From assembly GCA_024280415.1 (NCBI GenBank), contig JAJRQE010000166.1:1-37304 (forward strand): a stretch of 37,304 bases of DNA, given 5' to 3'. Below, one piece after another: positions 1 through 37,304 of this stretch; the stretch's first letter is position 1; each line of letters opens with the position of its first letter. The stretch comes from Spirochaetota bacterium. Its GTDB lineage: Bacteria; Spirochaetota; Spirochaetia; B11-G9. Made by a program: the position numbers and the translations under genes. The notes under the pieces were generated by a model, which had not been told where the DNA came from, did no database searches, and worked only from the letters and a program-made list of their open reading frames with translations.

Positions 1-12
1 AGAATTCTGGTA

Positions 13-18
13 TATAAT
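13..18 (+). promoter_or_regulatory. -10 box of the acyl-CoA synthetase promoter (partial)
   Basis: A perfect TATAAT lies at 13-18. Its -35 partner would fall before the window. Transcription would begin near 25, giving a leader of about 20 bases before the Shine-Dalgarno-led ATG at 46. An in-frame ATG also sits at 25, exactly where the transcript would begin, so a leaderless longer form is possible. Confidence 0.4.
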
Positions 19-45
19 TTCATAATGGATTACAGGAGAAGTAAA

Positions 46-1731
46 ATGGGTAATCAAGAAAAATTAACATTAGACTCTATTATAAAGAACAGCATAGAAA
101 AGTATAGTACGGCACCAGCTCTCTCTTTCGTTAATGAGCAGGAAATAACTTACAAAGATGCAGGTAAAAGTGCAGCTAAAGTTGCTTCTTTTCTTAATGC
201 AAGAAAGATAATAAAAGGCGATAAAGTTGCTATATTATCTGAGAATATGCCGAATTGGGGTATTACTTACTTTGGAATAAGTATGGCAGGGGCTGTAATA
301 GTACCAATTCTCCCTGATTTTCATCCTCTTGAAATTAAAAATATTCTTGAGCATTCAGATGCCGGAATAGTATTCGTTTCTTTAAAGATTTATGAAAAGG
401 TAAGGGATATCAATACCGGTAAAAATCTGGAATTTATTCTTCTCGATAATTTTACACTCATTCCCCCTGGAACTCACCCATCTGATATCAAAAACTCAGA
501 AACTGATTACTTCTATAAAAAAGAGATGGAACTTCCGGAACTGGATATTGAGGAGGAAGATCTGGCTGTCATTATTTATACAGCAGGAACCACAGGAAGC
601 TCCAAGGGGGTAATGCTGACTCATAAAAATATATGCTCAAATGCAGTTTCATCAAATAAAATTGCTAATATGAGACCCGGCTACAAAATGTTATCAATTC
701 TTCCCCTTTCTCACAGTTATGAATGCACTCTGGGATTTATTATTCCATTTATGTCTGGTACCTGTGTTTATTATCTAAGAAAACCACCCTCTGCCAGTGT
801 ACTTCTTCCGGCATTAAAAGCAGTCCGACCCCATTTAATGCTTTCTGTACCTCTTCTTATAGAAAAAATTGTCAGACAGAGTGTTATTCCCAATATAGAA
901 AAAAAGACTATTCTACGGCTCCTCTACTATTTTCCACTGACACATCTTCTAATTGCCAGACTTGCAGGTAAAAAGCTTTTAAAAACATTTGGTAATAGCC
1001 TCTATTTTTTTGGTATAGGAGGGGCAGGACTTGCTCATGATGTGGAAAAGTTCCTGAAAGATGCTAACTTTCCCTATGCCATAGGTTATGGACTTACTGA
1101 AACATCACCTCTTATTGCAGGAGCAAATGCCAGAGAATCGAGGTTTACTGCCACAGGAAAAGTAATCGACGAAGGAGAAGTAAAAATAGAGAATCCACAT
1201 CCAGAAACAGGTGAAGGTGAAATTCTCTACCGGGGGCCAAATGTTATGCGCGGATATTACAAGGATCCTGAGAAAACAAAAGAAGTTCTATCAGAAAATG
1301 GATGGTTTAGCACAGGCGATCTTGGTATTATTGATAACGATAATTATCTATATATAAGAGGCAGGGTAAAGACGATGATGCTCGGAGCAAGCGGTGAGAA
1401 TATTTATCCGGAAGCAATCGAGTCAATAATTAATAACTTTGATTTCGTAGAAGAATCTGTTGTATTTCAGGACGAGGGGAAGATTGTTGCTCTGGTTCAT
1501 ATTGATAAGAAAGCTCTTGCGGAATCGGTAATACATCTGAAGGAAGAAGCAAAACATGCTTCGGATCTTGTTGTGGACTATACAAAGGAGCTTCTAAAAA
1601 ATATTAATAAGCAGCTTAACTCCTTTTCAAGGATCACCGGAATACGTCATGAGGATGAACCATTCGAAAAAACTCCCAAAAAGACAATTAAGCGTTACCT
1701 TTACACAAAATTCAGGAAGAAGGATCAGTAA
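46..1731 (+). CDS. Long-chain acyl-CoA synthetase / AMP-dependent ligase
   Basis: ANL-superfamily adenylating enzyme, expected to activate a fatty acid with ATP and join it to CoA at the inner face of the membrane. The P-loop-like motif YTAGTTGSSKG lies at residues 178-188 (the usual Pro before Lys is Ser). The YGLTETSP adenine-binding motif, the GWFSTGDLG motif and the RGRVKTMMLGASGENIYP hinge follow in the usual order. A Lys-rich C-terminus (KKTIKRYLY) carries the expected catalytic Lys region. At 561 residues the length fits the family. I chose ATG 46 because AGGAGA lies 6 bases upstream; an in-frame ATG at 25 adds seven residues. The last 20 bases overlap convergently with tcdA. The exact substrate (fatty acid or another carboxylate) cannot be read from the sequence. 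Confidence 0.85.
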   Translation: MGNQEKLTLDSIIKNSIEKYSTAPALSFVNEQEITYKDAGKSAAKVASFLNARKIIKGDKVAILSENMPNWGITYFGISMAGAVIVPILPDFHPLEIKNILEHSDAGIVFVSLKIYEKVRDINTGKNLEFILLDNFTLIPPGTHPSDIKNSETDYFYKKEMELPELDIEEEDLAVIIYTAGTTGSSKGVMLTHKNICSNAVSSNKIANMRPGYKMLSILPLSHSYECTLGFIIPFMSGTCVYYLRKPPSASVLLPALKAVRPHLMLSVPLLIEKIVRQSVIPNIEKKTILRLLYYFPLTHLLIARLAGKKLLKTFGNSLYFFGIGGAGLAHDVEKFLKDANFPYAIGYGLTETSPLIAGANARESRFTATGKVIDEGEVKIENPHPETGEGEILYRGPNVMRGYYKDPEKTKEVLSENGWFSTGDLGIIDNDNYLYIRGRVKTMMLGASGENIYPEAIESIINNFDFVEESVVFQDEGKIVALVHIDKKALAESVIHLKEEAKHASDLVVDYTKELLKNINKQLNSFSRITGIRHEDEPFEKTPKKTIKRYLYTKFRKKDQ

Positions 1732-2461
1732 TGAGCAGCAGTTGATACCCCATATTCGCCAGTATAAGTCCAAAGATCCCGGTAATTGTCGGCAGGGAGC
1801 CAAGAACCCTCCTTTTTAGTCCCCGGTCATAGATATCTTCATTCTCTGTATCATCTTCAGGATCTGTGTATTTGTAGTTAACATCCTCCGTAGAGTATAC
1901 ACATCCGATCCCCCTGCCCACTCCTCGGTTACGAAGCCTTTTTCGTACCTGCTTAGAGAGAGGACACCTTTCTGTATCAAAAATATCTCCGGTTTTTATT
2001 TTCAGGGGGTCTGTCCGCAGAGCGGCTCCCATAGATGAAAGGACAGGTATATTGTTATTAGAAGCATAGGTGAGAAGTTCTATTTTGGGATTAAGGGAAT
2101 CTATGGCATCAATAATTAAATCAGGCCTTGGTTCAGTAAGGGATGGAAGGGTATCACTGTGAATAAAGGAATGAACTGGAAAGACTCTGCATCCAGGATT
2201 TATGTCCCTTACTCTTGCAGCAGCAACTTCCGGCTTAGACTGTCCGATGGTCGAATCAAGAGCAAACAACTGCCGATTTATATTGGATAGGCTTACTTTA
2301 TCAAAATCTACCAGTTTCAGGCTGCCTATTCCCATTCTGGCAAGCCCCTCTACAGCATAAGATCCAACTGCTCCGAGACCGGCAACAAGAACCAGTTTGG
2401 AATGAAGTATTTCCATTTTTTCACTGCCCAGGAGGCGTTTTGTCCGTAAAAATCTTGCCAT
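1712..2461 (-). CDS. tcdA: tRNA threonylcarbamoyladenosine dehydratase (TcdA/CsdL, ThiF/E1 family)
   Basis: E1-like ThiF-family enzyme. TcdA converts t6A37 in tRNA to the cyclic form ct6A using ATP. The N-terminus RFLRTKRLLG resembles the family opening. The nucleotide-binding loop GLGAVGS is at residues 28-34, followed by the VDFDKVSLSNINRQ segment (51-64) that binds ATP phosphates in E1 enzymes. The KQVRKRLRNRGV stretch and the C-terminal GSLPTITGIFGLILAN region also match TcdA. Length 249 aa is normal. The start has AAGGAAG about 9 bases upstream. It overlaps the upstream tatD-like gene by 41 bases and its own 3' end overlaps the convergent acyl-CoA synthetase, so it looks translationally coupled to the TatD gene. 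MoeB or HesA relatives are less likely because the N-terminal signature fits TcdA. Confidence 0.85.
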   Translation of the reverse strand: MARFLRTKRLLGSEKMEILHSKLVLVAGLGAVGSYAVEGLARMGIGSLKLVDFDKVSLSNINRQLFALDSTIGQSKPEVAAARVRDINPGCRVFPVHSFIHSDTLPSLTEPRPDLIIDAIDSLNPKIELLTYASNNNIPVLSSMGAALRTDPLKIKTGDIFDTERCPLSKQVRKRLRNRGVGRGIGCVYSTEDVNYKYTDPEDDTENEDIYDRGLKRRVLGSLPTITGIFGLILANMGYQLLLITDPSS

Positions 2462-3251
2462 TGTCGTTTACTTCCTTTCGTATCTGTTCCGGATCCATAT
2501 TTTTTAATGCACCCGCCAATAAATAGATCGACTGCATACTCTGTTCATATGCCAAAAACTGATCATATGGCGAGATATTTTTTTTAAATGAAAAATCACT
2601 CTCTATGAGAATATTCCCGGAAGGAGTATTACGAAAAACTTCCTGTATTTTAATGCCGTTTCGGCTATTTATAAATGGAGAAAAGGATAAATATATTCCG
2701 ATGTCAGTTATTTTCTCCATTATTTCCATAGATCCCGAGAATGAATGTATCATAACTGGAATATTCCATGGTTTATCAAGAATCGTCATAAGATCTCCCC
2801 AGGCTCTGACACAATGGATAGAAACAGGAAGTCCGAGTTCCTCGGCCAGAGAGAGTTGAGTTATAAAAATATTCTTCTGATCAAAATAATTACTCCTGCT
2901 GCCGTTTTTCTTATCCAACCCAATTTCACCTATACCGGAGCCATTGTGTAAAAGATATTTCCTAAGCAGCTTTATCCATCCCTGGGGCAAAGTGTCTGCG
3001 TACCAGGGATGTACACCAAAATATGAAATTATATTTTCCGGAAATAAATCTTTTAATTCTGCAACTGCACTCCAGTCAAGAGCTGAGGTTCCGTTACATA
3101 TAACTCTCCTCCCCTCTGTAAAGAAATTTGAAATTAATTTCCTACCCGAAGAATCTCCATTTTGGAATCCATTGGGAAAAGTTTGCAGATGGATATGAGC
3201 ATCCAGTTCAGAATAAAACGGTTCTTTCTGCAATAACCCAGATACCTCCAT
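2421..3251 (-). CDS. TatD-family metal-dependent hydrolase (putative 3'-5' DNase)
   Basis: TIM-barrel metallohydrolase of the TatD family, whose members act as metal-dependent 3'-5' nucleases or as D-tRNA deacylase-like enzymes. Metal-site motifs are in order: DAHIH (17-21), GVHPWYAD (79-86), GEIGLD (108-113), SIHCVRA with His146, HSFSGS with His169, and ESDF (217-220). Length 276 aa is typical. Annotated from the ATG at 3251, 12 bases after the methyltransferase stop. There is no Shine-Dalgarno before this ATG; a GGAGG lies just inside the frame (3245-3249) and could serve a TTG at 3233, so the first six residues are uncertain. Probably cotranscribed methyltransferase, TatD, TcdA. Confidence 0.85.
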   Translation of the reverse strand: MEVSGLLQKEPFYSELDAHIHLQTFPNGFQNGDSSGRKLISNFFTEGRRVICNGTSALDWSAVAELKDLFPENIISYFGVHPWYADTLPQGWIKLLRKYLLHNGSGIGEIGLDKKNGSRSNYFDQKNIFITQLSLAEELGLPVSIHCVRAWGDLMTILDKPWNIPVMIHSFSGSMEIMEKITDIGIYLSFSPFINSRNGIKIQEVFRNTPSGNILIESDFSFKKNISPYDQFLAYEQSMQSIYLLAGALKNMDPEQIRKEVNDNGKIFTDKTPPGQ

Positions 3252-3263
3252 TCATATTATTTA

Positions 3264-3974
3264 TTATTTTAATTGAAAAACATAGATATCAGCTGAATGC
3301 ATATCCGGATTAAATGGGGCTTTATTATAATCTGAAAAATGACCTACCAGTTCAAATCCGGCATCTTTATGGATAGAAAGGTAGCGCTCCGAAGATACAG
3401 GATACATAGAAATACTCTCTTTAAAAACAACCCTTCCGCTATCGAGGGATTTTAATTCTGTGTTGAATAATAAATTCTCTACTCCAATATTTGAATAATT
3501 CCTTAAAAATATCTTGTCTTTTGTTTTAATCTCTGGAAAGGTAAAACTTTCCTTTTTTAGAATATAGTCCCAGTTTATAACCTGGAAAATCCATATTCCC
3601 CCTGATAGCATTTTCTCCTTTAGAAAATTCAGAAACTTTTCAAAATCATCTGCAGAAACATGAGCCATCACATTGCCAATGGAGTATACCATGCCGAACC
3701 CAGGTTGTAATTTATAAATATCTGTAAGATTTAATTCCAAATAATCTGAATCGGGATAAAGCTTTACAGCAGTACGAATCATATCTCGATCCAGATCGAT
3801 ACCAGTGATTTTGTAACCAGCAGCTGTAAATTTTCCACAGTAGTGTCCGGTAGCACAACCAATGTCAAGTATTTTTCTATTTTCATCATGGAGGTAATCA
3901 TTCAGAAAAGAGAAAACTCCTTCACTGAATGGAAATATTTGTTCATAATCTTCTGAAAATTCTGAATAAAACAC
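3264..3974 (-). CDS. Class I SAM-dependent methyltransferase, substrate unknown
   Basis: Rossmann-fold methyltransferase. Motif I ILDIGCATGHYCG is at residues 35-47 and the acidic residue ending strand 2 is Asp60 (GIDLD), both diagnostic for S-adenosylmethionine binding. A VYSIGNVMAHV segment stands where motif IV lies in small-molecule and quinone-type methyltransferases. It starts with GTG at 3974, placed 6 bases after TTAGGAG. First gene of a run with tatD and tcdA, and divergent from pepF. No membrane segment or signal peptide. The acceptor could be a tRNA, metabolite or lipid; nothing in the sequence decides it. Confidence 0.75.
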   Translation of the reverse strand: MFYSEFSEDYEQIFPFSEGVFSFLNDYLHDENRKILDIGCATGHYCGKFTAAGYKITGIDLDRDMIRTAVKLYPDSDYLELNLTDIYKLQPGFGMVYSIGNVMAHVSADDFEKFLNFLKEKMLSGGIWIFQVINWDYILKKESFTFPEIKTKDKIFLRNYSNIGVENLLFNTELKSLDSGRVVFKESISMYPVSSERYLSIHKDAGFELVGHFSDYNKAPFNPDMHSADIYVFQLK

Positions 3975-4089
3975 TTGAAGCTCCTAATACCTAAGTTTTT
4001 TGGGCTGTCCTACATTCTTATTATTAAACATAGTTTTTCTTTATAATATAGTACATATAACTGCCGTAAAAAGCTACATTCATGTTGCT

Positions 4090-4118
4090 TTGCATATTTT
4101 TATGATAGATATTATAAT
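4090..4118 (+). promoter_or_regulatory. Sigma-70-type promoter of pepF
   Basis: TTGCAT (4090-4095), a 17-base spacer, then a perfect TATAAT (4113-4118). Transcription should begin near 4124-4126, the base of a stem-loop, 27-29 bases before the ATG at 4153. Long open frames drawn from upstream codons cross this promoter and are not real N-terminal extensions. Confidence 0.65.
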
Positions 4119-4123
4119 TGATA

Positions 4124-4141
4124 TCTGGATTTCGATCCAGA
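4124..4141 (+). promoter_or_regulatory. 5' stem-loop with UUCG loop at the start of pepF mRNA
   Basis: TCTGGAT-TTCG-ATCCAGA is a perfect 7-bp stem with a UUCG tetraloop. It sits where the pepF transcript is predicted to begin and ends two bases before the GGAGGG ribosome-binding site (4143-4148). A 5'-terminal hairpin next to an open ribosome-binding site is the arrangement known to protect mRNAs such as ompA from decay. That role here is inferred. Confidence 0.6.
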
Positions 4142-4152
4142 CGGAGGGACAA

Positions 4153-5970
4153 ATGGATATGAGATGGAACCTGGATGCTCTTTACACATCTTTTGAATCG
4201 GACAGTTTTTTAAAAGATATAAAAAAACTAAATTTATATATTAAAGAACTTAATATCTGGATCCAAAACAATCTTGTCGAAACTTCTGTCCTGCAGGATA
4301 ATCCTGCAGTAACCGGAACCATTATAAGAGAATACCTTAATGCAATTATTAATATTCGAAAACTATATTCTGCATTATCTTCATTTGCTGAGCTAACATT
4401 CAGTGTGGATGCATCTAATAATACAGCAAAAAACTATTCAGAAATACTGGAACAAAAAATACCTGAAATAACCAGAGCAACAGTTAAGTTTACCAGATGG
4501 ATATCTCTGGTACCAGATATAGATGAGGTTATTAAAGATTCAGCCCTGCTTACAGAACACAGTTTTTACTTGCAGCAAATAATTGATGAGAGTAAATACC
4601 TTTTATCAGATAAAGAAGAGATTCTAGCTTCAAAGCTAAAAAATACCGGATCAAATGCATGGTCTCAGCTCTGGAATATACTTACATCCAAGGTAAAGGT
4701 TAATATCGAGATTAATGGAGAACTAAAAGAACTGCCCCTTCCTGTTGTTCGTAACATGGCATATGAGAAAGATAGCAGTACAAGGGAAAAAGCCTTTAAG
4801 GCGGAAATTACCGCCTATAAAAAATTCGAAGAAGCTTCCGCAGCTGCTCTTAACAGTGTTAAGGGTGAAGTTATTATAATGTCAGAACTTAGAGGATATG
4901 AATCTCCTTTAGAGATGACACTCCTTAACTCAAGAATGGATCAAAAAACCCTAGCCTCTATGCTTTCTGCTATTAAAGAGTATCTTCCTGTATTCAGAAA
5001 ATATTTCAGGAAAAAAGCAGAACTTCTTGGCCATAGCAGGGGATTACCATTTTATGACCTATTTGCTCCCATGTCAAAAACATTGGATCGGGGAAAATCC
5101 AATAATGACAAGCTGGTATTCGATTATGATGAGGCCAGAAAGTTTATAGTCAACAAGTTTAGAGATTTTAGTGATGACCTTGCGGATTATGCTGAGAATG
5201 CATTTGAGAATGGCTGGATCGATGCAGAACAGAGAGAAGGCAAACAGGGTGGTGCTTTTTGCGAAAATCTCCATGTAATTGGGGAAAGCAGGATAATGTC
5301 CAACTTCGACGGCAGCTTTTCCGGTGTAACAACTATTGCCCATGAACTGGGTCACGGATACCATGGAAAATGTCTTAAGGATGAGAGTTTCCTTAACGCT
5401 GACTACCCAATGCCTCTGGCAGAAACTGCTTCAATTTTTTGTGAAACTCTGATTATTAATTCCGCTATAAAGAATGCTTCTGAATCGGAAGCATTTACAA
5501 TTCTTGAAAACAGTATTCAGAGTGATGCACAGGTTATTGTGGATATCTACAGCAGATTTCTATTTGAATCTGAACTTTTTGAAAAAAGGCAAATGTCATC
5601 TTTATCTGTAGAAGAGTTAAAAAATATAATGATCGGAGCTCAGAAAGACTCTTATGGTGATGGTCTTGATCCGGAACAGCTGCACCCATATATGTGGGCC
5701 TGTAAACCTCACTATTACTATGCTGATTACAACTTCTATAACTTCCCCTATGCCTTTGGTCTGTTGTTTGCCAAGGGTCTGTATGCTGAGTATCTAAAAA
5801 CAGGAAAACCATTTGTAAAGAAATACGATAGAATGTTAAAAGACACAGGTAAAATGAAAATAGCAGATATTACAGCTATGATGGATATTAATATCCAATC
5901 TCCGGATTTCTGGAGAAGTTCACTGGAGATGACAAAGCTGGACATAAACAAATTCATTACCCAGGGATGA
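4153..5970 (+). CDS. pepF: Oligoendopeptidase F (M3B zinc metallopeptidase)
   Basis: Cytoplasmic zinc endopeptidase that cleaves oligopeptides. The HEXXH motif is HELGH at residues 397-401 (TIAHELGHGYH), and Glu424 in AETASIF, 27 residues after the first His, is the expected third zinc ligand. The PepF N-terminal helical region, the SFSGVTTIAHE approach and the C-terminal HPYMWACKPHYYYADYNFYNFPYAFG block also match the family. From ATG 4153 it is 605 residues, the usual PepF length. This start follows GGAGGG with normal spacing; the frame is open upstream to 4000 but that part precedes the promoter. It ends 46 bases before the NifA-like regulator gene. No signal peptide. Confidence 0.92.
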   Translation: MDMRWNLDALYTSFESDSFLKDIKKLNLYIKELNIWIQNNLVETSVLQDNPAVTGTIIREYLNAIINIRKLYSALSSFAELTFSVDASNNTAKNYSEILEQKIPEITRATVKFTRWISLVPDIDEVIKDSALLTEHSFYLQQIIDESKYLLSDKEEILASKLKNTGSNAWSQLWNILTSKVKVNIEINGELKELPLPVVRNMAYEKDSSTREKAFKAEITAYKKFEEASAAALNSVKGEVIIMSELRGYESPLEMTLLNSRMDQKTLASMLSAIKEYLPVFRKYFRKKAELLGHSRGLPFYDLFAPMSKTLDRGKSNNDKLVFDYDEARKFIVNKFRDFSDDLADYAENAFENGWIDAEQREGKQGGAFCENLHVIGESRIMSNFDGSFSGVTTIAHELGHGYHGKCLKDESFLNADYPMPLAETASIFCETLIINSAIKNASESEAFTILENSIQSDAQVIVDIYSRFLFESELFEKRQMSSLSVEELKNIMIGAQKDSYGDGLDPEQLHPYMWACKPHYYYADYNFYNFPYAFGLLFAKGLYAEYLKTGKPFVKKYDRMLKDTGKMKIADITAMMDINIQSPDFWRSSLEMTKLDINKFITQG

Positions 5971-5993
5971 TAAAATACGACCTTGAACATACA

Positions 5994-6009
5994 CCTACAT
6001 TAATGTAGG
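5994..6009. promoter_or_regulatory. 16-bp perfect palindrome over the RBS of the sigma-54 activator gene
   Basis: CCTACATTAATGTAGG is a perfect 16-bp inverted repeat in the 46-base gap between pepF and the activator gene. Its right arm contains the AGGA that serves as Shine-Dalgarno for the ATG at 6017. The core TACATTAATGTA recurs at 7536-7547, and as TACATTTTTGTA at 7566-7577. It may be an operator bound by the activator itself (autoregulation) or an RNA hairpin hiding the ribosome-binding site. Confidence 0.55.
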
Positions 6010-6016
6010 ATCAGGT

Positions 6017-7543
6017 ATGCTGCAAAGTCAGATTCATTATCGCCGTAAGATTCAGGAACTTAACCTGCTTTTTGAAGTAAGCCAGACTCTGGACAGGAGT
6101 CTTGATCTGGATCTTATAATCCAGCCGGTACTCTCTGCCTTATCGGATGAACTTGGACTTCTCCGGAGCACAGTTACACTCTTTAACAGGCAATCTGAAA
6201 AAATTCAGATTGAAGCAGCTCATGGGCTCACTTCCAGTGAGAAGAAAAGGGGTGAATACCGGCTGGGAGAAGGTATAATTGGAAAAGTTATTAAAACAGG
6301 TGAGCCTGTTCTGGTTCCTAACATTACTGACAGCCCTGATTTTCTTGATAAAACCAAAACAATCGATAAGCACACCAGAGGAAAATTGGCATTTATCTGT
6401 GTCCCTATTAAAATTGAAAACCAAACTATCGGGGCTTTAAGCGGGGATCGCCAGTCTTCAGATATGAAAGAGCTTGAAGAAGATATAAAAGTACTCGCCA
6501 TAATAGGATCAATGATAGCAGGAGCTGTAAAAATCAGAAGAAAGGTACAGGAAGAACAGGAAAAACAGCTTAATATATCCCGTGATTTTAAAACTTCTCC
6601 TATTATCGGAAATTCTAATTCAATGATCGAAGTATTCAATCTCATAAAGCAGGTTGCCGGTAGTGACGCAACAGTGCTCATTAGGGGAGAAAGCGGAACA
6701 GGTAAGGAACTTGTTGCCCATGAAGTACATAAAAACAGTCTAAGGAATAATAAAGCCTTTATTAAGGTAAATTGTGCAGCCCTCCCGGAGACTATCATAG
6801 AAAGTGAATTATTCGGTCATGAGAAGGGGGCTTTTACAGGGGCAGTATCCAAAAGGTTAGGAAGATTTGAGCTGGCAGACAGGGGAACAATTTTTCTTGA
6901 TGAAATAGGAGATCTATCCCCTGCAATGCAGGTAAAACTCCTTAGGGTTCTTCAGGAAAAAGAGTTTGAACGGGTCGGAGGATCTGAAACGATTCTTGTA
7001 AATGTCAGAATTATAGCAGCTACAAACCGACCTCTGGAAAAACTGATGGGAAAAAATCTATTTCGTGAGGATCTGTACTACCGGCTGAATGTATTTCCAA
7101 TCCATCTCCCACTCCTTAAGGATCGCAGAAGTGATATTATGCTTTTAGCAGATTTTTTTACCGAAAAATATGGTAAAATTTCGGGAAAGCCAATTCGACG
7201 AATATCGACTCCTGCTATAGAACTTTTTATGAGCTATCACTGGCCTGGAAATATAAGGGAACTCGAAAATTGTATAGAGAGAGCTGTCCTTTTGAGTTCA
7301 GATGGGGTTATCCATGGACACCTCCTCCCTCCTAGCCTGCAAAGTGCTGAATCTACAGGGACTCAACTGAATGAAACACTTAAAGCTGCTGTTGAGAAAC
7401 TTGAAAAGGATCTTATTTTTGATGCGCTCAAATCAACTAAAGGCAACAGGGCTAAAGCAGGAAGACAGCTTGGATTAACAGAGCGACAGATGGGGCTTAG
7501 GGTAGAAAAATATAAAATTGAAACATCAGCTTTGTTACATTAA
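6017..7543 (+). CDS. NifA/NtrC-type sigma-54-dependent transcriptional activator with N-terminal GAF domain
   Basis: Enhancer-binding protein for sigma-54 RNA polymerase. Layout: GAF sensor domain (about 12-170), a short coiled linker (172-190), the AAA+ domain with Walker A GESGTGKE (224-231), GAFTGA (271-276), Walker B FLDEIGDL (293-300) and WPGNIREL (409-416), then a Fis-type helix-turn-helix (about 464-500). GAFTGA, the loop that touches sigma-54, is intact. Domain order and length (508 aa) match NifA and related GAF-type regulators rather than NtrC, as there is no receiver domain. No Cys pair in the linker like that of oxygen-sensitive NifA. The neighbour is glnN, with a clear sigma-54 promoter, so the likely role is control of ammonium assimilation. 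Whether it controls nif genes elsewhere cannot be seen. Confidence 0.92.
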   Translation: MLQSQIHYRRKIQELNLLFEVSQTLDRSLDLDLIIQPVLSALSDELGLLRSTVTLFNRQSEKIQIEAAHGLTSSEKKRGEYRLGEGIIGKVIKTGEPVLVPNITDSPDFLDKTKTIDKHTRGKLAFICVPIKIENQTIGALSGDRQSSDMKELEEDIKVLAIIGSMIAGAVKIRRKVQEEQEKQLNISRDFKTSPIIGNSNSMIEVFNLIKQVAGSDATVLIRGESGTGKELVAHEVHKNSLRNNKAFIKVNCAALPETIIESELFGHEKGAFTGAVSKRLGRFELADRGTIFLDEIGDLSPAMQVKLLRVLQEKEFERVGGSETILVNVRIIAATNRPLEKLMGKNLFREDLYYRLNVFPIHLPLLKDRRSDIMLLADFFTEKYGKISGKPIRRISTPAIELFMSYHWPGNIRELENCIERAVLLSSDGVIHGHLLPPSLQSAESTGTQLNETLKAAVEKLEKDLIFDALKSTKGNRAKAGRQLGLTERQMGLRVEKYKIETSALLH

Positions 7544-7547
7544 TGTA
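7536..7547. promoter_or_regulatory. Upstream palindrome 1, candidate enhancer site for glnN
   Basis: TACATTAATGTA overlaps the stop codon (7541-7543) of the activator gene. It matches the core of the palindrome at 5994-6009, including the trailing AGGAT. Its centre lies about 134 bases before the start of the -24/-12 promoter at 7674, within the usual range for sigma-54 enhancer sites. Confidence 0.55.
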
Positions 7548-7565
7548 GGATTGTTTTTTTTATCA

Positions 7566-7577
7566 TACATTTTTGTA
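7566..7577. promoter_or_regulatory. Upstream palindrome 2, candidate enhancer site for glnN
   Basis: TACATTTTTGTA followed by AGAT. It begins exactly 30 bases after the preceding palindrome, close to three helical turns, so both sites would face the same side of the DNA. This is the spacing expected for cooperative binding of activator dimers. Confidence 0.5.
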
Positions 7578-7673
7578 AGATTATAGCTGACAAAATACCT
7601 AATAGATTAGAAAAACAACTTCTTCCTCAACAGTACAGCAGGGCTTGTCAAAATATGGCTAATTTATACATAC

Positions 7674-7690
7674 TTGGCACACTTTATGCT
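7674..7690 (+). promoter_or_regulatory. glnN: Sigma-54 (-24/-12) promoter of glnN
   Basis: TTGGCACACTTTATGCT matches the sigma-54 consensus TTGGCAC-N5-TTGCW with a single change. The invariant GG (7676-7677) and GC (7688-7689) are separated by exactly 10 bases. Transcription should begin near 7701, with the AAGGAG ribosome-binding site and ATG 7728 following closely. Confidence 0.85.
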
Positions 7691-7727
7691 GCTTAATAAA
7701 TACTAATCTATCAAGGAGCAAAAAAAG

Positions 7728-9848
7728 ATGAATAAAACAGATTTCAAGAAAACACCGGTAAATGAGATTTATGGAATTAACTCATTCGGGGATGCTGTAA
7801 TGAGAGAGCGCCTGCCTAAATCTGTTTATAAGGAACTTAAACTTGTTCAGGAAGGTAATAAGGGATTATCTCCTGATATAGCAGAAGTCGTGGCAAATGC
7901 CATGAAGGATTGGGCTCTGGAACGGGGTGCCACCCATTATACCCACTGGTTTCAGCCGCTTACAGGTTTAACAGCAGAGAAACATGACTCCTTTATTTCC
8001 CCAACTTCTGATGGAAGAGTAATAATGGAATTCTCAGGAAAAGAACTGATTCAGGGAGAACCTGATGCTTCTTCATTCCCAAGTGGTGGTCTGCGAGCTA
8101 CTTTTGAGGCCAGAGGCTACACTGCCTGGGACACAGCCTCCCCTGCATTTCTTAAAGAAGATAACTCCGGAGGTGTGACCCTCTGTATACCTACAGCCTT
8201 TATCTCCTATACAGGGGAGGCTCTCGATATGAAGGTTCCGCTTCTCCGTTCCATGGATGCAATAAATAAACAGGCCATGAGGATTCTTACTCTACTTGAA
8301 ATGGATGCAGACAGGGTAACAACGTCGGTCGGGCCCGAACAGGAGTACTTCCTTATCGATAAAGATTTTTATGATAAACGACCGGATCTGATGCTGACAG
8401 GAAGGACAGTAATCGGATCAAAACCATCTAAAGGTCAGGAAATGGATGACCATTACTTTGGTGCCATTAAGGAACGTGCTTCTGCATTTATGAGCGAATT
8501 AAATATGGAATTATGGAAACTGGGGATAGCGGCAAAAACTCAGCACAATGAGGTTGCTCCAAATCAGTTTGAGATTGCACCCATCTTTGACACAACAAAT
8601 GTAGCAACAGACAGAAACCAGCTTCTCATGGAAACTCTTAAGAAGGTAGCAGCCAGGCACAATCTTGTTGCACTCCTCCATGAAAAACCCTTTGCAGGTG
8701 TGAATGGATCAGGAAAACACAACAACTGGTCAATGAGTACAGATAAAGGTGTAAATCTACTTGAACCGGGAGATGACCCCACTGATAATGCTAATTTTAT
8801 TCTTTTTCTTGTTGCAATTATTAAGGCTGTTGATAAATTTGCACCTCTCCTAAGGATGTCTGCGGCAAACTCGGGAAATGATCACAGACTGGGAGCCAAT
8901 GAAGCCCCGCCGGCAATAATTTCAGTCTTTCTAGGAGATCAGCTTACCGATATTCTGGATACTCTTGCAAATGGTGAAAAATACCAGTCTGAGGGAAAAG
9001 AATCAATTGAACTGGGAGTTTCAACTATTCCTAAATTACCAAAGGATCTAACCGATCGAAACAGAACCTCACCATTTGCCTTTACAGGAAATAAGTTTGA
9101 ATTCAGAATGGTTCCTTCATCAATGTCTATTGCAAATCCCAATATAATAATAAATGCTGCTGTAGCAGATGTTTTATCAGAATTTGCCGATGAAATGGAA
9201 AAATCAAATAATCTGAACAAGAGCATGAAGGAAATAATAGCCCGGACTTACAACGAACATAAGAGGGTAATATACAATGGTAATAACTATTCCGATGTAT
9301 GGATAAAGGAAGCTTCGAAAAGAGGACTTGCAAATATAACAAATACTGTAGATGCATTAACTGAATTTCCCAAAGATTACTCTGTAGATCTTTTCGAACG
9401 TCATAATATTTTAACCAGGCAGGAAATTGAGTCCAGACATGAAATACAGCTTGAATCCTACAGCCAGCAGATAAACATTGAAGCTGAAATAATGATCGAA
9501 CTGACCAAAAAGCAGGTTCTTCCGGCAGCTGGGAAATTTATAAGAGATCTTGCAGAAACAATTAGTGGGTTAAAACAGGGAAATAGTCCATTTTCTTCCT
9601 TTGAGAACATTCTATCAGAAACAGCTTTAAATTCTGAAATACTCTACAAACGAATTGTTCTTCTACAGGAAACACTGACAAAAGCACAAAATATTGAAAA
9701 TTCCCCTTTAAAACAGGCTAAGGAATATAGGGAAAATGTATTTACTAAAATGGAAAATCTTAGAGAAGTTTCCGATACTCTGGAAACAATGATCCCATGT
9801 GAACTTTGGCCCATTCCAACTTATCTTGATCTTCTTTTTAGATTGTAA
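7728..9848 (+). CDS. glnN: Glutamine synthetase type III
   Basis: ATP-dependent ligation of ammonium to glutamate, the entry point of nitrogen assimilation. At 706 aa it has the long GSIII form (GSI is about 450-470 aa). The N-terminal block ([20 protein letters not shown]), [11 protein letters not shown] (201-211), [10 protein letters not shown] (273-282), [10 protein letters not shown] (326-335) and [13 protein letters not shown] (384-396) are characteristic GSIII motifs carrying the metal and glutamate ligands. The C-terminal helical part (about 570-700) is the GSIII-specific extension. AAGGAG stands 8 bases before the ATG. Transcription is predicted from the sigma-54 promoter at 7674-7690, under the adjacent activator. 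GSIII is not controlled by adenylylation, so transcriptional control may be the main level. Confidence 0.95.
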
Positions 9849-10144
9849 ATTCTTCTTTTAGACTTGCTCCGGCAGCGAAATTAAATAAATTAAGTCTCTG
9901 CTGCCGGACTCAAAAAGCAAATCTCATTTTTGCCATCGAAGAATTAAGTGGAGGTTTACTACTATTCAGACAGTATCTTGAAAAGGAAAAAACAGTAGAA
10001 ATAAGATCCAATGCAGGTAGCTTTCCTTTCGAATTTACTTTAAGGATTAATCCTCCAAACTGGCAGGGAAAGGGTACACTCCCTGTAAACAATAATTATA
10101 ATCTTAAATCCTTTGCAGACTGGCACAATGGTATTAGCAACTAA
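9842..10144 (+). pseudogene. Open reading frame without start codon, probable gene remnant
   Basis: This 315-base gap after glnN holds an open plus-strand frame of 100 codons from the stop at 9839-9841 to TAA at 10142-10144. It has no ATG, GTG or TTG. From about 9930 the translation looks protein-like (IEELSGGLLLFRQYLE, later FEFTLRINPPNWQGKG) and ends with SFADWHNGISN; the first 25 codons run through the inverted repeat and look non-coding. Most likely the 3' end of a decayed gene, or a small gene with an unusual start (an ATT lies at 9926). I do not recognise the family. A 60-codon frame on the opposite strand here is a shadow. Confidence 0.3.
9860..9907. repeat. Interleaved inverted repeats downstream of glnN (possible pseudoknot or terminator)
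   Basis: CCGGCAGC (9869-9876) pairs perfectly with GCTGCCGG (9900-9907). A second pair, AGACTT (9860-9865) with AAGTCT (9892-9897), is interleaved with it, the topology of an H-type pseudoknot. The loop is A/T only apart from a few bases. No T-run follows, so it is not a standard rho-independent terminator, though its place 11 bases after the glnN stop fits a 3'-end structure. Confidence 0.4.
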
Positions 10145-10163
10145 CATACAGAGACAGCTATAA

Positions 10164-11267
10164 TCAAACCAGCCAGATTATTACCGTCAGTAATAAAAAC
10201 AGGAGAGCAAGAACCAGCTTTGCATGATGTATTTTTCTTGAAAACAGATCCGACAAGGCAGTAGAGGACAACCCCTTGTATACAGCAGCAAATACAAGAA
10301 TCAAAGGAATAACAAAACCTGTGTTATAGATAAGAAGACTTCGTATACCCAGAGTTGAAGAATCTGTCTGTATCATATAGGCAATTGTAGGAAGATATAC
10401 CTGTCCTGTACATGCAAGTTCTATGACAGAAACTGTAAACCCGGTAATGATAACTCCTCCCATCAACAGAACCTTACCATTATTTTTACGAATTACTTTG
10501 TGTATTCTTCGTTTCATGGCCATAGACAGCTGAAGATTGATCTCATCATATCTTCCTGCTTTCGCAAGGAAATAATCCCGTAGAGTTAATACCAGAAAAA
10601 CTCCGGTTACCAGACTAACAATAATTTTTAAAATAAATCTCATAAGAGATGTATCAATTACGAGACGAAGGGTGTTTAACAATCCCAGTCCAAGCATAAA
10701 GTATGCAAAAAATACAGAAAAGGTAAATAAAAAACCGGTAATCAGAATTTCTTTCTTTGTCCTGCCCTGAATAGAGAGGAAGGATATAAAAAAAACAAGG
10801 GTGGCAAATGCACAGGGATTGACTCCGTCTATCAATCCTGCAATAAAGACCGGTATAATGCTAATATTTACCGACCCTGCATTAGAACTAAAATAGCTGT
10901 TGAAAGGCCTGAATTCTCCATTTTTCCTGTAAAAAATTAGTTCATCTTCAAGACCAGCTTCAAGGGCTGAATTTCCAAGATATGCATTATTTCCAACAAA
11001 AAGAACAGGAAAAATTGTAAACTCAAGATCAAGTTCTGCGAGCTTTTCTTTACATATTTCATAATACTCAGGGTCAAGAATATCAAAAGCCTGAAGTTCT
11101 ACATTTACACCACTCTTTTCCTCTATTTCCGGAAGAATTTTATCTTCAAAAAGATCACAATGATTGCAGCCTATCTCCCCATAATACCTGATAACAGGAT
11201 CTCCATTTTCTCCTGAAACATTAAATACAATAGCAGTAAATATTAAAGCAAAATATACGTATCTCAT
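10164..11267 (-). CDS. Thioredoxin-like domain fused to CcdA/DsbD-type membrane electron carrier
   Basis: A signal-like N-terminus (1-19) is followed by an exported thioredoxin/glutaredoxin-like domain with GCNHC (Cys34, Cys37). From about residue 133 comes a CcdA-type membrane domain of about six helices. The hallmark GLIDGVNPCAFAT (Cys152) and the partner Cys286 (VIELACTGQVYLP) are the expected membrane redox pair that passes electrons from cytoplasmic thioredoxin outward. It would deliver reducing power to extracytoplasmic thiols, cytochrome c maturation or a peroxide scavenger. The start is ATG 11267, with AGG 5 bases before it; a GTG two codons upstream is also possible. Transcribed away from the repeat element at 11306-11441. 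The domain order (Trx first, CcdA last) is the reverse of DsbD's C-terminal half. Confidence 0.8.
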   Translation of the reverse strand: MRYVYFALIFTAIVFNVSGENGDPVIRYYGEIGCNHCDLFEDKILPEIEEKSGVNVELQAFDILDPEYYEICKEKLAELDLEFTIFPVLFVGNNAYLGNSALEAGLEDELIFYRKNGEFRPFNSYFSSNAGSVNISIIPVFIAGLIDGVNPCAFATLVFFISFLSIQGRTKKEILITGFLFTFSVFFAYFMLGLGLLNTLRLVIDTSLMRFILKIIVSLVTGVFLVLTLRDYFLAKAGRYDEINLQLSMAMKRRIHKVIRKNNGKVLLMGGVIITGFTVSVIELACTGQVYLPTIAYMIQTDSSTLGIRSLLIYNTGFVIPLILVFAAVYKGLSSTALSDLFSRKIHHAKLVLALLFLLLTVIIWLV

Positions 11268-11305
11268 CTGCACCTATCTTTCTTTTGATTATCTATTTAA
11301 TCAAC

Positions 11306-11441
11306 AACCACCTCCAAAGGAGGCGGTTTGTAAGGAGCGCCCCATAGGGGCTTACATTGTTGCTAAAGCCACAAAAGAGGAGAGGTAATTTTTAAGGCTA
11401 AGCCCTCTACCATAACCACCACCAAAGGTGGTGGCTTTAGC
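11306..11441. mobile_element. Hairpin-rich element, probable non-coding IS200/IS605-type derivative (PATE/MITE)
   Basis: About 136 bases with no gene, made of strong hairpins. AACCACCTCC-AAA-GGAGGCGGTT is at 11306-11328 (one mismatch), GCCCC-ATA-GGGGC at 11339-11351 within TAAG/CTTA flanks, and CCACCACC-AAA-GGTGGTGG at 11416-11434. A perfect 11-bp inverted repeat, GCTAAAGCCAC (11362-11372) and GTGGCTTTAGC (11431-11441), encloses the middle and competes with the third hairpin. Small palindromes near both ends without terminal inverted repeats or a target duplication are typical of IS200/IS605 ends, which TnpA recognises as folded single strands. The G/C-rich runs differ from the surrounding DNA. 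It could instead be a structured RNA. No transposase is in the window. Confidence 0.45.
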
Positions 11442-11490
11442 TCTAGTAAACTTTAATTCAGGATATTTTATTTTTAAGACAAATACAAGT

Positions 11491-11521
11491 AAAAAAAAAG
11501 GAACCGGCGAAAACCGGCTCC
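11491..11521 (-). terminator. Rho-independent terminator of the nucleotidase gene
   Basis: On the minus strand, GGAGCCGG-TTTTCG-CCGGTTCC forms a perfect 8-bp stem followed by nine T residues, starting 13 bases after the stop of the nucleotidase gene. It separates that gene from the repeat element and the CcdA-like gene beyond. Confidence 0.9.
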
Positions 11522-11533
11522 TTTAATATATGA

Positions 11534-13327
11534 CTATGGATATATCAATCCAAAATCCTTTTCTGCTGCGCCTGTAGTCCACGCAGATGGTTCCAATGAC
11601 CAGTTTCCAATAGCTGCAGGTTCTACTGTACCCTTAGCTTCAATCCACTTCATCAGATAGTAACGAAGATCTTTAATCGTAGAAGATTTTAATCTGTTAC
11701 GAATCTCTTCCTTTGAAAGACCGGCACCCTTTGTAAGATGACCGCCTCCTCCTGCTCCACGGTATGAATTAATTGCAACAAGATAAGTCTTGTCCAGACT
11801 AAAACTTCGACCATCTGTAAAACCGGAAATATTTATTTTCTCTCCAACAGGTTTTGAAACGTCAACTGTATAGTCGATCCCAGCAGCAGAGTCATAGTTA
11901 TAGTATCTTACAGCCAGATCATAGGAATTATACCTGTCATTCCATATCAGTTTACCGGCGTCATCTCTCTTAAAATTAAGAAGATTATCATCTGCATTTT
12001 TCATCGTATTCATCCATCCATTGTATGAATATTCAAGAAAATCCTTTACTTCCTGGCCTGTTAATTCCATTGTATAGAGAAGATTCTCATATTTATAGAG
12101 GTTAAACATATCCCTTACATAGACATCTCCGGCATTTATAGTAGCATTAAAGGATAGAGGTGCAGCAAATGATATGTCTGCTCCTGAAATTTCAAGCTGT
12201 ATTCTGTGAATAAGATCTACAAAAGCTGAATCTCCGAACATTGCTTCTTTTGTTGATATAGTTTTTGTAAAATTACCAATAGGTTTCGCTACATATTCTT
12301 TAACAGCATCATAGGCATCCTGAAATTCTGCAAGAAATGCTTTATCTGCAGGAATTCCCTCAATCATTACCGTTTCGCCTGAAATACTCTTTGAAAAAGA
12401 TTTTGATTCTTCATTATAGGTAAAGCTGACTGAAGCTACAGCTACGGATCTTGCTGCATTGAGTGCACCAATAATAAGAACATCATTTCCATCCGGATCT
12501 GTTACAGTCATGTTAGTATCTTTATGATCATGTCCTGTAAAAATTACATCAAAACTAGGAACAAATTCTGCAACAAGAGCAGAAGCATTTTTATTCAAAG
12601 GAGCATCTTTTGATCCACCGCCATAGGTGTAATCAACACCAGAGTGGAAAAGACCAATGAGTAAATCAGGATTTTCCTTTTCCTGGATAATTGGAACCCA
12701 TTTTTTTGCTGTCTCAACCATATCCTCAAATCTTATACCAGTCCAGATCTCTTCAGGAAGCCACGAAGGAATACCAGGTGTGATCATACCAAGAACAACA
12801 ATCTTTGCTCCGTTTCGATAAATTACTTTATAAGGCTCAAAGTACTGCTCACCAGTATCTGCATGTACAGCATTTGCCGCCAGCCATGGAAAATTTGCTT
12901 CTTTGACGTTCTTATCGTAAACAGGATGCCCTGCTTCGATATCGTGATTTCCTACAGAAGCAGCATCATATCCCATATAATTCATGACCTGAGGCTGAAT
13001 ATGGGGTTTTTGAGTCTCTTCAAAATTATAGTAATAAACAATAGGCTGACCCTGAAGTCTGTCACCGTTATCAAGAAGAATAACTTCCTGTTCAGGGACA
13101 GCTCTAAGACCGTCAACATAGGTCAGAATCTGAGCCAGAGAAGTCTTTGACTCCCTGTCATTAATAAAGTCATAAGGGAAAATCGCTCCGTGAACATCAG
13201 ATGTTTCCACGAGTTTAAGTTCAAAACTCTTTGGTTTTTCTGCACCTGAACCTGTCTGGCATCCACTGAAAAATAACAGTGAGGTAACTACCAGAACAAG
13301 CAGTACAGCTAGTAAATTTTTTTTCAT
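11534..13327 (-). CDS. Lipoprotein 5'-nucleotidase / 2',3'-cyclic-nucleotide phosphodiesterase (UshA/CpdB family)
   Basis: Exported metallophosphoesterase that removes phosphate from extracellular nucleotides for salvage. The N-terminus has a lysine start, a hydrophobic core and a lipobox ending at Cys23 (LFFSGC), so the protein should be a membrane-anchored lipoprotein. The calcineurin-like domain shows ETSDVHG (Asp44, His46), LLDNGDRLQG (85-94), GNHDIE (126-131) and GHDHKDTN. The 5'-nucleotidase C-terminal domain carries NSYRGAGGGGHL, the substrate-binding signature closest to CpdB-type enzymes. Length 597 aa is normal. AAAGGAGAGG stands just before the ATG. It is a single gene ending in its own terminator. 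Whether 5'-, 3'- or cyclic nucleotides are preferred cannot be decided by eye. Confidence 0.88.
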   Translation of the reverse strand: MKKNLLAVLLVLVVTSLLFFSGCQTGSGAEKPKSFELKLVETSDVHGAIFPYDFINDRESKTSLAQILTYVDGLRAVPEQEVILLDNGDRLQGQPIVYYYNFEETQKPHIQPQVMNYMGYDAASVGNHDIEAGHPVYDKNVKEANFPWLAANAVHADTGEQYFEPYKVIYRNGAKIVVLGMITPGIPSWLPEEIWTGIRFEDMVETAKKWVPIIQEKENPDLLIGLFHSGVDYTYGGGSKDAPLNKNASALVAEFVPSFDVIFTGHDHKDTNMTVTDPDGNDVLIIGALNAARSVAVASVSFTYNEESKSFSKSISGETVMIEGIPADKAFLAEFQDAYDAVKEYVAKPIGNFTKTISTKEAMFGDSAFVDLIHRIQLEISGADISFAAPLSFNATINAGDVYVRDMFNLYKYENLLYTMELTGQEVKDFLEYSYNGWMNTMKNADDNLLNFKRDDAGKLIWNDRYNSYDLAVRYYNYDSAAGIDYTVDVSKPVGEKINISGFTDGRSFSLDKTYLVAINSYRGAGGGGHLTKGAGLSKEEIRNRLKSSTIKDLRYYLMKWIEAKGTVEPAAIGNWSLEPSAWTTGAAEKDFGLIYP

Positions 13328-13516
13328 ATTCCTCTCCTTTAAGTGATCATTAAGCTTAACATGAATAGGGCCAGTTGCAAAGAGAAAATGTTAAAATATT
13401 ATAGTTTTTTCGATCTCCCGGGATACTCCCGCAACCAATAAATTCTGATATCACGTCATTAAATATAATCACCAGATCCCCAACATCATAAGAATCTTTC
13501 CACTTGATTTTTATTT

Positions 13517-13538
13517 CAAGGGGTGCAGCACCCCCTTG
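13517..13538. repeat. GC-rich imperfect palindrome upstream of cysE
   Basis: CAAGGGGTGC-A-GCACCCCCTTG is symmetrical apart from one extra C. It stands out in AT-rich DNA between the divergent nucleotidase and cysE genes. Its right end overlaps a TTGACA (13536-13541) 30 bases before the cysE ATG. No T-run follows on either strand, so it is more likely an operator or a leader hairpin than a terminator. The -10 partner of TTGACA is poor (GATTAT at 13561, spacer 19). Confidence 0.4.
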
Positions 13539-13571
13539 ACAATTAGTCTAAAAATAAAGAGATTATCTATC

Positions 13572-14465
13572 ATGGACAATAGAAATAACAGTGTCGAAGA
13601 TCAACTGAAACTTCTTCTGGAAAGCTATAAAATAGGTTCAGGTACAAATTTCATTGACGATACCAATTTACCGGTAAATACAGCGGTAGCTGAGATTCTT
13701 GACAATATTCTTGAAATAATTTTTCCAGGATATACAGGAAAAAGAAATATAACTACAGAAAATGTTAATTTTGTAATTGGAAACCTTCTGTGCCGTATCA
13801 AAAGCTCTCTGGAGACCCAGATTTTCAGGGCTTTTCAGCATGAATGCCGTTTAAAAAACTGTGAATTAAGCTGCAGCTGCGAGACACTGTCAGAAGAGAC
13901 CACTGATTATCTCCTTAACAATCTGGTAAATATCCGTAAAATTGTTATTGAGGATGTGAAGGCCGCATACCGGGGTGATCCTGCAGCAAAATCTCTTGAA
14001 GAAATTGTAATCAGCTACCCTGGATTAAAGGCAATAGTTGTTCATCGAATTGCTCATGAACTTTACAAAAAACAGGTTCCTCTTATTCCCCGCATGATGA
14101 ATGAGATCGCACACTCCCAGACTGGAATAGATATTCACCCGGGGGCAGAAATTGGTGAAGGATTCTTTATTGATCATGGAACAGGAGTTGTTATTGGCGA
14201 AACTACCCGGATTGGTAAAAATGTAAAAATTTATCAGGGGGTAACTCTTGGAGCATTAAGTTTTGCAACGGATAATGAGGGTAATATAATCAAGGGGGGG
14301 AAACGTCATCCAACCCTGGAAGATGAAGTTGTCATATATGCCGAAGCAACTATTCTGGGATCTGTAGTAATAGGCAAAGGTGCTGTAATTGGCGGGAATG
14401 TATGGTTAAAACGTGATGTGTCTCCAGGAAAAACCATAGGTATGTCGGGGATTACCAAATCGTAG
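13572..14465 (+). CDS. cysE: Serine O-acetyltransferase
   Basis: Transfers acetyl from acetyl-CoA to L-serine, giving O-acetylserine, the first committed step of cysteine synthesis. The helical N-terminal region (1-180) ends in the left-handed beta-helix. GDPA with Asp136, SYPGLKAIVVHRIAHELY and the hexapeptide run GIDIHPGAEIGEGFFIDHGTGVVIGE (begins at 185) with His202 are the SAT catalytic hallmarks. At 297 aa it belongs to the longer class. A cluster of four Cys (92, 97, 101, 103) in the N-terminal region is unusual for SAT. The frame is open back to a TTG at 13536, but that TTG belongs to a TTGACA promoter-like element; ATG 13572 is the plausible start, with only a weak AGAGA upstream. No cysK follows. 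Confidence 0.9.
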   Translation: MDNRNNSVEDQLKLLLESYKIGSGTNFIDDTNLPVNTAVAEILDNILEIIFPGYTGKRNITTENVNFVIGNLLCRIKSSLETQIFRAFQHECRLKNCELSCSCETLSEETTDYLLNNLVNIRKIVIEDVKAAYRGDPAAKSLEEIVISYPGLKAIVVHRIAHELYKKQVPLIPRMMNEIAHSQTGIDIHPGAEIGEGFFIDHGTGVVIGETTRIGKNVKIYQGVTLGALSFATDNEGNIIKGGKRHPTLEDEVVIYAEATILGSVVIGKGAVIGGNVWLKRDVSPGKTIGMSGITKS

Positions 14466-14478
14466 TTTTTTCCTGTTC

Positions 14479-14507
14479 TTGACATCATACCTTTTTTCTT
14501 CTAGCCT
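14479..14507 (+). promoter_or_regulatory. Promoter of the EamA transporter gene
   Basis: A perfect TTGACA (14479-14484), a 17-base spacer and TAGCCT (14502-14507). The ATG at 14516 is the ninth base after the -10 box and has no Shine-Dalgarno, which suggests that the transcript begins at or next to the start codon. Confidence 0.55.
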
Positions 14508-14515
14508 CCAGTTCT

Positions 14516-15403
14516 ATGAGCAAAAAATTCTATTTTTATATTTTCACAGCTATGACTCTTTGGTCAGGAAGCTGGGTCTCAGGCAAACTTTTAAGCGGAG
14601 GATCACTCCACTTCCAGTTTATATTCTGGAGATTTGCCATAACAGCAATATCTTTTCTCCTAATCTATCTCTTTTTAATTTTTGTTAAAAAGGAAAAATC
14701 AAATTTAAAAGAAATTATACGAAGCCCTGGAATTTCATGGATGCTGCTTTTTGCAGGGATTTCCCTTACAGGATACAATGTAATGTTTATTCTTGGGCTT
14801 GCTTCTGGTCTTGCTGGAAAAGGCGGAGTAATTGTTACATCTCTTAATCCTCTTATAGGTTTTATAATAGGAGTTTTTATTTTTAAAAATAAATTCAAGA
14901 GAAAAAGCTGGATCGGAATTTTTATCGGCATTACCGGCGGTATTATTCTTATTGAACCATGGAAATATTCCCTTAATCAGCTGATTGATGGCGGAAACCT
15001 GATATTTGTAGCTGCTGCATTATTCTGGGCATTACTCACAGCTCTTGGCCATAAAATCCAGAAAAGTATCTCCCTCTGGGAATTTAATCTTCTGACATAT
15101 ATAACTGCCATGATTCTTACCATACCGTTAATCCGGAATAAAAATATTTTCTTCATGGATCAATATACAGCAGGTTTCTGGGTCAACACTATCTACCTTG
15201 CGCTCCTTGCAGGAACACTTGCCGGAGGTATCTATTTCTATGCCTCAAAGAAGATAGGCTCTGCAAGAACAGGATCCTTTACATTTCTTGTACCTGGAAT
15301 GGCACTTTTGTTCAGCTATATTTTTCTGGGAGAGATTCCCAGCATATCGACAGTTATCGGCGGAATAATGGCAGTAAGTGCGGTCTATATAATTAACAGA
15401 TAA
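14516..15403 (+). CDS. EamA/DMT-family metabolite transporter (RhaT-like)
   Basis: Inner-membrane protein of 295 aa with ten hydrophobic segments arranged as two EamA repeats of five. The first begins with AMTLWSGSWVSGKLL, the typical EamA opening, and the second around LIFVAAALFWALLTALGHKIQK. The C-terminal FLVPGMALLFSYIFLGEIPS also matches the family. Substrates of such exporters are often amino acids or related metabolites; its place 50 bases after cysE makes a cysteine/O-acetylserine-type exporter conceivable, but this is a guess. It probably has its own promoter and no leader. No terminator is visible before the opposing tRNA gene. Confidence 0.82.
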   Translation: MSKKFYFYIFTAMTLWSGSWVSGKLLSGGSLHFQFIFWRFAITAISFLLIYLFLIFVKKEKSNLKEIIRSPGISWMLLFAGISLTGYNVMFILGLASGLAGKGGVIVTSLNPLIGFIIGVFIFKNKFKRKSWIGIFIGITGGIILIEPWKYSLNQLIDGGNLIFVAAALFWALLTALGHKIQKSISLWEFNLLTYITAMILTIPLIRNKNIFFMDQYTAGFWVNTIYLALLAGTLAGGIYFYASKKIGSARTGSFTFLVPGMALLFSYIFLGEIPSISTVIGGIMAVSAVYIINR

Positions 15404-15416
15404 ACTAAAAAAGCTA

Positions 15417-15487
15417 AGCGAGCGAAGGGAATCGAACCCTCGGCTCCAGCTTGGGAAGCTGGGGTATTACCATTATACGACGCTCGC
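15417..15487 (-). tRNA. tRNA-Gly (anticodon CCC)
   Basis: Complete cloverleaf on the minus strand. It has a 7-bp acceptor stem GCGAGCG/CGCTCGC, D-stem GTAT/ATAC with AATGGTA loop, anticodon stem CCAGC/GCTGG with loop TTCCCAA (anticodon CCC, reading GGG), and T-arm GAGGG-TTCGATT-CCCTT. The discriminator base is T and CCA is not encoded. The 71-base length is typical for glycine. It lies 26 bases after the PASTA gene on the same strand with no convincing promoter in the gap, so it may be processed from the 3' end of that operon. Confidence 0.95.
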
Positions 15488-15513
15488 AGAAAATATAATT
15501 TCACCCTCTCAGT

Positions 15514-16548
15514 CTACTCCATTGACAGAGATCTAACAACCTCTCTGATTTTTTCCTCTCCATTTATCGAGATAATAAGAGTTGAACCATCTGCAACAAT
15601 ATAGGGGATCGTAAGAAGTCCTCCAGTATGATAAAGCTTTGCAAGAATAGTGACAACTCCTCCTGGGGTTATGGATTTCACCTCAACAGGAACTTTAACA
15701 GGAAATAAAGGCAGTTCCTTCTCCAGGATTCCAAACTTATACCCCTGTTCTATCTCCACAGGTTCTGTCATATAGATCTGCCTCACAATATCGGAAGGAA
15801 CTTCCGATGCTGCAGCTGGAGACTGATTTACAACCATACCGGGAACTTCTCCCCTCTCTACAGCTCTTGAGGTAAATATAAAGGGAAAACCATCCGCTAT
15901 GGCCAGCTGAAGTGCACGCTGCCAGCCTGTCCCCCCATAATCCCGAACCAGTGTAAGGGAACCTTCAACGCCCTTACTCACAACAATACTAAGATCTGTA
16001 AGTATTGTAATCTCTGTTCCCGGAAGAGGTTTCTGTTCAAGTACTGTCCCGGGTTCTGCATCATTATATACATAAATAAAGGGTTTATTGAGTTTTAAGA
16101 GAGGACCGTAACTGGTAACAAGGCTTTTCAGGTGGTTTTCAAGCTCAATCACATTCCATCCAGTATAATCTTCGATCTTTTCTACAGAAGAACCTTTACT
16201 GACCTTTAAAAGAATACGTGTTCCTGCTTTTACAAGGGTTCCCTGTTTCGGCTCCTGCCCTAAAACAGTCCCCTTATCAGACATACTACCCGAATACCGG
16301 AGTTGAACCTCTGCATACATCGCCTTCTCCTGTAGATCGATAACAGCATTTGCCAGATCCATCCCTTTAAGGTCAGGAACCATAGTCAGTTCTTTGCTGT
16401 CAAGAGTTATAAGAAAAGTAACTATTGCAATTACAACCATAAGCGCTACTGCACCCAGAGAGAAGTAAAGTATCATATTGATAAACTTTCTGTCAGGATC
16501 CGGATCTTTTCTTCTTTTCTTACTTATTCCTTTGAAAAAGCTGCCCAT
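15514..16548 (-). CDS. PASTA-domain membrane protein
   Basis: A short basic cytoplasmic tail (1-22) is followed by one transmembrane helix (about 24-48) and then an extracytoplasmic region with about three PASTA-like repeats. The first begins at VPDLKGMDLANAVIDLQEKA, and GTVLGQEPKQGTLVKAGT and GTVLEQKPLPGTEI are typical PASTA closings. PASTA domains bind peptidoglycan fragments or beta-lactams. Here there is no kinase or transpeptidase domain, so the protein may be a cell-wall sensor or scaffold. Its ATG overlaps the fmt stop (TAATG), with GGAGG upstream, so the two are translationally coupled. It shares the operon with c-di-AMP genes, which also relate to cell-wall homeostasis. Confidence 0.82.
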   Translation of the reverse strand: MGSFFKGISKKRRKDPDPDRKFINMILYFSLGAVALMVVIAIVTFLITLDSKELTMVPDLKGMDLANAVIDLQEKAMYAEVQLRYSGSMSDKGTVLGQEPKQGTLVKAGTRILLKVSKGSSVEKIEDYTGWNVIELENHLKSLVTSYGPLLKLNKPFIYVYNDAEPGTVLEQKPLPGTEITILTDLSIVVSKGVEGSLTLVRDYGGTGWQRALQLAIADGFPFIFTSRAVERGEVPGMVVNQSPAAASEVPSDIVRQIYMTEPVEIEQGYKFGILEKELPLFPVKVPVEVKSITPGGVVTILAKLYHTGGLLTIPYIVADGSTLIISINGEEKIREVVRSLSME

Positions 16549-17486
16549 TATTCGCCTCCAAGAACAGAACCAATAAAAAATTTTGTCCCATTTAAGAATG
16601 ATTTCCAGTCATTTACTTTTTTTGACTGGAGCTGCAGAGTCTTGACTGAGAGAATGCCATTGCCTGTTTGTATCAAAATTCCATTACTTTTGTCAAATCC
16701 GAGAACCGTACCCGGAATTCCGGAACAATCAATCCTGCCTCTAAAAGGCTCTCCCTCCAGAATTACCAGCTTTTTATCTTTAAAGCTGGTGTAAGCCCTG
16801 GGCCAGGGTGTGTAGGCACGTATCTTCCTGTCTATTATCTCCATACTCTCAGACCAGTCAATTCTACCCTCATCTTTTGTAATTTTCGAGCAGTATGAGA
16901 CCCCGTCACTACCCTGTGCTCTCTCAGTAATGCAGCTCCCTGCAATTTCATCCAGAGTTCTTAACAAAAGGTCTCCCCCGGCCTCAGAGATGTACCGACT
17001 CAGACTTTCAGTGGTTTCATCGCCCTTTAAAGGAATAATCTGCTGATTAAGAATTGCACCTGTATCCATCTCCAGATTTATTCGCTGTACCGTTATCCCT
17101 GTTTCGGAATCCCCGTTAAGAATTGCAGTCAGAATCGGAGAACTTCCCCTGTATCTGGGCAGAAGGGAGGGATGAACATTGACCCCCCCCATAGGGAAAA
17201 GAGAAAGAAATCTGGGACCAAAAATACGTCCATAAGAGAATACAACCAGCAAATCCGATTTTAACTCACCTATTTCATCCAAAACCGATCCCCGAAGAGA
17301 CTCAGGCTGGATAATACGCAGACCAAGATCCATAGCCTTTGCCTTTAGTGGATTTGAAATAATTCTCCTGCCCCTCCCTGTAACTCTGTCAGGGTTGGTG
17401 AGAACCCCGACCAGTTCATGTCCGAAGGCCACTTTTTCGAGGGAAGGAACTGCAATTTCTGAAGAACCGGCAAAAAGTACTCTCAT
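16548..17486 (-). CDS. fmt: Methionyl-tRNA formyltransferase
   Basis: Formylates initiator Met-tRNA from 10-formyl-tetrahydrofolate. The formyltransferase core shows the catalytic Asn103, His105 (VNVHPSLLPRYRG) and Asp141 (EMDTGAIL), followed by the C-terminal tRNA-binding domain beginning around residue 205. Length 312 aa is normal. It overlaps def by 4 bases (ATGA) and the PASTA gene by one base, so the three genes are tightly coupled. def and fmt act on opposite ends of the same formyl-methionine cycle and are commonly adjacent. Confidence 0.96.
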   Translation of the reverse strand: MRVLFAGSSEIAVPSLEKVAFGHELVGVLTNPDRVTGRGRRIISNPLKAKAMDLGLRIIQPESLRGSVLDEIGELKSDLLVVFSYGRIFGPRFLSLFPMGGVNVHPSLLPRYRGSSPILTAILNGDSETGITVQRINLEMDTGAILNQQIIPLKGDETTESLSRYISEAGGDLLLRTLDEIAGSCITERAQGSDGVSYCSKITKDEGRIDWSESMEIIDRKIRAYTPWPRAYTSFKDKKLVILEGEPFRGRIDCSGIPGTVLGFDKSNGILIQTGNGILSVKTLQLQSKKVNDWKSFLNGTKFFIGSVLGGE

Positions 17487-17980
17487 TTCTTCTTTTTACT
17501 CTGATTTTTCTCATACTGGGCAATAATTCTCTGTTTTTTCTTTTCATTGAGATGATCTAGAAAAAGAACTCCCTTCAGATGATCTATCTCATGCTGTATA
17601 ACCCTGGCCAGTATGCCTTCGGCTCCCATTTTAAAGGGTTTACCTGCAAGGGTCCATGCCTGAATAGTTATAGATATGGGGCGAACAACATCGCTATAGA
17701 CCCCAGGAATACTCAGGCAGCCCTCTTCGTAGGGAGAAAGTTCTTCAGAAGTACCTATAATATCGGGATTTATAAAGATTCTTGGATCATCATCAGGGAC
17801 ATGACAGACAAAAATTCTTTTCTCAACCCCTACCTGAGGACCAGCCAGACCAATCCCGTCACTATCATGCATTGCATCAATCATTGCTACTGCGAGATCT
17901 TCGAGTTTTTTATCAAATTCAGCTATTGTTGCACATTTTTTTCTTAGTACATCACTGCCTAATGTTAATATTTCCAACAT
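17483..17980 (-). CDS. def: Peptide deformylase
   Basis: Metal-dependent removal of the N-formyl group from new proteins. The three deformylase motifs are intact: GIGLAGPQ (42-49), EEGCLS with metal ligand Cys88, and QHEIDH with His130, Glu131 and His134. At 165 aa it is a compact type 1 enzyme. The ATG at 17980 has no Shine-Dalgarno. Instead, TTGCCG-N17-TAATAT ends 6 bases before it, so a leaderless transcript from an internal promoter is likely. Followed by fmt with a 4-base overlap. Confidence 0.96.
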   Translation of the reverse strand: MLEILTLGSDVLRKKCATIAEFDKKLEDLAVAMIDAMHDSDGIGLAGPQVGVEKRIFVCHVPDDDPRIFINPDIIGTSEELSPYEEGCLSIPGVYSDVVRPISITIQAWTLAGKPFKMGAEGILARVIQHEIDHLKGVLFLDHLNEKKKQRIIAQYEKNQSKKKK

Positions 17981-17986
17981 GCAGGT

Positions 17987-18015
17987 ATATTACACATAAT
18001 ATATCAAATCGGCAA
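17987..18015 (-). promoter_or_regulatory. Candidate internal promoter for def-fmt-PASTA
   Basis: On the minus strand TTGCCG (18010-18015), 17 bases, TAATAT (17987-17992), then six bases to the def ATG. Each hexamer matches four of six consensus bases. It lies in the only sizeable gap (72 bases) of the operon, between priA and def. Confidence 0.45.
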
Positions 18016-18052
18016 GTATTTGATAAAGGAGAACTTCTCTACAGACTGCGAC

Positions 18053-20008
18053 CTAAAGAAGACTCACAGGATCAACATCTATTTCCATATATACTGTCGA
18101 AGAAGATGCGATCCTGTTAAGATGTTCAACTGCTTCGTGAACCCCGTTAAAATTACTGGTTCTAAGGAGTATCTGATACCTGTAATTACCGGATATTTTT
18201 TTAACAGGGCATTCGGCAGGACCCAGTATTTCCATGTGTTCAACCTGCCATTCCTCAAGTGATGAAAGAACTCTCTCTGCATAAGTAACAACTTTCTCTT
18301 CATCTGAACCTCTGAAAACTAACCTGAAAAGACGTGACCAGGGAGGAAACCCAAGAACTCTCCTCTTTTCAAGCTCAAGCTTAAAGTACTCCTCCTGTCT
18401 TAAGTCGGCAGCCATACTTATAGCAGGATTATTGGGATCATAGGTCTGGATTAGAACCAAACCATCTTTACTGTACCTTCCGGCTCTGCCCGATACCTGC
18501 ATGATAAGTGAAAAGGTTCTCTCCCCTGCTCTGAAATCGGGTAGATGCAGACCGCTGTCTGCAAGAATAATTCCTACCAGTCTTACTCCCGGAAAATTAA
18601 GTCCCTTTGCAACCATTTGAGTACCCAGAAGGATATCAAGATTCTGTTCTCTAAACTCCTTTAAAGTTGAACCAAGGGATCCCTTCTTTTTTACAGTATC
18701 TGAATCAATTCTGGCTATTCTGAGATTCGGGAAGATCTTCCTGATCTCTCCTTCAACAAGTTCAGTTCCAAACCCTGAATATCCCACATCAAGGGAACTG
18801 CACTCAGGACAAACTGATACAGGAGTTGTCTCTGAACCACAGTAGTGGCAGACCATTTTATTCCTTTTTTTATGGAAGGTCATAGAGACAGAACATTGAC
18901 GACATTTCATATCCCAGCCGCAGGATCTGCAGTGGAAAAAATAGGAAAATCCCCTTCTGTTAAGAAAGAGAATTGTCTGTTTCCCCATTTCGTGGGTCAC
19001 CTTAATTTCCTGGATAAGTTCTTTCGATAGTGATCCACCGGAACCTTTCATATCCACAACAATGTTTCTGGGAACAGCACCTCCGGAAAGCCTTTTTGTA
19101 AGATTAAGACGGATAATCCGCCCCTCCTCCATTAGATAATATGCCTCCAGGGATGGAGTAGCACTGCCCATGACCAGACTTGCCCCACTTATTCCAGCTC
19201 TTTTCATAGCAACCTGTCTTGCATGATACCTTGGAGCCCGTCCCGATTTATAGGATCCCTCATGCTCTTCGTCTATTATTACAAGCCCCAAATTGATTAC
19301 CGGAGCAAAAACTGCACTTCTTGCCCCGATCACGAGTACAGCATCACCATTTCGAATCTTATGCCATTCAACCAGCCGCTGGGAAGGGGTCAAAGCTGAG
19401 TGAATTATTGCAACTTTATCATCAAACCTGGATCGTACCTGACTTGTAAGCTGATGGGTAAGAGATATTTCCGGGACCAGATAGATAACCCCCTGACCCT
19501 CTGCAATAACCTTCTCGGCAGCCTGAAGAAAAACTTCAGTTTTACCTGAACCAGTTATTCCATAGAGGTAGAGAATCCTGTTATCAAAATTTGTAATCGC
19601 TTCAACCGCAATTTCCTGTTCCCTGGATAGTTTTCTGGGAACTGCACTAACCGGATCTTCGGTATCGAAAGCAGGGCTCCGACTATCCCTCCTGCCCCCT
19701 GGAAGCATCGAGGAAAGAGCCTCCCCCAAAGAACAAAAGTACATTGAAGAGATCCATCGGGCAAGATCAATCTCACCTTCACCGAATAACGGCTTTTTAT
19801 CAATGACTCTTTTTATCGGTTTTATTTTATAATTCCCTTCGGGTCTTTCGGGGCTCTCAGATATTACAAAACCTGTTAGGGATCTCCTTCCAAAGACGGC
19901 AATAACTCTATATCCCAGCAGAAGACTGTCACTATCACTGCTGTAGGTGAAAGAAGAATTAACAGGAGTATTAAAAATTACCTGAAGATACCTTATTTTA
20001 GATTCCAT
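18053..20008 (-). CDS. priA: Primosomal protein N', replication restart helicase PriA
   Basis: 3'-5' DNA helicase that reloads the replisome at stalled forks. The N-terminal DNA-binding region precedes Walker A GITGSGKT (150-157), the DEEH box (246-249), SATPS (282-286) and eight zinc-binding cysteines (360, 363, 369, 372, 387, 390, 400, 403). The C-terminal helicase motif GTQMVAKGLNFP and the Arg-finger region SGRAGR follow. At 651 aa it is slightly shorter than the E. coli protein, mainly in the N-terminal domain. It starts 12 bases after the udg stop; a ribosome-binding site is weak. Confidence 0.95.
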   Translation of the reverse strand: MESKIRYLQVIFNTPVNSSFTYSSDSDSLLLGYRVIAVFGRRSLTGFVISESPERPEGNYKIKPIKRVIDKKPLFGEGEIDLARWISSMYFCSLGEALSSMLPGGRRDSRSPAFDTEDPVSAVPRKLSREQEIAVEAITNFDNRILYLYGITGSGKTEVFLQAAEKVIAEGQGVIYLVPEISLTHQLTSQVRSRFDDKVAIIHSALTPSQRLVEWHKIRNGDAVLVIGARSAVFAPVINLGLVIIDEEHEGSYKSGRAPRYHARQVAMKRAGISGASLVMGSATPSLEAYYLMEEGRIIRLNLTKRLSGGAVPRNIVVDMKGSGGSLSKELIQEIKVTHEMGKQTILFLNRRGFSYFFHCRSCGWDMKCRQCSVSMTFHKKRNKMVCHYCGSETTPVSVCPECSSLDVGYSGFGTELVEGEIRKIFPNLRIARIDSDTVKKKGSLGSTLKEFREQNLDILLGTQMVAKGLNFPGVRLVGIILADSGLHLPDFRAGERTFSLIMQVSGRAGRYSKDGLVLIQTYDPNNPAISMAADLRQEEYFKLELEKRRVLGFPPWSRLFRLVFRGSDEEKVVTYAERVLSSLEEWQVEHMEILGPAECPVKKISGNYRYQILLRTSNFNGVHEAVEHLNRIASSSTVYMEIDVDPVSLL

Positions 20009-20020
20009 CTATATGACTGC

Positions 20021-20695
20021 TCACGTCAATTCTTTTTTAGCCAGAAAATTCCTGACCCGCTGAAGATCTTCCCATACAGGTTTCCGGTATTCATCGGGAT
20101 TACGAAGTACACCACTGGGATGGTATGTCGGAATCAGAGATATTCCTTTGTAAAGATAGGATCTCCCCCTGAGTTTTCCTATACCATCACTGCTTCCTGC
20201 CAGAACCTGACTGGAAATTCTCCCGACAGACAGAATAAGATCCGGTGAAAGAAGTTTTATCTGCCGGTCAAGAAAAGGGAGACAAGCTGTCATTTCATCA
20301 GGAAGAGGATCCCTGTTTCCAGGGGGGCGGCATTTAACAATATTTGTTATGAATAAGTCTGCTTCTCTTTCCAGTTTAATAGCATCCATCCATTTATCCA
20401 TATACTGTCCCGCCTTCCCGACAAAAGGGAGACCCCTTCTGTCCTCTTCTGCTCCGGGTCCCTCTCCAATAACCATAAGACTAGGAGAAGAAGATCCCTT
20501 ACCCGGAACGGTATTGGTTCTGGTCTCACAGAGTCTGCATTTTGAACAGAGTGATATTTCTTTCGCAATCTGTCCCAGGCTGTCAGATAAAACCTTAAAA
20601 CTGGTATGCTTTTGTTTTATTCCTGTTGTAAGATAATCTGTAGTAAGATTCAAAATTCCCCAGAAATCAGCAAGTAATTTATCATTATTATACAC
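20021..20695 (-). CDS. Uracil-DNA glycosylase, family 4 (iron-sulfur)
   Basis: Excises uracil from DNA to start base-excision repair. The family 4 motifs are present: GEGPGAEEDRRGLPFVG (77-93), the TNIVKCRPPGNR segment with Cys122, and HPS (192-194). Cysteines suited to the [4Fe-4S] cluster are Cys50, Cys53 and Cys56 (CSKCRLC), Cys122 and Cys138. A stretch of about 45 residues precedes the catalytic domain. It starts with GTG at 20695, 20 bases after the truA stop, with GGGGAG about 10 bases upstream. It lies in the operon with priA, so two DNA-maintenance genes are adjacent. Confidence 0.9.
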   Translation of the reverse strand: MYNNDKLLADFWGILNLTTDYLTTGIKQKHTSFKVLSDSLGQIAKEISLCSKCRLCETRTNTVPGKGSSSPSLMVIGEGPGAEEDRRGLPFVGKAGQYMDKWMDAIKLEREADLFITNIVKCRPPGNRDPLPDEMTACLPFLDRQIKLLSPDLILSVGRISSQVLAGSSDGIGKLRGRSYLYKGISLIPTYHPSGVLRNPDEYRKPVWEDLQRVRNFLAKKELT

Positions 20696-20715
20696 TTAAT
20701 ACATTCTCCCCTTAC

Positions 20716-21462
20716 TTAGTAATAAACCCTGTGAAAAAATAATCCTTTCGCTGGAGCAGTTGTACCAGCCAGAGTCCTGTCTCTGCTAAAAAGGATCCGG
20801 GATAATTCCTCTCCACTGTCATCAGCAGGAGCATATTTCAGGATCGATCCTACTATTGATCGAACCATCTTCCAGAGAAAAGCATTCCCTTCTATCCTGA
20901 AAACCGTAAACTCCCTTTCTCTTAGGAAAACGGCAGAATAAACCTCTCTGACCCTCGTTTCACTCTGATCACGGACACTTGTAAATGTTGTAAAATCATG
21001 AACTCCGACAATTTTTTGAGCACAGCCGTTAAGCAGATCAAGTCCGGAAAGATTCCGGACAGGGGTGCAATAGAATCTGTTAAAAACATTATATCCACTG
21101 TAATCTACCAGATAATATTTATAGACCCGTTTTCTTGCACTGAATCTCGCATGGAAATCAGTATTAACGTAGCAGCTTTTCCTGACAAAGATATCATTTG
21201 GAAGAAAACTATTTATTGCATTACTAAAGTTTGATTCCTGTATATCCAGATCTGTATCAAAATGGCAAACCTGACCCGTCGAGTGAACTCCGGAATCGGT
21301 CCTGCCGGCAGCAACAACCTTTACAGGATGTTTATGCATTTTATCCAGTGATTCTTCTAAAACTCCCTGAACTGTTCTCCCTGTTCTCTGTATCTGCCAG
21401 CCCAGAAATTTTGTACCGTCGTAGGATAATACAATTTTAAGCCTTCTCCTACTCATTCTCAT
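20716..21462 (-). CDS. truA: tRNA pseudouridine38-40 synthase TruA
   Basis: Makes pseudouridine at positions 38-40 of the tRNA anticodon arm. The catalytic motif AGRTDSGVHS has Asp56. The YDGTKFLGWQIQ opening and the C-terminal FLWKMVRSIVGSIL segment are also typical. Length 248 aa is usual. It overlaps the DUF2225 gene by 14 bases, so translation is probably coupled; an ATG two codons later is an alternative start. Confidence 0.95.
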   Translation of the reverse strand: MRMSRRRLKIVLSYDGTKFLGWQIQRTGRTVQGVLEESLDKMHKHPVKVVAAGRTDSGVHSTGQVCHFDTDLDIQESNFSNAINSFLPNDIFVRKSCYVNTDFHARFSARKRVYKYYLVDYSGYNVFNRFYCTPVRNLSGLDLLNGCAQKIVGVHDFTTFTSVRDQSETRVREVYSAVFLREREFTVFRIEGNAFLWKMVRSIVGSILKYAPADDSGEELSRILFSRDRTLAGTTAPAKGLFFHRVYY

Positions 21463-22312
21463 TCCGTCGTTTTATCTCGGCTCCTATAGATGCATGAAGC
21501 TCTTTTGACTTGGTAAGAAGTGCCTCCGGCTTATTCCGTGAGGCTCGTCCCATCCCAAAGATCCTTGCAACATAGGTTCTGGCTTTTTCAAGAGCCAGTA
21601 TCCTCTTTTCTCCATCAGAATCCGGTCCGTAATAATATTCCAGTAGAGCACTGACATAAAGTACACCATCATAGCCGTAATTTTTATCCAGATCCGGACC
21701 AAGACTTGCAACTTCGGTCAGAGATTCTGTACCATCACTGTCATACTCAACAGCAAGGGGATAGAAAAATCCGGCTTTCCTGTAGAACAGTCTTGCAAGA
21801 TAGTCATAATTCTCATCAGGATATTTCCCGTGCAGATCCATAAACAGCCAGGCTCCCCGGTATGCGGCAAGCCCCTGCTTGATTGCAGGACTAAATTCAT
21901 GGGGGAAATGATCGTAACACATCATAGCAAGATAATAAGAAGCTGCTCCCTCAAATAATCTACGCTGTTCCATGAAGTTCAAATCAGGGAATATTTTAGT
22001 TACATTATTAAGACGTAATTCCTTATCTACAGAGACTGCACTGATGGAACTATCGGGGATCTCTTCAAAATCACTGTTAAAAGCTCCATAATAGCACCCG
22101 GGACAGACGGTAATGGAGTAAAAAAGAGGATTTATCTCACCATACTTCTGTGAAGGCTGATAAAACCTCCGAAGCTCATCGGATAAGTCACCTGCAATAA
22201 GCCTGCCCCTTCCTGTCCTAAGTTCTTCGCGTCGAAATTCTGTTTTACATACAGGGCAAACAGTAATCTCCCTTGAAAAAAAAGATATGGAATTAACAGC
22301 CTGTGTATCCAT
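21449..22312 (-). CDS. DUF2225 protein with two CPxC zinc-binding pairs
   Basis: The function of this family is not known. The N-terminal part has FFSREITVCPVC (Cys19, Cys22) and SITVCPGC (Cys70, Cys73), together a likely zinc site, followed by GAFNSDF, the family signature. The C-terminal two thirds are helical with TPR-like spacing (AASYYLAMMCYDH, LARLFYRKAGFFYPLAVEY) and may form a protein-interaction scaffold. 287 aa. The ATG is two bases after the acpS stop, with GAGGGG upstream. No signal peptide. The conserved position between acpS and truA gives no clear hint of its role. Confidence 0.78.
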   Translation of the reverse strand: MDTQAVNSISFFSREITVCPVCKTEFRREELRTGRGRLIAGDLSDELRRFYQPSQKYGEINPLFYSITVCPGCYYGAFNSDFEEIPDSSISAVSVDKELRLNNVTKIFPDLNFMEQRRLFEGAASYYLAMMCYDHFPHEFSPAIKQGLAAYRGAWLFMDLHGKYPDENYDYLARLFYRKAGFFYPLAVEYDSDGTESLTEVASLGPDLDKNYGYDGVLYVSALLEYYYGPDSDGEKRILALEKARTYVARIFGMGRASRNKPEALLTKSKELHASIGAEIKRRNENE

Positions 22313-22314
22313 TA

Positions 22315-22686
22315 TTACCCCTCAATTATTACTACTGCTACAGCAGCTTCTTCTTCATGTGACAGGGAGAGATGTATTCCTGCACCGCCCATCTCCATAT
22401 AAGCTTCCAGTGCGGTTTCATGAAGGACGATTTCCGGTTTGCCATTATGATTATTTCTCACTTCAATATCGGTAAGCTTAATACCCCGGAGACCTGTTCC
22501 AAGAGCCTTCCCGAAAGCTTCTTTTGCCGCAAATCGTGCAGCCATAGAAAGAACAGAGGAACTACCCCTGGAGAAAGCAGCCTTGATCTCACTTTCATGG
22601 AAATATCTTTTTATAATTCCATCAACTTCAACCCAATGACGCATCCTGTCAACATTAACAAAATCAATACCCAATCCAATAATCAA
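22315..22686 (-). CDS. acpS: Holo-[acyl-carrier-protein] synthase
   Basis: Transfers 4'-phosphopantetheine from CoA to acyl carrier protein. GLGIDFVNVDRM with Asp8 and RFAAKEAFGKALG with Glu56 carry the magnesium ligands; HLSLSHEEEAAVAVVI is the standard C-terminal motif. Length 123 aa is typical of AcpS. Start codon is TTG at 22686, with AAAGGAG 6 bases upstream, just after cdaR. Confidence 0.96.
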   Translation of the reverse strand: MIIGLGIDFVNVDRMRHWVEVDGIIKRYFHESEIKAAFSRGSSSVLSMAARFAAKEAFGKALGTGLRGIKLTDIEVRNNHNGKPEIVLHETALEAYMEMGGAGIHLSLSHEEEAAVAVVIIEG

Positions 22687-22701
22687 TTAAGACTCCTTTA
22701 A

Positions 22702-23646
22702 CTATTTAATTTCTGAAATATCTACTCTAACCTCTTTGGGATCATAATTTAACACAAGCACACCGGAAGGAACATCCGGTAGAAGGGGAAGAATATAGCT
22801 TCCTGCCTTTTTCAATGAAGAACAGTCCACGGTGAATCTGAAATCACTGGGAATATATTTTTCAAGTTCAATCAGCTTGCCCTGAATTTCCATGGTATAG
22901 ATGCCGAATACACTGTCAATTTTAAATCTGTTATCAAGATCAAGAGTAATAATATCCACACCAAGTAAAGTCCTGACAACCGAAATTTCCTTAATTGATG
23001 CAGAAAATTCAACTATATCCCCCCCTGAAAAAGATACAGAGGGGTCGATCTTCTTTAATCTGACCCGGGTACTGAAATCTGAAATTCTTGTACTTATATC
23101 AATATCTTCAGTATATATTTCATTTAAATCTTCAATTTTTGTCCTGCTTCCATAAACCTCAACGGATGATGGAGTAACAAAGGATTGTATCATCTCATAA
23201 CCCTTTTCAGGATTACCGATAATTGAAGGCACCACAGAGAGACTCTTAACCATTAGAGCAACAAGAGATAGATGCAGCTCCATGGGTTCAACCCTTACCT
23301 CCAGGGGGGTGACTGTACCTGCAAAACCTTTCTTACTTATCTGCACAGCTTCTGTAAAGTCACCCTCCTCCCCGTACCCGGAAAAATCGACCGCTGCCTC
23401 AATTTCATCCTCAAGAACAAGTTTAATATCCTCAGATCTTCCCTTAATGGTAACCCTTACTGTCTCCGGATAATCTACTGCAGAGGTATAGTTCTCATGA
23501 AATTTAACTGCAAGCGGTACATTAAAAAAACGTTCCTCCAGAGAGGAAACCCTGTAAAAGAAGAAAAGAAGTACAGCTGCGGCAACAGATATTACCTTAA
23601 CAGGCCAGTTATGGAGTATTCTATCAAGGAAAGTTCTACTCTTCAC
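22702..23646 (-). CDS. cdaR: YbbR-domain protein CdaR, regulator of diadenylate cyclase
   Basis: A membrane-anchored protein of 314 aa: a short cytoplasmic N-terminus, one transmembrane helix (about 16-33) and an extracytoplasmic region with about three YbbR-like repeats (first around FFNVPLAVKF to VRVTIKGRS). CdaR binds and modulates CdaA in Firmicutes. The frame is open back to 23790, but I chose GTG 23646, because GAGGAG lies 7 bases upstream and the GTG overlaps the cdaA stop (GTGAAGAGTAG). That gives an 11-base overlap and translational coupling; the longer form would overlap cdaA by over 150 bases. Confidence 0.85.
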   Translation of the reverse strand: MKSRTFLDRILHNWPVKVISVAAAVLLFFFYRVSSLEERFFNVPLAVKFHENYTSAVDYPETVRVTIKGRSEDIKLVLEDEIEAAVDFSGYGEEGDFTEAVQISKKGFAGTVTPLEVRVEPMELHLSLVALMVKSLSVVPSIIGNPEKGYEMIQSFVTPSSVEVYGSRTKIEDLNEIYTEDIDISTRISDFSTRVRLKKIDPSVSFSGGDIVEFSASIKEISVVRTLLGVDIITLDLDNRFKIDSVFGIYTMEIQGKLIELEKYIPSDFRFTVDCSSLKKAGSYILPLLPDVPSGVLVLNYDPKEVRVDISEIK

Positions 23647-24442
23647 TATCAGGCTCCTCAAGCTCTTCAGAGCCCTCATTCGGAAAATTAAGCAGCCGGG
23701 TAAGACGTTTTTTAATCTCCCTGGTTTCCAGATCATAGTATAGATTTGTATCATAGGAAAGTGAAAGGGCACCGGTTTCTTCTGAAACAACCAGTGTAAC
23801 TGAATCTGTATCTTCTGCTATACCCAGAGCCGCCCGGTGTCTGGTTCCGAAACTTCTCCTAATATCAACCTGCTCACTTAAGGGAAGAAAACATCCTGCA
23901 GCAAGGATCTTACCGCCCTGAACAACTATAGCTCCGTCATGAAGGGGAGTATCATACCCAAAAATTGTCAGAATAAGACTGGAGGATATTTCAGCATTTA
24001 TCTTTGTTCCCGATTCAATAATATTTTTTATTCCGACTCTCCTTGGAAAAACAATAAGGGCTCCCCGGCGTCTGTTGGAAAGTATTTCCACTGCATTTAT
24101 GACTGTATCAACATGGAAGGGTTTTGCATTATGGGAAAGTTTAAACCACTCCCCCCTGCCTACCCGGATACATATACTTCGCAATTCGGGCTGAAATACT
24201 ACGGCAATTATAATTACCAGAACTGTACCCAGGCGGTTCATTATCCAAAGAATAGTATCCAGCTGAAGAATGTAAGCTGCCAGATACAGGATACTTACAA
24301 TCAGAGCACCCCTGATCAGCTGTACAGCTCTGGTCTGTACAAGAATCTTATAGACCTGGTAGATTAGAAATGCGAGTATACTTATATCAAGGAGGGGACG
24401 AATTATATCTTTTATCAGCCACAAATTATTGAAAAGATCCAT
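23636..24442 (-). CDS. cdaA: Diadenylate cyclase CdaA (DisA-N domain)
   Basis: Makes the second messenger c-di-AMP from two ATP. Three N-terminal transmembrane helices (about 15-85) are followed by the DAC domain, with GALIVFPRR, the catalytic DGA (169-171, PLHDGAIV) and RHR (201-203, GTRHRAA). Length 268 aa fits CdaA rather than DisA. An ATG three codons upstream (24451) lies inside the -10 box, so ATG 24442 is preferred: it lies 7 bases after TATAAT with no Shine-Dalgarno and would be a leaderless start. First gene of the long minus-strand operon. The usual partner glmM is absent next to cdaR; acpS follows. Confidence 0.93.
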   Translation of the reverse strand: MDLFNNLWLIKDIIRPLLDISILAFLIYQVYKILVQTRAVQLIRGALIVSILYLAAYILQLDTILWIMNRLGTVLVIIIAVVFQPELRSICIRVGRGEWFKLSHNAKPFHVDTVINAVEILSNRRRGALIVFPRRVGIKNIIESGTKINAEISSSLILTIFGYDTPLHDGAIVVQGGKILAAGCFLPLSEQVDIRRSFGTRHRAALGIAEDTDSVTLVVSEETGALSLSYDTNLYYDLETREIKKRLTRLLNFPNEGSEELEEPDSEE

Positions 24443-24449
24443 ACCATCC

Positions 24450-24478
24450 ATTATAAGTATGCTTTCGTTTTAATTCAA
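24450..24478 (-). promoter_or_regulatory. Promoter of the cdaA operon
   Basis: On the minus strand TTGAAT (24473-24478), a 17-base spacer, perfect TATAAT (24450-24455). The ATG of cdaA is the eighth base after the -10 box. The ATACTTATAAT context recurs before the EIIA gene at 28466-28475. Confidence 0.7.
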
Positions 24479-24493
24479 CATAGTGCTAAACTC

Positions 24494-26347
24494 TTATTCT
24501 ATATCTTTAACCATATAGTACCTGTTTGAGTTATTCCACATTGTATAACCTGATCCACCAGCTGCTTCCAGTCCCTCTATCTTAACTTCCAGGTATCTGG
24601 TGTATTCATCGTATTCCATATTCAGTTCCTTTCCTATTAAAAAGGCCTGAACATAGGGACGTATCAGAGCCCTGTTGGCGGTAATCAAACCTGCCCTCTC
24701 TGTTCCTACTCTATAGATATATTCTGCCCGGTCAAGATAGTCCATTTCCTTAAGAAATGATGAGGGGAAATGGGACGGATAAAACATAGGAGATATTACA
24801 TCCACATAATCCGAAAGCATCTCTATATTCTGACCTATCCAGTTCCCCATGCGGTACCAGGAATTAAAACCGTATAAATCGATACTTATGGGTATAAAAA
24901 TAGTCTCCCTTGCAACTCGCATAAAGGATTCCAGAGCATCAATCCGGGACATTCCTGTTCGTTTGCTTCGATACTGTGCCGTGCTGAGATCTCCGTCAGA
25001 GGGAAAACGAATATAATCAAACTGAATCTCATCTATCCCCAAAGACTGGAGCTCCCGGGCAATTGCAATATTATATCTCCACACAAACTCGGAATAGGGA
25101 TCCACCCAGTGTTCATACTGAACCCAGCTTACTTCACCTGTTTCACTGTCAGTCCTTTTAATCAGGTTTCCCCAGGGCGAGTTCTTTTTAAAGTCCCATA
25201 TTGCATAACTGCCATTAAGATAACGGTAGAGCATAGGATCTTTAAAAACAACTATTCGTCCAATAACATAGATATTATTCTCTTTTGCCTTTTTTAATAG
25301 AAGAGGAAGATCAATCCTCTTTCTAACAGCACCCATGGATAAAGGGAGCTGAAGAGAGCTGTTGTAGGTAATTTTCCCCTCATCATCTTTCATATCCACA
25401 ACCATTGAGTTTAGATTGTGCTCTTTTAAAAAAGTAAAATGTCTCTCCAACTCATCACCGGAAGCATGAAAAGAATTAACATATATTCCGGTCATTTTTT
25501 CGGAACTGAAGTATCTTCCGGAATCTACCGGATTATCCCTGTCATTGCCCTTTGAGTAGAAGGGCTCAGTGCTTTTCCAGGAACCGGCTTCCCTGGAACT
25601 GTAGAAAAAAGTATTATCTGAATAAATACCAAACTGGTTTTTTTTAATATCAAATCCCTTAAGGGTTCCTGATAATATTTCCTCGGGGATCTCCATTTTT
25701 ATAAGAGAATTACTGCTGAAATTACCTATAAAAATACCACTTGAGAACCCCCCCCCGATATATATTGTATTACTCTCTGAAGGATCTACGGCAAGGGAAG
25801 ATATCTCCTCATAGAATCCGGCTCCTCTGTAAAGGGGAGAAAGATCAATGGATATTTTATGCCATGACTTTCCGTTATCCCTTGTCTCAAATATCCCGTT
25901 AAATGAAGTACCCAGAATTATTCGCTCAGGATCGGAGGAATCGAGTGTTACAGCTGTAAAATAATTTGATTTTTTTACAGCACCCCCGGTTTTAATCTCT
26001 TCCCAGTTCCACCCGTTGTCACTGCTTATAAAAATTTCCGATGAATCGGTAATAACAATTCTGCTGTTGTCCAAAGGATCAACATAGAACGAGGTGAGTC
26101 TCCGGTATTCATTACCGTCAAAGGGGTAGACTGTTTTCAAAGGAAGACCGTTGTTCCTTTTAATCCATGTTTTTCCCCCGTCTGCTGAGACAACAAACCC
26201 ATCTGAAACAGAAATTCCGGAGAGACTTCCGTCAGACAAAACTCTGTACTGAATAATTTCCGGGATTTCACTGCTAAAAATTTGAAAGGGTGAAATAAAA
26301 AACAGGAGTAAAGAGACTACAAGTGCAAGGCCGGGGTTGTTTTTCAT
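24494..26347 (-). CDS. Exported protein: Asp-box beta-propeller-like region fused to DUF4015 putative glycoside hydrolase
   Basis: A signal peptide (about 1-26) is followed by an Asp-box/BNR region with SADGGKTW (54-61), SSDNGWNW (108-115) and TRDNGKSW (155-162), as in sialidase- and sortilin-type propellers. The C-terminal half (about 285-612) is a DUF4015 domain, a predicted TIM-barrel hydrolase related to glycoside hydrolases: MVVDMKDDEGKITYNS, VIGRIVVFKDP, GIDEIQFDYIRFPSDGD and DVISPMFYPSHFP. Substrate is unknown; cell-wall or polysaccharide binding is plausible. Total 617 aa. It starts 11 bases after the cls stop, so the two genes form a pair. The fusion of a propeller-like part to DUF4015 is notable. 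Confidence 0.8.
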   Translation of the reverse strand: MKNNPGLALVVSLLLFFISPFQIFSSEIPEIIQYRVLSDGSLSGISVSDGFVVSADGGKTWIKRNNGLPLKTVYPFDGNEYRRLTSFYVDPLDNSRIVITDSSEIFISSDNGWNWEEIKTGGAVKKSNYFTAVTLDSSDPERIILGTSFNGIFETRDNGKSWHKISIDLSPLYRGAGFYEEISSLAVDPSESNTIYIGGGFSSGIFIGNFSSNSLIKMEIPEEILSGTLKGFDIKKNQFGIYSDNTFFYSSREAGSWKSTEPFYSKGNDRDNPVDSGRYFSSEKMTGIYVNSFHASGDELERHFTFLKEHNLNSMVVDMKDDEGKITYNSSLQLPLSMGAVRKRIDLPLLLKKAKENNIYVIGRIVVFKDPMLYRYLNGSYAIWDFKKNSPWGNLIKRTDSETGEVSWVQYEHWVDPYSEFVWRYNIAIARELQSLGIDEIQFDYIRFPSDGDLSTAQYRSKRTGMSRIDALESFMRVARETIFIPISIDLYGFNSWYRMGNWIGQNIEMLSDYVDVISPMFYPSHFPSSFLKEMDYLDRAEYIYRVGTERAGLITANRALIRPYVQAFLIGKELNMEYDEYTRYLEVKIEGLEAAGGSGYTMWNNSNRYYMVKDIE

Positions 26348-26358
26348 ATTTAACTCTC

Positions 26359-27810
26359 TTAAAGTACTGGTGAAATAATTCTAAATATAGAATTTCGAAG
26401 ATGTCCCAGAACATTTTCTTTCTTACGGTCAATATCGTTTATTTTAATGCAAAACTCAAGGTCTGTCTTAAAACTCTCTTTCAGTTCTGCAGTAATTTTT
26501 CTGCTGTAGTATACAGTATTAATTTCATAGTTCAAATGAAAACTTCTTATATCTACATTACAGGAACCAACTGTTGAAATTGTATCGTCAACAATTAAAA
26601 CCTTGGAATGAAGAAATCCCTTTTGGTAGAGATAAATATTTACGCCTGCTGCTATTAGAGAATCAAAATATGTATGAGCAACCCAGAATGGTATTTTTTT
26701 ATCCGGTACGCCTGTTATCATTAGATTAACCTCAACTCCGCACAGAGCAGCCGTTTCAAGAGCATTCAGAAGAGAGCTGCTGGGTATAAAGTATGGTGTC
26801 TGAAGATATACAACCCTGTTTGCATTCATAATTATTGTCATATAGAGTTTTTCCAGAGAATACCAGTCTGAATCGGGTCCGCTTACTACAATCTGCATAG
26901 GGAGATTCTCAGTTGTAGTCTCTGTTTCGGGAAAATATTTTGGATTTTCAAGAGCCTCCCCGCCGGAATTGATCCAGTCCGACAAAAAGACACTCTGAAG
27001 CATATGAACAACTTCCCCTTCCAGTCTTACATGAGTATCTCGCCATGAGTTAAATTTACTTCCGCCGTCCAGATACTCATCACCAATATTCATCCCCCCG
27101 GTATAGGCTATATCGCCGTCAATTACGACAATCTTCCTGTGATTGCAGTAATTAAGCAGCCTTCCGGCAAGAACATTGGTAGGATCCAGAAAGTACTTAA
27201 CTATAATTCCTGATTCCCTCAAACTTCGTTTAAACTTTCTTGACATTTTGGAAAAACACCCGACACCGTCAAACAAAATCCTTACCTCAAGTCCCTGTTC
27301 CGACTTATCCTTCAAAATATCTGCAATTCTGTTTCCAATTTCATCTGACCTGAAAATATAATATTCCAGATGAATAGATTTTTCAGCCTTTTCAAGATCA
27401 CTAATCAATGACTCAAACAGCTCTTTCCCGGACAAAAATAACCTTGAAAAATTGTTCATAGTTATAACCGCACTGCTGCTCTGGAGAGCAAGAGTTATTG
27501 TTTTGGCAATATCATTATCAATAGTTGTGGAAAGACTCCCCATTATCTCTTTTTGTCTGCTCAATATAGGCCCAAGTTCTTCCTGAGAAGTTATTTCCGG
27601 TCGATGCTTAAGTATTTTATGTTTCTTCCAGTTGATACCACCCAAAATATAGAGAATTGCCCCCAGATAGGGGAGAAACAGTATAGAGAGAAGCCATGCA
27701 ACAGATACCTCCGGAGAATTATTGTCCAGCAGAATCCTTATTACAAGAATAGCAGTAAACAACAGATACCCAACATAAAAAATACCTGTTACACTTATTA
27801 TACCAGACAT
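26359..27810 (-). CDS. cls: Cardiolipin synthase (phospholipase D family)
   Basis: Joins two phosphatidylglycerols to cardiolipin at the membrane. Two N-terminal membrane segments (about 5-27 and 36-58) are followed by two HKD catalytic motifs: His224-Lys226-Asp231 (HRKIVVID, then YTGGMNIGDEY) and His401-Lys403-Asp408 (HSKVLIVD, then GSCNVDIRSF). Length 483 aa is typical of bacterial ClsA. GGGGTG stands 4 bases before the ATG. Followed by the DUF4015 gene on the same strand. Confidence 0.93.
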   Translation of the reverse strand: MSGIISVTGIFYVGYLLFTAILVIRILLDNNSPEVSVAWLLSILFLPYLGAILYILGGINWKKHKILKHRPEITSQEELGPILSRQKEIMGSLSTTIDNDIAKTITLALQSSSAVITMNNFSRLFLSGKELFESLISDLEKAEKSIHLEYYIFRSDEIGNRIADILKDKSEQGLEVRILFDGVGCFSKMSRKFKRSLRESGIIVKYFLDPTNVLAGRLLNYCNHRKIVVIDGDIAYTGGMNIGDEYLDGGSKFNSWRDTHVRLEGEVVHMLQSVFLSDWINSGGEALENPKYFPETETTTENLPMQIVVSGPDSDWYSLEKLYMTIIMNANRVVYLQTPYFIPSSSLLNALETAALCGVEVNLMITGVPDKKIPFWVAHTYFDSLIAAGVNIYLYQKGFLHSKVLIVDDTISTVGSCNVDIRSFHLNYEINTVYYSRKITAELKESFKTDLEFCIKINDIDRKKENVLGHLRNSIFRIISPVL

Positions 27811-27901
27811 TTAACACCCCGCTATTAATACATAGTACATTTAATATTACTGTAATACCAGAACTTTAAAGATTTTGGAGATTTGCGGAGCTCTGATCCA
27901 C

Positions 27902-28447
27902 TCAGGAAAATATTTGGGATTGTAAAATATTAAGGAAATGACTGTGAGGACCTTTAAGCAGTTTACCCTGAAAAAGGGGAATATTTATGAGAGCTGAACG
28001 GAGAAAGGGATTTTTTAGATGATTCATTATAAAAGCAAGGGATTTAAGATATTCAACCTGATTCGAAGGACTGCTTCCTATAACAAGGACAAGATGAACC
28101 ATTTCTCCGTCAATAGAGCCGAAATCAATTCCATCCCTGGAGATTCCCAGACCTACACGAACCTTATCCATTAGAGAACACTTTCCATGAGGAATAGCAA
28201 CATTATGTCCAATTCCCGTAGAACCAAGGGACTCACGGTGAAACACCTCCTGAATAAAGAATTCTCTTTTATTAACTTCATCCAGAAAGCCGAAAATAGG
28301 ACAATTATTCACTATCTCTTCGATGGCACTGAACTTATCCCTGCTTTTAAGCTGATGTACCGAGCAGCCGATCTTCATTGAACCTGCTGCTCTTGCCAAA
28401 GAGGGTGTTTCAGATGTATCAATCTCCTCAGTTTTTGAAACTAACAC
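27902..28447 (-). CDS. PTS EIIA type 2 (PtsN/fructose-like) domain protein
   Basis: Phosphocarrier or regulatory EIIA domain. The phospho-acceptor His87 lies in STGIGHNVAIPHGK, and the family pattern around FFIQEVFHRES and DGIDFGSIDGE is clear. No EIIB or EIIC is nearby, so a regulatory PtsN-like role (nitrogen or potassium signalling) is more likely than sugar uptake; this is inferred. It starts with GTG at 28447, with GGAG 8 bases upstream, giving a 24-residue N-terminal extension. An ATG at 28378 (after AGCAGG) is an alternative and would give a standard-length domain. Confidence 0.82.
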   Translation of the reverse strand: MLVSKTEEIDTSETPSLARAAGSMKIGCSVHQLKSRDKFSAIEEIVNNCPIFGFLDEVNKREFFIQEVFHRESLGSTGIGHNVAIPHGKCSLMDKVRVGLGISRDGIDFGSIDGEMVHLVLVIGSSPSNQVEYLKSLAFIMNHLKNPFLRSALINIPLFQGKLLKGPHSHFLNILQSQIFS

Positions 28448-28465
28448 AAACTACACTCCATGCAA

Positions 28466-28471
28466 ATTATA
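28466..28471 (-). promoter_or_regulatory. -10 box before the EIIA gene
   Basis: A perfect TATAAT within ATACTTATAAT on the minus strand, 18 bases upstream of the GTG at 28447. The -35 region is weak. It supports the GTG start, since the GGAG lies between the -10 box and the GTG. Confidence 0.4.
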
Positions 28472-28564
28472 AGTATCGAAGTCATTCAATACTAAAGAGA
28501 AAAAAAACTCAAGTATTCAAACTTCCAAATTACAAAAATAGCTCTAATAAATCCAAAAAACTAC

Positions 28565-30169
28565 TTACTTCTTTTCCTCATCTTTAACTAATTTATAAAT
28601 TAGAGACTCTACAAGCGCCTGCCAGGATGCATCAATAATATTATCGGAAACACCAACAGTACTCCAGCGATTTTCATCGTCTGCAGTAATAATCATTACT
28701 CTCGTTGTAGAGTTGGTCCCCTCTTCTGCATTCAGTATTCTGACCTTATAGTCAACCAGATGAGCTTTCTTCAATTCGGGATAAAACTTCTCCAGAACTT
28801 TCCTAAGAGCTTTATCCAGAGCCTCAACAGGACCACTTCCATCTGCAGATGTGTGTTCAATGTGGGACTCATAGCCATGTTCGGCTGCAACTTCCTCAGG
28901 GACAGCAGCTTTAATTGTAGCTTCTGCCCATGATTCTCCATCGGCATTTTTCCATATTATAATTCTGTAGCCATGGAGTTCAAAATAACGCTTCTGAGTA
29001 CCCATCAGGGCATTAGTCAGGAGTTCGAAGGAAGCTTCGGCTCCTTCATAATGGTAGCCCTTGGCTTCAAGCTCCTTTACCCTCTTTAGAATTTTACCAG
29101 CTTTCTCACTGTCACTTCTAAGATCAATACCCATCTGTTCAGCTTTTTCTATTATATTACTTCTTCCTGATAACTCGGAAATAGTTATTACCCTCTCATT
29201 TCCAACAGACTCAGGAGTTATATGTTCGTAGGTAGCAGAATTTTTACGTACAGCAGAGACATGTATTCCACCCTTATGGGAAAAAGCCTTTTTCCCAACA
29301 AAGGGAAGCCCGTCAGGATGGGTCTGATTAGAAATTTCAGTTACCAGATGGGATATATAGTAGAGCTGTTTTAAATTTTCAGGAGGAACAGTCGTATAGT
29401 CTCCCTTTATTGATAAATTAGGAATAACGGAACAGAGATTTGCATTACCACACCGTTCTCCAATACCATTGATTGTTCCCTGCACCATGGCTGCACCATG
29501 TTTTACTGCAGCAAGAGAGTTTGCGACGGCAAGTTCCGAATCATTATGCGCATGGATCCCAATAGGTTTTGTAAATTGTGACCGCACAGTATCTACAGTA
29601 CTTGTCACAAAATCGACCATTGAACCACCATTTGTATCACAGAGAACCAGCCAGTCAGCACCGCCCTTTTCGGCAGCAGCTAAAGTTTTGAGTGTATATT
29701 CAGGGTTTGCCCTGTAACCATCAAAAAAATGCTCAGCATCATAGATTACTTCATCAAAATATTTCTTCAGATACTCCATAGTGGAGTAGATCATATCGAG
29801 ATTTTCCTCTTCCGTTGTTTTCAGAGCGTCCCTGACATGAAGATCCCAGCTCTTTCCGAATATTGTCACAACAGGAACTCCGGTCTCAATCATCCTTGCA
29901 ATATTTTTATCATCTTCAACTTTAATATTCTTCATTCGGGTCGATGAAAAAGCTGTCATTTTTGCATTTTCAAGCTTTATACTCTTCATCTCCTCAAAAA
30001 AAGCAACATCTTTAGGGTTTGAACCCGGCCATCCCCCTTCTACATAGTGAACACCGAATTCATCCAGCTTCCTGGCGATTTTTATCTTGTCATTTACAGT
30101 AAAATTTATTCCCACACTCTGGGATCCGTCCCTGAGTGTGGTATCAAATATTTTTATACTCTTATTCAT
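28565..30169 (-). CDS. cimA: (R)-citramalate synthase
   Basis: Condenses pyruvate and acetyl-CoA to citramalate, giving 2-oxobutyrate for isoleucine without threonine deaminase. The DRE-TIM barrel has [10 protein letters not shown] (8-17) and the metal site HAHND (206-210). The long C-terminal LeuA-type regulatory domain (about 400-525) follows. The [13 protein letters not shown] segment (42-54) distinguishes CimA from 2-isopropylmalate synthase. Length 534 aa fits. It overlaps ilvD by 8 bases, with GAGGAG upstream of the ATG, and is the last gene of the ilv operon. No terminator-like hairpin is visible after it. Confidence 0.92.
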
Positions 30170-31835
30170 TTCCGGGTCTCCTCAGAACAGCTCCGGTATA
30201 TGCTGACTGAACAAAATGAGAGTATCGCCCCAGAAAACTGTTTCCAAGATCCTTTCGTTTTATCTCCAGATTTGCCAGTCTGTTTTTTATTTCCTCCTCG
30301 GGGATATCCAGGTTTAAAGTTCGTTTATTAAAATCAACTTTAATAGTATCACCTTTATTGACGACAGCTATTACCCCGCCCTCTGCAGCTTCCGGAGAAA
30401 GGTGACCAATTACAGCACCCGTAGACCCTCCGGAAAACCTTCCATCTGTAATAAGCACAACATCTTCGATCAGACCCATACCAACGAGGGCTGCAGTTGG
30501 AGAAAGCATCTCCCTCATTCCTGGCCCCCCTTTGGGTCCTTCATAACGGATTACTACAACATCACCTTTTTTAATCTTCCCTGCAAGGATCTCTTTGGAA
30601 GCAAGCTCTCCGTCATTATATACAACTGCCGGACCCGAATGTTCCCTGATCTGGTCAGATACTCCTGCAATTTTTACTATTGCACCGTTTTCTGCAAGAT
30701 TTCCATAGAGAACAGCAATACCCCCTTCGGAATGGTAAGGTTTATCAATTGGGCGGATAACTTCTGAATTTGAAGATTCAGAAGCGCTTGCAATTTCACC
30801 TATGGATTTAAAACTTACACTCAAAGCCTCTTCATTTAAAACTCCAAGATTCTGAACTCTGTTAAGGAGTGCTGAAACTCCCCCTGCTCTGTGGAGATCC
30901 TCGATATGATGATCCCCTACCGGAGACAGGTTGCAGAGATGAAAAACCTTTTTTGAAAGTTTGTCAAAAAGATCGATAGAAAATGGAATATCAAAACTAT
31001 CAGCTATAGCAGGGAGATGGAGAGTTGTATTTGTGGAACCTCCCATTGCAAGATCCACTGCAACAGCATTATGAAAGGAATCGGCTGTAACTATATCTCT
31101 TGGTTTAAGATCCCGATCAACCAATCTCATAACCTGCATTCCTGTTTCTTTTGCAAGACGTATTCTGGCACTGTCCACAGCAGGAATAGTTCCGTTTCCA
31201 GGAAGAGAAACTCCAAGAGCCTCACTTAGAGCATTCATCGAGTTTGCAGTAAAAAGACCGGAACACGATCCGGCTCCCGGACAGGCATTATTTTCTATGG
31301 TCTTAAGCTCTTTCATATCTATCTCACCCTTGGAATAACTTCCAACAGCTTCAAAAACTGAAACAAGATCTATGGGTTTGCCATCGTAAACTCCGGCCAT
31401 CATAGGACCTCCGCTTATAAGGAGCGAAGGTACATTCAGCCTTCCCATTGCCATGAGCATACCAGGAGTAATTTTATCACAGTTGGAAATAAATACTATA
31501 CCGTCAAAAGGAGTTCCTGTAGCAACAACCTCTACTGAATCGGCAATAACATCCCTGGAAGGAAGGGAAAAATACATTCCCTGATGATCCATTGCAAGGC
31601 CATCACATATTCCAATTGTTGAAAAAGCCATAGGTGTTCCACCAGCCATTCTGATTCCGGCTTTTACAGCATCCTCTATGGTTTTAAGGTGCATATGACC
31701 AGGAATTACTTCACTCGCAGATGAAGCCACACCAATAATAGGCTGGGCAATTTCTGTATCTGTTAATCCCAGAGCTTTGAGTAAAGATCTGTGCGGTGCC
31801 CGTTCAACACCTTTTTTCATTCTATCACTTCTCAT
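30162..31835 (-). CDS. ilvD: Dihydroxy-acid dehydratase
   Basis: Iron-sulfur enzyme that dehydrates 2,3-dihydroxy-isovalerate and the isoleucine counterpart to keto acids. Cys119 ([10 protein letters not shown]), Cys185 and Cys191 ([10 protein letters not shown]) supply the cluster-binding motifs, and [18 protein letters not shown] is the C-terminal signature. Length 557 aa is normal. Near residues 37-45 the usual NS-x-NE block reads SSASE, a small deviation in a normally conserved site. GAGGT lies 6 bases before the ATG. Cotranscribed between ilvN and cimA. Confidence 0.95.
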
Positions 31836-31860
31836 ATATTTACCTCTTTTATCTCTTTCC

Positions 31861-32370
31861 CTAATTGTATGGATTATCCCATCTGTTCATTGCTACAATT
31901 CCGGTTCTTGCTACATCAATAATCTGATGAGGTTCCAGTAGTGCCAAAAATGAATCAATTTTATCCGAATCTCCTGTTATCTCCACAATAAAACCGTTGG
32001 TACCGACATCCACAACATTTGCCTTAAAAACACTGATAATCTGAAGCATTTCATGACGCTCTTTACCAGAGGCTTTCACCTTTATAAGACAAATCTCACG
32101 ACCAGCCATCCTGTTCTTATTGATGGGAACAACTTTCACAACATCAATTATCTTATACAACTGTTTCTGTATCTGCTCAATACTCCTGTCGTCACCCTTA
32201 ACAACTATAGTAAGACGAAACATATCATTCTGACGTGTGGGACCCGCAGAAATGGAGTCTATATTAAATCCCCTTCTTGTGACAAGGCTTGTAACCTTCG
32301 AAAGAACACCAGGATTATTATGAACCAGTACTGCCACTATATGATCAGTATATCCATTGTCACTATTCAT
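31861..32370 (-). CDS. ilvN: Acetolactate synthase small (regulatory) subunit
   Basis: Regulatory partner of IlvB. An N-terminal ACT domain (about 9-83) contains [20 protein letters not shown], the valine-binding region; the C-terminal half matches the ALS small-subunit domain. Length 169 aa is typical of the IlvH/IlvN type in Gram-positive and spirochaetal bacteria. AGGGAG precedes the ATG, 9 bases after the ilvB stop. Confidence 0.93.
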
Positions 32371-32379
32371 ATCTACTCC

Positions 32380-34047
32380 CTACAACTTTGTAATTACTTC
32401 ACTCAGAGATTTTCCTGCAGGTACCATAGGCAGAACATTTTCCTCCGGGTCTACTGCTGCATGAACAAGCATACTATCTTCACTCTCTGCAAGATCCCTG
32501 ATTACAGCCTCAACCTTCTCAGGATCTTCCAGAAAAACAGCCCTAATATTAAAAACTTCAGCAAGTTTTACAAAGTCGGGATTAAATTCCATATCTGTTC
32601 CGGAATAACGTCTGTCAAACAGCAGTTCCTGCCACTGACGAACCATTCCAAGATAGTTGTTGTCAAGAATTATCATCTTTACCTTCAGATTATATTTTCG
32701 AACAATTCCAAGTTCCTGCATATTCATCTGGAATCCTCCGTCCCCTGCAAACATGAGAATCTGTTTATCAGGATTCCCAACTGCTGCACCCAGAGCGGCG
32801 GGAAGACCGTAGCCCATGGTACCGAGCCCCCCGGATGAGAGAAAACTTCTTGGATGACGTATCCTGAAATGCTGGGCAACCCAAATTTGATTCTGACCAA
32901 CATCTGTAGCAACTATAGTATCTTCAGGGAAATATCTCCTGGCTAATTCTATAATATTCTGAGGTTTGATTCTCTTTCCCGGGGTATATACCAGGGGATA
33001 TTCCTCTTTATACTTAACAAGTTCAGATCTCCAGTCAGATATTGAAAGACGGATCTCCCTGCTGTTCAATTCCTTTAATACTGATTTTGCAGAGCCTACT
33101 ATTGGAAGATCCACAGATATATTTTTACCTACTTCTGCAGGATCAATATCGATATGAATAATTTTTGCATTTTTACCGTAAGTTTTTGCATCCCCTATTA
33201 TTCTATCCGAAAAACGGACACCTACAGCTATGATAAGATCTGAATTCCGAATAGCATAGTTGCCGTACAGAGTCCCATGCATTCCTATAAAACCAAAAAA
33301 CTGGTCATCATTAGAAGGATTAACTCCCTTACCCATGAGGGTGTGCACAACAGGAATACCTGTTTTGTCCAGAAACTCGTTCATTTCTGCCATAGCATTA
33401 CCCAGATTCACCCCTCCCCCGGACAGGACAAGAGGTTTTTTAGATTCTTCAAGAAGCGTTACAGTACTATTAATCTGTTTTGGATGCCCTGAATCTTTGG
33501 GTTTATAACTCTGCAGACTAATTGTTTCAGGATAGTTAAACTCTGCTTCCTGTTTTTGAATATCCCCTGGAATATCGATAACAACAGGGCCGGGTCTCCC
33601 TGTAGTTGCTATGTAGAAAGCTTTTTTTATGGTTATTGCAAGATCTTCAACATCCTTAACAAGGAAGTTTGCTTTTGTAATAGGCATGGTAATACCTGTT
33701 ACATCAGATTCCTGGAATGCATCTGTTCCTATGAGCGAGGAAGACACCTGACCAGTCAGGACTACCAGGGGACTGGAGTCCATATAGGCTGTTGCAATTC
33801 CTGTAATTGTATTTGTCGCACCAGGCCCTGAAGTAACAATTACTACACCTGGATTTCCGGTAGAACGTGCATAACCGTCTGCAGCATGGGTTCCCCCCTG
33901 TTCATGTCTGGGCTGAATAAGCTTCAAACCATCCCCATGCTTGTAGAGTTCATCAAAAATTTTAATGACAGCACCGCCGGTATAGCAGAAAACTGTATCG
34001 ACTCCTTCCTTTTTAAGGCTCTCAACAATTATTCTGGCACCATTCAT
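32380..34047 (-). CDS. ilvB: Acetolactate synthase large (catalytic) subunit
   Basis: Thiamine-diphosphate enzyme forming acetolactate or acetohydroxybutyrate, the first common step of branched-chain amino-acid synthesis. The catalytic Glu49 is in RHEQGGTHAADGYA, the central FAD domain follows, and the ThDP motif starts as GDGGFQMNMQEL near residue 435. At 555 aa it has the expected length. The frame is open back to 34110, but ATG 34047 follows GGAGGAGG and the promoter lies within the longer frame, so 34047 is the start. First gene of the operon. Confidence 0.95.
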   Translation of the reverse strand: MNGARIIVESLKKEGVDTVFCYTGGAVIKIFDELYKHGDGLKLIQPRHEQGGTHAADGYARSTGNPGVVIVTSGPGATNTITGIATAYMDSSPLVVLTGQVSSSLIGTDAFQESDVTGITMPITKANFLVKDVEDLAITIKKAFYIATTGRPGPVVIDIPGDIQKQEAEFNYPETISLQSYKPKDSGHPKQINSTVTLLEESKKPLVLSGGGVNLGNAMAEMNEFLDKTGIPVVHTLMGKGVNPSNDDQFFGFIGMHGTLYGNYAIRNSDLIIAVGVRFSDRIIGDAKTYGKNAKIIHIDIDPAEVGKNISVDLPIVGSAKSVLKELNSREIRLSISDWRSELVKYKEEYPLVYTPGKRIKPQNIIELARRYFPEDTIVATDVGQNQIWVAQHFRIRHPRSFLSSGGLGTMGYGLPAALGAAVGNPDKQILMFAGDGGFQMNMQELGIVRKYNLKVKMIILDNNYLGMVRQWQELLFDRRYSGTDMEFNPDFVKLAEVFNIRAVFLEDPEKVEAVIRDLAESEDSMLVHAAVDPEENVLPMVPAGKSLSEVITKL

Positions 34048-34075
34048 TATTTCCTCCTCCATTCCTGAAATTAGA

Positions 34076-34103
34076 ATTATATAGATCAGATATACAGTGT
34101 CAA
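34076..34103 (-). promoter_or_regulatory. Promoter of the ilvB-ilvN-ilvD-cimA operon
   Basis: On the minus strand a perfect TTGACA (34098-34103), a 16-base spacer and a perfect TATAAT (34076-34081). Transcription should begin near 34069, leaving a leader of only about 22 bases, too short for an attenuator or T-box. Confidence 0.8.
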
Positions 34104-34186
34104 TAGACATCAGACATAAAGCTTTTTGTGGTCTCGATGGTAGGGGATTATTTTCGTCTTCCCTATCCCGTTTTCCGCTTTTTAAA

Positions 34187-34792
34187 TTATACTATCTGTT
34201 TATATAAAAGGATTACGTAACTTAAAGCTGTAACAAGAATTACAGACAGAAAAATATAAAGATTTGATTCAGGAACCCTGTTATCTATTATTTCTTTACT
34301 ATTACCTCTTTTCTCAACAGAAAGAAGCAGATCATCAAGATAAGAGATAATTTTTTTATCCCCATTTTTTCTGTATACATACCTGTAGGGAAAAGCATTC
34401 TGATTCTCGGTTATCGCCTCAAAATAAAAAAACACCCTTCCAAGAAGGTTCCCTGCAGCAGAGTTAAAACTTAACCGGGAGGAGACTGATAACCTGGATA
34501 TGTATATTAATCCTATAATTAAAAGTGAACGCGAAACGCCTGGAAGGAGCGCACCCTTTGTAACGGGAAAGCCGCCAATATTGAATAGAACTATTCCAGC
34601 AGGTCGTATAAGATATGCAGTAATAATACCGGCAACCAGCATTAGATTCGGTAAAATACGGAATTTACCTCCTCCTAAAACATAGAGAAGCACAATTACT
34701 GCCAGCTGAACAGATCGAATTAAAATAGATTCCTGCAAAAGAAAGGCAGGCATAAAAATCAGTCCCATAACCATTCTTCTCTTCGGGCTCAT
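34187..34792 (-). CDS. Membrane protein of unknown function, partner of the Gx-type transporter
   Basis: I do not recognise the family. The protein of 201 aa has about four N-terminal hydrophobic segments within residues 8-100 (LIFMPAFLLQ, LAVIVLLYVLGG, LMLVAGIITAYLI, LLIIGLIYISRL), a polar middle (about 110-170) and one C-terminal helix (about 176-195). The GVSRSLLIIGLIYISRLSV stretch vaguely resembles the coupling part of ECF-transporter T components (CbiQ/EcfT), an idea that fits its neighbour but is weak. Its ATG overlaps the stop of the preceding gene by 4 bases (ATGA), so the two products probably act together. Confidence 0.6.
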   Translation of the reverse strand: MSPKRRMVMGLIFMPAFLLQESILIRSVQLAVIVLLYVLGGGKFRILPNLMLVAGIITAYLIRPAGIVLFNIGGFPVTKGALLPGVSRSLLIIGLIYISRLSVSSRLSFNSAAGNLLGRVFFYFEAITENQNAFPYRYVYRKNGDKKIISYLDDLLLSVEKRGNSKEIIDNRVPESNLYIFLSVILVTALSYVILLYKQIV

Positions 34793-35304
34793 TCAATAAC
34801 CTTTCCTTCGAGCCACTTTGAACTATTTGTAAATTTTTCAGAAACAAACCCCATTATAACGGCAGATATTAATCCCATAATAAGCAGGGGAGCGGCAATA
34901 TATTTTACAGATTCACCAAAAATAAACATCCTGGCAAAAAGGAGCTGAACAAGATTGCTGGCAAGAGCACCTGCTGAACTTATTCCTACAAGAGTTATGT
35001 TTGATCGGATAACAGAGGAAAGAAAAATCATTACAATTCCGCTTGCAATGGATCCTGCTGCAGAAAACAGAAAAATATATGAAAAAAGAGTACCCGTAAT
35101 AAGCCCCTGGCCTAATATTCTAAGAAATACCAGGAGAATAGTATCTTTTGATTTAAAAACAAGCAGTGAAACAAGAACAGGCAGGTTGGCAAGTCCCAGT
35201 CTGAAAAAAGGAAAGGGCTTTGGAATAAGGTATTCCACTGTGGAGAAAAAAATACAGAAAGCTGCGAAAAGAGCTACAGTATCCAGAGTATAATTATACT
35301 TCAA
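34789..35304 (-). CDS. Gx-transporter-family membrane protein (heptaprenyl diphosphate synthase component I family)
   Basis: A five- or six-helix membrane protein of 171 aa. The sequence FFRLGLANLPVLVSLLVF followed by FLRILGQGLITGTLFSYIFLFSAAGSIAS is characteristic of the family named 'heptaprenyl diphosphate synthase component I' and, more recently, Gx transporter. The family resembles substrate-binding components of ECF-type transporters; the substrate is unknown. It starts with TTG at 35304, 12 bases after the response-regulator stop, and lacks a good Shine-Dalgarno. It overlaps the next membrane protein gene by 4 bases. Confidence 0.7.
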   Translation of the reverse strand: MKYNYTLDTVALFAAFCIFFSTVEYLIPKPFPFFRLGLANLPVLVSLLVFKSKDTILLVFLRILGQGLITGTLFSYIFLFSAAGSIASGIVMIFLSSVIRSNITLVGISSAGALASNLVQLLFARMFIFGESVKYIAAPLLIMGLISAVIMGFVSEKFTNSSKWLEGKVIE

Positions 35305-35316
35305 TTTTTCGACTGC

Positions 35317-35679
35317 TCATTCAGCTGCCAGAAGTCCGGATATAATTTCCAGAATAAGATCTATTTTTATAGGTTTGGAAACATAGGCATCAAACCCTGC
35401 GGATTCAAACTCTTCTTTATCACCAATCATTGCATGAGCTGTTACAGCAACTATCGGTTTGCCGCCGAACTTTGTATTCCTTATCCTAAGCATGGCTTCA
35501 GTGCCACTTATATCCGGCAAACCAATATCCATGAGTATAAGATCAAATTCTTCCTCGTCTGCAAGCTTTACACTTTCAAGACCCGACTCGGTACTCACAA
35601 CGTCATAACCTGCAGGTTGGAGAACTGCATCCATTAACTTTAAATTTATAACTGTGTCATCAACTACAAGAATTTGCAT
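35317..35679 (-). CDS. Single-domain response regulator (receiver domain only)
   Basis: A 120-aa stand-alone CheY-like receiver with no output domain. Acidic pocket Asp7-Asp8, phospho-acceptor Asp51 (LILMDIGLP), Thr80 (AVTAHAM) and Lys102 (VSKPI) are all present. The sequence style (DDTVINLKL, AVTAHAMIGDKEEF) is that of receivers serving hybrid kinases or phosphorelays. The frame opens at 35709, but ATG 35679 matches the domain start; it has no Shine-Dalgarno and lies 5 bases after a -10 box. It is divergent from the membrane sensor at 35896, a possible partner, and precedes the Gx-transporter gene. Confidence 0.85.
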   Translation of the reverse strand: MQILVVDDTVINLKLMDAVLQPAGYDVVSTESGLESVKLADEEEFDLILMDIGLPDISGTEAMLRIRNTKFGGKPIVAVTAHAMIGDKEEFESAGFDAYVSKPIKIDLILEIISGLLAAE

Positions 35680-35684
35680 TAGCA

Positions 35685-35713
35685 ATAATAATACTTTGTG
35701 GAGCCACATGCAA
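35685..35713 (-). promoter_or_regulatory. Promoter of the response-regulator gene
   Basis: On the minus strand TTGCAT (35708-35713), 17 bases and TATTAT (35685-35690). The start codon ATG begins at the sixth base after the -10 box, so the transcript is probably leaderless. Confidence 0.5.
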
Positions 35714-35895
35714 GATGGTTAAAAGAAAAAGCCTGAAGAAAGAAATATACCTGCCTGCTGGATTTATATGGATTTTCCAGCATAAAGTATTGTCCCTGTA
35801 CAGAAGTTGTCTATTAAAGTAACTTATCTTGTATTTTACGATACCAGGTATTAACATAGAAGAGTATTGTTTTTGAGTCTGATGGGGAAAATGGA

Positions 35896-37304
35896 ATGAA
35901 AATAGGAAACCGACTAAGTATAGGATTTGGAATTACAATCCTGCTCATTTTACTCTGGGGAATTTCTGCTCTTTTGGAAATACAGAACCTGGCAGATTTG
36001 ACTGAAAGCATGTATAAACATCCATGGACTGTGAGTAACGCAGTAAGGGAAATAAAAGCGGATATACTCGCTATGCATAGATCTATGAAGGACGTGGTTC
36101 TGGCAGAAACATCAAAAAAAAGAGATGAAGCCGCTTCTCTGGTTGGGGAATATGAAAAACGGGTTTACAGAAACTTCGAAACAGTTTACGTAAGATTCCT
36201 TGGAGACCTGGTCGAAGTAAAAATAGCTGAACAGGCCTTTAGTGACTGGAAAATAATTCGTGATGAGGTTATTTCACTAAGCAGAGAAGGAGAAAGGGAT
36301 GCAGCGGCAGATATAACCAGAGGAAAAGGAGCTGATCATGTAATATATATGATGGAAAAAATTGATCAGATGATCGCTTTTGCAGCCAATAAAGCCGAAA
36401 CTTTTCTGATTGAGGCAAAAATGGAGAGTCAAAAAATAACCTTTACCCTGGTAGTCCTGTTTCTGGGGGTAATTCTTTTTGGCGCCGTAAGCTCTTTCAT
36501 ACTGGCAAGAAGTATTGTCGTTCCCCTTGGAATAATTGTAGATCGAATTAAAAATCTTTCTATGGGAAACCTCAGGGAAGAAATCGATATCCACTCAAAG
36601 GATGAAATTGGCCTCCTTGCAGATTCATTTCGTAATCTTCAGAAAGATTTTATTGGAAGAACCCAGCTGCTCGAGAAAATTGCAGCAGGGGATCTTAGCA
36701 CAGACATCCCCCCCAGATCCGATGATGACGATCTCGGAAAATCATTTTATGCAATGACATCTTCGCTCCGAAACGCAACAGAAGAACTAAAAAAAACGTA
36801 CAGTATTATTAACAGTGGTTCGGTAGTAGCTTTTCTATGGAGAGTTGATAAAGAATGGACTGTTGATTTTGTTACAGATAATGTTGTCCAGCTCTTTGGT
36901 TATACCGGGGAAGATTTTACCACCGGAAGAATTTCATTTCAGGATATTGTTTACCCTGATGATTTACCGCTATTAAAAGCGGAAGTAGAAAAACACCTGA
37001 AGAAGAAGGATATATTCACAGAGTTTGAGCATACACCCTTCAGAATAGAAACTAAAGACGGCAGCTTAAAATGGATTAGTGAAATAAGCAGACTAAGAGA
37101 AAATCCCGAAGGGAAGATTACCCATATCCAGGGAATTATCATGGATATTACCAGCCGAAGTAATGCAGAGGCTGATTTAATAAAAGAAAGCTCCTTTGTG
37201 GAACTCCTTAAAAAAATTGCAGTAACCGCTAATGAATCATCAAGTATGGAAAATGCCCTTCAGGTATGTCTCGATGAAGTATGCAATGTTATGAACTGGC
37301 CCAT
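35896..37304 (+). CDS. Membrane sensor protein (HAMP-PAS-GAF), probable histidine kinase, 3' end outside window
   Basis: An open frame running off the window, with at least 469 codons. Order: transmembrane helix 1 (8-28), a periplasmic four-helix-bundle sensor region as in chemoreceptors (about 30-180), transmembrane helix 2 (181-203), HAMP (204-254), a second HAMP-like segment (255-295, KIAAGDLSTD), a PAS domain of the PAS_3 type with PAC (about 303-420) and the beginning of a GAF domain (from about 431). The output domain is missing, so kinase, cyclase or phosphatase cannot be told apart; kinase is favoured by the divergent receiver gene. The ATG follows GGGGA by 7 bases. Confidence 0.8.
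   Translation, partial: MKIGNRLSIGFGITILLILLWGISALLEIQNLADLTESMYKHPWTVSNAVREIKADILAMHRSMKDVVLAETSKKRDEAASLVGEYEKRVYRNFETVYVRFLGDLVEVKIAEQAFSDWKIIRDEVISLSREGERDAAADITRGKGADHVIYMMEKIDQMIAFAANKAETFLIEAKMESQKITFTLVVLFLGVILFGAVSSFILARSIVVPLGIIVDRIKNLSMGNLREEIDIHSKDEIGLLADSFRNLQKDFIGRTQLLEKIAAGDLSTDIPPRSDDDDLGKSFYAMTSSLRNATEELKKTYSIINSGSVVAFLWRVDKEWTVDFVTDNVVQLFGYTGEDFTTGRISFQDIVYPDDLPLLKAEVEKHLKKKDIFTEFEHTPFRIETKDGSLKWISEISRLRENPEGKITHIQGIIMDITSRSNAEADLIKESSFVELLKKIAVTANESSSMENALQVCLDEVCNVMNWP

Follow-up and report, generated by a model that had tools for sequence, protein, structure and literature searches.

In this study, two near-identical palindromes in front of glnN, the gene for a type III glutamine synthetase in a Spirochaetota bacterium, were analysed, and they very probably constitute the enhancer of this gene, bound by the NifA-like GAF activator encoded next door and acting on a sigma-54 promoter. 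The window is the whole of the analysed stretch of DNA, 37,304 nucleotides long. As judged by sequence comparison, the cis/trans regulatory pair is real, conserved and functionally coherent, and its regulon is broad and mostly undescribed. The features of the locus are as follows.

5996-6007, no strand: predicted single operator TACATTAATGTA, within CCTACATTAATGTAGG, upstream of the activator gene; probable autoregulation site (from sequence)
6017-7543, plus strand: NifA-like one-component sigma-54 activator with GAF, AAA+ (with GAFTGA) and Fis-type HTH domains (Pfam GAF, Sigma54_activat, HTH_8)
7536-7547, no strand: predicted distal enhancer site TACATTAATGTA, overlapping the activator stop codon
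7566-7577, no strand: predicted proximal enhancer site TACATTTTTGTA, starting 30 bp after the distal one
7674-7690, plus strand: sigma-54 (-24/-12) promoter TTGGCACACTTTATGCT, matching 11 of 13 consensus positions (from sequence)
7713-7718, plus strand: Shine-Dalgarno sequence AAGGAG of glnN (from sequence)
7728-9848, plus strand: glnN, type III glutamine synthetase of 706 amino acids, the predicted target gene (Pfam GSIII_N, 1.3e-77, and Gln-synt_C)

The glnN locus and its genome

The first-pass annotation had described the gene adjoining glnN as a GAF-type sigma-54 activator with an intact GAFTGA loop, and both the Pfam domains and the sequence agree. The protein combines the Sigma54_activat AAA+ domain, including GAFTGA, with an HTH domain, as is expected of a sigma-54 enhancer-binding protein; Pfam detects no NtrC-type N-terminal receiver domain, the N-terminal domain being GAF instead. 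At the loop, the two closest relatives of this protein read GAFTSA and GAFTNA. The gene rpoN, the absence of which would have spoken against a sigma-54 promoter, is present in the genome.

The palindromes and the promoter were both recovered where the annotation had placed them. The two sites start 30 bp apart (coordinates checked on the sequence), 138 and 108 bp upstream of the sigma-54 box, and the distal site overlaps the end of the activator reading frame, final codons and stop included (TTA CAT TAA). The box, TTGGCAC-N5-ATGCT, carries GG and GC at exact -24/-12 spacing. A third palindrome, which had been overlooked, lies directly before the activator ATG (6017) and is identical to TACATTAATGTA. 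Single exact copies of TACATNNATGTA number three in the whole genome (3.91 Mb, 338 contigs), and two of these flank the activator gene; the third, on contig C237, was set aside owing to its position between convergent gene ends. Under a Markov-1 model of 3.91 Mb, 0.0004 exact doublets and 3.7 single copies of TACATNNATGTA are expected by chance.

When the same genome was scanned for pairs of TACA-N4-TGTA sites at 30-bp spacing, as many as three mismatches being allowed, one exact match (at glnN) and 31 weaker matches were obtained, compared with 21 matches to a reversed control pattern. One of the weaker matches, with three mismatches, lies upstream of the amtB-glnK operon, where TACATAAACGTA and CACATTTACGTA are spaced by 30 bp and accompanied by the sigma-54 box TTGGCATACCACTTGCT. 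From the first site to the GG there are 161 bp at amtB-glnK and 140 bp at glnN, so that the two arrangements differ by 21 bp, or two turns. From its sequence, amtB-glnK is probably also a target of the activator via this degenerate doublet. A second amtB gene (contig C166) has neither a convincing site nor a convincing sigma-54 box. Elsewhere in the window (28565-34110, minus strand), reading of the translations revealed a run of branched-chain amino-acid genes, with open reading frames resembling 2-isopropylmalate/citramalate synthase, ilvD, ilvN and ilvB.

Conservation, spacing and phasing of the doublet

Homologs of the activator were found in Spirochaetota, Desulfobacterota, Hydrogenedentes, Omnitrophota, Nitrospirota, Verrucomicrobiota, Margulisbacteria and others, with amtB, glnK, glnN, glnA or gltB nearby in about 30 loci. 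Site pairs separated by 10-60 bp were collected at the homolog loci, a test that is not conditioned on a 30-bp spacing; of 30 such pairs, 14 were spaced by 30 bp and four by 31 bp, compared with a total of 1.75 pairs, none of them at 30-31 bp, in shuffled loci. Conservation beside orthologous glnN genes had been proposed as a check on the enhancer, and both the palindromes and their 30-bp spacing are indeed kept there and beside many other nitrogen genes. Furthermore, a site with at most one mismatch, usually single, is found upstream of the activator gene in 64 of 121 loci (nine in shuffles), which suggests autoregulation; for homologs of at least 55% identity, such a site lies within about 200 bp upstream in 32 of 36 cases. 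The activator thus probably controls its own gene through a single upstream site, as far as sequence indicates.

An unbiased scan covered 393 Spirochaetota genomes, most of them metagenome-assembled and not phylogenetically independent of one another; the doublet, at no more than one mismatch in 16, was found in 62 genomes. The matches numbered 94 in the forward pattern and 32 in the reversed control, the latter mostly in one genus. The genes recovered were amtB-glnK, glnN, glnA, modA and nifV-nifA-nifH, and sigma-54 boxes accompany most of the doublets. Among 65 distinct doublets that were inspected, 37 precede amtB, glnN or glnA (21 amtB or amtB-glnK, ten glnN and six glnA), four an amino-acid ABC binding protein gene, three a molybdate-type binding protein gene and/or nifV-nifA-nifH, and two an activator or EBP-like gene, while six lie inside genes; some weak matches inside genes are due to chance. 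Among 50 further genomes, which belong almost entirely to other phyla, 13 doublets and one control match were found, the doublets preceding glnA, amtB, glnK-amtB, glnN and nifH; that of Desulfatibacillum alkenivorans stands before nifH-nifI1. Read from these positions, the targets outside the present genome probably include glnA, modA, nif and amino-acid transport genes.

Orthologs of the activator (E ≤ 1e-114) are present in 85 of the 393 genomes and in 48 of the 62 doublet genomes, an association (odds ratio 27, p = 7e-26) from which the kinship of the genomes has not been removed. The reversed control pattern is not associated with the activator (odds ratio 0.7, p = 0.65). There are 37 activator genomes (of 85) without a doublet at up to one mismatch, and 14 doublet genomes without a clear activator, some of the matches in the latter lying inside genes and being due to chance.

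Several further arrangements were observed at individual loci. At three loci (L138, L139 and L147), amtB is preceded by arrays of three sites in 30-bp steps. The doublets at L127 (genome G003) and L129 (G016) are good ones accompanied by sigma-54 boxes, both in genomes without a clear activator ortholog. In the diazotrophic spirochaetes at L161 (G375) and L165 (G371), a second activator paralog lies within a nifV-nifA-nifH run, and this run has the doublet in common with a divergently oriented gene for a molybdate-type binding protein; the L161 paralog scores above the NifA cut-off. In five genomes (G343, G345, G363, G372 and G245), the homologs adjoining a doublet align over the AAA+ and HTH part only, with 58-65% identity from about residue 190 and a different or diverged N-terminal region. 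To judge from this alignment, these proteins perhaps serve the same operator in response to a different signal.

The form of the site was derived from the 61 distinct doublets that have a good sigma-54 box; their consensus is CTACA-WWWW-TGTAG. The motif initially proposed, TACAT-N2-ATGTA, is too narrow, because the four central bases can be nearly any A/T combination; CTACA-W4-TGTAG fits the 61 doublets better. The distances from doublet to promoter repeat with a period of 11.1 bp (n = 61, nR2 12.6, jitter p = 0.0005; kinship of the sequences not removed), which is close to the helical repeat of DNA loops in vivo and is as expected from DNA looping. The spacing counts in the phylum scan, in the further genomes and in most of the 61-doublet set are conditioned on the search pattern, whereas the phasing in this set is not. 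Taken as a whole, the sequence comparison shows the site, the spacing of the doublet, its link with sigma-54 nitrogen promoters and the activator, and its helical phasing.

Proposed mechanism and alternative explanations

In the mechanism that we propose, each CTACA-W4-TGTAG palindrome would bind one activator dimer, and two dimers about three helical turns apart would nucleate the AAA+ ring. Through a loop in the DNA, the ring would contact the sigma-54 polymerase at 7674-7690, and it would open the promoter when nitrogen is scarce. Ring assembly and looping contact with the sigma-54 polymerase are the general mechanism of bacterial enhancer-binding proteins (PMC7057263). The GAF domain would sense nitrogen status, and by analogy with the GAF domain of NifA, for which there is precedent (PMC9866876), the signal is probably 2-oxoglutarate and/or GlnK. 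The single site over the activator leader may act as a brake on the synthesis of the activator itself. From sequence, we infer the identity of the binder and, for each site, whether activation or repression takes place. The earlier proposal that the activator drives glnN from these sites has gained comparative support, and it was too restrictive in one respect, since the set of targets is wider than glnN alone.

Several other explanations of the palindromes were considered. They might be operators of another nitrogen-responsive factor, the adjoining activator being either a bystander or itself controlled through them. This is unlikely: the 14 doublet genomes without a clear activator ortholog, two of them with convincing promoters, are in its favour, but the doublets adjoin the activator gene, co-occur with it, and lie upstream of and helically phased to sigma-54 promoters, which need an enhancer-binding protein. 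Even less likely, the activator could be a conventional NifA acting through the standard nif enhancer, TGT-N10-ACA. This reading draws on the best NCBIfam model for the activator, which is NifA (TIGR01817), and on the paralog in a diazotrophic spirochaete that passes the cut-off of this model and sits in a nif operon. However, the score of the activator itself, 510.6 bits, is below the cut-off of 528.85, and no nifH or other nitrogenase reductase gene was found in the 97.7% complete genome (best match 2e-7), so that the organism is probably not diazotrophic. Moreover, the two sites together yield TGT-N20-ACA rather than N10, and proteobacterial NifA is placed elsewhere in the tree, in which the window protein belongs to a supported clade of 19 members from Spirochaetota, Desulfobacterota and others; only supported inner clades were used, since the tree held poor outgroup rows (one a fragment). 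Scarcely credible is a terminator of the activator gene, formed by a palindrome and a T run. A run of eight T does lie between the two sites, but a hairpin of the form TACAT-TA-ATGTA leaves no space for its loop, relatives keep the two sites and the 30-bp spacing with a spacer that is not T-rich, and the same palindrome also stands before the activator gene; the terminator was rejected on these grounds.

A further possibility concerns novelty and is compatible with an enhancer at glnN: the system may be a spirochaete copy of the DVU1949 nitrogen regulon predicted for Desulfovibrionales in 2015. We consider this somewhat improbable, yet a serious candidate. DVU1949 is presented as a one-component sigma-54 activator whose nitrogen regulon comprises nine operons, its own included (PMC4641369), and homologs of the present activator in many Desulfobacterota adjoin amtB, glnK, glnA and gltB. 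On the other side, the text consulted mentions neither a 30-bp doublet nor a pairing with glnN, and no activator was found beside iorAB among the loci compared. Identification of DVU1949 through its iorAB neighbours was abandoned, the candidate upstream gene in locus L244 being an NAD synthase. The open-licence literature yielded no report of the operator paired with glnN or amtB in spirochaetes.

With the palindromes read as an enhancer for the adjoining activator, a wider proposal can be made, for which we would claim slightly less than an even chance. A NifA/AnfA-like one-component GAF activator, and not NtrBC, may be the general regulator of ammonium assimilation in a number of phyla (Spirochaetota, Desulfobacterota, Margulisbacteria, PVC and others). 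Its enhancer would consist of two CTACA-W4-TGTAG sites, one per dimer, at a fixed spacing of 30 bp and phased to the promoter at 11 bp per turn; diazotrophs of these phyla would have added nif genes to this regulon, in spirochaetes via a duplicated activator. Such an operator code would be a concrete one for a nitrogen regulator in bacteria without the textbook layout. It would allow the regulon of uncultured phyla to be read from sequence, and it would place type III glutamine synthetase under the same family of sensors as ammonium transport and nitrogen fixation. The fixed doublet and its 11-bp phasing would also offer a way to test the looping of sigma-54 enhancers in vivo.

Comparison with known nitrogen regulators

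In the enteric NtrC-glnA enhancer, two dimer sites separated by about three turns precede a sigma-54 promoter, and the glnN locus resembles it in having paired sites at about this distance before a sigma-54 glutamine synthetase promoter. However, NtrC is a phosphorylated response regulator that recognizes GCAC-type sites before a type I glnA, whereas a GAF one-component protein, another motif and a type III synthetase are found here. The claim that the pairing differs from NtrC-glnA holds for the GAF domain and the synthetase; its distinctiveness is reduced in that a non-NtrC one-component nitrogen regulator, DVU1949 of Desulfovibrio vulgaris, had already been predicted to regulate itself together with genes of nitrogen metabolism and transport (PMC4641369). 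DVU1949, a one-component sigma-54 nitrogen regulator, was compared by the description of its regulon.

NifA shares with the activator the GAF-AAA+-HTH layout and is both its best NCBIfam model and, as the Nif-specific regulatory protein 9qq6, its closest solved chain. The activator differs in scoring below the model cut-off, in its genome without nif genes, in its operator and in its recognition helix, which reads TERxMGLR in the window protein and close relatives and TPRQVAYR in proteobacterial NifA. None of the marks of the NifA equivalog (a score above the TIGR01817 cut-off, control of nif genes and a TGT-N10-ACA operator) was found for the activator. Each site reads TACA-W4-TGTA, in agreement with the first-pass annotation that the palindromes fit neither NifA nor NtrC sites.

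The suggestion of a new motif stands in this respect and is weakened in another, as the sites fit the AnfA consensus TAC-N6-GTA, which occurs as distal and proximal sites before the anfH promoter of Rhodobacter capsulatus (PMC7294313). TACA-N4-TGTA is a case of this consensus, and the paired sites upstream of a sigma-54 promoter, with a GAF-type activator encoded next door, correspond to an AnfA-type operator. However, AnfA drives Fe-nitrogenase, whereas ammonium assimilation is concerned here, in a genome in which no nitrogenase reductase gene was found; the A/T-only centre and the 30-bp spacing are features seen in the present sites, and anfH was compared by the form of the dyad and not by spacing. 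At the level of the protein rather than of binding sites, the activator is also comparable to Nlh1 of Aquifex aeolicus, the GAF chain of which (4g3k) its own GAF domain matches, and which is a NifA-like GAF activator with a presumed role in nitrogen assimilation and not fixation (PMC9866876).
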